64,000 nt of DNA. Source: Asticcacaulis sp. ZE23SCel15. Its GTDB lineage: Bacteria > Pseudomonadota > Alphaproteobacteria > Caulobacterales > Caulobacteraceae. The stretch is from assembly GCF_030505395.1 (NCBI RefSeq), contig NZ_CP130044.1, forward strand, positions 915,001 to 979,000. The letters run 5' to 3'. Below the pieces are notes generated by a model that made no database searches, was not told the origin of the DNA, and was given only the letters and a program-made list of their open reading frames with translations. Below are positions 1 to 64,000 of the stretch, one piece after another. A program made the translations under genes and the position numbers. Each line of letters starts with the position of its first letter. The stretch's first letter is position 1.

Positions 1-962
1 TTACGCCCCCTGCCGTACAGGCCGCAACACCTCAAACTCCGCCAGTTACTCAGTCGGGCACTCAGTCGGTGACTCCGGCGTCACAGCCTGCACAATCGAT
101 TGCCGCCTTCGTCGCCCCGGCACCTTTTACGCCACCCGTGTCCCCGCCCGCTGAGGCCATCGAAACCCAGACCTCGCCACTTAATCCTCTGGCCGATATA
201 TTACCGCCCGAAGTTCTGGCCGCCGCCAAGGCTGAAGCCGCACAGCCTGAGACGAAACGCCCTGAATCTGTCCCCTTGCCGGTCACCCCTCCGGTTGTGG
301 CGCCAGTTGTGGCCGCCACCACTCCGGCGGCACCTGTGCTTAAACCCGCCCCGGTCATAACACCGGCCACAACGGTCGCTTCAACACCGGTGCTGACGGC
401 CAAAACGCCTGATGCCGTCACCCCGCCCGCAACCCTCAGTGCGCCCGTGGCCTCCAATATCGCCCCGGTCATGGCTCAACCCAAGGCCGTCCTACCCTCG
501 GCGGGTCTGCCAACCACCGCCGCCAAGGCCGTTAAGGTCGAGGCCTATAACCGCGATTACGAAGGCCCGAAATCAGGCCGCGAGTTACAATATGATGCGG
601 GTATCGCCCGCGCCTTCGGCTCCAAGGTCGGGCAGATGGGCGGCCTCGAAGGGTCATGGCTGGTGTCCGGTCAGGACGGCAAACGGCTATTGTCGCTTGA
701 ACTTCGCGGCAAAACCGGCGGGCAGGTTGATGGCGCCTGGCGGGCCTTGTCGGGCGGATTTGGGCTTAACCGCTCAGGGCTTGTGTCCGACGCCTCACTG
801 AGCGAAAGCAATGAACTGTCGCTCAGCTATATGGAAAGAGGAGCGCGCACGCCTTCGCACCTTAAGTTACAAAAAAGCGAAGACGGTCGCTGGCGCGGCA
901 CCCTGACCGATGGCAGTGGTCATTCAACCCCGGTCATTATGATGCCGGATCAGGCGTCATAG
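1..962 (+). CDS. Pro/Ala-rich protein, C-terminal part (5' end outside window)
   Basis: The open frame runs in from the left edge (codons start at base 3) and stops at 960-962, so only about 319 C-terminal residues are visible. Roughly the first 185 residues are low-complexity and rich in Pro, Ala, Thr and Val, like a disordered linker or a wall- or membrane-spanning arm. The last 115 residues look folded and contain several Gly/Leu/Ser-rich strands, for example around GGLEGSWLVSGQDGKRLLSL. I do not recognise a family. A TonB-like or sporulation-type linker protein is possible but unproven. The gene overlaps the convergent HIT gene by 6 bp. Confidence 0.75.
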   Translation, partial: TPPAVQAATPQTPPVTQSGTQSVTPASQPAQSIAAFVAPAPFTPPVSPPAEAIETQTSPLNPLADILPPEVLAAAKAEAAQPETKRPESVPLPVTPPVVAPVVAATTPAAPVLKPAPVITPATTVASTPVLTAKTPDAVTPPATLSAPVASNIAPVMAQPKAVLPSAGLPTTAAKAVKVEAYNRDYEGPKSGRELQYDAGIARAFGSKVGQMGGLEGSWLVSGQDGKRLLSLELRGKTGGQVDGAWRALSGGFGLNRSGLVSDASLSESNELSLSYMERGARTPSHLKLQKSEDGRWRGTLTDGSGHSTPVIMMPDQAS

Positions 963-1412
963 AGCTGCACGCAAAACCGAAATTAAATCGCCTGTGTTTG
1001 CATAGAGCTCGCTCTGACCGAAGCCCCATACCGGCCCCGGCCAGGCGGGGTCTAAGCTATTGCGGCCAATGACGTGGATATGCAGTTGCGCCACGATATT
1101 GCCGAGATTGGCAATATTCAGTTTTTCGACCTTAAACCCCAGATGATCCGCGGCGGCGCGCACCAGCGCCTCAGCCACCCTGATGTCGCTCATCACATCC
1201 ATAGTTTGCGCATCGGATAGCTCGGTCAGTTCCCTGAAATCCGCAATCGTCGGCACCAGCACCAGCCACGGAAAACGCGCGTCGTTTTGCAGGCGTACCT
1301 GGCACAGGTTGAGATGCGCGATGAACGCAGATGACGCTTCGATGCGGGGATCAAGCACAAACCCGTCATCAAGCCGGTAATCACAATCAAGGCAAGGCAC
1401 GGTGTCGGTCAT
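957..1412 (-). CDS. HIT-family nucleotide-binding protein
   Basis: This 151-residue protein has the size and C-terminal signature of the histidine triad superfamily. The motif near residues 111-118 reads QLHIHVIGR, so the first histidine of the usual HxHxH is Gln, as in a branch of bacterial HIT proteins. A Cys pair (CLDCDY) lies near the N terminus. HIT proteins are nucleotide hydrolases or transferases; the substrate here cannot be told. I chose the ATG at 1412, which has an AAGGAG ribosome site about 9 nt upstream, over a TTG two codons earlier. It is convergent with the preceding gene and divergent from mdh. Confidence 0.85.
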   Translation of the reverse strand: MTDTVPCLDCDYRLDDGFVLDPRIEASSAFIAHLNLCQVRLQNDARFPWLVLVPTIADFRELTELSDAQTMDVMSDIRVAEALVRAAADHLGFKVEKLNIANLGNIVAQLHIHVIGRNSLDPAWPGPVWGFGQSELYANTGDLISVLRAAL

Positions 1413-1532
1413 TGGCAAGGCTCCTTTTATGCCCGTCTGTGCCAGATTTGTCGTCCTTTTGCATCACTATAAAGCCGACCGCGTATCAAAGACTTGCGAA
1501 AGGGTCTTAAGAGGATTAAGGCAACGCGATAA

Positions 1533-2525
<993 letters not shown>

Positions 2526-2546
2526 TACGCCCAACGTATAGTTTTC

Positions 2547-2575
2547 TTGACTTTTGGGCTAACATTGTGCATATT
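2547..2575 (+). promoter_or_regulatory. possible sigma70-type promoter downstream of mdh
   Basis: TTGACT (2547-2552), a 17-nt spacer and CATATT (2570-2575). It begins 22 bp after the mdh stop and faces a terminator at 2686-2711, so it could drive a short RNA of about 130 nt. The -10 box is only a moderate match. Confidence 0.35.
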
Positions 2576-2685
2576 GCATACACGGAAAACAGACTGGCTG
2601 TGACAGTTTCCCCCGCCCGCTAAGACTTAGGTCAATAAACGGGTTCTCGTGCAAAGCGGAATAGTCAAAGGGTTGCCAGATACTT

Positions 2686-2712
2686 AAAAGGGTCTCTCCG
2701 GAGACCCTTTTT
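2686..2712. terminator. bidirectional intrinsic terminator
   Basis: An 11-bp perfect stem (AAAAGGGTCTC / GAGACCCTTTT) with a TCCG loop is followed by T5 on the plus strand. On the minus strand the T-rich stem end serves the convergent gene that stops at 2715. Confidence 0.9.
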
Positions 2713-2714
2713 CG

Positions 2715-3236
2715 TTATCCGCGGTTTGGAAATTTGGCTTTCTCACCGCGCAGAATTTTCGCCAAGGCCAGATCGAACTTCATTTCACCCGTATCCGCCG
2801 GACGTTTACCTTTATCCAGCGGATAGGCGCTGACAACAAACAGGTCAGCACGCCGGGCATTATGACGCCGCAAAGTGAAGAACACCGCGTAGGCGTCACC
2901 GGATTGAGTCTCGACTCTCACCATATTGCCTTCACGAGTGGAGGCGACACGTTTATTGCCTAAAGCGCGGATAATCGCAGGTAGAGATAGGCTGTGTTCA
3001 TACCTGACCTCACAAAATACACGCCGCTCATGACGCGCCGATTGGTTGGTGACTATACAATCGGCCTGAACATGCAGGCGCGGGTCAAATGCCTTGGTGA
3101 AACAATGGTCATTGAAGCGCACACTTACCGTTGCCGGTTCAGCGCTATCTCTGGGTAAACAGGAAAATTCAAATGGCTCCAGATGCAAAAGATCTATAAT
3201 TACATCATTGACCCGACATTCACTCCAATAGCTCAT
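2715..3236 (-). CDS. conserved-looking hypothetical protein
   Basis: A 173-residue soluble protein with no signal peptide or membrane segment and no family I can name. It contains four Cys, an N-terminal aromatic/Asp-rich half and a basic C terminus. The middle shows alternating strands such as AYAVFFTLRRHNARRADLF. It starts with ATG and is divergent from the acetyltransferase gene, only 39 bp away, so the two may share a promoter region. Confidence 0.75.
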   Translation of the reverse strand: MSYWSECRVNDVIIDLLHLEPFEFSCLPRDSAEPATVSVRFNDHCFTKAFDPRLHVQADCIVTNQSARHERRVFCEVRYEHSLSLPAIIRALGNKRVASTREGNMVRVETQSGDAYAVFFTLRRHNARRADLFVVSAYPLDKGKRPADTGEMKFDLALAKILRGEKAKFPNRG

Positions 3237-3275
3237 ACTTGTATTTAGAAACGATTCCCGTTTTCAGGCAATATC

Positions 3276-3836
3276 ATGACCCTACCCCTGACTTCGCCGC
3301 TTGGCCCGACGATTGAGACTGAGCGCCTGATCCTGCGCCCGCCCGTGCTTGAGGATTTCGAGGCTTTTTGTGCCTTTCATGCCGACGCAGACGCTATGAA
3401 ATTTATCGGCGGAGCCGTGTCACCGGCCTTGGTCTGGCGCATCATGCGCGTCCTTGCCGGTGCCTGGGCGCTGGATGGCTTTCATATGTTTAGCGTCATT
3501 GAAAAATCCTCCGGTCAGTGGATCGGCCGGATTGGGCCGCTGTACCCGCACGGCTGGCCCGACCGCGAAGTCGGCTGGGGTATTTTGTCATCAGCCCAAG
3601 GCAAGGGCTATGCCAAGGAGGCTGCCACCGCCTGCATAGACTATGTGTTCGATGTGCTGGGCTGGGATCACGTTGTCCATACGATTGCGCCCGAAAACCA
3701 TGCCTCCGCCAATCTGGCCAAGGCGCTGGGTTCATATAATCAGGGGGCGGGAAAACTGCCCGACCCTTACGCTAATGAGCCCGTCAATATCTGGGGCCAG
3801 ACGCGCGACGAATGGAAGCAGCGGAAAAGCCAATAG
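3276..3836 (+). CDS. GNAT-family N-acetyltransferase (RimJ/RimL type)
   Basis: 186 residues. The N terminus ETERLILRPPVLEDFEAF is the typical first strand and helix of RimJ/RimL-like GNAT enzymes. The acetyl-CoA-binding region is GYAKEAATACIDYVFDVLG (about 110-128), followed by the usual HTIAPENHASANLAKALG segment, where an Asn/Ser pair contacts CoA. It presumably acetylates an amino group of a protein or small molecule; the substrate is unknown. The ribosome site is weak. It begins a run of plus-strand genes that reaches 8.6 kb. Confidence 0.9.
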   Translation: MTLPLTSPLGPTIETERLILRPPVLEDFEAFCAFHADADAMKFIGGAVSPALVWRIMRVLAGAWALDGFHMFSVIEKSSGQWIGRIGPLYPHGWPDREVGWGILSSAQGKGYAKEAATACIDYVFDVLGWDHVVHTIAPENHASANLAKALGSYNQGAGKLPDPYANEPVNIWGQTRDEWKQRKSQ

Positions 3837-3896
3837 CTTTCCTTATTGACGGCGCTGGCTCACCGGCGCAGGCTCAACACAAAACAGGAGCGCCCC

Positions 3897-4358
3897 ATGA
3901 TCGACACCCCCGTCATTGTCCACACCCATCGTCAGCCGACCGCCGTTATCCACCTCACTATACCGCGCGATCTGATTCAGGTGGTTATGGGCCCGGCCAT
4001 TCAGGAAGTCATGGGCGTGGTCGGCGCGGAAGGGATCATCCCGCAGGATGCTTTGTTTTCATACCACTTAAGCATGTCGCCGGATGTATTCGATTTCGAG
4101 GTCGGCGTGCCGGTGGCGGAACTGATCGCGCCGAACGGCCGGGTTATCCCGTCGCACCTGCCCGCTGCCAAGGTCGCGCGCACGGTTTACCACGGCCCCT
4201 ATGAAGGTCTGGCGGAGGCGTGGGGGAAACTTGATAAATGGGTGGCTGATAATGGCTATGAACCCGTTGGCGATCTGTGGGAAGTTTATCAGGCCGGGCC
4301 GGAAACCGGAGACGACAGCTCTAAATGGCGCACAGAATTTAACCGTCCGGTAAAATAA
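3897..4358 (+). CDS. GyrI-like / AraC effector-binding domain protein
   Basis: 153 residues made only of a GyrI-like (SOUL-fold) small-molecule-binding domain, without a DNA-binding part. Supporting signs are the N-terminal Arg-Gln-Pro-Thr start of a strand, the central AKVARTVYHGPYEGLAEAW motif with the family's HxGPY, and the C-terminal WEVYQAGPETGDDSSKWRTE, resembling the usual VY..GPE....WRTE ending. The ATG at 3897, with AGGAG 9 nt upstream, is preferred over a frame-open ATG 51 nt earlier. It probably binds hydrophobic or cationic drugs, in keeping with the START-domain operon that follows. Confidence 0.85.
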   Translation: MIDTPVIVHTHRQPTAVIHLTIPRDLIQVVMGPAIQEVMGVVGAEGIIPQDALFSYHLSMSPDVFDFEVGVPVAELIAPNGRVIPSHLPAAKVARTVYHGPYEGLAEAWGKLDKWVADNGYEPVGDLWEVYQAGPETGDDSSKWRTEFNRPVK

Positions 4359-4378
4359 AATCGCGTAACCGCGATTTC
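4358..4378. terminator. short hairpin after the GyrI-like gene
   Basis: AAATCGCG, a TAAC loop and CGCGATTT form an 8-bp stem directly after the stop codon. The T-tract is short, so termination would be weak or partial. Confidence 0.45.
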
Positions 4379-4381
4379 TGA

Positions 4382-4424
4382 ATTAACTCATTTAATCATG
4401 CGGTTTATTTAACCATTCAGTTAA
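4382..4424. promoter_or_regulatory. twin operator-like inverted repeats before the arsR-type gene
   Basis: Two AT-rich inverted repeats, ATTAA-N5-TTAAT (4382-4396) and TTAAC-N6-GTTAA (4409-4424), lie in the 82-bp gap before the regulator. Each is followed by TTAATCATG or TAATCATG-like sequence. Their spacing and type fit autoregulation by a small ArsR-family dimer. This is inference from position and symmetry. Confidence 0.5.
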
Positions 4425-4440
4425 TCATGAGTGCGGCTTA

Positions 4441-4851
4441 ATGTCCCTGAACGCGCTACCTCCCGATCGTCTGTCGTTGACTCTCAACGCGCTGGCCGAC
4501 CCGACCCGTCGGGCCATATTGGCGCGGCTGTCGCTGGGGGAAACCACGGTCAATGAACTGGCGGAACCATTCGAGATGAGCCTGCCTGCGGTCTCCAAGC
4601 ACCTTAAGGTGCTTGAGCGTGCGGGCCTGATCAGCCGCACCCGTACGGCTCAGTGGCGGCCGTGCAAACTGGAGCCGGAGCCGCTGAAGGAGGTCGATAT
4701 GTGGCTCAGAGACTATCGCAAGATGTGGGAGCAGCGTCTCGACCGGCTGGAAGCCTATCTCAAGGAACTGCAGCCCAAAGAGACGCCGGTGCAATCGGCA
4801 AAACCCAAAGACGATAAAGCCAAAAACGATAAGGACGGAGATATCAAATGA
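4441..4851 (+). CDS. ArsR-family winged-helix repressor
   Basis: 136 residues. The N-terminal half is a clear ArsR winged helix: ALADPTRRAILARLSLGE (about 17-34), a recognition helix MSLPAVSKHLKVLERAGLI (about 49-67), and a wing ending RTRTAQWRPCKL. There is no metal-binding CxC, so this is the non-metal ArsR type commonly paired with AHSA1 genes. The C-terminal 30 residues are Lys/Asp-rich and probably disordered. Its stop overlaps the start of the tandem SRPBCC gene (ATGA), indicating translational coupling. It likely represses its own operon through the repeats upstream. Confidence 0.92.
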   Translation: MSLNALPPDRLSLTLNALADPTRRAILARLSLGETTVNELAEPFEMSLPAVSKHLKVLERAGLISRTRTAQWRPCKLEPEPLKEVDMWLRDYRKMWEQRLDRLEAYLKELQPKETPVQSAKPKDDKAKNDKDGDIK

Positions 4852-5819
4852 GCGCAGCCCTGAAAGACTCCCTGATGTCGGGTTTTGAGGTCAGCTTTTC
4901 ATCCGAAATCGAAATCGTCATGTCCCGCAGCTTTGCTGCCCCCCGCGCCCTGGTCTACCGCCTGTGGTCTGAACCTGAGCATGTCCAGAAATGGTGGGGA
5001 CCAGCGGGATTTGTGAATATAAATGTCGAAATGGATTTTCGTATCGGCGGTACGTTCCACATCGATATGCGCGCCCCGGACGGCGTGGTGTACCCTTGCG
5101 AAGGCACCTATCAGGACATCGTGCCGGATGAGCGCATCGTCTATGAGGGCGCGCCCCATATCGAACACCCGTGCGGGGCTGGACTGCCGCCCAAAGCGAC
5201 GGTTTTCATTACTTTTAAGGATGAGGCGCAACGTGATGGCACTGTGGGTACGAAGCTGGTGCTTCATAGCCGGATGATCAGCGCGCAGCAGCGTGAAGAC
5301 GCCATTGCCGGTGGCTTTGCCCAAGGCTGGGCGGACAGCTTTGAACGGCTGGCGGATGAGCTTACCAAGTTGCCGCGCTTTGAGATTGTCACCACTCACC
5401 GGCTTGAGGCAACGCCCGCCGAACTGTTTGCGCTGTTTGCCGACCCGGCACATCTGAAAGCATGGTGGGGGCCGGAGGGTTTCACCAGCACCATCCCTGA
5501 GTTCGAGTTCGTTGAGGGCGGCGCATTTCGCATCATCATGCACGGCCCCGATGGCCGCGATCATGACAATCACAAACGCTTTGTCGAAATCGTCGTGGAT
5601 GAGCGCATCGTGTTTGATCACTATCAGCCGTCGCACCAGTTCCGCATGACCATCGAATACAGCAAAGACGGCGATCATACTGACATGATCTGGCGCATGG
5701 ATTTTGCACCGTCTGAACATGAAGCCATGCTCAAGGCCTTCATCCCACAGGCCAATGACCAAAACTGTGAACGGCTAGCGGCCTATCACGCTCAATTAAA
5801 ACAACAGGGGGAGATCTGA
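4848..5819 (+). CDS. tandem SRPBCC (AHSA1-type) protein, two domains
   Basis: 323 residues, twice the usual length. Each half is an AHSA1/START-like domain. Copy one (about 20-170) has SRSFAAPRALVYRLWSEPEH and KWWGPAGF. Copy two (about 178-320) has THRLEATPAELFALFADPAH and AWWGPEGF. Both carry the conserved D(R)IVYE/DERIVFD strand. The fold binds hydrophobic ligands in a deep pocket; no catalytic function can be assigned. It overlaps the arsR-type gene by 4 nt and the next gene by 1 nt. The fusion probably arose by internal duplication. Confidence 0.9.
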   Translation: MSAALKDSLMSGFEVSFSSEIEIVMSRSFAAPRALVYRLWSEPEHVQKWWGPAGFVNINVEMDFRIGGTFHIDMRAPDGVVYPCEGTYQDIVPDERIVYEGAPHIEHPCGAGLPPKATVFITFKDEAQRDGTVGTKLVLHSRMISAQQREDAIAGGFAQGWADSFERLADELTKLPRFEIVTTHRLEATPAELFALFADPAHLKAWWGPEGFTSTIPEFEFVEGGAFRIIMHGPDGRDHDNHKRFVEIVVDERIVFDHYQPSHQFRMTIEYSKDGDHTDMIWRMDFAPSEHEAMLKAFIPQANDQNCERLAAYHAQLKQQGEI

Positions 5820-6343
5820 TGCTGAAAACCATCGCCATAATTGTGGGGCTGGCCATTGTGGCCGTGCTCGTCATCGCCGCGTTCCGGCCAAACAGTTTCC
5901 GCATTGAGCGGCGCATCACCATCAAGGCCCCGCCCGAAGTGATCTATGGCCACATCAATGACTTCCATAAATGGCGCGCCTGGTCGCCGTGGGAAAACCT
6001 CGATCCCGATCTTGAGCGCACCTATATGGGCTCACCGTCAGGCCTTGGGGCCGTCTATGTCTGGGAAGGCAAAAAGGCCGGGGCCGGACGCATGGAAATC
6101 ATTGAGCACACACCTCCCTCAAAACTGGTCATCAAGCTAGATTTCGTAAAGCCGATGACCACGACCAATACCACCGAAATTACCCTGATTCCAAATGGCG
6201 ATAAGACCGTGGTGAGCTGGGCCATGTACGGGCCGTCACCCTATATGTCGAAGTTATTTGGCCTGATTTTCAACATGGACAAGGTGGTGGGTAAGGACTT
6301 TGAAAAAGGCCTGCAATCCCTGAAAACCCTAAGCGAGCAATAA
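5819..6343 (+). CDS. membrane-anchored SRPBCC / polyketide-cyclase-like protein
   Basis: 174 residues. An N-terminal hydrophobic segment (about 5-23, IAIIVGLAIVAVLVIAA) probably anchors the protein in the inner membrane. A START-like domain follows: RIERRITIKAPPEVIYGHI, WSPWENLDPDLERTY, then G..Y.WEGKKAGAGRMEI. This matches the common SRPBCC family with an uncleaved N-terminal helix. It starts within the stop of the preceding gene (TGATG), so it is translationally coupled. Confidence 0.88.
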   Translation: MLKTIAIIVGLAIVAVLVIAAFRPNSFRIERRITIKAPPEVIYGHINDFHKWRAWSPWENLDPDLERTYMGSPSGLGAVYVWEGKKAGAGRMEIIEHTPPSKLVIKLDFVKPMTTTNTTEITLIPNGDKTVVSWAMYGPSPYMSKLFGLIFNMDKVVGKDFEKGLQSLKTLSEQ

Positions 6344-6374
6344 CCCCGAACCCTCTCATACAGGAGCGATCATT

Positions 6375-6803
6375 ATGCGTATCGAAGTCCACCTGAGTTT
6401 TAACGGCAACTGCGCCGAAGCGTTCGCGTTCTACAAATCCATTCTGGGCGGGGAGTTATTCCTGTTCAAATATGAAGATGCCCCCGCCAATTCTGGTGGC
6501 AACGATCCTGCCCTCAAAGACCGCATCATGCACGCCACGCTCAATGTGGGTGAGACATCCTTCATGGGAGCGGATGCCCCGCCGCAGTGGGCGAGCACAC
6601 CGCAAGGGTTCTGCGCCTCGATCGGGGTCGATACGGTTGAGGAAGCCAAGCGCATCTGGGACGGCCTGTCCCAAGGTACTAAGATGGTGCAGATGCCGCT
6701 GGCGCCGACCTTCTGGTCGCCGATGTTTGGCATGTTGATCGACAAATATGATCAGCCGTGGATGATCAATGCGGCCGCCCCCGAAGGCTATATGCCAGGC
6801 TAA
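6375..6803 (+). CDS. VOC-family (PhnB-like) protein
   Basis: 142 residues. Family signs are the start HLSFNGNCAEAFAFYKSILGG, a central MHATLNVGETSFMGADAPP, and the C-terminal FWSPMFGMLIDKYDQPWMIN. The last resembles the FGDRFGMVVDPFGHRWMI ending of PhnB-like proteins, with the usual metal ligands altered. The proteins are glyoxalase/bleomycin-resistance fold members. Many bind small molecules rather than catalyse. An AGGAG site precedes the ATG. Such genes are frequent companions of ArsR-AHSA1 operons. Confidence 0.88.
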   Translation: MRIEVHLSFNGNCAEAFAFYKSILGGELFLFKYEDAPANSGGNDPALKDRIMHATLNVGETSFMGADAPPQWASTPQGFCASIGVDTVEEAKRIWDGLSQGTKMVQMPLAPTFWSPMFGMLIDKYDQPWMINAAAPEGYMPG

Positions 6804-6922
6804 ACCTGCCCATACTTTGCAAACATTTTCAACGGCCTGACCGCCGGATGGATGTTTGTGCCCTGAAACCGCCCACATTTGGGCACTGAAATCTTACACA
6901 TATCGCTCTAAGGACTCTCACC

Positions 6923-7393
6923 ATGACCGCTGCAACTGATGACCGCGAACTGGTTCTGACCCGCACCCTTGATGCCCCCCGCCATCTGGTCTGGCGCTGC
7001 TGGACCGAGCCGGAGCTTTTGAGCCAATGGTATTGCCCCAAGCCCTGGTATGTCGATCAGGTGGTCTGGGACTTAACACCCGGTGGCCGGTCGGCCTGTG
7101 TCATGCACGGCCCCGATGGTGAAGCCATGCCCCAGGACGGCGTGTTCCTTGAAGTTATCGATCAGCAAAAGATCGTCTCGACCGACGCCTTTACGGTCGG
7201 CTGGGTGCCGTCAGCCGATCCGTTTATGACCGCGGTCGTGACCTTTGAGGACGCGCCGGGCGGCAAGACGCTTTATGTCGCCCGCGCCCGCCACTGGTCA
7301 CCGGAAAAGAAGCAACAACACGAACAGATGGGCTTCCACGACGGCTGGGGCGCTGCCGCCGACCAACTGGAAGCGCTCGCTAAAACACTTTGA
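6923..7393 (+). CDS. SRPBCC (AHSA1-type) protein
   Basis: 156 residues, single START-like domain: LVLTRTLDAPRHLVWRCWTE, LLSQWYCPKPWYV, then LTPGGRSACVMHGPDGE, and the final helix EQMGFHDGWGAAADQLEALA. This last motif is diagnostic of AHSA1-like proteins. The ribosome site is AAGGA. It is about 120 bp after the VOC gene, a gap in which I see no feature, and 19 bp before the YceI lipoprotein gene. Confidence 0.9.
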   Translation: MTAATDDRELVLTRTLDAPRHLVWRCWTEPELLSQWYCPKPWYVDQVVWDLTPGGRSACVMHGPDGEAMPQDGVFLEVIDQQKIVSTDAFTVGWVPSADPFMTAVVTFEDAPGGKTLYVARARHWSPEKKQQHEQMGFHDGWGAAADQLEALAKTL

Positions 7394-7412
7394 ATATAAG
7401 GAAACGCTGATA

Positions 7413-8129
7413 ATGAAATATAGTCCCATGCTGTTCGGATTTTTGGCGCTGATCGCCTGTTCGCCCAAGCCCGGCGATGCCCCGCCCCCGCAACCGGCCA
7501 CCTTACCGTCGGATATCGAGCAGGTCGCTTCGACCGAAGCCCCCGCCGGTGATTACACACTCGATAAATCCCACGCCAGTCTGACATTCAAGGTCAACCA
7601 TACCGGTTTTTCCAACTATACGGCGCAGTTCAAAAGCTTTGACGCCAATCTTAAACTCGACCCGAATGCGCCAGAAACCGCCTCGGTCAATGCCACGGTC
7701 GATGTCAAATCGCTGGATATCCCGGCCCCGCCCGAAGGGTTCCTGAACACCCTGCTTGGGCCGGTTTGGTTCGATACGGCTAAGTTCCCGCAGATCAGCT
7801 TTCGCTCGACCAAGGTCGATATGACCGGGCCTGATACCGCCAAAATCGAGGGCGATCTGACGCTTAAGGGGGTGACCAAGCCGATCATACTGGAGGCCAA
7901 GTTCAACGGCGGTTATGCGGGCTTTGCGCCTTACGACCCAGCCGCGCGCATTGGGTTTTCGGCCAAGGGCAAGATCAAGCGTTCGGACTTTGGCATCACT
8001 TACGGAATCCCTGAACCCGGCACGACTATGGGTGTCGGCGACGAGGTCGAGATCATGCTGGAGGCCGAATTTACCGGCCCGCCACTCGAAGCTGCCGCCG
8101 CTTCGGCCAACGAGACACCGGCGAGCTAA
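7413..8129 (+). CDS. YceI-family lipoprotein
   Basis: 238 residues. The short signal sequence ends in LALIAC, so Cys16 would be the lipidated residue; a Pro-rich linker follows. The YceI domain (about 45-225) is clear: YTLDKSHASLTFKVNHTGFSNYTAQF at its start and GDLTLKGVTKPIILEAKFN in the middle. It is a lipocalin-like barrel that binds isoprenoid-type lipids in the periplasm. The frame is open 168 nt further upstream, but that part overlaps the previous gene. The ATG at 7413 follows an AAGGAA site and gives the signal peptide. Confidence 0.92.
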   Translation: MKYSPMLFGFLALIACSPKPGDAPPPQPATLPSDIEQVASTEAPAGDYTLDKSHASLTFKVNHTGFSNYTAQFKSFDANLKLDPNAPETASVNATVDVKSLDIPAPPEGFLNTLLGPVWFDTAKFPQISFRSTKVDMTGPDTAKIEGDLTLKGVTKPIILEAKFNGGYAGFAPYDPAARIGFSAKGKIKRSDFGITYGIPEPGTTMGVGDEVEIMLEAEFTGPPLEAAAASANETPAS

Positions 8130-8132
8130 AAC

Positions 8133-8594
8133 ATGACCCGTTCAGCCCATCATCACCTGATCACCATAGAACGTGATCTGGCCTTTAGTCCGGCTGTGGT
8201 TTTCCGCGCCTGGGCCGACCCTGCCGCCAAGGCCCAGTGGTTCAGCGGGCCACCGGATTGGGAGGCGGAGCCGCACCGCCTCGACTTCCGCGTCGGCGGC
8301 AAGGAAACCTCTGCGGGTGGCCCCAAGGAGGGGCCGTCACACCGCATGGAAGCCGTCTATCATGACATCGTGCCGGAGGAGCGGATCATTTCCAGCTTTT
8401 CGATGTATCTCGACACGACCCTGATTACCGTGTCGCTGGCGACCATCGAGTTCAAACCCTCAGCCAAGGGCACGAAGCTGATCCTCAACGAACAGATCGT
8501 TTTCCTTGATGGCTCGGATCATCTGGATGACCGCATCCATGGCACCAACGCCATGATCGATATGATGGAAGCTTATCTGACCGGAAGACACTAG
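8133..8594 (+). CDS. SRPBCC (AHSA1-type) protein
   Basis: 153 residues. TIERDLAFSPAVVFRAWADP and AKAQWFSGPP open a single AHSA1-type domain; VYHDIVPEERIISSFSMYLD is the conserved central strand pair. The start is 3 nt after the yceI stop, so it is probably translationally coupled. With this copy the operon encodes five SRPBCC domains in four proteins. It ends 51 bp before the convergent LytTR gene. Confidence 0.9.
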   Translation: MTRSAHHHLITIERDLAFSPAVVFRAWADPAAKAQWFSGPPDWEAEPHRLDFRVGGKETSAGGPKEGPSHRMEAVYHDIVPEERIISSFSMYLDTTLITVSLATIEFKPSAKGTKLILNEQIVFLDGSDHLDDRIHGTNAMIDMMEAYLTGRH

Positions 8595-8632
8595 CTCGCG
8601 CTTTTACCTCGAAACCGCTGCACACTTTTCGG

Positions 8633-8676
8633 AAAGCGCTCTGACTTAAAGCCAGCCGTCAGATTTAAGCGCTTTT
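8633..8676. terminator. probable terminator between convergent genes
   Basis: AAAGCGCT (8633-8640) pairs with AGCGCTTT (8668-8675), and CTGAC (8641-8645) pairs with GTCAG (8658-8662). Five T residues end the structure on the plus strand. The right arm lies inside the end of the LytTR coding region. Confidence 0.5.
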
Positions 8677-9458
8677 TGAAAACTGCAACTCACGGGCGCG
8701 TTTACCTCCCCTTTCAGGCGGAAGGTGACGCGCCCGTTGTCTTTGATCACGTCTTCAATGGCATCCTTCGCCACCCACCAAGACCTGTGAGTCTGGGAGC
8801 CTTCGATGCCGTCAAGCTCACGGATCGCATCATAAAGCCGCATCAGGATCAGGGTCTGGCCTGCACTGGTGTGTACCCGCAAATAATGATCTTCCGCCGA
8901 CAGGGCATAGATATCGGCGTGTCGGAACTTAAAAGGCAGGCGTTGGCGAAACACACCTGCATCCGCCGCCACCTCATCTGAAACCGCATGAGCATGGCTC
9001 TGCATCGGTGTCCGGTTGGCCAGACAATATAGCGTCGTCATGGCCACGCAGATGGGGGCTACCGGCCCGACCAGATACAACAGATACTTCGGATGAAGCG
9101 GGATGCTACCGAGGGCGGCGTTAGCAATCCACACCATGACCGTGATAGGCACAATAATCAGCGCCAGATGGATCAGAATACGCAACAGGTTAGAGCCGCG
9201 ACCGGGCATGATGCGATCCATCACAAAACTGACACCGTGGGCAATGAACGTCCCGCCGACCATCAGGCTCGCCCAGTACAAAAACCGCGCGGGCAGGCTG
9301 AAGACCTCCGTGCCTGACGCGGCAATCGCCGTCAGAAACAAAGCCATGCCAATCGCGATCCCATAGGTCTTGGCCCACGGCATCAGCGCGTCGGTTATTC
9401 GCGAAGCGCGAACGGCAGTTACCGGCATTTCACGTATTTCGCTGGCGGTTTCGCGCAT
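8646..9458 (-). CDS. membrane-bound LytTR-family transcription regulator
   Basis: 270 residues. Four hydrophobic segments (about 33-54, 59-79, 93-113 and 124-146) are followed by a C-terminal LytTR DNA-binding domain (about 170-268). The latter has the family's FRHADIYALSAEDHYLRVHT, LILMRLYDAIRELD and HRSWWVAKDAI. This architecture is a one-component sensor in which the membrane part senses and the cytoplasmic domain binds DNA. It is divergent from the DUF2306 gene, only 74 bp away, which is the likeliest target. Together they resemble membrane LytTR/inhibitor pairs, but DUF2306 is not a known inhibitor. Confidence 0.9.
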   Translation of the reverse strand: MRETASEIREMPVTAVRASRITDALMPWAKTYGIAIGMALFLTAIAASGTEVFSLPARFLYWASLMVGGTFIAHGVSFVMDRIMPGRGSNLLRILIHLALIIVPITVMVWIANAALGSIPLHPKYLLYLVGPVAPICVAMTTLYCLANRTPMQSHAHAVSDEVAADAGVFRQRLPFKFRHADIYALSAEDHYLRVHTSAGQTLILMRLYDAIRELDGIEGSQTHRSWWVAKDAIEDVIKDNGRVTFRLKGEVNAPVSCSFQKALKSDGWL

Positions 9459-9532
9459 CGGGGCAAGCGTCCTGAAAAACTCTCTGACAGATTTACAGCC
9501 ATTGGATCACCCCCGTCAAAGGAGAACCGCCT

Positions 9533-10063
9533 GTGGTTCGCAAACTTCTGCTGCAATTCATTCTGCCAACACTATTGACCGTCGGCATCATTTATCTGGC
9601 CTTGCAATCGATGGATACCAATGTTCGCGGCCGCATGGTGTCCGCGGCCGAAACCTTCGTCCCCCATGCCCCGAACTGGGCGCTGATTATGCTTCAGCCC
9701 GCGGCCATTCAGATCCATATTGCCGCCGCCGCCTCTGCCTTTGTGATCGGGCTGGTTCAGTTTTTAGGCCCAAAAGGCAAAATGCCGCACCGTATACTGG
9801 GCTGGATCTGGGTTGGGCTTATGCTGATCACCGCCATATCAAGCTTTTTTATTCGGGAAATCAATCAGGGCAGCTTTAGCCTGATCCATCTGCTGTCCGG
9901 CTGGACCGCCGTATCGTCTCCCATGATCATTTATGCGGCCCGTAAGGGAAATATCAAACAGCACAGAAATGCCGCCATCAGCCTGTTTATGGGCGGACTG
10001 ATTATCGCCGGGGCGCTGACCTTTATGCCAGGACGGCTCATGTGGCGGGTCTTTTTTGGATAA
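9533..10063 (+). CDS. DUF2306-type membrane protein
   Basis: 176 residues with four or five membrane segments. The family features are the spaced His/Gly motifs HIAAAASAFVIGLVQFLGPKG, MPHRILGWIWVGLM, FSLIHLLSGWTAV and KQHRNAAISLFMGGLIIAG. The spaced histidines suggest possible haem or metal binding, but the function is unknown. Translation probably starts at GTG 9533, which follows AAAGGAG. It is divergent from the LytTR regulator. Confidence 0.85.
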   Translation: MVRKLLLQFILPTLLTVGIIYLALQSMDTNVRGRMVSAAETFVPHAPNWALIMLQPAAIQIHIAAAASAFVIGLVQFLGPKGKMPHRILGWIWVGLMLITAISSFFIREINQGSFSLIHLLSGWTAVSSPMIIYAARKGNIKQHRNAAISLFMGGLIIAGALTFMPGRLMWRVFFG

Positions 10064-10374
10064 ATATAAGCGATGTTAGCGCTAAAATAATATATGATAT
10101 ACTTTAGTGCGCAAGCGTCATGACAGCGCTTACCTTTCAGCTTAAGGCTTAATTTATATGATATAGAGCCCGTAAATTTGGCTTTGCGATTGCAAAATAG
10201 GTGCATTTGAGCGGTTGCACACAAGGCTTTGGGACTTTATAAGGCAGCGAGGTTGCGGGACGGGCCCAAGAGTGTTTTTTGGGAGGTTCGCCCTCACTAC
10301 CGTTCGCCGAGGGGCGTCCGCCCCGAAAATTTCCCAAGCTTTCCCCAAGCTTTCACAAAGCACAGACGGGTTCC
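10064..10374 (+). promoter_or_regulatory. sucC upstream region with promoter and operator-like palindrome
   Basis: No gene is seen in these 311 bp. A good sigma70-like promoter is TTGCAC (10215-10220), 17 nt, TATAAG (10238-10243), giving an untranslated leader of about 125 nt. Further up, TGTTAGCGCTAAAA (10074-10087) contains the perfect palindrome TTAGCGCTAA. The leader holds a small GC hairpin near 10311-10324 and a repeated CCCAAGCTTT-type motif just before the sucC ribosome site. Confidence 0.55.
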
Positions 10375-11577
10375 ATGAACATTCACGAACATCAAGCCAA
10401 GGCCGTACTGAAAGAGTTCGGCGTTGCCGTTCCGCGCGGCTATCCCGCGTTTTCCCCCAAGGAGGCCCTTGAGGCCGCCAAGAACCTGAAAGACGACTCC
10501 ACCAAGGTATGGGTAGTCAAGTCGCAGATCCACGCAGGTGGGCGCGGCAAGGGCAAGTTCGATGGCTTAGGCGCCGATGCCAAGGGCGGCGTGCGCGTCG
10601 TCAAGTCTCCGGCTGAAGTCGAAGCCAATGCCGATGAAATGCTGGGCCGCGTCCTCGTGACCCACCAGACCGGCCCTGCGGGCAAGCAGGTCAACCGCCT
10701 CTACATCGAAGAAGGCGCGGACATCAAAAAAGAGCTTTACCTGTCGCTGCTGGTTGATCGCGTATCATCGCGCGTCTCGGTCGTCGCCTCGACCGAAGGC
10801 GGCATGGACATCGAAGAAGTTGCCCATTCAACGCCTGAGAAGATTCTGAGCTTCACTATCGATCCCGCTACGGGCGTGTTCCCGCATCACGGCCGGACCC
10901 TGTCGGCAGCGCTTGGCCTCAAGGGCGACCTGTCCAAGCAAGCCTATAAGCTGCTCCAGCAACTGTACGCGGCGTTCAACGCCAAGGACATGGACATGCT
11001 GGAAATCAACCCGCTGATCATCACCGGCGACGACCAGCTTCTGGTTCTGGACGCCAAGGTGTCGTTCGATTCCAATTCCCTGTTCCGTCATCCGGACATT
11101 CAGGCCCTGCGCGACCTGACCGAAGAAGACCCCAAGGAAATCGAAGCCTCCAAGTTCGACCTCAGCTACATCGCCCTTGACGGCGAAATCGGCTGCATGG
11201 TCAACGGTGCCGGTCTGGCCATGGCCACGCTCGACATCATCAAGCTGTACGGTTCTGAGCCTGCCAACTTCCTCGACGTCGGTGGCGGTGCCACGACTGA
11301 AAAGGTGACAGCCGCGTTCAAGATCATCACCTCCGACCCCAAGGTCAAAGGCATTCTGGTCAACATCTTTGGTGGCATCATGAAGTGCGACATCATCGCG
11401 ACCGGTGTGATCACCGCCGTGAAAGAAGTCGGCCTTAAGGTTCCGCTGGTGGTGCGCTTAGAGGGCACCAATGTCGAACTGGGCAAGAAAATCATCAATG
11501 AGTCGGGCCTGAATGTCATCGCCGCCGACGATCTGGCCGATGCGGCCGCGAAAATTGTCAAAGCTGTGAAGGGCTAA
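10375..11577 (+). CDS. sucC: succinyl-CoA synthetase beta subunit (ADP-forming)
   Basis: 400 residues, normal for SucC. It makes ATP (or GTP) while converting succinyl-CoA to succinate, together with SucD. Hallmarks are [17 protein letters not shown] at the start, the ATP-grasp region with [36 protein letters not shown], and the C-terminal ligase domain [13 protein letters not shown] and [13 protein letters not shown]. The frame is open 96 nt further up, but residue one is clearly the ATG at 10375. sucD follows after 6 nt. Confidence 0.97.
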
Positions 11578-11583
11578 GTCACC

Positions 11584-12471
11584 ATGTCAATCCTGATCAA
11601 CAAAGACACCAAGATCATCACCCAAGGGTTCACCGGCGCGCAAGGCACCTTCCACTCCGAGCAGGCCATTGCCTATTACGGCACCAAGGTCGTCGGCGGG
11701 GTTACACCGGGCAAGGGCGGCACGACCCATATCGGTCTGCCGGTTTACGACTCGGTCGCCGAAGCCAAAGAACGTACCGGTGCCACGGCCTCGGCCATCT
11801 ACGTGCCGCCGCCCTTCGCGGCTGACGCCATCCTTGAAGCCATCGAAGCGGAAATCCCGCTGATCGTCTGCATCACCGAAGGTATTCCGGTGCTGGACAT
11901 GGTCAAGGTCAAGCGCGCCCTTAGCGGTTCCAAGTCGCGCCTGATCGGCCCGAATTGCCCGGGCGTCCTGACCCCGAATGAGTGCAAGATCGGCATCATG
12001 CCGGGCAACATCTTCTCCAAGGGCTCGGTCGGCGTGGTTTCGCGCTCCGGCACCCTGACCTACGAAGCTGTGTTCCAAACCACCAATGCTGGCCTCGGCC
12101 AAACGACCGCCGTCGGCATCGGTGGCGACCCGGTCAAGGGCACCGAGTTCATCGACATGCTGGAAATGTTCCTCGCGGATGATGAAACCAAGTCGATCAT
12201 TATGATCGGTGAAATCGGCGGTTCTGCCGAAGAAGACGCCGCTCAGTTCCTGATCGACGAAGCCAAGCGCGGCCGTAAAAAGCCGATGGCTGGTTTCATC
12301 GCGGGACGCACGGCGCCTCCGGGCCGTCGCATGGGCCATGCCGGTGCGATCATCTCCGGTGGCAAGGGCGGCGCAGAAGACAAGATCGCGGCTATGGAAG
12401 CGGCGGGCATTAAGGTGTCGCCGTCGCCGGCAGCCTTGGGCGAGACGCTTCTGTCGGTCCTTAAGGGTTAA
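11584..12471 (+). CDS. sucD: succinyl-CoA synthetase alpha subunit
   Basis: 295 residues. It carries the CoA-binding Rossmann domain ([24 protein letters not shown] start, then [20 protein letters not shown]) and the active-site phosphohistidine in [19 protein letters not shown] (His about 252). Also seen are [20 protein letters not shown] and [13 protein letters not shown] [11 protein letters not shown]. It partners SucC, encoded 6 nt upstream. A strong terminator follows, so sucCD is probably separately transcribed from sucAB. Confidence 0.97.
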
Positions 12472-12494
12472 TCAATATCCTTAAATTACTTAGG

Positions 12495-12525
12495 AAGGGC
12501 GGCATCTTAGGGTGCCGCCTTTTTT
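12495..12525 (+). terminator. intrinsic terminator of sucCD
   Basis: GGCGGCA (12498-12504) pairs with TGCCGCC (12513-12519) across an 8-nt loop and is followed by T6. Flanking A and T bases extend the stem. Confidence 0.9.
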
Positions 12526-12778
12526 GTGGGCGAAAGCCATTTTCAGACACGAATTTACGGTCACAAACCGAAATGAAAAATTTTGTCTGACAATTGATTC
12601 ACCCATTTTTGCCGGTTCTCAACGGTCAAAAAAAAGAGTATGCGTAAGTCAGTGCTGCGAATAGTCGCAGTGCGCTTCAATGCCTAGTGCTCAAGGCAGG
12701 CGGTGTCGTAATTGGCCGCCTAAACCGAAACATGAAAGGGAAGCGGTGTCGTAATTGGCCGCTTCAGCAGGTAACCTC
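12526..12778 (+). promoter_or_regulatory. sucA leader region with four successive hairpins
   Basis: No gene is seen in this 250-bp gap. Its second half can fold into CTGCGA/TCGCAG (12655-12670), TGCC/GGCA (12681-12698), and two strong hairpins at 12698-12721 and 12740-12765 that share an identical loop. The sucA start codon follows the last hairpin by 13 nt. I see no convincing promoter; the AT-rich stretch at 12560-12640 is the likeliest place. Confidence 0.5.
12698..12765 (+). repeat. twin hairpins with identical 12-nt loops before sucA
   Basis: Stem AGGCGG/CCGCCT (12698-12703, 12716-12721) and stem GAAGCGG/CCGCTTC (12740-12746, 12759-12765) both enclose the loop TGTCGTAATTGG. The exact 20-mer core recurs with a period of 43 nt. 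The stems differ by a paired change (G-C to A-T), so base pairing is kept while sequence varies. This looks like an RNA- or DNA-binding element controlling sucA. Confidence 0.75.
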
Positions 12779-15751
12779 ATGGCGGATGATTCCGGCCGTT
12801 TAAATCAGGTGTTCGCAGAAACCTCGTTTCTGTATGGCGGCAACGCCGTTTTTATCGAACAAATTCAGGAAAAATGGGCCAAAGACCCCAGTTCCGTCTC
12901 CCCCGCCTGGCGGGCTTTTTTCGATCAGTTGATGGACAGCCCATCAACCGTCGCGGATAACGCTGACGCTGGGTCATGGGCGCGCGACATTCCCGCCGTC
13001 CGTGATGAGCTGACCTCGGCCATGGACGGGTTCTGGCCCGCCGTCGAAGCCAAGGCTGCCAAGATGCCGGAAAAGACCGCCGCGGTGGTCACCGGAACCG
13101 CCGCTCCGTCACCGGAGGCTCTGCGGGCCGCATCACGCGACTCCGTGCGCGCCCTGATGCTGATCCGTGCCTACCGTATTCGCGGTCACCTGCAGTCAAA
13201 CCTCGATCCGCTCGGCATTTCGCCCAAGGGCACCAATCCTGAGCTGGAACCCTCGCACTGGGGCTTCACCGATGCTGACCTGAACCGTCCGATCTTTATC
13301 GACGGCGTTCTGGGGCTTGAAACCGCGACGCTAACCGAAATCATCACCATCCTTAAGCGCACCTATTGCTCGAACGTCGGCGTGCAGTACATGCACATCG
13401 CTGATCCGGCCGAAAAAGCCTGGATTCAGGAGCGTATCGAAGGCCGCGACAAGGAAATCACCTTCACCAAGGAAGGCAAGATCGCCATCCTCAAGAAGCT
13501 GATCGAAACCGAAGGCTTTGAGCGCTTCATCCACCGTCGTTTCCCCGGCACCAAGCGCTTCGGCCTTGACGGTGGCGAAGCCATGATCCCGGCGCTGGAG
13601 CAAATCATCAAACGCGGCGGCGCGCTTGGCATGAAGGACATCATCCTCGGTATGGCCCACCGTGGTCGTCTTAACGTGCTGGCCGGCGTGATGGGCAAGC
13701 CTTATAAGGCCGTGTTCCACGAGTTTCAGGGCGGCTCGTCCCTGCCGTCGGATATCGAAGGTTCCGGCGACGTGAAGTACCACATGGGCGCGTCATCTGA
13801 CCGTGCCTTTGACGGTAACAATGTCCACCTGTCGCTAACCGCCAACCCGTCGCACCTTGAAATCGTCAACCCGGTCGTTCTGGGTAAGGCGCGCGCCAAA
13901 CAATATTATCAAATCAAGGAAAAGAACGACGGCACGCTCGATCGCTCCGGCACCCTGCCGCTGCTGATCCACGGCGATGCCGCCTTTGCCGGTCAGGGCG
14001 TGGGCATGGAATGTTTCGCGCTGATGGGCCTTAAGGGCTATAAGACCGGCGGGACGATCCACTTCATCATCAATAACCAGATCGGGTTTACCACCTCGCC
14101 GCACAATTCGCGCTCGTCGCCGTATCCATCGGACGTAGCCTTAATGGTGGCGGCCCCGATCCTGCACGTCAATGGCGACGATCCCGAGGCCGTTGTGTTC
14201 GCGGCCAAGCTGGCGACCGAGTTCCGCCAGACCTTCGCCAAGGACGTCGTGGTCGATATGTTCTGCTATCGCCGCTTTGGCCATAACGAAGGCGATGATC
14301 CGACCTTCACCCAGCCGCTGATGTACGCCCGGATCAAGGACCATCCGTCAACGCGCGAGCTTTACTCGCAGCGCCTGATCGCTGAAGGCACCGTCTCTCA
14401 GGCTGAGGTTGATGGCTTCATCAAAGACTTCGACACCTTCCTCGATTCCGAATTTGAAGCGGGTAAGGTTTATAAGGCCTCAAAGGCCGACTGGCTGGAC
14501 GGCAAGTGGTCTGGCCTTGGCCTGCCCGAAGAAGATGAACGTCGCGGCACCACCTCGGTGCCCCGTGCCAAGCTTCTTGAAATCGGTCGCAAGATCACCG
14601 AAATCCCCAACCACGTCGATATGCACAAGACGCTGAAGCGCGTCATTGAGGCCCGTCGCGCGGCGGTCGATTCCGGTGAGAATATCGACTGGGCTTTGGC
14701 GGAGCATCTGGCCTATGGCTCGCTACTCGACGAAGGCTTCCCCGTGCGCCTGTCCGGTCAGGATTCGGTACGCGGCACCTTCTCTCAACGTCACTCGGCC
14801 TTCGTTGATCAGACCACGGAAGAACGCTACTTCCCGCTCAACAATCTGCGCGACGGTCAGGCTCAATACGAAGTCATCGACTCGGCCCTGTCCGAAGAAG
14901 CGGTGCTTGGGTTTGAATACGGCTATTCTCTGGCCGATCCGAACACACTGACCCTGTGGGAAGGCCAGTTCGGCGACTTCGTCAACGGCGCGCAAGTGGT
15001 TATTGACCAGTTCATCTCATCGGGTGAGCGCAAGTGGTTACGGATGTCAGGTCTTGTGATGTTGCTGCCGCACGGCTACGAAGGTCAGGGCCCGGAACAT
15101 TCGTCCGCGCGCCTTGAACGCTTCTTACAAGCCTGCGCCGAAGACAATATGCAGGTCGCCAACTGCACGACCCCGGCCAACTACTTTCACATCCTGCGTC
15201 GTCAGATCCACCGTCCGTTCCGCAAACCCCTGATCATCATGACGCCGAAATCTCTTTTGCGTCACAAGAAGGCGGTTTCAACTTTTGCGGATATCTCTGA
15301 GGGTTCCAGCTTCCACCGCGTCCTGCACGACGATGCCCAGACACGTCCGGAAGTGGCCGGTGTCAAACTGGTCGCCGACGACAAGATCCGCCGTGTCGTT
15401 CTGTGTTCGGGTAAGGTCTATTACGACCTGCTCGAAGACCGCGAAAAGAAGGGCATCAAGGACGTTTATCTGATGCGTCTGGAGCAGTTCTATCCGTGGC
15501 CGATGAAGTCGCTGCTGACCGAGCTTGGCCGCTTCAAGAACGCCGAACTGGTCTGGTGTCAGGAAGAACCGAAAAACATGGGCGGCTGGACGTTTGTCGA
15601 GCCGTGGCTGGAACTGACGCTCGATAAGCTCAAGGTAAAGGCCAAGCGCGCCCGTTATGTCGGTCGTCCGGCCTCGGCCTCGACCGCTGCCGGTGTCATG
15701 AGCCGCCACCTCAAAGAACTCGAAACTTTCCTTAATGAGGCGTTCGCGTAA
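12779..15751 (+). CDS. sucA: 2-oxoglutarate dehydrogenase E1 component
   Basis: 990 residues, thiamine-diphosphate-dependent decarboxylase of the 2-oxoglutarate dehydrogenase complex. The N-terminal E2-binding helix region (TSFLYGGNAVFIEQIQEKW) is intact. Core motifs include IGMAHRGRLNVL-like ILGMAHRGRLNVLAGV, the HMGASSDR region, HLSLTANPSHLEIVNPVVLGKARAKQ, and GDAAFAGQG, typical of OGDH E1. Start ATG 12779 (MADDSGR) has a weak AGGT site. An upstream TTG in the same frame lies inside the second leader hairpin and is rejected. sucB follows 60 bp later. Confidence 0.97.
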   Translation: MADDSGRLNQVFAETSFLYGGNAVFIEQIQEKWAKDPSSVSPAWRAFFDQLMDSPSTVADNADAGSWARDIPAVRDELTSAMDGFWPAVEAKAAKMPEKTAAVVTGTAAPSPEALRAASRDSVRALMLIRAYRIRGHLQSNLDPLGISPKGTNPELEPSHWGFTDADLNRPIFIDGVLGLETATLTEIITILKRTYCSNVGVQYMHIADPAEKAWIQERIEGRDKEITFTKEGKIAILKKLIETEGFERFIHRRFPGTKRFGLDGGEAMIPALEQIIKRGGALGMKDIILGMAHRGRLNVLAGVMGKPYKAVFHEFQGGSSLPSDIEGSGDVKYHMGASSDRAFDGNNVHLSLTANPSHLEIVNPVVLGKARAKQYYQIKEKNDGTLDRSGTLPLLIHGDAAFAGQGVGMECFALMGLKGYKTGGTIHFIINNQIGFTTSPHNSRSSPYPSDVALMVAAPILHVNGDDPEAVVFAAKLATEFRQTFAKDVVVDMFCYRRFGHNEGDDPTFTQPLMYARIKDHPSTRELYSQRLIAEGTVSQAEVDGFIKDFDTFLDSEFEAGKVYKASKADWLDGKWSGLGLPEEDERRGTTSVPRAKLLEIGRKITEIPNHVDMHKTLKRVIEARRAAVDSGENIDWALAEHLAYGSLLDEGFPVRLSGQDSVRGTFSQRHSAFVDQTTEERYFPLNNLRDGQAQYEVIDSALSEEAVLGFEYGYSLADPNTLTLWEGQFGDFVNGAQVVIDQFISSGERKWLRMSGLVMLLPHGYEGQGPEHSSARLERFLQACAEDNMQVANCTTPANYFHILRRQIHRPFRKPLIIMTPKSLLRHKKAVSTFADISEGSSFHRVLHDDAQTRPEVAGVKLVADDKIRRVVLCSGKVYYDLLEDREKKGIKDVYLMRLEQFYPWPMKSLLTELGRFKNAELVWCQEEPKNMGGWTFVEPWLELTLDKLKVKAKRARYVGRPASASTAAGVMSRHLKELETFLNEAFA

Positions 15752-15811
15752 GCGCGAGCGCCTTCCCCCACACGCATTTTTCAAAATTCAAAAATCGGAG
15801 CCTGAAACCTC

Positions 15812-17329
15812 ATGGCTGATATCTTAACCCCCGTTCTTGGCGAATCTGTTGCCGAAGCCACCATCGCCCGCTGGACCAAAAAGCCCGGCGATGCCGTCAA
15901 AAAGGACGAAGTCCTGGTCGAGCTGGAAACCGATAAGGTCTCCCTCGAAGTCGCCGCCCCCGCTGACGGCACCCTGTCTGAAATTCTGGTCGGCGAAGGC
16001 GACACCGTCGTCCCCGGCACCATCCTTGGTCGCATCGGTGCGGCCGGTGCCGCCGCGGCTCCGGCCCCCATGGCAGCCCCTGCTGCCACACCTGCGCCTG
16101 CCGCAGCACCGGCTTCGGGCAATCTGGTCGAAGTCAAAACCCCGGTTATGGGTGAATCCGTCGCCGAAGGCGCTATCGGCACCTGGTTGAAAAAAGCCGG
16201 TGACGCCGTCAAAAAAGACGAGGTTCTGGTCGAAATCGAAACCGATAAGGTTGCCGTCGAAGTTGCCTCACCGGCTGATGGCGTGCTGGCTGAAATCGTG
16301 GCTGCTGACGGTGCTACCGTCACGCCGGGTCAGGTCATCGCTAAAATCGCCGCCGGGGCTTCTGCCGGTTCGACTCAAGCGGCGCCCGCACCTGCTGCCG
16401 CTCCGGCCCCAGTCGCGGCTGCGGCTGCCCCCGCCGCGTCTCAGCATCTGTCCCCGTCGGTGCAGCGCATCACGACCGAAAACAACCTCGACACCTCCGC
16501 CATTGCCGGCACCGGCAAAGACGGTCGCATCACCAAGGGCGACGCGCTCGCGGCCCTGTCATCGCCCGCGCCGACACCGGTCGCCTTGGCCCCAACGCCT
16601 TCGGCCCCGGCAGCCCCGCGTCCGGCCGCCGCCCGCGAAGAGCGCGTAAAGATGACACGCCTGCGTCAAACCATCGCCCGCCGCCTGAAAGAGTCGCAAT
16701 CGACTGCCGCTCAGTTGACCACCTTCAACGAAGTCGACATGTCGACGGTCATGAACCTGCGCAACACCTATAAGGATGCCTTTGAAAAGCGTCATGGCGT
16801 CAAACTCGGCTTCATGTCGTTCTTCGCCAAGGCTGTGGTTGCGGCCCTGAAAGACATTCCGGCGGTTAACGCTGAAATCGACGGCACCGACATCATCTAC
16901 AAGAACCACTACGATCTCGGCGTTGCCGTCGGCACCGATAAGGGTCTGGTCGTGCCGGTCCTGCGCGATGTCGACCAACTGTCGCTGGCCGGTATCGAAA
17001 AGGGTATTGCGGGTCTGGGTAAGCAAGCCCGCGACGGCACCCTGTCGCTGGATCAGCTTCAGGGTGGGACGTTTACCATCACCAACGGCGGCATCTACGG
17101 TTCGCTGATGTCGACGCCGATCCTCAACATGCCGCAGGTCGGTATCTTAGGGATGCACAACATCGTCCAGCGTCCGATGGTCGTGAACGGTCAGATTGTT
17201 GCCCGTCCGATGATGTATCTGGCCCTGTCCTACGATCACCGTATCGTCGACGGCAAGGAAGCCGTGACCTTCCTCGTGCGCATCAAGGAAGGCCTCGAAG
17301 ACCCGCAGCGCTTTATCCTCGACGTCTAA
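15812..17329 (+). CDS. sucB: dihydrolipoyllysine succinyltransferase (E2o) with two lipoyl domains
   Basis: 505 residues, about 100 longer than the usual one-lipoyl E2o. Domain order: lipoyl 1 (about 2-75, ETDKVSLEV), Ala/Pro linker, lipoyl 2 (about 107-182, ETDKVAVEV), linker, E1/E3-binding domain (about 211-250, [14 protein letters not shown]), and the catalytic acyltransferase domain (about 275-505) ending with the active-site SYDHRIVDG. Both lipoyl-accepting lysines are present. The catalytic half is closest to succinyltransferases ([22 protein letters not shown]). It forms the core of the complex with SucA and Lpd. Confidence 0.95.
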
Positions 17330-17348
17330 AGGTCAGTTACTGACTACC

Positions 17349-17380
17349 AAAAGGCCGCTCCTCATGGGGCGGCCTTTTTT
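17349..17380 (+). terminator. intrinsic terminator after sucB
   Basis: AAGGCCGC (17351-17358) pairs with GCGGCCTT (17369-17376), followed by T6. It separates sucAB from the paralogous pair downstream. Confidence 0.9.
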
Positions 17381-17395
17381 GTGGCATTTCGGCCC

Positions 17396-17409
17396 TGTTA
17401 GCGCTATCG
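17396..17409. promoter_or_regulatory. operator-like TGTTAGCGCT motif
   Basis: TGTTAGCGCTATCG contains the same 10-mer as 10074 and 36226. It lies 36 bp before the secreted-protein gene. Only the left and central parts match a symmetric LacI-type site. Confidence 0.3.
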
Positions 17410-17444
17410 TCCAACCAACAATAAGATACGGGACGGGGAAACAC

Positions 17445-18299
17445 ATGGGGAGACCACACGGGGTCGGGCTGGCGCTTATGTGCGCCGCAGCTTTAACATT
17501 TTCAGGCACAGCTGACGCGGCACCCAAGAGCCCGCGCCTGCAAACCTATGGCAAGTTTACGCCGGGCGCGGCCAAAAAGGCACAGACCTATGTGACCACG
17601 GCCATGACCGTACCGATGACAGATCTGTTGTCTCAGGCATCCCAACTCAAGGCCGAAGCCATGCTGACCTATGGCCTGGGGCTGGAACTGGGCCGCGCAC
17701 CGGCGACCCGCGAAATGTCGCCCAATGAACGCGCCCGCGTACAGGCGGTGTTCAAGGAAATGCTGATCCTCTATGTCCGTGCCAAGGACGATATAAACCT
17801 TACGGGCAGTGAGACCATACTGCTCGATCAGCCAGACTTCTGGATTTTGATGGCACGCTCGTTAAGCTTTAGGGAACGCACGCCTTCGCTTTATCTCGAC
17901 AACCCCGATGGTTCCGGCACGGTCATAACCACCGACGCCAACATCATTACCGCCAGCGATGGCAAACAATATAGCCTCGTCGGTCAGCCGCTTCTGGATG
18001 CCAGCCGGGTGTCGGCAGCGCAATCGTGCGTCATCTATGCCCGTGCCGAAGCCCGGATGCAAAAGGTACAGACCTTGGATGCGTCTGCCGCCCCGCATTT
18101 GTCGACGGAAAAACTCAGCGAATATAAACAGTCGGCCAAAGCCCTTGGCGCAAATGCGCGCCGCTTTGGCACGGATGCCTGCGGAAACAGTAACTATTAC
18201 AAAGCCGTACGCGCCTATGCCTCACTCAATCTGGGTAAGCTGGGCCTGCTCACAGACGATCCCTCAGCCTTGGTCGACCTCATACCGGACAGCGAATAG
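17445..18299 (+). CDS. secreted hypothetical protein, paralogue 1
   Basis: 284 residues with a signal peptide (about 1-25, VGLALMCAAALTFSGTADA then APK). The mature part is mostly alpha-helical. It shares length and motifs with the next gene: TYVTTAMTVPMTDLL, a TYGLGLELGRAPA motif, RVQAVFKEMLILYV, DQPDFWILMAR, AAQSCVIYA and FGTDACGNSNYYKAV. Two conserved Cys suggest a disulfide in the periplasm. No known family is recognised. The ATG at 17445 follows a GGGGA site and gives the signal peptide; an upstream in-frame ATG lies in the terminator. Confidence 0.82.
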   Translation: MGRPHGVGLALMCAAALTFSGTADAAPKSPRLQTYGKFTPGAAKKAQTYVTTAMTVPMTDLLSQASQLKAEAMLTYGLGLELGRAPATREMSPNERARVQAVFKEMLILYVRAKDDINLTGSETILLDQPDFWILMARSLSFRERTPSLYLDNPDGSGTVITTDANIITASDGKQYSLVGQPLLDASRVSAAQSCVIYARAEARMQKVQTLDASAAPHLSTEKLSEYKQSAKALGANARRFGTDACGNSNYYKAVRAYASLNLGKLGLLTDDPSALVDLIPDSE

Positions 18300-18303
18300 C
18301 GCC

Positions 18304-19155
18304 ATGAAATTATTCAGCACACTGATAATACTGACCTGCCTGTGGACTCCCATGGCAGAAGCCGCCACCAAATCCAAAGGTGGCCAGTATAACACGGTGG
18401 CCTCGCGCCGCGCCCAGCCGCATCTGGACCTGGCCATGACCGCACCCATGCCGCAACTGCTCGACCAGGCGGCTGAGCTTAAGCCGGAATATGTTCTGGC
18501 CTATGGTCTGGCCCTCGAATTGGGTCGCGAACCCGCCCCGCTTAGCCCCACCCAGCGGGCCAAGGTGCAGGGCGTGTTTCAGGATTTCCTCAATGAATTC
18601 GTCTACAAAAAAGACAATATCGCGCTGAAAGGCGACGAAGATATCTTACTTAGCCAGCCTGATTTCTGGATCATGATGGCGCGTGTCTTTGGCAGAAAAC
18701 CGCAACATATGCGGCTGATGGGCGGCACAACCCTGATCAGCGATACGACCGGCGCTGTCTCAACGCTCAATTTCGGCGCCTATGATCTCAACGATAACAC
18801 CTTCCGTCCCGAAGACTATCGTTTCAGCGAAGAGACCGTGCTGAACCGTTATATGGTCTACGCAGCGCAGTCCTGCGCCATGTATGCCAAAATCTCTGAG
18901 CAAATGAAAAAGGCCCAAAGGGTAGATGCCGCCTCGATCTCACACCTGACGCCGGAAAAACTGGCTGAGGTCAAGGCCACCGCCCGGACTATCCATGCCG
19001 AGGCTCTGCGCTATGGCCCTGCGGCGTGCGGCGGGCGCGACTATTTCAATAAGGTCTCAGCCTTTGCCGCCGCCAATCTGGGGCGGCTGAACACGCTGAA
19101 AGACGATCCAATCGCTCAGATCACCCCGGTCGCGACAGACAGCCCGATCCCTTAA
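18304..19155 (+). CDS. secreted hypothetical protein, paralogue 2
   Basis: 283 residues, signal peptide about 1-19 (LIILTCLWTPMAEA). Clearly homologous over the full length to the preceding gene: LDLAMTAPMPQLLDQ, AYGLALELGREPAPL, KVQGVFQDFLNEFV, SQPDFWIMMARVF, AAQSCAMYAKI, YGPAACGGRDYFNKV. The ATG is 4 nt after the previous stop, so the two are translationally coupled and arose by tandem duplication. The function is unknown. A longer open frame upstream of 18304 only shadows the preceding gene. Confidence 0.85.
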   Translation: MKLFSTLIILTCLWTPMAEAATKSKGGQYNTVASRRAQPHLDLAMTAPMPQLLDQAAELKPEYVLAYGLALELGREPAPLSPTQRAKVQGVFQDFLNEFVYKKDNIALKGDEDILLSQPDFWIMMARVFGRKPQHMRLMGGTTLISDTTGAVSTLNFGAYDLNDNTFRPEDYRFSEETVLNRYMVYAAQSCAMYAKISEQMKKAQRVDAASISHLTPEKLAEVKATARTIHAEALRYGPAACGGRDYFNKVSAFAAANLGRLNTLKDDPIAQITPVATDSPIP

Positions 19156-19227
19156 CAATCCCTGTGGGCAAGTTATAGTTAATAGGCTAATATCGCGCAG
19201 ATTTCAGATGATCCGGAGGGGGCTCTA

Positions 19228-19770
19228 ATGGATGCGGCCATGAAAATTCTGCGCTGGTTTATCGCAGCACTGGTGCTGGCCTATACGGTCTGGATTAGCT
19301 GGCCGGTCATTCAGGCCAAGGTGCTGGGGCAACCCGATGAGCCGTTTGTGTCGTCGCGCGCCGCCGATGATATCGATTATCGCGGCGGCTACAGCATGGC
19401 CCCCGTCCGCGATCCTTATGCCCCGCCACTCAGTGAATCCATTCAGGGCCGCACGGCGCTTGAGGCCATTGAGACCGACAATCAGCCGGTGATCTGGCTA
19501 TGGGCGTCGGTCGTGGCGCTATATGTCATTGCAGCCTTTTTGTTTGCCAACGGCAATTTGCGCGCCGCCTTTGCTTATGGCCTGGGATTTATCGCCGATG
19601 TCGTCCTGACCTATCTGACCAAGGGCGAAGCAGGAGCCGGTATATTCGACAAAGTGCTTGAAATCCTGTCGGGCTGGGACCCGCGCTATGTGCTGACCTT
19701 GGTAGCGCTGGGCTTAGGGTTTATCATGGCGATGGCCCGTCTGCGGCCCGTCAACCGCCGCCCGTTCTGA
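19228..19770 (+). CDS. hypothetical inner-membrane protein
   Basis: 180 residues. One membrane segment lies near the N terminus (about 10-28), followed by a Pro-rich soluble stretch of about 60 residues (RGGYSMAPVRDPYAPPLSES). Three further membrane segments occur at about 90-108, 112-130 and 155-174. No family recognised. The start has a good GGAGGGG site. It sits between the secreted pair and lpd, facing the same way, so it may be part of that accessory insertion in the TCA cluster. Confidence 0.8.
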   Translation: MDAAMKILRWFIAALVLAYTVWISWPVIQAKVLGQPDEPFVSSRAADDIDYRGGYSMAPVRDPYAPPLSESIQGRTALEAIETDNQPVIWLWASVVALYVIAAFLFANGNLRAAFAYGLGFIADVVLTYLTKGEAGAGIFDKVLEILSGWDPRYVLTLVALGLGFIMAMARLRPVNRRPF

Positions 19771-19880
19771 TTGGCGCCGCGTCCCCTAAAAAACATGCGA
19801 TTTTCCTGTCAACAGGCTTGACCCATAGGGCTTAGGCTCCTAGGTCAGGAATATCAGCAGATATGAAAAAGGCGGCTATC

Positions 19881-21287
<1,407 letters not shown>

Positions 21288-21293
21288 AGACCT

Positions 21294-21334
21294 CACTCAA
21301 AAGTCCTGCGTTTCACTCAGTGTACTTTTGAGTG
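21294..21334. repeat. stem-loop repeat, copy 1 (after lpd)
   Basis: A perfect 11-bp stem, CACTCAAAAGT (21294-21304) with ACTTTTGAGTG (21324-21334), encloses the 19-nt loop CCTGCGTTTCACTCAGTGT. The loop and inner stem match, in reverse orientation, the element at 25930-25969 after dnaN (16 of 19 loop bases). The outer stems differ. Confidence 0.7.
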
Positions 21335-21346
21335 GTTCAAGAATGA

Positions 21347-21383
21347 AAAAAGTCTCCGCAGGTGCACCTTGCGGAGACTTTTC
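21347..21383. terminator. bidirectional terminator after lpd
   Basis: AAAAGTCTCCGCA pairs with TGCGGAGACTTTT across a 9-nt loop that is itself palindromic. T-runs on both strands serve lpd and the convergent gene that stops at 21400. Confidence 0.88.
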
Positions 21384-21399
21384 GTTTTCAGCCGTCATT

Positions 21400-22131
21400 T
21401 TAGAACGGAATTTCATCGTCTAAATCAAAAGAAGCCGCATCGACATTCGCTTTTTGAACTTCGGGTGCAGGCAGTGATTTAATGTTAGCGGGCCCCATTA
21501 ACCTGAGTTGCTCACTATCTTCGGCTTCTTTATCTTGGCCAATCAAGCTAGTGATAGTGGCAATAGCTTCCGGTGCGTCCGCGAGCAAGCCAGCGCCTTC
21601 CGATAGTGCTAAAGCGCTAAAGCCTGCTATTGCTAACATCGCTTTTGCAAAACCAAGACGCGTTTTGTTAAGCTCAATTGAAAGCGCGTCTAATTTCTCC
21701 AGCAAACGCATACGCTTTGATTCAGGTAAATTTGCCTGAGAAATAATGTCTCTCAATTTTATTATTTGGATCTCTATTTTTGCCCTAGTGCGAATACCAA
21801 GCTGTACGGAATACTGTCTGTTCTTAACTCGCGACCTCAATCGTATGCGCGTGACGACACCACTAACTTTCAAAAGAAAAATATCAATTTCGCATACTGG
21901 ATCGTCAGCATTATATGGGTACAGAATACCTTCTATATCAAGTTCTTGCGCAGCCGACGCTACAGTAGTCATATATTGCATTCGTACAATGCGGTCAAAA
22001 TCTACGGGCGTCTGATTGCTAATCATTTTTGTCATATTACGGCGACAAATACCTTCAAGCTCCACAAATTGTTCCTGTGGGTCATCTGGCAAATTATCGT
22101 ATTCTTCGGCCGATATTAATTCGTAATGCAT
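21400..22131 (-). CDS. AT-rich orphan protein with SSB-like C-terminal tip
   Basis: 243 residues, base composition clearly AT-richer than lpd and gyrB on either side. The N terminus is acidic (SAEEYDNLPDDPQEQFVELE), the middle is basic and helical (about 110-155), and a hydrophobic segment lies at about 160-184 (AMLAIAGFSALALSEGAGLL). The last residues are DLDDEIPF, the same acidic-Ile-Pro-Phe tip with which single-stranded DNA-binding proteins recruit replication and repair enzymes. No SSB OB-fold is present. The family is unknown; the gene was probably acquired. It lies next to gyrB-recF-dnaN-dnaA. Confidence 0.8.
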   Translation of the reverse strand: MHYELISAEEYDNLPDDPQEQFVELEGICRRNMTKMISNQTPVDFDRIVRMQYMTTVASAAQELDIEGILYPYNADDPVCEIDIFLLKVSGVVTRIRLRSRVKNRQYSVQLGIRTRAKIEIQIIKLRDIISQANLPESKRMRLLEKLDALSIELNKTRLGFAKAMLAIAGFSALALSEGAGLLADAPEAIATITSLIGQDKEAEDSEQLRLMGPANIKSLPAPEVQKANVDAASFDLDDEIPF

Positions 22132-22230
22132 CTTTTTTCCTTGGCATTACCTATGAAATTGAAATGATGATACCCGATTTAATCGACCGCACAAATAAAA
22201 AGTTCTTTGTTTGTTCGGCGCAATAAATTA

Positions 22231-22254
22231 CCCCTCTAAGCGCGCTTAGAGGGG
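22231..22254. repeat. 24-bp perfect palindrome
   Basis: CCCCTCTAAGCG followed immediately by its reverse complement CGCTTAGAGGGG. It lies 37 bp beyond the gyrB stop. It may be a terminator of gyrB (minus strand) or a protein site. Confidence 0.6.
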
Positions 22255-22262
22255 CTAAATTT

Positions 22263-22288
22263 CCGGGTGCAGGGGCCGTGCCCCTGCC
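22263..22288 (+). repeat. GGGGTC-type palindromic element (family A)
   Basis: CGGGT then GCAGGGGC, loop CGT, GCCCCTGC (22269-22287). Its layout (GGG-run, short gap, G-rich stem) matches the elements at 27177, 27231, 56045 and 62434. It abuts the gyrB stop codon at 22291. Confidence 0.5.
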
Positions 22289-22290
22289 TG

Positions 22291-25847
<3,557 letters not shown>

Positions 25848-25880
25848 ACTGTCCCCCTACTCCATTATCGCTAAAAAGCC

Positions 25881-25915
25881 AAACCGAGGCGTCGGGCCGC
25901 CCCGAGCCTCGGTTT
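25881..25915. terminator. terminator of dnaN
   Basis: AAACCGAGGC (25881-25890) pairs with GCCTCGGTTT (25906-25915), and TCGGG pairs with CCCGA inside. On the minus strand it is followed by GGCTTTTTAG, fitting termination of dnaN transcription before recF. Confidence 0.75.
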
Positions 25916-25929
25916 GACAATGTTGCGCC

Positions 25930-25969
25930 CGCCCTAAAGTACACTGAGCGAAGCGAAGGACTTTGGGCG
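25930..25969. repeat. stem-loop repeat, copy 2 (after dnaN)
   Basis: CGCCC-T-AAAGT pairs imperfectly with ACTTT-GGGCG around a loop whose reverse complement, CCTTCGCTTCGCTCAGTGT, matches 16 of 19 bases of the loop after lpd (21305-21323). It ends two bases before the dnaN stop codon. Confidence 0.65.
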
Positions 25970-25971
25970 GA

Positions 25972-27093
25972 TTACACCCGTAATGGCATCAGCACGTACT
26001 GCACGCCCTGATCAGCCGGATCGATAACCAGCGTCGGTGACGAGGCATCGTTCAGGCGCAACTCCACCACATCGCCGGTGATCTGGCCCATGACATCAAG
26101 GATGTAGCGGGCATTGAAGCCGATTTCGATGGTTTCGTTATCATAATCGATTTCGGCCTCTTCGACGGCCTGACCGGCTTCGATATTGCGCACCGTCAGG
26201 GTCAGACGGCCGGGCTCAATGGCGAGCTTAACCGAACGGCTTTTTTCGGCGGAAATCGTCGAGACCCGGTCAACGGCCTTGGACAGGACGCCGGAATCGA
26301 CGCGCATGATCTTTTCGTTGTTCTTCGGGATTACGCGGCCATAGTCAGGGAACGAGCCGTCGATGATCTTGGACGTCAAGGCCGCCTGACCGAAATTGAA
26401 ACGGATCTTGGCGGGGCTGACCGTCACTTCGACCGAACCGGAACCATCATCGAGCAGACGACGGGCCTGATCGATGGTCTTGCGCGGCACGATCACGCCG
26501 GGGCCACCCATTGAGCCATCCGGGGCGGGCATTTCCGCCAGCGCCAGACGGTGACCGTCGGTGGCGACCGCGCGCAGATAGCCGGAACCTTCTTCGGTCA
26601 GGGTGTGCAGATAGAGGCCATTGAGATAATAGCGGGTTTCTTCTGTGCTGACCGCAAAACGGGTCTTATCGATCAGGCGCTTTAAATCTTCTTTTAAGAC
26701 CTGAAAGGTAACGCCTTCGTGGTCGCCGGACATGACCGGAAAATCACCGGCGGGCAGCACCGGCAGGGCAAAGCGCGACCGGCCAGCCGATACGGTCAGG
26801 CGCGGGTCTTCGCCGGAGGCAAATTTTAACTCGACATCAGCGCCTTCCGGCAGCTTACGCACGATTTCATAAAGCGTGTGGGCGGGGGCGGTGATCTGCC
26901 CCGGAATGGAGACAATGGCTTCGGCGACATCGACAATTTCCATGTCAAGGTCGGTCGCTGAAAACGACACCTGAGAGCCTTCGGCCGACAACAGCACATT
27001 GGACAGAATGGGGATCGTATTGCGGCGTTCCACCACGTTTTGTACGTGACCCAAGGCCTTTAAAAGCGCGCCCCGCTCGATGATCAATTGCAT
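25972..27093 (-). CDS. dnaN: DNA polymerase III beta subunit (sliding clamp)
   Basis: 373 residues, normal length. The clamp that tethers DNA polymerase III. Typical features are MQLIIERGALLKALGHVQNVVERRNTIPILSNVLL at the N terminus (first half of domain 1), RYYLNGLYLH, AVATDGHRLA in domain 2, and the C-terminal VQYVLMPLRV that closes the hydrophobic binding pocket. It is followed by a repeat stem-loop and a terminator, and is separated from dnaA by 190 bp. Confidence 0.98.
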   Translation of the reverse strand: MQLIIERGALLKALGHVQNVVERRNTIPILSNVLLSAEGSQVSFSATDLDMEIVDVAEAIVSIPGQITAPAHTLYEIVRKLPEGADVELKFASGEDPRLTVSAGRSRFALPVLPAGDFPVMSGDHEGVTFQVLKEDLKRLIDKTRFAVSTEETRYYLNGLYLHTLTEEGSGYLRAVATDGHRLALAEMPAPDGSMGGPGVIVPRKTIDQARRLLDDGSGSVEVTVSPAKIRFNFGQAALTSKIIDGSFPDYGRVIPKNNEKIMRVDSGVLSKAVDRVSTISAEKSRSVKLAIEPGRLTLTVRNIEAGQAVEEAEIDYDNETIEIGFNARYILDVMGQITGDVVELRLNDASSPTLVIDPADQGVQYVLMPLRV

Positions 27094-27176
27094 CTTGACG
27101 TCCCAAAATTACCCTGCCGGTCTGTTACCGGCTTAACAAGGAGGGCGGAGATTAGTGTGCAAACCACGCCCTGTAA

Positions 27177-27211
27177 ATGGGGTTTGGGGCCTGAGACCCC
27201 ATATCTTTTAA
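27177..27211 (+). repeat. family A element, left half of an inverted pair
   Basis: ATGGGG, TTT, GGGGCCTGAGACCCC, ATATCTTTT in plus orientation. The same layout occurs in minus orientation at 27222-27263, so the two halves face each other. Confidence 0.65.
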
Positions 27212-27221
27212 TCGTTTACGT

Positions 27222-27263
27222 AAAAAAAGATGCGGGGTCATAAGACCCCGCACCCCATAACTT
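27222..27263 (-). repeat. family A element, right half of inverted pair; dnaA terminator
   Basis: TGCGGGGTC (27231-27239), loop ATAA, GACCCCGCA (27244-27252), then CCCCATAACTT. On the minus strand the stem is followed by TCTTTTTTTACG, so it also works as the intrinsic terminator of dnaA. Confidence 0.8.
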
Positions 27264-27283
27264 TGATCTGCGTTTTGGGCGGC

Positions 27284-28813
27284 TTAGTTGCTGCGCAGTT
27301 TGCGGGTCAGGGCTTCTACGTCACGGGCGATCTGTTCGTCCGATTGCAGCAATTCCTCAATCTTTTTAACCGCATGAAGAACGGTAGTATGATCCCGCCC
27401 GCCAAAGCGGCGTCCGATATCCGGATAGGAACGGGTGGTGTGCTGTTTGCACAGCCACATCGCCACCTGACGCGGACGGGCGACGCTGCGCGTGCGGCGC
27501 TCCGACAACAGGTCGGCTTGTTTCAGGCTGAAATGATCAGCCGTCAGTTTTTGAATCTCATCAACAGTTACACGGCGCTCAACGGAAACCTTAAGGTTCG
27601 GTTGCAACAGGGCCATAGCTTCGTCCAAAGTCAAACTCCCCAGACGCGCACCTGCCGAAGCGGCAAGCGTATTCACCGCCCCTTCGAGTTCACGAATGGA
27701 ACCGGGTACGCTGTCTGCTATAAATTGTAATACGTCGACATGCGGCATCCGGGACAATCCCAGACGACGCGACAGTTGTTCGAGCTTGCGCTCGATGATG
27801 CCTATTCTCAAGGCCTGATCGGCCACGTCCAAAGCACAGACGAGACCGGATGACAAGTGTGATCTTAGCCGCGCTTCGATTTCCGTCAATTGGGTGGGCG
27901 GACGATCGGCGGTAAACACGACGCGACGGTTCTTTTCGATCAACGCCGTCAGGGTATGGAACAGCTCTTCCTGCGAAGACGTCTTGCCGCCGATGAAATG
28001 GACATCATCGATCAGCAACAGGTCGGCGCTGCGGATTTCTTCCTTGAAGACACTCTGTGAGCGATCCATCACCGCCTTGACGAAGGTATTGGTGAACTTT
28101 TCCGCCGTCAGATAGACGATCTTGGCGTCCGGGCGGCGCACCTTGGCTTCCCAGGCGATCGCGTTCAGAAGGTGGGTCTTACCATAGCCATAGGGGCCGT
28201 GGAAAAACACCGGATTGAAATGACCATCGCCCCAGCCGGCCACCTGACGCGACATGGTATAGGCGAACTCATTGCCGCGGCCGGCGACAAAAGTCTCAAA
28301 GGTCAGGCGATCCTGCAAACCGGCAATGCGATTGAGATCAGCTCTAGCCTGAGCCTGGGCAGCTTCGAGACCTGACAGCTCAACTGGCTTTGCGACACCG
28401 GTATCGGCCATGATCGCCGCATCGTTGGTTTTCACCGACGACAGTGGCATATCAGACTCTGAACGGCTTGCCGATTTCGCAACGTCTAAGGTTTCCGACA
28501 AAGCCTTCTGGGCCTGACGCTGACGCTCGCAGGTGTCGAAATCAATGCGCGATTGCAGATCAAGCACCCGACCTTCCGGATCGAACTGCGCCCATAGTTC
28601 ATGAATACGACGCAGGGCGTTACGCTGAAACCAGTCACGCGCATATACTGTCGGCGTTACCAGAACCGGATCACCGTCGATAGTGACCTTAAGCGCTGAG
28701 GGCGCTACGTAAGAATTATAAGGCCCGTCGCCCAACTCCTGGCGAAGCGCCGACGCCACTTTGGACCATACCGTTTCAGGCAGGATCGGCGACCAGTTGT
28801 TTAAACCTGGCAT
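27284..28813 (-). CDS. dnaA: chromosomal replication initiator DnaA
   Basis: 509 residues from the ATG at 28813 (MPGLNNW); a GTG 17 codons upstream is less likely. Domain I about 10-85; linker about 90-160; AAA+ domain about 165-385 with Walker A GPYGYGKTHLLNAI, Walker B LLLIDDVHFIGG and sensor region RLRSHLSSGLVCALD; domain IV about 395-509 with the DNA-binding signature CKQHTTRSYPDIGRRFGGRDHTTVLHA. It opens the origin in an ATP-dependent way. Upstream lies a 748-bp non-coding region, then rpsT. Confidence 0.98.
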   Translation of the reverse strand: MPGLNNWSPILPETVWSKVASALRQELGDGPYNSYVAPSALKVTIDGDPVLVTPTVYARDWFQRNALRRIHELWAQFDPEGRVLDLQSRIDFDTCERQRQAQKALSETLDVAKSASRSESDMPLSSVKTNDAAIMADTGVAKPVELSGLEAAQAQARADLNRIAGLQDRLTFETFVAGRGNEFAYTMSRQVAGWGDGHFNPVFFHGPYGYGKTHLLNAIAWEAKVRRPDAKIVYLTAEKFTNTFVKAVMDRSQSVFKEEIRSADLLLIDDVHFIGGKTSSQEELFHTLTALIEKNRRVVFTADRPPTQLTEIEARLRSHLSSGLVCALDVADQALRIGIIERKLEQLSRRLGLSRMPHVDVLQFIADSVPGSIRELEGAVNTLAASAGARLGSLTLDEAMALLQPNLKVSVERRVTVDEIQKLTADHFSLKQADLLSERRTRSVARPRQVAMWLCKQHTTRSYPDIGRRFGGRDHTTVLHAVKKIEELLQSDEQIARDVEALTRKLRSN

Positions 28814-29561
28814 TTTATTATCGCCCCGATCAATATTCCCCAAACCAACACTCAACTCTACCACCCTGAATTCAAGTCACGCCACATACCCGGACCCGCC
28901 GTCCGCACAAACATTTTCCGGCTCAACCTATCTTAAGACGCCCCCAATCCTTAAGGCGCCTCATGCCGGTCATCTTAGAGCCAGTCCCCGATTACACGAA
29001 CCTTCGCACCGGTCGGGCCATTTGCCTCCCGCCGCAGATATTAAAGGTTCGCAAGGCCTCCGGTTTCGGGTTCAAGGCTTTGTGAGTTTGCGCCCCAGAT
29101 ATTGACCTGAAAACCGCAAACGCCCCGTACACCAGAGACAGGTTCTCTCCCACCGTGTGAGCATAGCTCACACAGTGTCCAATTCATCCGTGTTGGGATG
29201 GAAAGGGTGAAGAGACCTACAACTTAATCAAGCCAGCGCCTCGGTCAACGAATTTATTTGCATGGCGGTGCGGAATTTTCTGTTGACTCCGGTAACCTAT
29301 TCGCTCGCAAAGAGAATTTAATAAATCTTTTACGATTTATTTTTCGGCCTTTCCGAGTGGTTTTTACGCACGCAGTTTACCGTCTTCGGAAGGTTTAAAG
29401 ACACCTCACAAAGTGAAAAACTGAGATCACAATAGCGTTGAAATGACACCCATCAGCCATAACAAAAGGGCCCGTGCATAAGCGGTCGGGCCCTTCTGGA
29501 AAGGCTTAATCAGCAGTGACCGCCCGCATCAGGGATAGACCCCGCACCGGCAGATCTTTAA
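28814..29561 (-). promoter_or_regulatory. dnaA upstream region (748 bp, no gene)
   Basis: Non-coding. It holds two perfect inverted repeats, GTGTGAGC-ATA-GCTCACAC (29155-29173) and AATAAATC-N6-GATTTATT (29320-29341), and one GANTC methylation site (29285-29289). A possible minus-strand -35 (TTGACC) sits at 29243-29248. I find no consensus TTATCCACA DnaA box, so I do not call it an origin. In Caulobacter the origin lies near hemE, not at dnaA, and the dnaA leader controls translation; the same may hold here. Confidence 0.5.
29466..29495 (-). terminator. terminator of rpsT
   Basis: AAGGGCCCG (29466-29474) pairs with CGGGCCCTT (29487-29495). Read on the minus strand it is followed by TTGTTATGG, a short T-rich stretch, 66 nt after the rpsT stop. 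Confidence 0.7.
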
Positions 29562-29831
29562 TTAGGCAACCGCCAGCTTCTTCAGGGCTGCCGCCAGACG
29601 CGACACCTTGCGGGCGCCGGTGTTCTTATGAACCACGCCCTTAGATACCGCACGCATCAGCTCAGATTGCGCTTCGACAAAAGCGGTCTTGGCCACAGCC
29701 ACGTCGCCCGCACTCAGGGCTTCTTCGAACTTACGAACGAAGGTACGTACGCGCGAACGACGCGCCTTGTTAACTTCAGTGCGGCGGGCGATCTTGCGGA
29801 TCGCCTTCTTGGCGCCGGGATTATTAGCCAT
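29562..29831 (-). CDS. rpsT: 30S ribosomal protein S20
   Basis: 89 residues, Lys/Arg/Ala-rich helical bundle that binds 16S rRNA. The start [21 protein letters not shown] and the C-terminal [23 protein letters not shown] are characteristic. It starts with ATG after a GGTGAT site. The rpsT-dnaA neighbourhood on one strand is typical of Caulobacterales and relatives. Confidence 0.97.
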
Positions 29832-30021
29832 TCATCACCTTTGGGGACGAGAGTAAACGAAATGCCTGCAAAAGCCGCCACGCGGCCCTCAAAGACAAGA
29901 ATTTCAAGAGGGGCGGGATATAACCGAACGCCAGCTTGAGGTCAATAACGTAATTTGCAAATCTTCCCCATGTGGACAGGTGGCAGGGCCACCCGCCGAT
30001 ACGCCTTGCGGTGCAACGTCT

Positions 30022-30903
30022 TCATTTCTGACAAATCGAACAAAAAAAGGTGGAGCGTCCGGTGTGGACTTTGCGCTCAATTACACCCGCGCACCCTTGC
30101 GTCAGGCAAGGCTGGCCCTTGCGATCATAGACCTTGAAGCGGTGCTGAAAATAGCCGAGTTCTCCCGACGTGGCGGCAAAATCGCTGATCGATGACCCAC
30201 CCGCCGCTATGGCCTCCGTAATCACCGATTTAATCGCCGCCGACAGACGCTCTGCACCGTCATGGGCTAGGTCACTCCCAGCCATATCCGGGCTCAGGCG
30301 GGCCCGGTACAGCGCCTCACAGACATAAATATTGCCCAGTCCCGCAATCAGCCCCTGCGCCATTAGCAGCGTCTTAAGGTTAGCGGCGCGTCCGGCAAAT
30401 TGCGCCGTCAGAAAATCTGCGTTCAGTGCCGCATCCAGTGGCTCAACCCCCAACCCCTGAAACCATTTCGAGGCGCTAAGCTCATCGGGCGTCAGCAGCA
30501 GCATAAACCCGAACCGGCGCGGGTCATAATAATCGATAAGATGGGTTTGGTTGCCTTTGGTAGCCACCACCGACATATGCAGGTGTTTAGTATTCGTATC
30601 GACTGAATGGTAGTAATTACCATCCAGCGCCTTGGCGGCATTACCCCCTAATGGCGTTACCTGAAACCGGCCAGTCATGCCCAGATGCGTTACCCAAATA
30701 TCTTCGGTATCCATATAGGCCAGCAAATATTTCGCCCGCCGTTCCAGTCGCGTAACCGTAGCGCCGTTCACCCGTTCCGCAAAACGATCGGGAAAGGGAT
30801 AACGCAGGTTCGGACGGTTTAGTCGCACATTCGACAGAACCGCGCCCTCTAATGATGGCGCCAATCCGCGCTTTACGGTTTCAACTTCGGGTAATTCAGG
30901 CAC
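30022..30903 (-). CDS. mutM: formamidopyrimidine-DNA glycosylase
   Basis: 293 residues. Removes 8-oxoguanine and formamidopyrimidines. The catalytic N terminus PELPEVETVKRGL is present (initiator is GTG; Pro2 is the nucleophile). Also seen are the helix-two-turn-helix AGLGNIYVCEALYRARLSP and a C-terminal zinc finger with Cys at CLTQGC and CSICQK spaced around GRSTFFC. The first Cys pair has four intervening residues instead of two, a variant I have seen in alphaproteobacterial Fpg. It is 190 bp upstream of rpsT. Confidence 0.96.
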   Translation of the reverse strand: MPELPEVETVKRGLAPSLEGAVLSNVRLNRPNLRYPFPDRFAERVNGATVTRLERRAKYLLAYMDTEDIWVTHLGMTGRFQVTPLGGNAAKALDGNYYHSVDTNTKHLHMSVVATKGNQTHLIDYYDPRRFGFMLLLTPDELSASKWFQGLGVEPLDAALNADFLTAQFAGRAANLKTLLMAQGLIAGLGNIYVCEALYRARLSPDMAGSDLAHDGAERLSAAIKSVITEAIAAGGSSISDFAATSGELGYFQHRFKVYDRKGQPCLTQGCAGVIERKVHTGRSTFFCSICQK

Positions 30904-30904
30904 A

Positions 30905-30985
30905 AAACACTCCGCTGGGGGTCTGCCCCCTCCGTCACGTCGCTAACGCGCCGCGCCACCTCCCCCGTAAACAGGGGAGGAGAGA
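30905..30985. repeat. family B palindromic element
   Basis: GGGGGTCTGCCCCC lies near 30917-30930, then CCTCCCC (30959-30965) pairs with GGGGAGG (30974-30980) around CGTAAACA. The inner block and the GACGGAGGGGGCA-like end recur at 40096-40190 and 58537-58675. It occupies the gap between mutM and the reductase gene. Confidence 0.65.
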
Positions 30986-31029
30986 TATACGAATACGGAT
31001 TTATGTTGGCAACCTCTGGTCAAACGGTT

Positions 31030-31047
31030 CTAGGGGCTTGCCCCTAG
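31030..31047. repeat. hairpin overlapping a stop codon
   Basis: CTAGGGGC, loop TT, GCCCCTAG. It overlaps the stop codon (31044-31046) of the reductase gene and resembles the family A elements in stem type and position. Confidence 0.5.
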
Positions 31048-31961
31048 GCGGCTTTGATGGCTTGGGAAGCTGGTTTTTGCGGTAACTCATCATCCGGCAG
31101 GAACCACAGACGCGGATCGAGGATGCGGTCTTCGTTGAGCGCAAAACCTGACCAGGGCAGGTCCGGCTTGGGGCGCTCAGAGGCGGCCACAATGGCGCGC
31201 AGCTCGGCTGCCGAGGTGACGCCGACGATAACCGTCGAGACCCCTTTGAGGTTCATGACATAGCTCAGGGCGGCATGGAGCGGGTCAGTACCGGCCTCCG
31301 CCATGATCCGGCGCAGCTTTGACAGATGCGGCCCAAAGGGCTGCAAGCTGGCAGGCAGGGCCTCACGCGGCACGAACAGCAGGCCTTGGGTGAAGACCGA
31401 GCGCACCTGCACCTCGACGCCCATATCGGCCAGAGCCTCAAGCGTGCCGTCTTCGACCAGACGCTGGTCAAGGATGGAGACCGGCACCTGCATGATGTCG
31501 GGCTTGAAGCGTTTGGCCAGCAGCAGGGGCTCATCGTCGATATGGGCGCTGATGCCGATTTTGGAGATCATGCCGTTGCCGCGCAGAGTTTCCAGCCGGC
31601 GCCACAGATCGGCACCGCCGGCACCCATCAAATCTTCGGGGCAATCGACCAGAGCGGCATGGGCGCGCGCCAGACCCATATGGTCGACGCTGCGCTTGAG
31701 GCGGGCTTCGATCCAGTCGAGGCCCTTATCGAGACTTTGGGTGCGGATTTGCGGCTTGAACGGTGACGGAAACGGCCAGCAGCGGCCAAGGATACGTTCG
31801 ACATCACCATCATAAAAGGCGACATCAATCGGCAGAATTTTGCAGTCAGCCGCATATTGCAGGATGTGGCGCACCTCATCCTCCGTCACCCGTCCGCGCG
31901 GGTTGGAAATACCGTAGTCGGTGCCAAACTGCGCCGAGCCAAGACCCAGGGCTGCGGTCAT
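31044..31961 (-). CDS. aldo/keto reductase family protein
   Basis: 305 residues, TIM-barrel NAD(P)H-dependent reductase by family. The start LGLGSAQFGTDYGISNPRG is typical of the branch found beside sugar-modification genes. The catalytic region DVAFYDGDVERILG retains a Tyr, and KIGISAHIDDE and VSTVIVGVTSAAELRA match family strands 7-8. The usual Lys and His of the tetrad are not obvious. Substrate unknown. The upstream side is a 398-bp gap with many hairpins. Confidence 0.85.
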   Translation of the reverse strand: MTAALGLGSAQFGTDYGISNPRGRVTEDEVRHILQYAADCKILPIDVAFYDGDVERILGRCWPFPSPFKPQIRTQSLDKGLDWIEARLKRSVDHMGLARAHAALVDCPEDLMGAGGADLWRRLETLRGNGMISKIGISAHIDDEPLLLAKRFKPDIMQVPVSILDQRLVEDGTLEALADMGVEVQVRSVFTQGLLFVPREALPASLQPFGPHLSKLRRIMAEAGTDPLHAALSYVMNLKGVSTVIVGVTSAAELRAIVAASERPKPDLPWSGFALNEDRILDPRLWFLPDDELPQKPASQAIKAA

Positions 31962-32132
31962 AGGAAACCGTCCGCCGTATCGCAGGCGTGGCCACTAAAC
32001 CCATTGAAGATAAAGGTTTTCAGCGTCATAAAGCCTTGTTCAACACCCGATATTATGGCGCAGCCGACACATAACGAATCCGCTGCTTTGGGCCATTACA
32101 TCGAAAAGTGCTAAACAAGTTCTGAAGATTTC

Positions 32133-32163
32133 GGGGCCGTCGTGATCACGGCCCCTATTTTTA
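32133..32163 (+). terminator. orphan intrinsic terminator
   Basis: GGGGCCGT pairs with ACGGCCCC across a 7-nt loop, followed by TATTTTTAT. No plus-strand gene ends nearby. Confidence 0.7.
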
Positions 32164-32220
32164 TGGGTTATTTACAGCTTTCACCTGAAAAACCGTTACG
32201 CCCCATATTTATTCGGCATC

Positions 32221-32256
32221 AGATCATTATGTTTTCAAGGCGAAACATAATGATCT
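32221..32256. repeat. 14-bp perfect inverted repeat
   Basis: AGATCATTATGTTT (32221-32234) and AAACATAATGATCT (32243-32256) separated by TCAAGGCG. AT-rich, without a T-tail, so an operator is as plausible as a terminator. Confidence 0.65.
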
Positions 32257-32359
32257 GGTTTAGTTTCAGTCCCTCGCCGGGCGGTGGCTTCGCCACCTTG
32301 GCCGCCGCCTCAACGGCGGCTTGAGCGGAATGTTTCCATTAAAAACCATTCCGCTCTAA

Positions 32360-32980
32360 TCAGATGTCGAACAGGCGCTGTCGGTCGGCCATGCTGCGCA
32401 CCGACACGTTCATATCGGTCACCAGACCGTTGGCGATCGAGTAGACCCAGCCATGAATGGCGACCTGATGACCCTGCACCCAGGCCGAGTGAATGATCGG
32501 ATTGACCGACACATTACGCACCTGTGCGATGACGTTCAGCTCACACAGCCGGTCGATCTTGGCATTATCGTCGTCAAACGCTGACAGCTCATGGCGATGA
32601 TTATGGGCGACATCGCGGATGGGCGACAGCCAGTGATCGATCAGACCGTGATCCTTGGAATTTATCGCCGCCCGCACCCCGCCGCAGCCATAGTGGCCCA
32701 CCACCAACACATGCTTTACCTTAAGGACGTGGACGGCATATTGCAGCACCGACAGGTAGTTGGCGTCCTGAGCCGGGGCCAGATTGGCGACGTTGCGGTG
32801 AACGAACAGCTCACCCGGATCGAGATTGACGATTTCGTTGGCGGGCACGCGTGAGTCCGAGCAGCCAATCCACAAATAGTCCGGCGCCTGCTGGCGCACC
32901 AGCCGCGAAAAGAAATCCGGATCGACGCGGGTTTTTTCGCGCGCCCATAGGCGGTTATTTTCAATGAGGCTGTCAACCAT
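32360..32980 (-). CDS. beta-class carbonic anhydrase
   Basis: 206 residues. Zinc enzyme interconverting CO2 and bicarbonate. The zinc ligands and active-site dyad are visible: CSDSRVP (about 40-46, Cys and Asp-Arg) and HYGCGGV (about 95-101, His and Cys). The E. coli Can/CynT-like length and the C-terminal HGWVYSIANGLVTDM fit. The gene has its own hairpin terminator and faces the same way as the reductase, but a 398-bp gap separates them, so they are probably independent. Confidence 0.96.
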   Translation of the reverse strand: MVDSLIENNRLWAREKTRVDPDFFSRLVRQQAPDYLWIGCSDSRVPANEIVNLDPGELFVHRNVANLAPAQDANYLSVLQYAVHVLKVKHVLVVGHYGCGGVRAAINSKDHGLIDHWLSPIRDVAHNHRHELSAFDDDNAKIDRLCELNVIAQVRNVSVNPIIHSAWVQGHQVAIHGWVYSIANGLVTDMNVSVRSMADRQRLFDI

Positions 32981-33087
32981 GCCGAGGTATCCTTGTCACT
33001 GAGAGAAACTACGTCACTGAGAGAAAGTGCTGGCGAGATAAGGCCAAGCCGCACACCTGACAACCCCAAAAATGGTAAATGACGTGC

Positions 33088-33339
33088 CTATCCGATAAGG
33101 CCGCGGACAAAACCGATCACGATAGCGATCCCCTCGACTGCTTTGGTTAGGCCCTGATCCAGCAACGCCCCCGCTTGCGTGAACGAGCCTTCCTTAAGCA
33201 GCAGGATCAACACCACCGCTCCCAGAAGACTTAATATCCCCGACAAAACATTGATCAGGCTCTGGGTCGGGGACACGGATTTACCCGACGCATAGCTGTC
33301 CACCCCTTCGGCGCGGCGCGTCATAGCCTGAAATTTCAT
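33088..33339 (-). CDS. small membrane protein
   Basis: 83 residues from the ATG at 33339, with one or two hydrophobic segments (about 25-44 LINVLSGILSLLGAVVLILLL and about 62-80 VEGIAIVIGFVRGLIG). The N terminus is basic and polar. No family recognised. The frame is open for 24 more codons upstream, but the shorter start, preceded by GGGG, looks better. It is 107 bp from the carbonic anhydrase gene and in the same direction. Confidence 0.6.
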   Translation of the reverse strand: MKFQAMTRRAEGVDSYASGKSVSPTQSLINVLSGILSLLGAVVLILLLKEGSFTQAGALLDQGLTKAVEGIAIVIGFVRGLIG

Positions 33340-33441
33340 CGCAAAACCCCCGTTCACAAAACCCCGCTGGCATCCCGTGACAAGCTTACACGGCTTAAGA
33401 TAAATTACCACGAAGTTTCTGTGAAATCATCCGGCGTTACA

Positions 33442-33476
33442 GGGCCCGCCATAAAACACTTGTCATAAGCGGGCCC
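33442..33476. repeat. inverted repeat before the transporter gene
   Basis: GGGCCCGC (33442-33449) and GCGGGCCC (33469-33476). It lies 42 bp before the transporter start and could be a leader hairpin or terminator; no T-run of note follows. Confidence 0.4.
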
Positions 33477-33518
33477 GTTTGCCAGACAGGGTAAACAAAA
33501 TCAGGGAAAACCGTTCAT

Positions 33519-35204
33519 ATGGCCAATGACACCGCACCTGCCACTACCGAAAACGGCGGCAAAAAATCAGGACTCAGAACCATTGTCGCGGCGTCTGCCG
33601 CAGGGACTACGTTTGAGTGGTACGATTTCTTCATCTTCGGCACCCTGACCAGCATCATTACCAAAAATTTCTTCAGCGGCCTGTCGGATACGGCGGGCAT
33701 GATCTTGGCGCTGCTCACCTTTGCGCTCGGCTTTATGTCACGCCCGCTGGGGGCCCTGATCTTCGGCCATATCGGTGACCGCAAAGGCCGCAAAGGCACG
33801 TTTTTATACACCATACTGATCATGGGCATAGCCACCGTCCTGATCGGGTTTTTGCCGACCTTTGAACAGGCCGGGATCGTCGCACCCCTGCTTTTGATGG
33901 CCCTGCGCATCGTTCAGGGCATTGCGATGGGCGGGGAATATGGCGGGGCCGCCATCTATGTCGCCGAACACGCGCCCGCCGATAAGCGCGGCGCGTTTAC
34001 AAGCTGGATTTAAACCTCGGCCGGCCTTGGGCTGATTGCCGCCCTGGCGGTCATTCTGGCGACGCGTACCCTCACCGGCGAAGAGGCGTTTGCCGACTGG
34101 GGCTGGCGCATCCCGTTTATCATCTCAATCGGCCTTTTGGCGGTTTCGGTCTATGTGCGCACCAAGACGGCGGAAAGCCCGTCGTTCAAGGCCCTGCACG
34201 ATAAGGGCGCGGTCGTCAAAGACCCGTTCCGCCAGAGTTTTGGCAAATGGAGCAATCTGAAAAAAGTCCTCATCGCCCTGTTTGCGTTCATGACCGCCCA
34301 GGGCGTAGTCTGGTACACCACCTTTTTCTACACTCAGGTCTTTCTGGAAAAGACGGTCAGGCTTGAACCCGCCACAATCAATTATCTGGTGATGGCCATG
34401 ACCGTATTGAGCGCGCCACTCTATATTTTCTTTGGTTCCTTGTCGGACAAGATCGGGCGTAAAAAAGTCATGGTCACCGGTATTGCGGTGGCGGTGATCA
34501 GCTTCTTCCCCGGCTTTCATCTGATGGTGAAGTTTGCCAATCCGGCGCTGGATCAGGCCATATCTAAGACCCCGGTTCTGATCTTTGCGGATCCGCGCGA
34601 TTGCTCGGTGCAGTTTGACCCGGTCGGCAAGGCCCAGTTTACCTCCCCCTGCGATCTGGCTAAAGGGATTGTGTCCAATCTGGGCGTGCCCTATCAGAGC
34701 CGCGCCTCTGAGCCGGGTGCCGTGGCCGCCACGGTGCAGATCGGCACGGAAATGATCGCCCTTCGCTCCGGTGCCGGTCTTGAACCGGCTGAGGTACGCG
34801 ACCTTAAGCTTCAGGCCACCACCCAGATCAAGGCCGCCCTGATTGCCGCCGGTTACCCTGAGAAAGCTGACCCGAAGCGGGCCAATCTGTGGGGTGTGTT
34901 TGCCGTGCTGATGGTCTTTGCACTAGGGGCCACAGCCCTTTACGGGCCGATGGCGTCAATGCTGGTGGAAATGTTCCCGACCAATGTGCGTTATACAGCG
35001 CTCAGCCTGCCCTATAACATTGGCACCGGCTGGTTCGGAGGGCTGTTGCCCGCCATATCGTTTTCGATGGTGGCAGGCTCAGGCGATATCTATTTCGGCC
35101 TGTGGTATCCGGTCATTATCGGGTCATTGGCGGTCGTGGTCGCCCTGATCTTTCTGAAAGATCATACCGGCCGCGACCTAGACACCATACCGGATGATGA
35201 ATAA
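33519..35204 (+). pseudogene. MHS-family (proline/betaine/dicarboxylate-type) MFS transporter with in-frame stop
   Basis: One continuous frame of about 561 codons is interrupted by a single TAA at 34011-34013; no frameshift is involved. The first part (164 residues) begins with GTTFEWYDFFIFGTL and has the MFS motif FGHIGDRKGRKGTF and GGEYGGAAIYVAEHAPADKRGAF TSWI. After the stop the frame continues TSAGLGLIAAL, which reads directly on (family consensus SWIQTSAGLGL), so CAA to TAA is the simplest explanation. The second part keeps all later helices, the large loop (about 340-430) and GLLPAISFSMVAGSGD. A functional transporter is unlikely unless the stop is read through or is a sequencing error. 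Confidence 0.85.
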
Positions 35205-35210
35205 TCAGCC

Positions 35211-36176
35211 TTAAACCGGCATCAAATCCGGATCGAAAAGGGTCGTGAGACCTAAGATTTCCATCTCACTGGCCTTGGTGCGATAGACCGGAATGCCTTT
35301 CAGGAAGCTGATTACGCGACCCTTATCGTAAAAGCGCTCCGCAAACGCCTCGATATCAAACAGGTCCCCCACAAGATCGCCGATCCCGCCCGACAGATAA
35401 ATACCGCCGCGCGCCCCCATCATCAGGGCTGCATCCGCCGCCATGGCCGCATACCAGCCCATAGCGAGGGCAATGGCGCGTTTTGAACGCTCATCTTCGG
35501 CATAGGCGCGCGCCACAATCTCTTCGGGTGGCGGCGTCGGCACATCGTCCTTGTCCAGCAGCGCCAGACAGCGCCAGATTTCAGCCAGACCGGCAATCGA
35601 CACCGCCCGCTCGCGCGATACGTGACCGAACTTTTTCACCATCAGTTCCAGTACCGCCGCCTCTTCGGCATTGGTGGCGGACAGGTCTGTATGCCCCCCT
35701 TCAGACGGCATGGCCGTCCAGTTACCCATGCCGTCCGGCACCAGAAGTGCTACCCCCAGCCCGTGCTCAGGCCCGATGACGGCGATCGGCTGATCCGGTG
35801 TGGCATCGCCCCCGAACAGCTTTTCACGCTCATGGGGTTCAAGCTGTGGCACCGCCAGCGCCTTGGCCACCAGATTGTTGACGATATTGAGACGCTGAAT
35901 CCCCAAAAGGTTACGGATATCAGCCCGTTTCAGGTGAAACCCGTAACGCACCAGCTCAACCACGCCATTGGTTTCCCAGCCCGAAGTCGAAAAAGCCGCC
36001 CCCCTCAGACGCGGATTACCGTTCGCCGACAGGAACTCCATGATATCGGCATTAAACTCATCAAGGCTTGAGCACGTATAGTGCATGAACGCGCCCGGAC
36101 GTTCGCCCGGACGGGCCAAAGCCAGTTTCAGATAGTCGCCGCTTGAGATATCACTTAAAAGTACCGATTGTACCAT
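35211..36176 (-). CDS. glucokinase-family protein with degenerate active site
   Basis: 321 residues, same fold and length as bacterial Glk (ROK-independent type). The C-terminal landmarks are conserved: GPEHGLGVALLVPD, PSEGGHTDLSATN, VSRERAVSIAGLAEIWR and GGIYLSGGIGDLV. However, the N-terminal phosphate-binding loop, normally DIGGTNARLAL, reads DISSGDYLKLAL. The catalytic Asp of INDF (Asp100 in E. coli) is Asn101 (VNNLVAKAL). By established knowledge both are needed for glucose phosphorylation, so I infer a pseudokinase or regulatory sugar-binding protein. A TGTTAGCGCT operator-like site lies 50 bp upstream. Confidence 0.85.
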   Translation of the reverse strand: MVQSVLLSDISSGDYLKLALARPGERPGAFMHYTCSSLDEFNADIMEFLSANGNPRLRGAAFSTSGWETNGVVELVRYGFHLKRADIRNLLGIQRLNIVNNLVAKALAVPQLEPHEREKLFGGDATPDQPIAVIGPEHGLGVALLVPDGMGNWTAMPSEGGHTDLSATNAEEAAVLELMVKKFGHVSRERAVSIAGLAEIWRCLALLDKDDVPTPPPEEIVARAYAEDERSKRAIALAMGWYAAMAADAALMMGARGGIYLSGGIGDLVGDLFDIEAFAERFYDKGRVISFLKGIPVYRTKASEMEILGLTTLFDPDLMPV

Positions 36177-36225
36177 GTTCCTGTATGTCCCTGTATCTTA
36201 TGTCCATTTTAGGACTTTCTTTATG

Positions 36226-36239
36226 TGTTAGCGCTCACA
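36226..36239. promoter_or_regulatory. LacI-type operator-like palindrome
   Basis: TGTTAGCGCTCACA, nearly symmetric around GCGC. Located in the divergent gap between the glucokinase-family gene (50 bp away) and trpF. The same 10-mer occurs at 10074 and 17396. Confidence 0.5.
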
Positions 36240-36320
36240 GTAGGCGATAAGTCTTGATTAATCTTAAAAGCCACCGCAAATGAGCACGAAATACGGCCAA
36301 AAATGCGGTATGTGCTTCTC

Positions 36321-36983
36321 ATGACTATATTAGCAAAAATCTGCGGCATTAACAGCTTTATGGCCGCACAGACGGCTATTGATAATGGTGCCGACCTGCT
36401 GGGCTTTATCTATTTCAGTAAAAGCCCGCGTCATCTGCCGATCGACAGCGCACACGCCTTAATGCAGCAGTCAAGGCAACATGCCTCTACGCGCCCGAAC
36501 AAAGTCAATTTAGTCAGCGTCGTGGTAAACCCTGACAATGAACTTCTGGATCACATTGGACGCGCGCTTAAGCCTGATTTCATCCAGCTTCACGGCCATG
36601 AAACGCCGGAACGTGTCGCCGATATCCGCGCCCGCCTCAATGTGCCAATCATCAAGGCCATCAGCGTGTCTTCAAGGGATGATGTAACGGCCGCGCGCGC
36701 CTATGAGCCGCTAGTGGCGCACATGCTGTTTGATGCCAAACCACCTGCGGATGCCACCCTGCCGGGTGGGGTCGGGGCCAAATTCGACTGGACGCTGATG
36801 GACGGCCACAAAGGCTCCGCCCCGTGGTTTCTGGCGGGCGGGCTAGATCCGTGGAATGTGGCCGAGGCTGTCACTACTGCAAAAGCACCCATGGTGGATG
36901 TTTCCTCTGGTGTAGAGCGCGGTCCTGGCTTAAAAGACGCCTCCCTGATCTCAAACTTTCTCAAGGCCGTAAAAGGCATTTAG
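36321..36983 (+). CDS. trpF: phosphoribosylanthranilate isomerase
   Basis: 220 residues. Third step of tryptophan synthesis after anthranilate. TIM-barrel features: AKICGINSFMAAQTAIDNGADLLGFIYF with the catalytic Cys, VVVNPDNELLDHI, FIQLHGHE, and KFDWTLM (catalytic Asp) with LAGGLDPWNVAEAV and VDVSSGVERGPGLKD (phosphate loop). The MTILAK start at 36321 fits the family better than the ATG at 36303; both have poor ribosome sites. It is followed 29 bp later by trpB. Confidence 0.95.
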   Translation: MTILAKICGINSFMAAQTAIDNGADLLGFIYFSKSPRHLPIDSAHALMQQSRQHASTRPNKVNLVSVVVNPDNELLDHIGRALKPDFIQLHGHETPERVADIRARLNVPIIKAISVSSRDDVTAARAYEPLVAHMLFDAKPPADATLPGGVGAKFDWTLMDGHKGSAPWFLAGGLDPWNVAEAVTTAKAPMVDVSSGVERGPGLKDASLISNFLKAVKGI

Positions 36984-37012
36984 AACTGATTGACCCATAA
37001 AGGAATGCCTCC

Positions 37013-38257
37013 GTGTCCACTGAGTTATCCGAACCGGCTGTTCTGACCAACAGCTATAATCTGCCTGACGCCAAGGGGCGTTTTGGTGATTTCGGCGGGC
37101 TTTATGTGCCCGAAACCCTCATGCCGCTCGTGTTAGAGCTGACGCAGGCGTGGGAAGACGCAAAAAAAGATGAAAGCTTCTGGGCCGAATATCATAGCCT
37201 CTTGAAATTCTTTGTCGGCCGCCCGTCGCCGCTCTATTTCGCTGAGCGCCTGAGCGACTATTACGGCGGGGCGAAAATCTATTTCAAACGCGAAGAACTG
37301 AACCACACCGGCGCGCACAAAATCAACAACTGCATTGGCCAGATTCTGCTGGCCAAGCGCATGGGCCGCACCCGCATTATCGCCGAAACCGGCGCCGGTC
37401 AGCATGGCGTGGCCTCGGCCACCGTCTGCGCGCGCTTTGATTTGCCATGCGTCGTTTACATGGGCGCGCTCGATGTCGAGCGTCAAAAGCCCAACGTCTT
37501 TCGCATGAACCTGCTGGGAGCGACGGTTAATCCGGTGACCGCCGGCAATGGCACGCTCAAAGACGCCATGAACGAAGCCCTGCGCGACTGGGTGACCAAC
37601 GTCCACGACACCTATTACATGATCGGCACCGCCGCAGGTATGCACCCCTATCCTGAGATGGTGCGCGATTTCCAGACTGTGATCGGTAAGGAAACCAAAC
37701 AGCAGATCATGGAACTGGAAGGACGTCTGCCCGATGCGGTGATCGCCGCCGTCGGCGGTGGCTCCAACGCCATTGGCATGTTCCACCCGTTCATCGACGA
37801 TGAAAACGTCAAACTAATCGGGGTCGAAGCCGCAGGCCACGGCCTTGATGTCTATAATGGCCACGCCGCCTCCTTAACCGGCGGTCGTCCGGGTGTCCTG
37901 CACGGCAACCGCACCTATCTGCTGCAGGATGACGACGGTCAAATCTTAGAAGGCCATTCGATTTCGGCCGGCCTTGACTATCCCGGCATCGGGCCAGAGC
38001 ACGCCCACCTGTTCGATATTGGCCGCGCCCGCTATGTCAGCACGACCGATACCGAAGCGCTGGAAGCTTTCCAGCTCACCTCACGGCTTGAGGGGATCAT
38101 ACCGGCCCTTGAATGTGCTCACGCCCTGGCGCGGGTGGGTGAAATCGCCAAGGATGTCGGTAAGGGCGGCATCGTCGTCCTCAATCTGTCCGGTCGCGGC
38201 GATAAGGATATTTTCACGGTGGCGAACGCTATCGGCCAGACCATGAGCGGTATGTAG
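37013..38257 (+). CDS. trpB: tryptophan synthase beta chain
   Basis: 414 residues, PLP enzyme joining indole and serine. Motifs: [19 protein letters not shown], the PLP lysine in [17 protein letters not shown] (Lys about 103), the GAGQHGVA loop, and the phosphate-binding [10 protein letters not shown]. The C-terminal [11 protein letters not shown] is typical. The start is GTG at 37013 after AAAGGAA. The trpA start follows the stop by one base, so the alpha2-beta2 complex is made from coupled genes. Confidence 0.98.
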
Positions 38258-38258
38258 T

Positions 38259-39077
38259 ATGAGCATAGCTAGAATTGACGCCCGTTTCGCCAAGCTTAAG
38301 GCGGACAACAAAGCCGCGTTTGTGGCCTATATCATGGCCGGTGACCCCGATGTTGAGGCCTCATTTGAGGTGCTCAAAGGCCTTCCCGCCGCGGGTGCCG
38401 ACATCATCGAACTAGGCTTTCCGTTCTCCGATCCGATGGCCGAAGGCCCGACCATCCAGTTGGCGGCTGAGCGTTCGCTCAAATCCGGCACGAAAATGGC
38501 CCATGTGTTTGATCTGATTAAGCGGTTCCGCGAACTGGATCAGGATACACCGCTCATCCTGATGGGCTATATGAATCCGGTCGAGAACATGGGCTATGAG
38601 CGCTTTGCCCGAACCGCCTCAGAGGCTGGTGCCGACGGGGTGATCGTCGTCGATTGCCCGCCCGAAGAAGCCGATGGTCTGACCGATGCGCTGGATGCCA
38701 ACAATATGGCCCTAATCCGGCTGGCGACCCCGACCACCGATGATAACCGCCTGAAAACGCTGGTGAAACGCACCAAGGGTTTTGTCTATTACGTCTCGGT
38801 GGCGGGTGTCACCGGCGTCAAATCGGCCAGTGCCGACAGTGTCAAAGACGCCGTCGCCCGCGTCCAAAAAGCGTCCGGTTTGCCGGTAGTCGTGGGCTTT
38901 GGTATCAAGACGCCAGAAGCCGCTGCCGCTATCGCGCGCGTGGCCGATGGGTCAGTTGTGGGCTCGGTTCTGGTCGACGCCATCAAAAATTCTTTACCGG
39001 AAAAAGCGCCCGTTAACACAAAAGTGCTGGAAACGGCGGCCATTTTGGCTCACGCTGTCCATACTGCACGGCTATAA
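38259..39077 (+). CDS. trpA: tryptophan synthase alpha chain
   Basis: 272 residues, cleaves indole-3-glycerol phosphate. Catalytic Glu in ADIIELGFPFSDPMAEGPTIQ and Asp in DGVIVVDCPPEE; phosphate-binding loops YYVSVAGVTGVK and VVGFGIKTPE. It starts one base after the trpB stop and is 20 bp from accD, an arrangement common in alphaproteobacteria (trpFBA-accD-folC). Confidence 0.98.
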   Translation: MSIARIDARFAKLKADNKAAFVAYIMAGDPDVEASFEVLKGLPAAGADIIELGFPFSDPMAEGPTIQLAAERSLKSGTKMAHVFDLIKRFRELDQDTPLILMGYMNPVENMGYERFARTASEAGADGVIVVDCPPEEADGLTDALDANNMALIRLATPTTDDNRLKTLVKRTKGFVYYVSVAGVTGVKSASADSVKDAVARVQKASGLPVVVGFGIKTPEAAAAIARVADGSVVGSVLVDAIKNSLPEKAPVNTKVLETAAILAHAVHTARL

Positions 39078-39097
39078 GCGTCCGGAGTTTATCGTAA

Positions 39098-40045
39098 ATG
39101 GCTATTGCCGACAAACTGGGTAAGGGTAGAGTATTGCCTACGAACGTCAGATCAGGTGACAAAGGCGGCGAGCGTCGTGAGCGCGGCGGCTGGCTGGCCA
39201 AGATTGCACCGGGCGTCTCAAAGCTGGTGTCCAAGCGTGAAACGCCGGAAAATCTGTGGGTCAAGGACCCCGATACCGGTGAGATGATCTACCGTCCCGA
39301 CCTTGAGGCCGCCCTGTGGGTCACCCCTAATGGCCGCCACATGCGCCTCAATGCCGAAACGCGCCTGCGCTACACGTTTGATGACGAACAGTGGGAAACC
39401 ATTGAATCCCCAAAAGTTTTCGAAGACCCATTGAGCTTTTCCGACGGCAAGGCCTATACCGAACGCCTGAAAATCGCCCGCGAAAACACCGGTGAAGACG
39501 ACACCATGGCCATTGGCTATGGCAAGGTTCAGGGTGTCGATTGCGTCGTGCTGGTGCAGGATTTTACCTTTATGGGCGGATCGCTTGGCATCGCCGCCGG
39601 CGAAGCCTTTATCTGTGCCGCCCGCGCCGCCGTCGCCCGTAAATGCCCGATGGTCGCCTTTACCGCGTCCGGTGGGGCGCGTATGCAGGAAGGTACGCTT
39701 TCCCTCATGCAGTTGGCGCGCACAACGCTGGCCATTCAGGAACTTAAAGCCGTTCAACTGCCCTATATCGTTGTCCTGACCGACCCCACCACCGGTGGCG
39801 TGACAGCGTCTTACGCGATGCTTGGCGATGTGCATCTGGCCGAACCCGGCGCACTGATTGGCTTTGCGGGCCCGCGCGTCATTGAGACCACCATCCGCGA
39901 AAAACTGCCCGAAGGCTTCCAGCGCTCGGAATATCTGGTCGAAAAAGGCATGGTCGACCGCGTCGTCCCCCGCGAAGAACTGCCCGCTGTTCTGTCAGCT
40001 CTGATGTCAATCCTGATGGGTGGCCGCCGCAAGGCAGGGTCTTAG
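39098..40045 (+). CDS. accD: acetyl-CoA carboxylase carboxyltransferase beta subunit
   Basis: 315 residues. With AccA it transfers carboxyl from biotin to acetyl-CoA, the first step of fatty-acid synthesis. Crotonase-like core: ALDLAETRYTFDD-like region, [84 protein letters not shown]. The N-terminal zinc ribbon of E. coli AccD (CxxC pairs) is not visible here; the N terminus is instead basic and Cys-free, as in some alphaproteobacterial forms. Its stop codon lies inside a family A palindrome. Confidence 0.96.
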
Positions 40046-40062
40046 ACCCTGCACCCTTAACG
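40034..40062 (-). repeat. family A element overlapping the accD stop
   Basis: GCAGGGTC (40034-40041), loop TTA, GACCCTGC (40045-40052), then ACCCTTAACGG. The accD stop codon TAG (40043-40045) falls in the loop and stem, so the element supplies the last codons. Confidence 0.55.
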
Positions 40063-40095
40063 GGGAGCGCGCTGTGGGGGCGGTTCTATAATCTT

Positions 40096-40190
40096 CTCCT
40101 CCCCTGTTTACGGGGGTCGAGTTCACGAAACGATCCAGTGAATTGTTTCGTGAAGGAGGGGCGGCCAAAGGTCTAAGACGGAGGGGGCAA
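40096..40190. repeat. family B element donating a ribosome site
   Basis: CTCCCCTGTTTACGGGGG opens the element. A 10-bp hairpin TTCACGAAAC/GTTTCGTGAA (40122-40154) lies in its middle, and it ends with GGAGGGGC and GACGGAGGGGGCA. The last block directly precedes the ATG at 40192 and supplies the GGAGGGGG ribosome site of that gene. Confidence 0.6.
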
Positions 40191-40191
40191 A

Positions 40192-40707
40192 ATGCAGTCA
40201 AAAACGTGGGCGCGCTTAGGTAAATCAATATTTGCCTGCGTGTGTTCGGCACTATTAGGGGCCGCAGCTTTTGTCCTTTATCGTGCGGTGAAAATTTTAA
40301 TTCATAATCAGCAGCATGATGCTTCATCTCAACACGCGCCAAATTTCTGGGATGCGCTTACCCGCTTGAATTGGCCACAGGACATTATGCCCGCGATCGT
40401 AGGTCTTTCTGTAATGATCTTTGTTGGCATGCCCGTTCAGGCTTTGCTGCAAAAATTCAAATTCACAGGCTTGATCGTTGTTATCATAGCTTCAGCATTT
40501 GTTGGCGGATTGTTTGGACAATTTCTCACTGATTTCATTCAGCAAATGAACGCTCAGGATGATAATATTCCTTATCTCCAGAAATTCAGCGCAGAAGCTG
40601 TAGGAAGTTTTGCTCTGTTGAGTATGTTTTATGGTTCGCTTTTCTGGCTGATCCGCCGTCCTGACTTGGACGACAAACTCCAAACCCGGACAGTTAAACC
40701 GCTATAA
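40192..40707 (+). CDS. AT-rich hypothetical membrane protein
   Basis: 171 residues with four hydrophobic segments (about 13-31, 65-83, 88-106 and 138-156) and a Lys/Arg-rich N terminus. No family recognised. It is AT-richer than accD and folC on either side and sits between a repeat element and an inverted repeat, so it probably is a later insertion in the accD-folC pair. Its ribosome site is part of the repeat. Confidence 0.75.
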   Translation: MQSKTWARLGKSIFACVCSALLGAAAFVLYRAVKILIHNQQHDASSQHAPNFWDALTRLNWPQDIMPAIVGLSVMIFVGMPVQALLQKFKFTGLIVVIIASAFVGGLFGQFLTDFIQQMNAQDDNIPYLQKFSAEAVGSFALLSMFYGSLFWLIRRPDLDDKLQTRTVKPL

Positions 40708-40810
40708 AACCTTGAGATTTGAGTTTATGAGTAGGCGGCGAGCGCCGCCGCTATGGGAATAGCGGCAAGTCGAAGCCAACGCCCTCAGAGGCCAAAGACC
40801 AAGGTTTTAT
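40704..40810. repeat. 107-bp element with 11-bp terminal inverted repeats before folC
   Basis: ATAAAACCTTG (40704-40714) and CAAGGTTTTAT (40800-40810) are perfect inverted repeats. Between them are GGCGGC/GCCGCC (40734-40749) and CCGCTAT-GGGA-ATAGCGG (about 40748-40765). The left arm overlaps the stop of the upstream gene; the right arm contains the AAGG ribosome site of folC and abuts its ATG, so pairing would hide it. Confidence 0.7.
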
Positions 40811-42115
40811 ATGACTGATCGGCTATTGCCATTTGATGCCCCCCTCGAACGCCTGAAAGCCCTGCACCCCAAGCGGATTGACCTGACCTTGGAGCGTATG
40901 CTGCGGGTCTGCGCAGCGCTCGGTAATCCGCACGACAAACTGCCGCCCGTCGTCCATGTCGCGGGCACCAATGGCAAGGGCTCGACCCTCGCCTTCCTGC
41001 GCGCGATGGCGGAAGCTGAGGGCTTAAGCGTTCATGTCTATACCTCACCCCATCTGGTCAGGTTTGCCGAGCGCATCCGCCTCAATGGCACCCTGATCGA
41101 CAATGATTATCTGGCCGATGTCCTGAACCGCGTTGAAATCGCCAATAACGGTCAGGCCCTGACCTTTTTTGAGGCCACCACCGCCGCAGCATTCCTCGCC
41201 TTTTCAGAACGGCCCGCCGATCTGTTGCTGCTTGAGACCGGCCTTGGCGGCATACTGGATGCGACCAATATTATCTCCGCCCCCCGCCTCAGCATTATCA
41301 CCCCCATCGACTACGACCATCAGGCCTTTTTGGGCAACGATCTGACCACCATCGCCAAACAAAAAGCCGGCATTATCAAACCCAACTGTCCGGTCATCAG
41401 CGCCCGTCAGGCTGAGGAAGCCGAAACCGTCATTGAGCGCGCCGCCCTGAAAATGCGCAGCGCTTTATCCGTTATGGGACAAGGGTTTGATGCCTACCGC
41501 GAAAACGACCGGCTGGTGTTTCAGGATGACGATGCCCTGCTGGATCTGTCGCTGCCACGCCTGTCCGGCCCGCACCAGATTGATAATGCCGGATTGGCCA
41601 TCAAGGCCGCGTTAGCGCTTGGGTTTTCATCCGACGCCATCGATAGAGGTCTGCAAACCGCCGTCTGGCCGGGGCGGTTGCAAGCGCTCAAGGCTGGGCC
41701 GCTCCATGCCGCCCTGACCCATAAGGCGTCGGAACTGTGGCTGGATGGTGGTCACAACCCTCACGCCGCCAAGGCTTTACGGGCGCACTTAGACATCTTG
41801 GGGTCCAAGGACCCCAAACCCCTGAAACTGATCTGCGGCCTGCTCAACAACAAAGACGCCGATGAATTTTTCGCAGCCTTTGACGGTTTGTCACTTGAGG
41901 TCGTGTGTGTTGGATTTTCGTCGGATGCCGCCACCGATCCGGCGACACTGGCCGCCGCCGCCCAAAGCAAAGGACTTAGCGCGACGACCGCGATAAGCCC
42001 TTTGGAAGCCGTTAAGGCCGTGCAAACTGATGCGCCGGTGCGCATCCTGATCTGCGGCTCGCTCTATCTGGCGGGCGATGTGTTGGCACTCTCGGAAGAG
42101 ACCTGGCCCATCTAA
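40811..42115 (+). CDS. folC: folylpolyglutamate / dihydrofolate synthase
   Basis: 434 residues, Mur-ligase-like enzyme that adds glutamate to folates. ATP-binding loop HVAGTNGKGSTLAFLRAMAE (about 47-66), the SPHLVRFAERIR omega loop, LLETGLGGILDATNII, DHQAFLGNDLTTIAKQKAGIIK, and the C-terminal domain with WLDGGHNPHAAKALRAHL and LICGLLNNKDADEFF. It normally follows accD directly. A 20-bp GGGGTCC palindrome (41798-41817) occurs inside its coding region in a variable linker. Confidence 0.96.
   Translation: MTDRLLPFDAPLERLKALHPKRIDLTLERMLRVCAALGNPHDKLPPVVHVAGTNGKGSTLAFLRAMAEAEGLSVHVYTSPHLVRFAERIRLNGTLIDNDYLADVLNRVEIANNGQALTFFEATTAAAFLAFSERPADLLLLETGLGGILDATNIISAPRLSIITPIDYDHQAFLGNDLTTIAKQKAGIIKPNCPVISARQAEEAETVIERAALKMRSALSVMGQGFDAYRENDRLVFQDDDALLDLSLPRLSGPHQIDNAGLAIKAALALGFSSDAIDRGLQTAVWPGRLQALKAGPLHAALTHKASELWLDGGHNPHAAKALRAHLDILGSKDPKPLKLICGLLNNKDADEFFAAFDGLSLEVVCVGFSSDAATDPATLAAAAQSKGLSATTAISPLEAVKAVQTDAPVRILICGSLYLAGDVLALSEETWPI
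41798..41826 (-). repeat. family A-like palindrome inside folC
   Basis: TTGGGGTCC, AA, GGACCCCAA, then ACCCCTGAAAC. The stem plus the trailing ACCCC...AAC match the layout of the intergenic family A units, but here they encode part of FolC (LGSKDPKPLK). Confidence 0.3.
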
Positions 42116-42125
42116 CAACTAACGC

Positions 42126-42452
42126 TTAGGCCACGCCGGATTCAGCCAGCCATTCCAGCAGTTTGGCCTTGGGCATAGCGCCGACCTTCATCGAGGTCAT
42201 CTGACCATCCTTGAACAGCATCATGGTCGGGATACCGCGCACGCCAAAGCGCGACGGCGTCATCGGTGAATCTTCGATATTGATCTTGGATACCACCAGC
42301 TTATCGCCGTAAGCCTCTGACACTTCCTCAAGGATCGGCGCGATCTGCTTACACGGGCCGCACCATTCCGCCCAGAAATCCACCAGAACCGGCTTATCGG
42401 ACTTTAAGACATCGCTCTCAAAGGTCTCATCGGTAATTTTTACAGTCGCCAT
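42126..42452 (-). CDS. trxA: thioredoxin 1
   Basis: 108 residues, single thioredoxin fold with redox-active WAEWCGPCKQIAP (Cys 33 and 36 approx.), the cis-Pro region GIPTMMLFKDG, and the usual final helix. General cytoplasmic disulfide reductase. It ends 10 bp from the convergent folC stop and lies downstream of addA on the same strand, as in many alphaproteobacteria. Confidence 0.97.
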   Translation of the reverse strand: MATVKITDETFESDVLKSDKPVLVDFWAEWCGPCKQIAPILEEVSEAYGDKLVVSKINIEDSPMTPSRFGVRGIPTMMLFKDGQMTSMKVGAMPKAKLLEWLAESGVA

Positions 42453-42547
42453 GACTTTAATCCTTTAACTGTCACCGAACCGATTACGATTGATGACCAA
42501 CTGTTCCCATAGGTAGTGAATGCCGCGCAGAAATCAATGATGAAATA

Positions 42548-45500
42548 TTAGCGGCTGAGTTCAGCTAACCTAACCGTGATCAGATCATCGGAAAACGGTG
42601 TCAGTTTCGGCCCATCGGTCCACAGCAGCGCCGCCTCGACTTTCGCCTTCGGATAGATTTGCCGCAGAAGGGCGACATAGCCCGCCATCTGGCGCTGATA
42701 GTCTATGGCGGCGTCTTCTGCGAGATCCGGCGCGGGGCGACTGGATTTATAATCGATCACCCACACATGATCATCGCTAACCACCAGCCGGTCGATCCGG
42801 CCCGACAGATAGACCGGCTCGCCACGCGCGCTAACGCCGATCTGACCGGCCAGAGCGACTTCGGGTCGTGAGCGCGGCGAAAACGCTTCGGCAAAGCGAT
42901 CATCATTCAGCACCGCCATGACCGCACCTGTAATTTCCGCCCGCTGGTCATCGTCAAGATCGGTCTGTTTAGCGAGATATTTGACGGCCACCGCCTCGCG
43001 TTGATCCGGCGCCAGATCGGGCAGAATTTCAAACAGCTTATGGATCAGATTACCGCGCCGATACCGGCCCAGACCTTTCTGCATAGCCAGCGGCGACGGC
43101 GACCGCTCAGTCTCCGTCCGGTCATCATCACCCATTTGCGACACCGCCCGCCACACCGCCGACGGATCATCTTCGCCGTAAGACCCCGCGGTGAGAAACT
43201 CAGGCAATGGCGCTTTCGCCCGCAGTGATTTTTCATCGGCCACATAGGTTCCGGCCCGCGCACCGTAAACCAAAACCTGCGCACGTCCCGGATCATCAAG
43301 CCCAAAATCGGCCCGCAGCGGCATATCAACCGCCGACACCTCACCTACCGGCAAGCGCGAAAATGCGTCGGCGGCCAGACCGTACCATGACCGGCCTATA
43401 CCTGCGCGTTTGCCCTGATAGCCGCACACCGTCAGGCGATCGCGCGCCCGCGTCAGGGCCACGTAGAATAGCCGCAAGGCTTCCTGCTCATCCTTTTCAG
43501 CCTTGGCGTCTTTGAACCGCGTAATCGCGTCGACCTTGCCGCGCTCCGGTTTGACATCAACAAACAGGCCGCCGTCATCGTCCATCAGCAGCAGATCATC
43601 GTTACGGCTCGATTTGAAATTCGGCCCGATGGGGATAATCACCCACGGCGCCTCAAGACCCTTTGAGCCATGCACGGTCATGACGCGGACGCGCTCACCG
43701 CCTTCTTCCTGTTCGCGCTTAATGTCTGAGGCGTTGAACTCGCACAGGTTCAGAAACGCTTCGACGCCGATATCGTCAATGCCTTCACCTTTGAGCGCCA
43801 GAGCCAGGGTTTCATCCAGCACGTCCTCACATTCAGGCCCCAGCCGTGTCGGAAACCGCTGCCGCATCGTCAAACCGCTACGATCACGCCGGTTCAGCAG
43901 CCGCGCCAGAAAATCAAATGCCGCCCGCTTTGGCGCTTCGGCCAGCGCCCAATGCATTAAGGCGCGCGCATCATCAAACCGGTCGCCATCGGACGGTTTT
44001 TGCAAAAGTGCGGCCCACAATGAACCTGATCGGCCTTGCGACAGATCGTACAAATCCTGTTCGCTCAGGTCACATAACGGCGACCGCAATACGCAGGCCA
44101 GCGACAGATCGTCACCGGGCTGCATCGCAAAGCGCATCAGGGTTCGGATGTCCTGAAAGGCGATATGCTCGGATAGTTTGAGCCGGTCGGCACCCGAAAC
44201 CGGCACGCCCTGCTGTTTCAGTTCGCGGATAATGTTCTCGAACAAAGCATCGCGTTTGCGCACCAGTATGAGCACATCACCAGCGTGCATGGCCCGCCAG
44301 TGACCTTTGTCCATCACCCCGCGCCCGATGGCGATCTCGGATTTGATATGAAAGGCCAGTTGTTGCGCCAATCGTTTGGCCGGTGTGGCCCCCGTCTTAT
44401 CAACCGGATCGACCTCGGTGCCATCATCTTCGGTATCGTCTGCATCAATCGGCATGACCTGCGGCCACAGTTCGATGCAGCCGATATCATTGCGCACCGC
44501 TGCGTGCCTGACGACATTGCTGGTGAAGGTCAGGGCATAGGACAGTTCCGGATCGCCGTCATAGACCGCATCGACAAAGCCCAAAACCTGCGGCAGGGAG
44601 CGGAAACTATGGACCAGTTCCGGGACTTTCAGCACCTGCCCGGCACTGACGGCAGCCATATCGTAATATTGCCGCGTCTCAAGAAACTTGTCCGGTCTCG
44701 CGCCTTGAAAACCATAGATCGACTGCTTTTCATCACCGACGGCAAAGACCGTGCGGATGGCCTTAGTCAGTTTGAGGCTGGCCCCTTCGCCGGCAAAAAA
44801 CTCGGATGTCAGGGCTTTGACGATCGCCCACTGATCCTCAGACGTATCCTGTGCCTCATCGACCAGTATATGCTCCAGCCCGCCGTCGAGCTTATAGAGC
44901 ACCCAGGACGACATATCGGTCTGGTGCAGTAACCGGCGCGTCTGGACGATCAGATCCTGAAAATCGAGCGCCCCCGACCGGCGTTTCAGCGTGCGGTAAA
45001 TCGCGCTGAAATCCATGAACAGGCGCAAGACATCAAAAGTCGTAAAGGCAATTTTTGCTGCATTATGCTGCGCATTAAATGTAAAGGCGTTCTGTGCCAG
45101 TTTGTCGATTATCTCACGATCAGAAGCCAGCGTCTTTTGCGTATAAATACGACTGTTTATGTGGCCATCTTTTTTAAGAAAGATAGCCGCAAAACCCGTC
45201 GCGTCAAATTCTTCCCCCCTGAGATTTGCTTCGCAAAATGACAACAAGGCTGAACTGATTTTCTGGTTTGTTACGTCATTCACACTGGCAACAGATCGTG
45301 TCAGCGCACCGATAGCTTCCCAGTTAAGGCCACGCAAATAATTGCGCTCGATCTGCTCTGGCGTGACTACCTGATCAAATCCAAGTGATTGATAAATAAA
45401 TTGAATCCAGTTTGAACCCTCAGACTCTGCCTTTAGTTTAAGCTCCTCGAATTGTTCGGTTATATCTTCATGCTGCGCGCAAAACTGGCGCAGCAATTTT

Positions 45501-46051
45501 TCGAAATTATTAATCCTGAGTGTACGGATAAGGCGGTCTCGGCTACTGATATCGCCATGTACCCCCTTATCATCATGAAGAGTCAGTAACTGCTCTTGCG
45601 CCCGTTCTTTAAGCGCTTTGGCCTCAAGGTCGTCTAAGATTTTGAACGAGGGCGACAACCCCGCCTCCAGCGGAAACCGACGCAGCAATTTCTCGCAAAA
45701 CCCGTGGATGGTCTGGATTTTCAAGCCCCCCGGCGTCTCCAGCGCGCCTGCAAACAGGGTGCGTGCGCGGGTCAGATTTTCCGCGCTGATGTCCTCACCG
45801 ATTTTCGCCAGTTGCTGCGACAACTCATCGTCCGGCATGACGGCCCAGCCGCCCAGTTGCGCGAACAGCCGCCCCTGCATTTCCGCCGCCGCCGCCTTGG
45901 TGTAGGTCGCACACAATATATGCTCAGGCCGTGCCCCGCGCAGCAGCAGACGCGCCACCCGGTTAACCAGAGTTGACGTCTTGCCTGACCCGGCATTGGC
46001 TGTGACAAAGACATGGGCGGACGGATCAGCGGCGACATTTTGCGGGGTCAT
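42548..46051 (-). CDS. addA: AddA, helicase-nuclease subunit of double-strand break repair
   Basis: 1167 residues. UvrD-like helicase with Walker A FVTANAGSGKTSTLVNR (Lys24), motif ATYTKAAAAEMQ, Walker B VDEAQDTSEDQW, GDEKQSIYGFQGA (motif III), VRVMTVHGSKGLEAPWVIIP (motif V) and LFYVALTRARDRLTV (motif VI). The C-terminal RecB-like nuclease has LSGRIDRLV and WVIDYKSSRP. It processes broken ends for RecA. Its first 4 nt overlap the stop of addB, showing coupled synthesis of the AddAB complex. Confidence 0.97.
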   Translation of the reverse strand: MTPQNVAADPSAHVFVTANAGSGKTSTLVNRVARLLLRGARPEHILCATYTKAAAAEMQGRLFAQLGGWAVMPDDELSQQLAKIGEDISAENLTRARTLFAGALETPGGLKIQTIHGFCEKLLRRFPLEAGLSPSFKILDDLEAKALKERAQEQLLTLHDDKGVHGDISSRDRLIRTLRINNFEKLLRQFCAQHEDITEQFEELKLKAESEGSNWIQFIYQSLGFDQVVTPEQIERNYLRGLNWEAIGALTRSVASVNDVTNQKISSALLSFCEANLRGEEFDATGFAAIFLKKDGHINSRIYTQKTLASDREIIDKLAQNAFTFNAQHNAAKIAFTTFDVLRLFMDFSAIYRTLKRRSGALDFQDLIVQTRRLLHQTDMSSWVLYKLDGGLEHILVDEAQDTSEDQWAIVKALTSEFFAGEGASLKLTKAIRTVFAVGDEKQSIYGFQGARPDKFLETRQYYDMAAVSAGQVLKVPELVHSFRSLPQVLGFVDAVYDGDPELSYALTFTSNVVRHAAVRNDIGCIELWPQVMPIDADDTEDDGTEVDPVDKTGATPAKRLAQQLAFHIKSEIAIGRGVMDKGHWRAMHAGDVLILVRKRDALFENIIRELKQQGVPVSGADRLKLSEHIAFQDIRTLMRFAMQPGDDLSLACVLRSPLCDLSEQDLYDLSQGRSGSLWAALLQKPSDGDRFDDARALMHWALAEAPKRAAFDFLARLLNRRDRSGLTMRQRFPTRLGPECEDVLDETLALALKGEGIDDIGVEAFLNLCEFNASDIKREQEEGGERVRVMTVHGSKGLEAPWVIIPIGPNFKSSRNDDLLLMDDDGGLFVDVKPERGKVDAITRFKDAKAEKDEQEALRLFYVALTRARDRLTVCGYQGKRAGIGRSWYGLAADAFSRLPVGEVSAVDMPLRADFGLDDPGRAQVLVYGARAGTYVADEKSLRAKAPLPEFLTAGSYGEDDPSAVWRAVSQMGDDDRTETERSPSPLAMQKGLGRYRRGNLIHKLFEILPDLAPDQREAVAVKYLAKQTDLDDDQRAEITGAVMAVLNDDRFAEAFSPRSRPEVALAGQIGVSARGEPVYLSGRIDRLVVSDDHVWVIDYKSSRPAPDLAEDAAIDYQRQMAGYVALLRQIYPKAKVEAALLWTDGPKLTPFSDDLITVRLAELSR

Positions 46052-49000
46052 GCCTCGTCCTCCGCAGGCGCGTCTGACGACGCATCCTCATCACCCATAA
46101 TGTGCCACTCATAGAGCCGGGCCAGCTGATCGTAATCACCTTTTTTCTTGAGATACTTCGGCGCGACCCATGACCGGTAGGGCTGAGACGCCTTGCCGTA
46201 AGCTTCGATGCGGGTCTTGAATTTATCTAGCGCCTGATCGGCGAGTTCGTCCGAACTCATGCTCTTTTCCGCTACCGGTTTCAGTTTGGCCCCATCCGGC
46301 GACAAGCGCACATAGAGCAGGTCGCCAATGGGCTTATCATGGCGCATCCCGTCAAAGGTGCCATATTTCACAATCGCCGCCGTGAGGGTCAATTGCGGGA
46401 AAAAGCCCGCCACCGCTTCCTTAGCCGAAGGCGGCTGACCCGTCTTGAAATCGAGAATATCAATGCCGTCTTCGCGCACTTCGATCCGGTCGGCGCGGGC
46501 TTTGAGCGTGAACGTACCGCGCGCAGTCTCAAAATTATAAGCACCTTCTTTTTCGATGATAAAGCGCGGTTTACCGGCGCGACGCTCAGTTTCAAAATTC
46601 ACAAAATGTTGCGCCCAGTCACCAAACAATGGCCGTTGCAGCGCAATCTCGGCCTCGGTCAAATTCTCAGCGCGCAAGGCCTGTTCCATCAGGTCCATAA
46701 ACGCTGCCTCACCCGCAGCCCCCAACGGATGTCCTTGCAATACAAAGTTTTCCGCCGCCTCATGAACCGCATTGCCGCGCCGTCTTTGCTCGAAAGGCTC
46801 ATTGGCCCGGTCGCGCAGTCTGAGGTTCAAAATCCGCCGCGCGTATATGGCATAGGGATCGCGCACAAATTTCTCGACTTCGGTCACACTCATCGAATTG
46901 GGCCGCACCTCGGCAGGCGGACGCGGCTCAGGCCGTGCCGCCGCCTTTAGGCTATCCGGCGGATCTATCACCGCTTCGGACAGTTGATGGGCCCAGTCGG
47001 CAATGCGCGGGGCATCAGTGATATCAACCTTCGCCCCCTGGCACAGGGTTTTCAGCCGCCAAAGCCAGCGCGACATGACCTGCGGCTCGCCTTCGCGGTG
47101 CTTACGGGTAATCAGCCAGACATCTTCCGCTGATGCCGCCTGCACAAAATCATGGGCCGCTAATCCGGTGCGCCGCTCCGGCGAAGGCAGCCCCAGGGCC
47201 TTGCGCATCGGGCGTGACAGGAAGGGATCAAGCGGCGGCGACTGCGGCCACACCTCGTCCTCAAGTCCCCCCAGAATGAGCCGATCCGCCTTGACCAGAC
47301 GCGCTTCGATCGCCCCCAAAATCAGCAGACGCGGATGAGTGTTGCCGCCGGTGCGCAGGGTCTCCGTCTTGATCATATGGCCGACAATATCGGCAAAATC
47401 ATCAGCAGAGGTGACCTCAAACCCTTCGCCTTCGGTGATCAGGCCGGACAGGAGCGCCGAGGCTGATGCCCCCGCCGCGCCTTGCCACAGCATCTGACCG
47501 TCCTCGCGGGTCAGGGTCTCCGCCGTGGCCACAAAAGTGCGCACAAAATCACTCAGGTCACGCGGGGCGGTAAAACCATCCTGCCATGCGCTGATCCGCG
47601 CCGAAAAATCGAGCCACACCCCTTGTGCCTCCGGGTATTTATCCAACCGGGCCGCCACTTCGGCCATGTCGCGCGGCCGCACGGTTCTTAAACCCACCCG
47701 GTCAATTAGGTCGGACTGATCGCGATACCGCCCAAACGGATGTTTCAGCACCGACAATAACCGCACCGGATCGAGCGGATCAACCGCCAGCGCCAGAACA
47801 TCCAGCAAAAACCGCCCGGTCAGGCTATGGGCTAACGGCTCACCGGCTGACGAATTTGCGGCCAGACCCCAACGGCTCAGGTGCGCACTCACCCGTCGCG
47901 CCAGACCGATATCCGGCGTGATCAGAGCGGCAATCTTATCCGGCATCTCCAGCGTTTCGCGCATGAGAACCGCGATCTGAGCCGCTGCATCTTCGTCCTG
48001 ACGTGCCTCAATCAGGTTCAGACCGCGCAGACCTTCCGTGAACGGATCAAATCCCGAAGCGTCAGCCTCGGATTTCATAGTGGCAATCTGCTGCAACCAA
48101 TCCTCAGTCGCCTGAGCGGGCCTGAGCGCCTCATTCAATAGCCGTCGCCGCGCGCGCGGGCCACGTTCGGTTTCAACCGATGCCGGCCAGGTCTTTACCC
48201 CCTCCCGCGCGACGCCGTGCCGTTCCAGCAGCCGCTTCATCGCCCCTTGGGTGTGGGAATCTTCAACCTGACGCCACGCTTTATCATCTAGTGATAAATC
48301 AAGCCCCGGCAGTACCACCGCCCCTTGCGGCAGCTTGGCGACCAACCCCATCAGATCGGCCATGGACGGCGCCGTTCCGGTCGATCCGGCCAATATCAGC
48401 GGATGTTGCGGTGGGCGCAGGGTCCATTGTTCACCCAGCTTGCGGATCAGCGCCACCCGCCGCTGCGACGGGTCCATCAGGCCCAGCTCGTTAAGTCTTC
48501 GTGGCCATTCATGCACCACGATCGACAGGAATTTCGCGGAGACCTGCCAGTGCTTTGCCCACTCATCGATCACATATTGAGAGGCGGCTTCGTGATGGAC
48601 CAGATCGTCCAGCCGGTCTGAGGCGTCAACTTCTTCAAGCGCCAGAGAGTCAAAAAACCCGCACAGCGATGAGGCCAGTTCGAGTGCTACCTTCGACGTC
48701 ATCTCATAGCCGTCAGGGCGATAGTGGGCCATGACCAACCGCGCCAGCTCAAACCGCCGCCGGGTCGCGCTTAAGGCTGGCGGCAGATCAAGCGCCAGAA
48801 ATTCCAGATCAAACGGCGGCTCCCCCTCATCCAGATCACCAATCGCCCGCACCTGAGGCAGCAGCAGCGCGCCGCCGTGGGCCAGTTCCGAAAAGGCCCG
48901 CGCCATGGCCCTCGCACCGCGCCGTGTTGGCGTCAGGATTTGGGCTTCACTTAAACCCAGCGGCCCCAGATCGTCATAAAGCCCGCGCGCCAGATCATCC

Positions 49001-49065
49001 AGAAACGACCGCCCTGACGGGATGGAGTACCAGCGCGGGCCCTCTGATGAGAAAAGCCCGGTCAT
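46048..49065 (-). CDS. addB: AddB, double-strand break repair subunit
   Basis: 1005 residues. Inactivated helicase-like N-terminal half (PRWYSIPSGRSFLDDLARGL, ILTPTRRGARAMARAF) and a C-terminal PD-(D/E)XK nuclease: VTEVEKFVRDPYAIYARRILNL, RRGNAVHEAAENFV, then ADRIEVREDGIDILDFKTGQPPSA with the catalytic Asp-Lys pair. Forms the AddAB (RecBCD-like) enzyme with AddA. It overlaps murU upstream and addA downstream by 4 nt each. Confidence 0.96.
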   Translation of the reverse strand: MTGLFSSEGPRWYSIPSGRSFLDDLARGLYDDLGPLGLSEAQILTPTRRGARAMARAFSELAHGGALLLPQVRAIGDLDEGEPPFDLEFLALDLPPALSATRRRFELARLVMAHYRPDGYEMTSKVALELASSLCGFFDSLALEEVDASDRLDDLVHHEAASQYVIDEWAKHWQVSAKFLSIVVHEWPRRLNELGLMDPSQRRVALIRKLGEQWTLRPPQHPLILAGSTGTAPSMADLMGLVAKLPQGAVVLPGLDLSLDDKAWRQVEDSHTQGAMKRLLERHGVAREGVKTWPASVETERGPRARRRLLNEALRPAQATEDWLQQIATMKSEADASGFDPFTEGLRGLNLIEARQDEDAAAQIAVLMRETLEMPDKIAALITPDIGLARRVSAHLSRWGLAANSSAGEPLAHSLTGRFLLDVLALAVDPLDPVRLLSVLKHPFGRYRDQSDLIDRVGLRTVRPRDMAEVAARLDKYPEAQGVWLDFSARISAWQDGFTAPRDLSDFVRTFVATAETLTREDGQMLWQGAAGASASALLSGLITEGEGFEVTSADDFADIVGHMIKTETLRTGGNTHPRLLILGAIEARLVKADRLILGGLEDEVWPQSPPLDPFLSRPMRKALGLPSPERRTGLAAHDFVQAASAEDVWLITRKHREGEPQVMSRWLWRLKTLCQGAKVDITDAPRIADWAHQLSEAVIDPPDSLKAAARPEPRPPAEVRPNSMSVTEVEKFVRDPYAIYARRILNLRLRDRANEPFEQRRRGNAVHEAAENFVLQGHPLGAAGEAAFMDLMEQALRAENLTEAEIALQRPLFGDWAQHFVNFETERRAGKPRFIIEKEGAYNFETARGTFTLKARADRIEVREDGIDILDFKTGQPPSAKEAVAGFFPQLTLTAAIVKYGTFDGMRHDKPIGDLLYVRLSPDGAKLKPVAEKSMSSDELADQALDKFKTRIEAYGKASQPYRSWVAPKYLKKKGDYDQLARLYEWHIMGDEDASSDAPAEDEA

Positions 49066-49778
49066 TTAATGGCCAGTCTGGCTTCAGCGACATCGCGTGC
49101 TACCGGATCGCCAACGTGCATCCAGTCACCGTACATGACGCAGCCATATAGCCGTCCGGACACCGCCTTTTCGCGCCAGATGGGCGACAGAGAAAAGGCG
49201 TCGTCTGTCACATGATCGGCAATATCGGGCTTTGTGATATGCACGCCCATATAGTTATAGGGGGCCGCATTGGCCGACCCTCTGAAACTAATTCGTCCGT
49301 CATCGGACAATATAAAGTCACCGGCGCCGTCAAAGCCGCTGGAACGCTGCATTTGCGCCAACATCAGAATCGCATCCATACGCTCCGGGTCCCAGCGCGC
49401 GGCCATATCGGCCATCGCTGCCCCATCATTATCCTCAATCCAGACACTATCGATATTGGCGACAAAAATTGGCTCATCCCCCAGCAGAGGCCGGGCTTTT
49501 TTTAAGCCACCGCCGGTTTCCAGCAGCTTTTCGCGCTCATCAGAAATGACAATCTCGACATCGGTGCGCGCCTTCACATGCGCCTCCAGCCGATCGGCAA
49601 AATAGTGGACATTGACCACACAGCGCGTAACCCCCGCCGCGATCAGCCGGTCGATCATGTGGTCGATCAAAGCCTTACCGCCGACCTCGACCAGGGCCTT
49701 AGAGCGGTCGTTTGTGAGTGGCCGCATACGGGTGCCGAGGCCCGCCGCCAGGATCAGGGCTGTCGTCGGTGTGCTCAT
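49062..49778 (-). CDS. murU: N-acetylmuramate-1-phosphate uridylyltransferase MurU
   Basis: 238 residues, nucleotidyltransferase of the GlmU/RmlA fold. Signature ALILAAGLGTRMRPLTNDRSKALVEVGGKALIDHMIDRLI at the N terminus gives the UTP loop. VNVHYFADRL and NIDSVW match family strands. Next to amgK it belongs to the peptidoglycan-recycling bypass that turns MurNAc into UDP-MurNAc and gives intrinsic fosfomycin resistance in Pseudomonas and Caulobacter relatives. The function is inferred from family and neighbour. Confidence 0.9.
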   Translation of the reverse strand: MSTPTTALILAAGLGTRMRPLTNDRSKALVEVGGKALIDHMIDRLIAAGVTRCVVNVHYFADRLEAHVKARTDVEIVISDEREKLLETGGGLKKARPLLGDEPIFVANIDSVWIEDNDGAAMADMAARWDPERMDAILMLAQMQRSSGFDGAGDFILSDDGRISFRGSANAAPYNYMGVHITKPDIADHVTDDAFSLSPIWREKAVSGRLYGCVMYGDWMHVGDPVARDVAEARLAIK

Positions 49779-50878
49779 GACAGTTTGTCCCCGAAACCGT
49801 AGGCCTCAAACCAGTCGCGCACGGGTTTCAAATGCGGCGCCTTAAGATTACGCGACAGATGACCCCACATACGCGGCATAAAGGCTTCATAACGCGGCTT
49901 GTTAAAATGGATAATCAGGCGGGCAAACACGCCCAAAATGCGCGCTTCATTGAGCGTCGCCAGCGCCTGATACATCTCCATGAACGCATCCCGATCAATG
50001 TCGGGGCGTAATCTGAAATAGTGCTCTAAGGCCGCCGCCTCTATGTCCTGTGACACATCCCGCCGCGCATCCTGCAACAAGGAATGCAGATCCCAGCTTG
50101 GGTGGCCCTTGAGGGCGTCCTGAAAATCGATCAGACCCACCCGCTGATAACCTTCGCGTTCCGGCAGCCACAGCAGGTTTTCGGCATGGAAATCACGGTG
50201 CATGAAGACCGACGCACCGGCTTGCGCCCGCGCCCGTATCGGTGCCCAGACCGCCTCCCAATCGGCCCGCGCCTGATCACTTAACACGCGCGACGGATCA
50301 TACTTTGGATACCATTCGATAAACAGATCGACCCCGGTTTTCAGTGCCAGATCATCATAGACCAGCAGCGGCCAGCCACCCGACAGGGTCTCTGGCGGCG
50401 GACTTTGATGCAGCACCGCCAGCGCCTCAACCGCCGACAGATAGAGGCTCATTTCGTCCTCACCCTGTTCGATCAGGCGGGCAAACAGGCCATCGCCCAG
50501 ATCCTCGGACACCAGAAAACCGGCCTGCGCATCCCACGCCACAATCTCCGGCGCCGACAGGTTTTGGCTGCGCAAATATTCAGCGCAGGCCGCAAACGCC
50601 TCGATCCGGCCCGCTGATAACCGCGTCATGGCAAAATAGCCTAACTTTTTGCGCTCAGCATAATCAGCTTGCGGCGGACAGGGGATCAGCTCCGGCATGG
50701 GGGCCTGATCCATCAGCATCAGACTACGCCCACGCTCGCTCAACCGCTCATAACGGCGCGTTGAGGCATCCCCCGGTAAGGCATGGCGGGCCATGCCCTC
50801 AAGGCCGTAGGCCTTAAGAAAAGCGATTTTTTGCGTCTCTCGGTCAGGGCTCATCGGTCTCTTATCTATAGTGGCCAT
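49775..50878 (-). CDS. amgK: N-acetylmuramate / N-acetylglucosamine kinase AmgK
   Basis: 367 residues, aminoglycoside-phosphotransferase fold. Visible are GDASTRRYERL (phosphate loop), VFMHRDFHAENLLWLPER with the catalytic HRDFHxxN, and LIDFQDALKGHPSWDLHSLLQDARRDV with the metal-binding Asp (DFQ). It phosphorylates the anomeric carbon of MurNAc for MurU, which starts 4 nt inside its end. Its start codon lies at the end of a 17-bp tandem duplication shared with the tsaE stop. Confidence 0.92.
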   Translation of the reverse strand: MATIDKRPMSPDRETQKIAFLKAYGLEGMARHALPGDASTRRYERLSERGRSLMLMDQAPMPELIPCPPQADYAERKKLGYFAMTRLSAGRIEAFAACAEYLRSQNLSAPEIVAWDAQAGFLVSEDLGDGLFARLIEQGEDEMSLYLSAVEALAVLHQSPPPETLSGGWPLLVYDDLALKTGVDLFIEWYPKYDPSRVLSDQARADWEAVWAPIRARAQAGASVFMHRDFHAENLLWLPEREGYQRVGLIDFQDALKGHPSWDLHSLLQDARRDVSQDIEAAALEHYFRLRPDIDRDAFMEMYQALATLNEARILGVFARLIIHFNKPRYEAFMPRMWGHLSRNLKAPHLKPVRDWFEAYGFGDKLS

Positions 50879-50895
50879 TTATCTATAGTGGCCAT
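50862..50895. repeat. 17-bp exact tandem duplication at the tsaE-amgK junction
   Basis: TTATCTATAGTGGCCAT occurs at 50862-50878 and again at 50879-50895. The left copy encodes the amgK start and the right copy the tsaE stop, so the duplication separates two genes that probably overlapped by 17 nt before. Confidence 0.85.
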
Positions 50896-51325
50896 GCGGG
50901 GTCAGGGTGGCGATACGTCCCTGATGTCCGTGCTCATCCTGACCCGCTTCGAGATGAATTTCCAGATAATCTTCAAAGCCCAGATGGCCCAGCCGCTGCG
51001 GCCACTCGATCAGGCAGGCATGGTCTTCCGACAGTTCAAACAGGCCGATCTCATAAACCTCCTCCGGGTCGGTCAGGCGGTAAAGATCAAAATGGGCGAT
51101 GTCCACACCCTCAGCCTCATAGGTTTGCACCAGTGTAAAGGTCGGTGAGGGCACTTCCTGATCGGCACTCGTCCGTGAACGGATCAATCCGCGCGCCAGA
51201 CAGGATTTTCCCGCCCCCAGATCGCCGGTAAGATAAACAATATCGCCCGTTTTCAAGCTTTGGCCGATGCGCGCCCCCAGCGCTTCGGTCGCTAGCGCAT
51301 CCTTAAGCCATACGGTTTCGGTCAC
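50879..51325 (-). CDS. tsaE: tRNA threonylcarbamoyladenosine biosynthesis ATPase TsaE
   Basis: 148 residues. P-loop protein GDIVYLTGDLGAGKSCLARGLIRS (about 30-53), the SPTFTLVQTYEAEGVDIAHFDLYRL segment (about 80-105) and the conserved LIEWPQRL. It acts with TsaB and TsaD in making t6A in tRNA. The start codon is GTG at 51325, overlapping the acyltransferase stop by 4 nt (GTGA). Confidence 0.95.
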   Translation of the reverse strand: MTETVWLKDALATEALGARIGQSLKTGDIVYLTGDLGAGKSCLARGLIRSRTSADQEVPSPTFTLVQTYEAEGVDIAHFDLYRLTDPEEVYEIGLFELSEDHACLIEWPQRLGHLGFEDYLEIHLEAGQDEHGHQGRIATLTPHGHYR

Positions 51326-52212
51326 GCGCCTATCCCCTTCAACACGGCGTCAGGGTCATGACACAGCCGCGTTTCCACATAATCCTTGACCGCCGCGCAC
51401 ACCGCCGACACTTCTCCGGTAAGCTTGTCCGGCGAAATCACCGGCCCGACCGTCAGGTCAAAGCGCTTTCCGGCCTTATTGAGCAGTTCCAGAAACAGGG
51501 TCACATCACGCAACTCTTTGGAAACCTTATCGAAACTATGAAACCAGACTGAGTTTGGCCCGGCCACATGCACCGGCACCATAGGCGCCTGATATTTTTG
51601 TGCCAGAGATACCGCCGTGGTCGCCCAGTCCGGATCGCGCAACACACCGGCCCGCTTTCGCGCCAGCCGCCCCGCCGGAAACAGCACCACACAGCGCTCC
51701 GCCTCAAAGGCCGCCTTAGCCGCCATCAGGGTGGCGCGGGTCTTTTCACGGGTGCGCTTGGCCTCAACCCACTCGACCGGGATCAGCACTTCATTAAGGC
51801 GCGGACTGACGCGCAGAGCATCGGCATTGGCAAAAAAGATCAGGTCATCGCGCCGGTTTTTCAGGGCATCATAAACCGCCACGCCGTCGGCTATACCGGT
51901 CGGGTGATTGCACACCACCACACAGCGGCCAGACGCAGGCACGCGCTCAAGGGTTTGCGTCACGACCTCAAGCGATAGCAGATTTGAGACATGATCAAGG
52001 GCTGCCTGACCGGACAGAGGGGCTATCGCATCAGCCATGCGCACCGCCGCCCTGTATCCCAAAAGACTATAAAGCACAGGCCGTACCACCGGCCACAGTG
52101 GCGATGCCACTAACCGCGGCGCCCGCTCATGGATTAGGACATCAACAATATGCAGGCCGGATGAGTTAGTGCTTTTTGCCACAGACAGATGATCAGCATA
52201 AAGGTCGTGCAT
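51322..52212 (-). CDS. PlsC-like 1-acyl-glycerol-phosphate/lysolipid acyltransferase
   Basis: About 296 residues. Acyltransferase motifs: CNHPTGIADGVAVYDALK (catalytic His and Asp, here with five residues between them, as in the OlsA-like branch), FFANADALRVSPRLNEVLIPVEW, and VLFPAGRLARKRAGVL (block III-like). It probably acylates lysophosphatidic acid or ornithine lipid precursors at the inner membrane. I prefer the ATG at 52212; the frame is open to 52326, where it would collide with the divergent mmsA start. Confidence 0.82.
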   Translation of the reverse strand: MHDLYADHLSVAKSTNSSGLHIVDVLIHERAPRLVASPLWPVVRPVLYSLLGYRAAVRMADAIAPLSGQAALDHVSNLLSLEVVTQTLERVPASGRCVVVCNHPTGIADGVAVYDALKNRRDDLIFFANADALRVSPRLNEVLIPVEWVEAKRTREKTRATLMAAKAAFEAERCVVLFPAGRLARKRAGVLRDPDWATTAVSLAQKYQAPMVPVHVAGPNSVWFHSFDKVSKELRDVTLFLELLNKAGKRFDLTVGPVISPDKLTGEVSAVCAAVKDYVETRLCHDPDAVLKGIGA

Positions 52213-52325
52213 GGCGCAGATGTTGCGTAAATGCGCCCGCTTGGCAAGGGGGTATAACTTGGCAAGATTTAAACTTTGGGTATAGACTGTGATCACAATT
52301 ACCGGAGGCCGATACGGAAACCCCA

Positions 52326-53828
52326 ATGAAAACCATAGCTCACTTTATTGACGGCGCGTTCCGCAGCCGTCCTGACCAGCGCATGGGGCCGGTGTTCAAT
52401 CCGTCTTTAGGCACGCAAAACGCGCAGGTTCAGCTTGGCGATGCCGCTGATCTGGAGGCTGCGGTCGCATCATCGCAGTCGGCCTTCAAGGACTGGTCGC
52501 GCCTGAATCCGCAGCGGCGCGCACGGGTCATGTTCAATTTCAAGGCCCTGTTAGAGGCCCACATGGACGAGCTGGCCGAAATGATTGCCCATGAACACGG
52601 CAAGGTCATCAGCGACGCCAAGGGCGACATCCAGCGGGGGCTGGAGGTCATCGAATTTTGCTGCGGCATCCCGCATGCGCTCAAGGGTGAGTTCACCTAT
52701 GGCGCAGGGCCGGATATCGACGTCTGGTCGATCCGTCAACCGCTGGGCGTGGTGGCCGGCATTACCCCGTTCAACTTCCCGGCCATGATCCCGATGTGGA
52801 TGTTCGGCCCGGCGATCGCCACCGGCAACTGCTTTATCCTGAAACCGTCCGAAAAAGATCCGTCCGCGCCCAACCGGCTGGCGGAACTGCTGATTGAAGC
52901 GGGCGCGCCCAAAGGCGTGCTCAATGTCGTCCACGGCGATAAGGACATGGTCGAAGCCATCTGCGCACACCCCGCCATTCGCGCCGTCAGCTTTGTCGGA
53001 TCGTCTGACATCGCCCACAGCGTCTATAGGATGTGCGCCGACACCGGTAAGCGCGTGCAGGCCATGGGGGGCGCTAAAAACCACGGCATCATCATGCCCG
53101 ACGCCGACCTCGATCAAGCGGTCAAGGACATTATGGGTGCGGCCTATGGCTCGGCAGGGGAACGCTGCATGGCCCTTCCCGTTGTGGTCGCGGTCGGTGA
53201 CAAGACTGCCGCGGCTGTGCGCGAAAAGCTGATCGCCGAGATCAAAACGCTTAAAGTAGGTGCCAGCACTGACCCTGCCGCCCATTATGGCCCGGTGGTG
53301 TCGGCGGCGCACAAACAGCGCGTCTCGGACTATGTCGATCTGGGCGTGCGTGAGGGGGCGGAAATCGTGGTCGATAACCGCGATATCACCGTCGCCGGCT
53401 ATGAAAACGGCTTTTTCATCGGCCCCGTACTGTTCGATCATGTTAAGCCGCACATGAAAACCTATCAGGAGGAAATCTTCGGCCCCGTCCTGCAAATTGT
53501 GCGCTCAGGTAGCTTAGAGGAAGCCGTCACGCTGGCGTCCGATCACCCGTATGGCAATGGCGTCGCCATCTTTACCCGCGAAGGCCGCGCGGCGCGTGAT
53601 TTTGCCCTGTCGGTACAGGTCGGCATGGTTGGCATAAATGTCCCCATTCCCGTGCCGGTCGCCTATCATTCGTTCGGCGGTTGGAAGCGTTCGGCCTTTG
53701 GCGATATGAACCAGCATGGTATGGAGGGTGTCAGGTTTTACACCCAGGTTAAAACCGTCACCGCCCGCTGGCCCGAACATAAGGCGGGGGACGGCGAAAC
53801 CTCCTATATCATGCCGCAAATGGGGTAA
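52326..53828 (+). CDS. mmsA: methylmalonate-semialdehyde dehydrogenase (CoA-acylating)
   Basis: 500 residues. Aldehyde dehydrogenase superfamily member of the MmsA/IolA branch. Catalytic Cys in GSAGERCMALPVVV (about 284), NAD-site PFNFPAMIPMWMFGPAIATGNCFILKPSEKDP, and the branch-typical GGAKNHGIIMPDAD. Also SFGGWKRSAFGDMNQHGMEGVRFYTQVKTVTARWP near the C terminus. It degrades valine, thymine or inositol products to propanoyl- or acetyl-CoA. It is divergent from the acyltransferase. Confidence 0.95.
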   Translation: MKTIAHFIDGAFRSRPDQRMGPVFNPSLGTQNAQVQLGDAADLEAAVASSQSAFKDWSRLNPQRRARVMFNFKALLEAHMDELAEMIAHEHGKVISDAKGDIQRGLEVIEFCCGIPHALKGEFTYGAGPDIDVWSIRQPLGVVAGITPFNFPAMIPMWMFGPAIATGNCFILKPSEKDPSAPNRLAELLIEAGAPKGVLNVVHGDKDMVEAICAHPAIRAVSFVGSSDIAHSVYRMCADTGKRVQAMGGAKNHGIIMPDADLDQAVKDIMGAAYGSAGERCMALPVVVAVGDKTAAAVREKLIAEIKTLKVGASTDPAAHYGPVVSAAHKQRVSDYVDLGVREGAEIVVDNRDITVAGYENGFFIGPVLFDHVKPHMKTYQEEIFGPVLQIVRSGSLEEAVTLASDHPYGNGVAIFTREGRAARDFALSVQVGMVGINVPIPVPVAYHSFGGWKRSAFGDMNQHGMEGVRFYTQVKTVTARWPEHKAGDGETSYIMPQMG

Positions 53829-53898
53829 CCGCTTAACGCGCGTTGATTGCCTTGCCGGATAGGTTGTGATTAAGGTAAAACCATAACAGGGGCATAAA

Positions 53899-54684
53899 AT
53901 GCTAAAAACATACCTGATAGCTTCAGTGGCCGCCTTCTCAGCGATGTGCGGCAGTGCACATGCTGACGAACTGACATCGTTCATGCGTAATATGTCCGTT
54001 GTCGAGTGCCAGACGCACGATCTGTCCAAAGAGGCTGCGGACCGCAAGCTTATGCTTCAGGCGTTCAAATATATGGAAGCCCGCGACTTTAAGAAGCTGA
54101 CCAAGCTTAAGCCCAAACTTCAGACCGCCCTCACCCGTGCCCCTGATAAACCTTCGCAGCCAGAAAAATGTGGCGATGAAATCATCATCTATGCAGAGGG
54201 TCTGGTACCGCTATTGATGATGAGCGCCATGTTAAAAGATGGCCAACTGGGGGCGAGTAAGGTCACCCAACGCGAGCCTTTGCCCTATGCTATGCTGGCC
54301 TACGCTGCGGGATGGATGGCCTTTGAAGACGGCGATTTTGCGACGGCCGAAGCCTCTTACAGCAAGGGCCTGCTGAACGAACCTGACAATCTGGCCCTTA
54401 CAGCGGAATTATCAACCGCGCTGGCTAAACAGGGCCGCACAGAAGAAGCCTTGGCCGTTGCGGATGCATATCTGAGCGCCCACGACGATCCCGAAGACAC
54501 AAACCGCGCCTTGATGTTGCGGCGACGCGGCTACGCCCTGATTGATCTAAACCGTCTTGATGAGGCCGAAGCCGCCTATAAAGAGGCATTGGCTCTGGTG
54601 CCCGATCATCAAATCGCGCTAAATCAACTTGCCTACATTCGAGAACAAAAGGCCGCTGGCTCACATGACACCCCACCCCAATGA
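53899..54684 (+). CDS. secreted TPR-repeat protein
   Basis: 261 residues with a signal peptide (about 1-22, IASVAAFSAMCGSAHA). The C-terminal half contains TPR-like helix pairs: MAFEDGDFATAEASYSKGLLNEPDNLAL, LAKQGRTEEALAVADAYLSAH, LIDLNRLDEAEAAYKEALALVPDHQIALN. The N-terminal half is helical and charged, without a clear domain. It is probably a periplasmic scaffolding protein. It overlaps the small membrane gene by 20 nt. Confidence 0.85.
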   Translation: MLKTYLIASVAAFSAMCGSAHADELTSFMRNMSVVECQTHDLSKEAADRKLMLQAFKYMEARDFKKLTKLKPKLQTALTRAPDKPSQPEKCGDEIIIYAEGLVPLLMMSAMLKDGQLGASKVTQREPLPYAMLAYAAGWMAFEDGDFATAEASYSKGLLNEPDNLALTAELSTALAKQGRTEEALAVADAYLSAHDDPEDTNRALMLRRRGYALIDLNRLDEAEAAYKEALALVPDHQIALNQLAYIREQKAAGSHDTPPQ

Positions 54685-54802
54685 GGCCAAACTTAATGAG
54701 GATAAGCGCCACCCAAAGGCCCTGAAACCGTACCTGAGCCTGTGGGCCATCATGGTGGTGTGTGTGGTATTTGCCCTGATCGGTTTATTTAATCTGGGCT
54801 GA
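54665..54802 (+). CDS. 45-residue single-span membrane protein
   Basis: Too short for most gene finders. ATG 54665 to TGA 54800-54802. The first 24 residues are polar and charged (MTPHPNEAKLNEDKRHPKAL). One hydrophobic segment follows (about 27-42, LWAIMVVCVVFALIGLF). It overlaps the end of the TPR gene by 20 nt in another frame and lies 73 bp before the thioredoxin-like gene. The composition contrast between a soluble charged head and a membrane tail supports a real protein. Confidence 0.55.
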   Translation: MTPHPNEAKLNEDKRHPKALKPYLSLWAIMVVCVVFALIGLFNLG

Positions 54803-54875
54803 CCCTTAACAAAGACCGCGATTGCAGTGTATCATGGTTAATATGGCTGCATCGCAGTTGGGGTTGGGGGCACTT

Positions 54876-55691
54876 ATGCGCAAATTTTTTCTGTGGGCGG
54901 CACTAACGCTATTGATCGTATCTACAGTCGTAGGGGTCGGCTGGTGGGCCTACTGGAACTATTTTGAGCGCTATAAGCCGATCACGGTCGAAAAAGAGCA
55001 AGCCGCCATCCAAAAGCTTTTAGACTCAGCCGGTTATGTCGCCTCTGGCACCGAAGGCCCGCCGCTTTATGTGATCACCTTCCGCGACTGCAAGGAATGC
55101 AGCACCTATGAGGATCAGGAGTTTCCGAAATTCGCCGCCATTGGTGTTGACCGCCGCGTGATTGCCTTTGCCCCGGCTGACGTTGAGGGCCTGCAAAAAT
55201 CAACTCCGGCTGAGCGTTCCACCATTGCTGAGCTGTGGCTTAACCGGAACTGGTCTTTGTACGAAGCCTGGCGCACCACGCCGGTTAAGGCCTGGGCCGC
55301 GCCCGGTATCCGTCCGGCGGATGGTGATCTGGCACGCTCGGCCGTGGTGCAGGCCAGCCGTGACTTCAAGGATCAGCTTGAGCCCCTGCTGCGGGCCAAT
55401 GGCGTCGAAGTGCGCTATCCGATCGTTATGTGGCGCGATAAGGACAATAAGCTTAAGGTCTGCGCCTGTTCGGACGAAAAGATGTATCATTTCGTGCGTG
55501 AGGATTTGGGTGCGCCTGAAAAAGCCCCGGCGGGCAGCCTGCTTGAGACCGTAGCCCCCGCACCGTCAGCCTCTGCGGCCGCAGAACCGGCCCCGGCTAC
55601 CATCGCCCCCGAAGCCTACAGCGCCTCAGCCGAACCACAGGCCACTGGCGACTATGGCCCCGGTGCCCCGGAAGTCACGACGGTTCAGTAA
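54876..55691 (+). CDS. membrane-anchored thioredoxin-like protein
   Basis: About 271 residues from the ATG at 54876. An N-terminal membrane helix (about 5-27, WAALTLLIVSTVVGVGWWAYW) is followed by a periplasmic domain. ITFRDCKECSTYEDQEF holds a CxxC-like pair after a beta strand, as in DsbG/thioredoxin-like folds. A second Cys pair is KVCACSDEK. The last 60 residues are Pro/Ala/Ser-rich and disordered. I infer a disulfide-handling role, but the family is not certain. Upstream in-frame start codons are less well placed. Confidence 0.7.
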   Translation: MRKFFLWAALTLLIVSTVVGVGWWAYWNYFERYKPITVEKEQAAIQKLLDSAGYVASGTEGPPLYVITFRDCKECSTYEDQEFPKFAAIGVDRRVIAFAPADVEGLQKSTPAERSTIAELWLNRNWSLYEAWRTTPVKAWAAPGIRPADGDLARSAVVQASRDFKDQLEPLLRANGVEVRYPIVMWRDKDNKLKVCACSDEKMYHFVREDLGAPEKAPAGSLLETVAPAPSASAAAEPAPATIAPEAYSASAEPQATGDYGPGAPEVTTVQ

Positions 55692-55759
55692 TCGCACGCT
55701 TACGATCCCAACCCCTGACGGTTTCTCCAAACCGATGCAGGAATAATTTGGTGTGAGAA

Positions 55760-55957
55760 ATGGCTTGGTTTAAAAATCCAAAAATGGAGGCAGCAAGCCA
55801 GCCGTTTCGACTGATGCTTCTGCCTTTAATCGGTGATGTTGTCGCTTCAATAATTGAACAAAGATGGTCTTTTCATCTGCCATTTTTGTATCCATTAATG
55901 GCGTTGATAGGCATCATATATGGTATTTGGCTTTTGATAAAAAACAGGAAAACGTAG
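55760..55957 (+). CDS. small AT-rich membrane protein
   Basis: 65 residues with two hydrophobic segments (about 18-32 LMLLPLIGDVVASII and about 40-58 FLYPLMALIGIIYGIWLLI) and a basic C terminus. AT-richer than its neighbours. No family recognised. It has a GTGTGAG-like ribosome site of low quality. Confidence 0.55.
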   Translation: MAWFKNPKMEAASQPFRLMLLPLIGDVVASIIEQRWSFHLPFLYPLMALIGIIYGIWLLIKNRKT

Positions 55958-56044
55958 GCGCATTTTTTAGCAAGATTAATGAATGACCTCCATGTCCCTC
56001 AAGCACTATCGGTATATCGTGAATAGCCCCGCATATGTTCACTA

Positions 56045-56070
56045 ATGGGGCGTGGGGTCTGTGACCCCAC
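56045..56070 (+). repeat. family A element beside a stop codon
   Basis: ATGGGGC then GTGGGGTC (56052-56059), TGT, GACCCCAC (56063-56070). The last base is the first base of the stop codon of the sugar dehydrogenase gene. Confidence 0.6.
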
Positions 56071-57212
56071 TACTTCGGCTGCAGGCGCACAATTCGGCCA
56101 TCACCGCTGTCGTAGGCGACATAGATCAAACCATCCGGCCCCTGAACCACGTCACGGATGCGTTCAGCTTCGTCTTCCAGCAGTTTGGTTTCCGACACGA
56201 CCTTTGTGCCGTCGAGCTTGATATGGTTCAGATACTGGAACTTGAGGGAGCCGATAAACAGGTCGCCCTTCCAGGTCGGGAAGGCATCGCCGGTGTAGAA
56301 CAACATGCCGGACGGCGCGATCGACGGGTTCCAGTAATGAACCGGCTGTTCCATGCCGGACTTGGTGGTGCCTTCGCCGATCCTGGCGCCGCTATAGTCC
56401 ACGCCCCAAGTGATGACCGGCCAGCCATAGTTTTTACCGGCTTCCGGCGCGTTGATCTCATCGCCGCCCTGCGCGCCGTGCTCATTGGTCCACAGCTTGC
56501 CGGTCGCCGGATTGATCGCCGCCCCCTGCATATTGCGGTGACCGTATGACCAGATTTCCGGCTTGGCATCGCTGCGACCGACAAACGGGTTGTCCTGCGG
56601 GATGGTGCCGTCACTGTTGATGCGGATGACCTTGCCGAAGGTATAGGTCAGGTCTTGCGCCTTTTCACGAAAGGACGCCCGGTCGCCGGTGGTGATAAAC
56701 AGCTTGCCATCAGGCGCGAAGACGATGCGCGACCCCCAGTGGTTGTTGCTTTTGACCTTCGGGCTCTGCTGCCAGATGACCTTGAGGTCGGTCAGGACTT
56801 GCCCGGAAAGCTTGGCGCGCGCCACGGACGTGCCCGCCACACCGCCTTCACCGGGTTCCGAAAACGACAGGTAGATATACTGGTTCTGGGCAAAGTCCGG
56901 ATCGACCGCCACGCCCAACAGCCCGCCCTGCCCCGCGTCAGCCACCACAGGCGTACCACTGACCAGCTTAGGCTTGCCGTCCTTGGATATGACCTGCAAC
57001 CGCCCGGCTTTTTCGGTGACCAGCAAACGGCCGTCCGGCAGGAAGGCCATGCCCCACGGCTGTTCCAGCCCTTCGGCATAGGTCACAACCTCAAAGGATT
57101 CGGTGGCCTCTGCGGAGGGTGCTGCATTTTGTGAGGTTGCGGGTTTATTGCACGCTGCCGTCACCGCCATCACACTGAGGGCAATCCCCATCATCCAGTT
57201 TGAGCGCTTCAT
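56070..57212 (-). CDS. PQQ-dependent aldose sugar dehydrogenase, lipoprotein
   Basis: 380 residues. N-terminal lipoprotein signal (ALSVMAVTAAC, Cys about 21). Beta-propeller of the soluble glucose dehydrogenase / YliI (Asd) family: LEQPWGMAFLPDGRLLVTEKAGRL, GGLLGVAVDPDFAQNQYIYLSFSEP, HWGSRIVFAPDGKLFITTGDR (catalytic His region), HRNMQGAAINPATGKLWTNEHGAQGGDEIN, and GLIYVAYDSGDGRIVRLQP. It oxidises sugars in the periplasm if PQQ is present. Confidence 0.92.
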   Translation of the reverse strand: MKRSNWMMGIALSVMAVTAACNKPATSQNAAPSAEATESFEVVTYAEGLEQPWGMAFLPDGRLLVTEKAGRLQVISKDGKPKLVSGTPVVADAGQGGLLGVAVDPDFAQNQYIYLSFSEPGEGGVAGTSVARAKLSGQVLTDLKVIWQQSPKVKSNNHWGSRIVFAPDGKLFITTGDRASFREKAQDLTYTFGKVIRINSDGTIPQDNPFVGRSDAKPEIWSYGHRNMQGAAINPATGKLWTNEHGAQGGDEINAPEAGKNYGWPVITWGVDYSGARIGEGTTKSGMEQPVHYWNPSIAPSGMLFYTGDAFPTWKGDLFIGSLKFQYLNHIKLDGTKVVSETKLLEDEAERIRDVVQGPDGLIYVAYDSGDGRIVRLQPK

Positions 57213-57256
57213 ATTACCACCTGCTGTTTTCGATTTGAGGGGTAATTTAGATCATA

Positions 57257-57289
57257 AAAAACCCCTTTGTGAAGTCACAAAGGGGTTTA
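57257..57289 (-). terminator. terminator of trmD-rplS
   Basis: A 13-bp perfect stem AAACCCCTTTGTG (57259-57271) with CACAAAGGGGTTT (57276-57288), loop AAGT. On the minus strand it is followed by TTTATG after T-rich bases. Located 24 bp beyond the rplS stop. Confidence 0.9.
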
Positions 57290-57312
57290 ATGAATTCGCT
57301 ATAAGAAAGCGA

Positions 57313-57744
57313 TTAGCCCTCAGAGGCTTCGCTCTTGCTGGCCATCTGGGCGCGCAGTTCAGCACCCTTGGAGCCGCGGGTCGAGTTTTGCGAACGCTCA
57401 ACGATACGGGCCGACTTACCACGACGGTCACGCAGGTAGTACAGCTTGGCGCGACGGACGACACCGCGACGCTTGACTTCGATACCGTCGATCATTGGCG
57501 ACAGCAGCGGGAATACGCGCTCTACGCCTTCGCCGAAGCTGATCTTACGGACGGTGAAATTTTCATTGATGCCGGAACCGGCACGCGCGATGCAAACGCC
57601 TTCGTAGGCCTGGACGCGCTCACGGTCGCCTTCCTTGATCTTGACGCTGACGCGGACGGTGTCGCCCGGCTGGAATTCAGGAAAGGATTTGCCGGCGCGC
57701 AGCTTGGCACATTCTTCGGCTTCGAGCTTTTGAAGCAGGTTCAT
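57313..57744 (-). CDS. rplS: 50S ribosomal protein L19
   Basis: 143 residues from the ATG at 57744 after a TTGGAG site; the open frame upstream adds 12 codons that do not match the family. Family motifs: [88 protein letters not shown]. The C terminus is extended by about 25 residues, as is usual in alphaproteobacteria. It lies 45 bp after trmD. Confidence 0.97.
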
Positions 57745-57789
57745 TGTAGTCTCCAATATTATAGGTGCCGGGTGGCACACTGTTGAGGC

Positions 57790-58518
57790 TTAATCGCCTT
57801 TTGCCTGTGATTTGGAAAGATGCGCCGCCCACAGATCGGGACGTCGTTCTTTCGTGGTTGCCTCTCGCATCTGTTGCCGCCAGAGCGCCGCCTTTTTGTG
57901 GTCGCCGCTTAACAGCACTTCGGGGATGTCGAGGCCCTCAAACGTCCGCGGTCGCGTAAACTGCGGGTGTTCAAGGAGACCATCCTCAAAGCTTTCGTTA
58001 TCAAGGCTGGCCGATGCGCCGAGAACCCCCGGAATAAGCCGCAACGTCGCCTCAATCGTCACCATCGCCGCCGATTCACCACCCGCAAGGACGGCATCGC
58101 CAACGCTGATTTCTTCGAACCCGCGGGCATCGAGCACCCGCTGATCCACCCCTTCGAACCGCCCGCACAGGACAATAAGGCCTTGGGCCTTAGACCATTC
58201 GCGAACCCGACCTTGCGTCAGTGGTTTGCCACGGGCACTCATGTAAATGAGCGGTCGATTGGAAACATCAATCGAATCAAGAGCTTTTGCGATAACGTCC
58301 GCTTTAAGCACCTGTCCGGGGCCGCCACCCGCAGGGGTGTCGTCAAGGAAGCCGCGCTTATCGCTCGAAAAGGCGCGAATGTCCACCGTTTCTAGCGTCC
58401 AAAGCCCAGATTCTTTTCGGGCATTGCCGATGACCGAGACATCCAGCGGCCCCGGAAAGGCTTCCGGAAACATGGTCAGCACCGAAACGGCGTAGGGAGC
58501 AGATGCGCTTTCTTGCAA
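57790..58518 (-). CDS. trmD: tRNA (guanine-37-N1)-methyltransferase
   Basis: 242 residues. SPOUT methylase making m1G37. Motifs: VSVLTMFPEAFPGPLDVSVIGNAR, VDIRAFSSDKRGFLDDTPAGGGPGQVLK, IVLCGRFEGVDQRVLDARGFEEISVGDAVLAGGESAAMVTIEATLRLIPGVLG (trefoil knot) and HPQFTRPRTFEGLDIPEVLLSGDHKKAALWRQ. The best start is TTG at 58518; no ATG fits the family length. Upstream is a family B repeat block. Confidence 0.95.
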   Translation of the reverse strand: MQESASAPYAVSVLTMFPEAFPGPLDVSVIGNARKESGLWTLETVDIRAFSSDKRGFLDDTPAGGGPGQVLKADVIAKALDSIDVSNRPLIYMSARGKPLTQGRVREWSKAQGLIVLCGRFEGVDQRVLDARGFEEISVGDAVLAGGESAAMVTIEATLRLIPGVLGASASLDNESFEDGLLEHPQFTRPRTFEGLDIPEVLLSGDHKKAALWRQQMREATTKERRPDLWAAHLSKSQAKGD

Positions 58519-58536
58519 GGCTATACTCGTTATCTA

Positions 58537-58675
58537 TCTCCGCCCCCGTTTACGGGGGAGGGGGACCGCGAAGGCTTGCCTTCGGGGTGGAGGGGGGAGT
58601 TGGTGGCATTGCCCCCTCCGGCTTCGGGCCTGACGGCCCTATGCCACCTCCCCCGTAGACAGGGGAGGAGGAAGA
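58537..58675. repeat. composite family B element
   Basis: CCGCCCCCGTTTACGGGGG (about 58540-58558) and CACCTCCCCCGTAGACAGGGGAGGAGG (58645-58671) flank a GC-rich middle with several smaller hairpins, such as GGGCCTGACGGCCC. The two ends are inverted relative to each other, so the whole forms a large stem-loop in the trmD-TonB receptor gap. Confidence 0.65.
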
Positions 58676-58715
58676 GGCGTCAGGCCTTTAACATAGTTAT
58701 ATCGAAGGACGCAAA

Positions 58716-61100
58716 TTAACGACGTAAGCGCACCGTCAACCCCACCGTCCTCGGTTGCGTCAGGAACGCGTTAAACGTCCCTGACTGGAACGGTGCCCCA
58801 AACACGACCTGATAATAGGTCTCGTCGGTCAGGTTCTGGCCCCACAGTTCGACCGCCACACGATCATCCGGTCTCAAAAGGGACAGACGGCCATTCAGCA
58901 GCGTAAACGCTTCCTGCACCTTGATCGCCGCCAGATCTGAGCCGGTATTGTAAGCCGAATTATAACGCGCCGTCAGATTGGCCCGCATAGTCCAGTTCGC
59001 CACCTCACGCTGATAATCCACCCCGGACGTCACCGACCACTTGGGCGCAAATGCCGCCCGCCGGTCAGTCAGGGCCGGCAGACCCACCACCACCTGCGGC
59101 CCGAACTGAGCCTCGGCAAAGGTCGCGCCGCCCCACAGTTTCAGACCCAGTGACGGAATGCTGTAGCGCGTTTCAAACTCCACACCGCGCGACTTCAGTT
59201 CCGGGATCGACTTCACAAGGAAGCTGGTGCCCAGAAACGTATTGAGCTGAAAATCCTCAAACGCCTGATCGAAGACCGCCGCATCCAGCGCCAGCCGCCC
59301 ACGCCACCACCGGCCTTTGAGGCCAATTTCATAGGACTCAGAGGTTTCCGCCGCAAAAGATGTATCCTTGTCCGCCGCAAACGTCGCCGTCTGTTCGCGG
59401 TCGAGATTATAGCCCGCCCCTTTCCAGCCGCGCGCATAGGACGCATAGGTCATCAGCGACGGCAGGGCCTGCCATTTCACACGGAACGACCCGGTCGTAG
59501 CCTCTTCCTCATGGCTTTGGCCATAGGACAGAGCATTAAACGTCGGATTGGCAAAGGATTGGCAGATCGTGCCGACACCGCCGATATTGAGGCTTTGAGC
59601 CCCCGCACAGGCCACACCACCGTCCGAATTTGTATGGCGGCTGATCAGGGTCTTGTCCTGTTTATTGACGCGTAGACCCAAGGTCGCCGTCACAGTTTGG
59701 GTAACATGCCAGCTATTGTCCGTGAACAGAGCAATATTGCGCTCTTTCTGATTATAGACATCGTTCATGCCCTCACCGGCCACAAACGATTGTCCCACGG
59801 GACGCCCGGTAAGCTGCGAGACGCGGTTGATATTGGCACCCCCGGACAGCAACAGCCCCAGATAGGGCTCAAACGCCGAGCCGTAAATATACTGATCGTG
59901 GCGTTCCAAATCCTCGGACGACAGATAAAGACCCACCATCCAGTCAAACACTGTCGTGCGACCAGCCACGCGCAGTTCCTGGCTTAAGGTATCAAAGCGG
60001 TTGCCGAACGCGCCGTCAGGTTCACGGTAATAGATATCGGCTGATGAGAAATCCGCATCATAGCCATTGGTATGATCCCAGTGACGCGCCGCCGTGATCG
60101 AGGTCAGGTCGATCGTATCGGACAGCCGCACCACGGTTTCCACCGATAGGCCCGTATCGACCAGGCTTTGCGCGGTCGAGCGGTTGGACCAGACTTCGCG
60201 GCCCTCGACATTGATCGTTTGCGCCACACCACTATCGGGGACCAGAAGATCGATATAGGCGGACGTCGCCCCCTTCACCACCGCCACACCAGCACAACAA
60301 TTTTCGTCGCGTTTGGTATAGTCACCGATCATACGCACGGCCACGGTGTCATTGGGCGTAAACAACAACTGTCCGCGCGCTGAGTAATAGTTCTGATCAT
60401 TGTCGCGGTCGTCGCTACGCGGGCCGTTGCCGGTATGGACTTTGTACTGACCCTCACGGCTGCGATAAGTCAGGTTCAGAGACCCGGCAACGGTATCGCT
60501 CAACGGCCCGGTAGCGTAACCGGAAACCCCCAGCGTGCCATGCTCACCAGCGGTCAGCTCCAAAGTCTGGCGCGAGGCCATTTCCGGTGCCTTGGTGACG
60601 ACCTGAATAAGGCCCGCCGACGCGCCCTTGCCAAACAGGCCTGACTGCGGCCCTTTGAGGATCTCAACACGGTCAACCTCGCCCAAATCGCTCATGGCGG
60701 TGGCCGTACGCGCCCGCACCACGCCGTCGATCACCACCCCGACCGAGGATTCCAGCCCCGGATTATCACCGACCGTCCCAATGCCGCGCAGACGGGCCGT
60801 GGTCTGGGCTTCGTTGGCGGTGGAGGTAATGATCAACGACGGCGTCAGGCTTTGCAGGTCTTTGAGGTCATGGGCCCCCGCCTGTCTGAGTTGGTCGCCC
60901 GTGACGACCGCGACCGACAATGGCGTGGTCGCCAGCGGTTCAGCCCGTTTCTGGGCCGTGACCACGACTTCTGTCACATCTTCGGTATCCGCATATACCG
61001 GTACGGCATATGCGCCCGCCATCGCCACGACGCTTGTCATGGCGGTAGCAGTTAAGGCCCTAGCGCTCCCCAGCGAGGCCTTAAAGGTTTTTGAGTGCAT
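58716..61100 (-). CDS. TonB-dependent outer-membrane receptor
   Basis: 794 residues. Signal peptide about 1-38 (ending VPVYA), TonB box-like TEVVVTAQ (about 44-51), plug domain (about 55-170: RAEPLATTPLSVAVVTGDQLRQAGAHDLKDLQSLTPSL, SVGVVIDGVVRAR, DRVEILKGPQSGLFGKGASAGLIQVVT), and a 22-strand-type barrel ending in a C-terminal aromatic-poor LTVRLRR. The ligand is not evident; the family serves iron complexes, vitamin B12 and oligosaccharides. No binding-protein or TonB gene is adjacent. Confidence 0.93.
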   Translation of the reverse strand: MHSKTFKASLGSARALTATAMTSVVAMAGAYAVPVYADTEDVTEVVVTAQKRAEPLATTPLSVAVVTGDQLRQAGAHDLKDLQSLTPSLIITSTANEAQTTARLRGIGTVGDNPGLESSVGVVIDGVVRARTATAMSDLGEVDRVEILKGPQSGLFGKGASAGLIQVVTKAPEMASRQTLELTAGEHGTLGVSGYATGPLSDTVAGSLNLTYRSREGQYKVHTGNGPRSDDRDNDQNYYSARGQLLFTPNDTVAVRMIGDYTKRDENCCAGVAVVKGATSAYIDLLVPDSGVAQTINVEGREVWSNRSTAQSLVDTGLSVETVVRLSDTIDLTSITAARHWDHTNGYDADFSSADIYYREPDGAFGNRFDTLSQELRVAGRTTVFDWMVGLYLSSEDLERHDQYIYGSAFEPYLGLLLSGGANINRVSQLTGRPVGQSFVAGEGMNDVYNQKERNIALFTDNSWHVTQTVTATLGLRVNKQDKTLISRHTNSDGGVACAGAQSLNIGGVGTICQSFANPTFNALSYGQSHEEEATTGSFRVKWQALPSLMTYASYARGWKGAGYNLDREQTATFAADKDTSFAAETSESYEIGLKGRWWRGRLALDAAVFDQAFEDFQLNTFLGTSFLVKSIPELKSRGVEFETRYSIPSLGLKLWGGATFAEAQFGPQVVVGLPALTDRRAAFAPKWSVTSGVDYQREVANWTMRANLTARYNSAYNTGSDLAAIKVQEAFTLLNGRLSLLRPDDRVAVELWGQNLTDETYYQVVFGAPFQSGTFNAFLTQPRTVGLTVRLRR

Positions 61101-61248
61101 TAAATTTTCCAGTTACAGCTATGTCACCCGCAGGCAACGGCTGTTGCGTAGCCGGTTTTCTAACGGGTCACAAGCTATTTGCGGTTGATGATAACGCTTA
61201 CCTTACGCTACGGAAACCTGAGCCGGTTTATGAATACCGGCCTATGAC

Positions 61249-61926
61249 TTATAGCACTTTCAAGCCCAGTTCGGACAGAAGTTCTGCGGCCTGAGCGCGC
61301 GAAATGGTCGCCCCTTTGAAGCGGCGGGCATCCTCAAGGCGCACCCCGCCGATGTCCGTACCGCGCAGGTCAGCGCCTTCAAAGCGGGCATTATCCAGGA
61401 TCGCATCGCGCAAAGAGCAGTCCTCAAACACCGCTTTTCTGAAATCACAGCGTTGCAGATCAGCATTGTGCATATCCAGCGATTTCAGTGTCTGCTTGCT
61501 GAACGAAAACCCGCGCAAATGAGCGTCGTTCAGGCGACACTCTTCAAAAGTCACATCGATATTGCGGCTGTCGCTGAAATTAGCACCGGTCAGCTTACAG
61601 CGCTTAAAGGCCGCCTGCGGCAGGACGGTGCCTTTGAATAAGGTATTATTGAAATCGCAGGCGGTGAATTGCGCTTCGGTCAGATCAGCGGAGGTAAAAT
61701 CGGCCTGCCCACCCTTGCAGCCGATGAACTGCGCATGTTCCAATTTCGTGGATTTGAACTTTGTTTTGCGTAAAATGCAGTCCTCAAACACCCAGCCGTT
61801 GAGGATCAAATCCGACAGGTCAATCTCTTCAAGCTCGCACCCAACAAGCTTTATCGGCTCGCCCTTATTGGCCAGCAATAGTATGGCCGCACGGTCGAGG
61901 ATTTGGTCGGTGAGAGTTTGGATCAT
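61249..61926 (-). CDS. pentapeptide-repeat protein
   Basis: 225 residues built of A(D/N)LXX-type five-residue repeats that form a right-handed beta-helix, e.g. CELEEIDLSDLILNGWVFEDC, FTSADLTEAQFTACDFNNTLFKGTV, MHNADLQRCDFRKAVFEDCSLRDAILDNARFEGADLRGTDIGG. The last 25 residues form a helix (ATISRAQAAELLSELGLKVL). Some family members (Qnr, MfpA) protect gyrase by mimicking DNA, but most are of unknown role. It starts 9 bp after the downstream-facing orphan gene. Confidence 0.92.
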   Translation of the reverse strand: MIQTLTDQILDRAAILLLANKGEPIKLVGCELEEIDLSDLILNGWVFEDCILRKTKFKSTKLEHAQFIGCKGGQADFTSADLTEAQFTACDFNNTLFKGTVLPQAAFKRCKLTGANFSDSRNIDVTFEECRLNDAHLRGFSFSKQTLKSLDMHNADLQRCDFRKAVFEDCSLRDAILDNARFEGADLRGTDIGGVRLEDARRFKGATISRAQAAELLSELGLKVL

Positions 61927-61935
61927 CGTTAAAAT

Positions 61936-62400
61936 TTAGCGCAAATTTTCAAGAAAGGCATCGAGTTCGGATACTAACTCTATAGTTAAAGGCAATGATC
62001 TTTTTATTAGAGGTGAAACAATATTAATGTCAATTTGATCATATTTTATATTCATATATTTTAACAACTTATGCGCCTCTGAATCAGAGTAAACTGTAGT
62101 ATTTGCTATTATCAACTGACAATAATATATTAAATAAGCACAATTTATATCGTTTTTGTATTCATCTGAATTTAATTGCGCAACAGCAACCAAGCATGCC
62201 TCGTATGCTCTCAATTTATCATAATTCAAACATATCGATGCGTATAAAATGTTTGCGTAAGGGTGAAACCTAGCAGACGGCCCTCCTCCGTAAACATCAA
62301 AAGCCAAGTTCATAAAACTCTCAGCGTCTTGGAAATTATTTTTACGGCGAGCACTTTTCGCTTTTGCCACCAAAACTGCGTATTTGATCTTCCGAAACAT
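61936..62400 (-). CDS. AT-rich hypothetical protein (TPR-like helices)
   Basis: 154 residues, visibly AT-rich with many AAA, TTT and ATA codons compared with pnp and trmD, so probably acquired. It is all-helical by eye, with a Lys/Arg-rich N terminus and repeated Tyr/Ala/Asn patterns (AESFMNLAFDVY, YANILYASICLNYDKLRAYEACLVAVA) that resemble one TPR pair. No family recognised. It overlaps no neighbour and lies 9 bp from the pentapeptide gene. Confidence 0.7.
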   Translation of the reverse strand: MFRKIKYAVLVAKAKSARRKNNFQDAESFMNLAFDVYGGGPSARFHPYANILYASICLNYDKLRAYEACLVAVAQLNSDEYKNDINCAYLIYYCQLIIANTTVYSDSEAHKLLKYMNIKYDQIDINIVSPLIKRSLPLTIELVSELDAFLENLR

Positions 62401-62433
62401 AGGTGGATACCGACATATTCCAGTTACGGGGTC

Positions 62434-62456
62434 AAGGGGTCCGCGACCCCTTGCCT
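62434..62456 (+). repeat. family A element, left member of an inverted pair
   Basis: AAGGGGTC (62434-62441), CGC, GACCCCTT (62445-62452), preceded by ACGGGGTC. Faces the element at 62518-62551, with a terminator between them. Confidence 0.55.
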
Positions 62457-62463
62457 TAGCCTG

Positions 62464-62507
62464 AAACTAAAAAAGGGTGACCTCATAAGGCCACCCTTTT
62501 TTAGTTT
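62464..62507. terminator. bidirectional terminator of pnp
   Basis: A 16-bp perfect stem AAACTAAAAAAGGGTG (62464-62479) with CACCCTTTTTTAGTTT (62492-62507) and an inner CCT/AGG. Both strands give T6 tracts. Confidence 0.92.
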
Positions 62508-62517
62508 TAAGATTAAA

Positions 62518-62551
62518 GATGAGGGGCCATAGGCCCCTCGCCCCATAACTT
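62518..62551 (-). repeat. family A element at the pnp stop
   Basis: GATGAGGGGCC, ATA, GGCCCCTC then GCCCCATAACTT. It matches the element after dnaA (27229-27263) almost base for base outside the stem, while stem bases differ in pairs. The pnp stop codon (62550-62552) is in its tail. Confidence 0.7.
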
Positions 62552-64000
62552 AGTCGCGGCGCGGACGGCGCGGCGGACGGCGGTCGCCGCGATCACCACG
62601 GTCGGAGCGCTCGGCACGCTCTTCTGAAGGCACTTCCTCACCGGCTTCGATGCGGGCCGCGCGTTCAGCCGCCAGCTTTTCCGAGAGGTCTTCGCCGGTT
62701 TCCTGATCGACGACCTTCATCGACAACTTAGTCTTGCCGCGATCGTCAAAGCCCATAAACTTGACCTTGACTTCGTCGCCTTCTTTCAGAACGTCGGCAA
62801 CCGTGGCGACCTTTTCGTTCTTGATCTGGGAGACGTGGACCAGGCCGTCCTTGGCCCCGAAGAAGTTCACGAACGCGCCGAAATCGACGACCTTCACGAC
62901 CTTACCGTTATAGATAGCGCCAACTTCGGGCTCAGAGGCAATCGACTTGACCCACTCGCGGGCGGCGTCGATCTTGGACTGCTCAGAGGCCGAGATCTTG
63001 ATGGTGCCGTCGTCAGCAATATCTATCTTCGCGCCGGTCTTTTCGACGATTTCGCGAATGACCTTACCGCCGGTGCCGATCACTTCACGGATCTTGTCCG
63101 TCGCGATCTTGATGGTTTCGATCTTAGGCGCAAACTCACCCAGCTCTTCACGGGCACCGGAAATGGCCTTGTTCATCTCTTCCAGGATATGCAGACGGCC
63201 TTCGTTAGCCTGACGCAGCGCCTTGGTCATGATTTCCTCGGTGATGCCGGGAACCTTGATGTCCATTTGCAGCGAGGTGATACCGTTGACGGTACCCGCG
63301 ACCTTAAAGTCCATGTCGCCCAGATGATCTTCGTCACCCAAAATGTCCGACAGAACCGCAAAGCCGTCTTTCTCTAAGATGAGACCCATGGCGATACCGG
63401 ATACCGGCGATTTCAGCGGCACACCGGCATCCATCAGCGCCAGCGACGTACCACAGACGGTGGCCATCGAGGATGAGCCGTTGGATTCGGTGATCTCAGA
63501 GACTACGCGCACGGTGTACGGGAACTCTTCCGCCGACGGCAGCATCGGACGGATCGCACGCCAGGCCAGCTTACCGTGACCGATTTCGCGACGGCCGGGC
63601 GAGCCCATACGGCCGGTTTCACCCACTGAGTATGGAGGGAAGTTATAGTGCAGAAGGAACTTTTCTTTGTAGGTGCCTTCCAGGCTGTCGATGAACTGCT
63701 CATCATCGCCGGTGCCAAGGGTGGCAACGACCAGCGCCTGAGTTTCGCCGCGGGTAAACAGGGCCGAACCGTGGGTGCGCGGCAAAATGCCGACTTCCGA
63801 CACGATCTGACGGACCTTATCGACCGGACGACCGTCAACGCGGCGGCCATGATCGATGATGTCGCGGCGCAGAACGTCGGCTTCACATTCCTTAAAGGCC
63901 GAACCGAAGATGGCGGCATCGACGCCGTCCGGGTTTTCATCGGACTTTACAAGCGCGGCAGCGGCCTTTTTCTTGGCGTCGCCGACGGCATTGCGGCGCT
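62550..64000 (-). CDS. pnp: polyribonucleotide nucleotidyltransferase, C-terminal part
   Basis: About 482 C-terminal residues; the 5' end runs beyond the right edge. Phosphorolytic 3'-5' exoribonuclease of the RNA degradosome. Seen: second RNase PH domain with [25 protein letters not shown] and [31 protein letters not shown]; then KH domain [30 protein letters not shown] (GTGG loop) and S1 domain [33 protein letters not shown]. The tail is Arg/Asp-rich (about 30 residues). It ends in a family A element and a strong terminator. Confidence 0.97.

Follow-up and report, generated by a model that had tools for sequence, protein, structure and literature searches.

What does the leader of sucA in Asticcacaulis sp. 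ZE23SCel15 do with two hairpins that differ in their stems and carry the same 12-nt loop? The pair was described in an earlier note on a 64,000-nt stretch of DNA (the window), which is part of a 3.77 Mb single-contig genome. The note placed the two hairpins (HP1 and HP2, Table 1), reported the identical loops with starts 43 nt apart and the 13 nt between the end of HP2 and the sucA ATG at 12779, and proposed that an RNA element is read there by a partner. These coordinates and distances are all correct. We have followed the element through the genus and beyond.

The sucA locus

The open frames of the locus run in the order sucC, sucD, sucA, sucB, two unnamed frames with a smaller one, and lpd, the names being those of the protein families to which we presume the products to belong. 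In a protein search, the SucA of the window was 97% identical to that of Asticcacaulis machinosus (locus L067). The two adjoining open frames between sucB and lpd (17364-19155) look alike by eye, and each seems to hold a signal-like stretch near its N terminus.

A strong terminator hairpin, absent from the list of our consensus scan, follows sucD and very probably separates the transcription of sucCD from that of sucA, which therefore very probably has a promoter of its own. Transcription from the putative -10 box AGTATG would start near 12650, as we infer. A consensus scan of the window leader returned no sigma-70 promoter. Words resembling a -10 box lie upstream of HP1 in 17 of the 25 genus leaders, a count made without a chance control, and in ten of the leaders they stand 20-24 nt 5' of the HP1 loop. 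Judging by these letters, the sucA promoter is likely to lie upstream of HP1, so a transcription start past 12765, which the earlier note took to be fatal to its proposal, is not what the leader suggests.

Table 1. Features of the sucA leader and its surroundings in the window.
Feature	Position	Strand	Details
Intrinsic terminator 3' of sucD	12492..12525	+	15-bp stem, -23.5 kcal/mol, z -6.6; 3' arm closes with a T run
Putative -10 box of the sucA promoter	12637..12642	+	AGTATG, a -10-like word
HP1	12698..12721	+	AGGCGG / TGTCGTAATTGG / CCGCCT; loop 12704-12715
GAAAGG, distal Shine-Dalgarno candidate	12734..12739	+	Invariant in 25/25 leaders; abuts HP2
HP2	12740..12765	+	GAAGCGG / TGTCGTAATTGG / CCGCTTC; loop 12747-12758
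AGGT, weak proximal Shine-Dalgarno candidate	12769..12772	+	6 nt before the ATG
sucA, presumably 2-oxoglutarate dehydrogenase E1	12779..15751	+	Name presumed from the protein family; sucB next at 15812

Two hairpins with one loop

Folded alone, HP1 and HP2 have predicted energies of -11.1 kcal/mol (z = -2.6) and -11.6 kcal/mol (z = -3.5), respectively. The folding program pairs the first U of the loop with its last G, and the open loop may therefore be of 10 nt. Both hairpins are part of the minimum-energy structure of the 176-nt leader, whose overall stability is unremarkable (z = -1.3). In the longer leaders of the genus, cut at arbitrary ends, the mean pair probability falls below 0.5 for HP2 in 8 of 25 cases and for HP1 likewise in 8 of 25. 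Twin hairpins, defined by stems of at least 6 pairs, identical 12-nt loops and less than 200 nt between the loops, occur once in the real window and in none of 30 windows resampled with a first-order Markov model. In the own genome, the exact 12-mer of the loop is found at these two places only.

Conservation within Asticcacaulis

A protein search placed sucA in all 25 genomes of the genus set, whose SucA N-terminal sequences go down to 74-76% identity with that of the window. Each of these genomes has at least two copies of the loop motif before sucA, three in one genome and two in each of the rest, giving 51 copies in total. This recurrence of the pair in 25 of 25 genomes is the strongest argument against chance, and it bears out the position in the sucA leader that the earlier note had assigned to the element. 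The named public Asticcacaulis records (L067, L068, L118) show the element too. The earlier note had made its case depend on conservation in related leaders, and the Asticcacaulis relatives do keep the element.

The consensus of the 51 loops is UGUCGUNRUUGG, with positions 1-6 and 9-12 invariant, all four bases at position 7 and A or G at position 8. The copies were chosen by a pattern that fixes these ten invariant positions, so that diverged extra copies may escape, although no genome lacked the pattern. A covariance model returned the same 51 copies before sucA and added none.

The conservation is local. Ungapped identity across the genomes is 0.90 for GAAAGG together with HP2, as compared to 0.31 and 0.39 for two neighbouring stretches, and the ungapped pairwise identity of the 30 bases 5' of HP1 is 0.31. 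The HP2 loop starts at -30 to -33 from the ATG in all 25 leaders, and this near-constant distance ties HP2 to initiation. The offset between the HP1 and HP2 loops ranges from 42 to 109 nt across the genus. A wandering HP1, along with the third copy in one genome, suggests repeated sites for one partner and not one rigid fold.

A leader peptide was also considered, with the loop read as codons TGT CGT NRT TGG. It was rejected on two grounds, as the bases that vary would be the first and second of a codon, and the loop offset, 43 nt here, is indivisible by three in most of the genomes.

Stem covariation

We aligned 27 of the 29 distinct 26-nt hairpins, trimmed, and used the same rows to build the covariance model; the two omitted were a near-duplicate and the HP1 of L161, which forms its stem only with a bulge. 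Changes on both sides occur at 6 of the 7 pairs. In this alignment 91.5% of the cells pair compared with 69.1% in shuffles, a percentage lifted slightly by the omission of the L161 HP1. The covariation score was 0.643 compared with 0.212 in shuffles, none of 500 being as high, and 44 cells carry a change on both sides compared with 10.3 in shuffles, where again none of 500 reached 44. The counts of pairs and of pair types gave weaker yet still rare values (5 and 2 of 500 shuffles). When the partner column was slid by one to three columns, the score fell from 0.643 to 0.233 or less. With all 31 distinct 28-nt forms included, 140 of 186 cells pair at pairs 3-8, whereas 2000 shuffles had a mean of 102 and a highest value of 122.

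Parsimony on a sucA tree places the changes in both hairpins. In HP1 it counts 5 changes at pair 3, 4 at pair 4 and 7 at pair 5, two of the 75 cells being unpaired; in HP2 it counts 4 changes at pair 4, 1 at pair 5 and 2 at pair 7, with no cell broken. Three tree-neighbour genomes, for example, have the HP1 stems ACCAGGG/CCCTGGT, ACCAGAG/CTCTGGT and ACCAAGG/CCTTGGT. Taken alone, HP2 varies at only 3 of its 7 pairs. In HP1, pair 6 is open in 7 of the 25 genomes and pair 7 in 18, which makes HP1 a shorter hairpin. Genus alignment, shuffles and tree together uphold the idea of a conserved loop on covarying stems with which the earlier note began, and the leader combines compensatory stem changes with conserved unpaired positions, as a structured cis-regulatory RNA does. 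A conserved alternative pairing between the arms of HP1 and HP2 is conceivable in the window, but it fails by eye with the HP1 stem ACCAGGG/CCCTGGT and was dismissed as not general.

A candidate ribosome-binding site beside HP2

In all 25 leaders the hexamer GAAAGG immediately precedes the HP2 stem, and the 17 bases upstream of it vary. This invariant hexamer, which HP2 sets apart from the start codon, does not feature in the earlier note. Its complement, CCUUUC, is part of the 16S tail, which was read directly in 2 of the 25 genomes, the source genome not being among them. The predicted pairing of GAAAGG with the tail amounts to -7.2 to -9.4 kcal/mol, compared with -2.5 to -6.3 kcal/mol for the stretch between HP2 and the ATG. 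With GAAAGG on its 5' side and the ATG on its 3' side, HP2 therefore stands between a strong distal Shine-Dalgarno candidate and the start codon.

HP2 ends 11-14 nt before the ATG in all 25 leaders. The gap between GAAAGG and the ATG is accordingly 11-14 nt with the 26-nt hairpin folded and 37-40 nt with it unfolded. At 45 other sucA loci (L069-L113), a word resembling a Shine-Dalgarno sequence was found 7-16 nt before the ATG in 30 cases and 3 or 23 nt before it in 2 cases, and 13 loci showed none; a distance of 11-14 nt is thus within the usual range. The arrangement has the layout, and the layout only, of a split initiation region of the kind described for T4 genes 25 and 38. However, all 25 leaders also have a weak proximal GG at -8 to -10, a usual distance, and the ribosome may therefore not work from the distal site.

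One half of the HP2 loop, UGUCGU (12747-12752), could pair with AUGGCG (12779-12784), which is AUGGCR genus-wide, the second sucA codon being GCG or GCA in 25 of 25 genomes. The pairing is weak and rich in wobbles, and by our own reckoning such a match would arise by chance about one time in ten.

Distribution beyond sucA and the genus

A covariance search of the genus genomes, in which 150 candidates were scored per genome, returned 106 matches at E <= 1, namely the 51 sucA copies and 55 elsewhere. The latter score 28.3 bits or less, and an open frame of 150 codons or longer runs across 53 of them on one or the other strand; the other two (L251, L252) lie in open frames of 90 and 110 codons. 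An open frame is no proof of a gene, and a weak further site is therefore possible. The lowest-scoring sucA copy, the distal HP1 of G109, reaches 26.0 bits and falls below the best coding match at 28.3 bits, so that score alone separates the two groups imperfectly.

To look beyond the genus, we scanned the 77 of 80 sucA loci that have leaders (L119, L127 and L137 have none), and only the three Asticcacaulis loci (L067, L068, L118) matched. Six of the 12 matches up to E = 5 are Asticcacaulis copies, and the best of the others (21.5 bits, E = 0.063; L125) is on the opposite strand. Among 299 genomes of the order, where 25 candidates were scored per genome under stricter filters that can lose weak matches, the element was found in both sampled Asticcacaulis genomes, while 12 other genomes gave a single weak match each (L203-L214), all within or opposite open frames of 90 codons or more. 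The check across Caulobacterales that the earlier note had called for was therefore positive for the leaders of Asticcacaulis and negative for the sucA leaders scanned in other genera.

A tandem pattern of exact loop words with a gap of 18-48, which would miss widely spaced copies, was found among 385 genomes of the class in the own genome and in one coding-like repeat (G711, L217), and it had no exact match in viral contigs. A loop scan allowing one mismatch matched 69 of 99 genomes of the family, and such words occurred in the reversed control as well. An exact 14-mer in G012 (L223) likewise lies in or opposite an open frame. Among the genomes searched, the element is, on this evidence from sequence, restricted to sucA and to Asticcacaulis.

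Other genera seem to have sucA leader structures of their own. By eye, several Brevundimonas leaders (L071-L078 and others, last 150 nt) share, 3' of a TATAT box, a different inverted repeat similar to CGCGCAGGCGTGCGCG, and yet another one is found in several leaders of Caulobacter.

The earlier note knew of no described element of this form, and no Rfam family matched at its gathering score. With the threshold relaxed to E <= 10 (12480-12840), 11 weak matches appeared, all below gathering and none to a sucA or guanidine family; ten lie in or upstream of the terminator-promoter part, and the remaining one (bxd_5, E = 6, 12720-12740) touches the interval between HP1 and HP2. A search of titles and abstract starts in the open-licence PMC literature, with subscription literature outside its scope, returned no description of such an element.

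Comparison with known systems

The sucA-II and sucC motifs, two further described families, were compared through the Rfam scans. The loops of guanidine-II (mini-ykkC) RNAs are ACGR and unrelated to the loop described here. The Asticcacaulis loops are longer, with 10-12 nt and the sequence UGUCGUNRUUGG, their spacing is variable, and they gave no Rfam match to that family. The targets of ANTAR proteins are dual hairpins with short loops. They resemble the present pair in being RNA hairpins with conserved loops, which in the ANTAR case are read by a protein, according to excerpts of PMC3369931. ANTAR proteins act by antitermination (PMC3369931, in the same excerpts), whereas the Asticcacaulis site overlaps the ribosome site, and a consensus scan found no terminator between HP2 and the ATG.

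The closest case by position is the sucA RNA motif (RF01070) of Betaproteobacteria, a conserved structured sucA leader and riboswitch candidate for which the excerpted text of PMC7011215 gives no known ligand. The Asticcacaulis element also lies in the sucA 5' leader. It differs in belonging to another bacterial class, in being made up of two or three hairpins that stand apart and share one loop sequence, and in having no match to the RF01070 model at the gathering score or at E <= 10. By the tests made, RF01070 is an analogue and not a relative.

For T4 genes 25 and 38, a structure between the Shine-Dalgarno sequence and the AUG has been shown experimentally to shorten the gap, from 27 to 11 and from 22 to 5 nt, as stated in excerpts of PMC3014915. 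HP2 would similarly cut 37-40 nt to 11-14 nt. In contrast to a plain spacer, which needs neither, the Asticcacaulis hairpin has an invariant loop and a second copy upstream.

Discussion

The reading that we prefer, and to which we give an even chance, is that the sucA leader contains a cis-regulatory RNA element, peculiar to Asticcacaulis within the range of our searches, by which the initiation of translation is controlled, with the loops read by a trans-acting partner, most likely a protein. Folding of HP2 would bring GAAAGG from 37-40 to 11-14 nt from the ATG and so make the distal site usable by the ribosome. The loops of HP1 and HP2 would be docking sites for one partner, most likely a dedicated RNA-binding protein. 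Once on HP2, the partner would obstruct or reshape the ribosome site, and the HP1 copy would serve to increase its local concentration or cooperativity. What the letters show is the two hairpins, their constant loop, the covarying stems, the GAAAGG and, in the genomes searched, an occurrence limited to sucA and Asticcacaulis; we infer the transcription start, the use of the distal site, the partner, the signal and the direction of control. A constant distance from HP2 to the ATG combined with a variable HP1 offset is what would be expected of an initiation-tied site and a movable second binding site. In our judgement, invariant loops on stems that are free to vary fit a protein best, then a ligand, then a small RNA.

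Several observations count against this preferred reading. A weak proximal GG is at a usual distance in 25 of 25 leaders, pair probabilities below 0.5 are seen in the longer leaders for HP2 and HP1 alike (8 of 25 each), only 3 of the 7 HP2 pairs vary, and HP1 lacks pair 6 in 7 and pair 7 in 18 of 25 genomes. The HP1 of G109 (26.0 bits) scores under the best coding match (28.3 bits), and a target of one gene in one genus would be unusual for a general RNA-binding protein. In a bolder proposal, which we consider unlikely, the two hairpins would sense a TCA-cycle or cofactor signal and so flip a split ribosome-binding site between states. The loops would take a ligand or partner that locks HP2 as a bridge, or a block, between the Shine-Dalgarno sequence and the AUG, and the state of HP2 would set the flow of 2-oxoglutarate into the second half of the cycle. 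To our knowledge, no gated split initiation region of this sort has been reported.

The other explanations differ in what they make of the loops. We find it rather improbable that the pair is a metabolite-sensing riboswitch of two small hairpins in the manner of guanidine-II, with a ligand that stabilizes the loops, perhaps through a loop-loop contact, and sets access to the ribosome site. Two similar hairpins with invariant loops do recall the guanidine-II layout (excerpts of PMC5486947), and sucA leaders of Betaproteobacteria hold another riboswitch candidate without a known ligand (excerpts of PMC7011215), but an offset of 42 to 109 nt and three copies in one genome do not suit a fixed two-hairpin fold, the occurrence is limited to one gene in one genus among the genomes searched, and in our own reading the loop has no evident self-complementary core. 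Doing without a trans-acting partner altogether is also improbable in our estimate. HP2 would then serve a split initiation region as a structural spacer only, and HP1 would shield the 5' end of the message, as is consistent with the invariant GAAAGG that abuts HP2, with the T4 precedent (excerpts of PMC3014915) and with the -10-like words that precede the HP1 loop by 20-24 nt in ten leaders and would there put HP1 near the 5' end. However, a stem suffices for a spacer or an end cap, and ten invariant loop bases in all copies would be needless.

That the loops are landing sites of a base-pairing small RNA seems to us improbable as well. The variable loop positions spell U-N-R, the pattern of a U-turn that would present the next bases, and antisense recognition loops have YUNR (excerpts of PMC6562991); in all copies, however, a G and no pyrimidine precedes that U, giving GUNR, and the N or the R differs in many cases between the two loops of a genome. 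A search of the own genome for the loop complement itself, CCAANNACGACA, gave 9 places besides the element, which also speak against such a partner, as 7 are in open frames of more than 150 codons, one is in a 96-aa frame and one precedes a gene that we take to be clpX. Tandem operators of a transcription factor, finally, are very improbable. Two direct repeats downstream of a likely promoter would suit them, yet the stems covary as RNA pairs do, and the loop of the last copy starts at -30 to -33 in 25 of 25 leaders, a near-constant spacing to the ATG that ties this copy to translation and not to the promoter.

Two further resemblances concern the loop sequence. A loop-like word with one mismatch, TGTCGTACTTGG, lies before the presumed clpX in the own genome (L011, about 1501-1512); it has C at the purine position and no match in the covariance search, and is therefore probably due to chance. 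The word UGUCGUCA of the HP1 and HP2 loops recurs in the universal 16S rRNA stretch GCUGUCGUCAGC, and from this likeness in sequence it is conceivable that the loops mimic the site of a ribosomal protein.

The analysis points to a sucA leader element that is combined with a split initiation region and is, as far as searched, so far undescribed. Its gene encodes part of 2-oxoglutarate dehydrogenase, the branch at which carbon stays in the cycle or leaves for glutamate, and an unrelated structured RNA precedes sucA in another group of bacteria, with no ligand known according to the excerpts of PMC7011215. Because the element is small, repeated in the leader and physically tied to the ribosome site, its partner could be caught with a 26-nt bait. 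If the preferred reading is true, the split initiation region, known from T4 phages (excerpts of PMC3014915), would be extended to a cellular gene that is possibly regulated through it.
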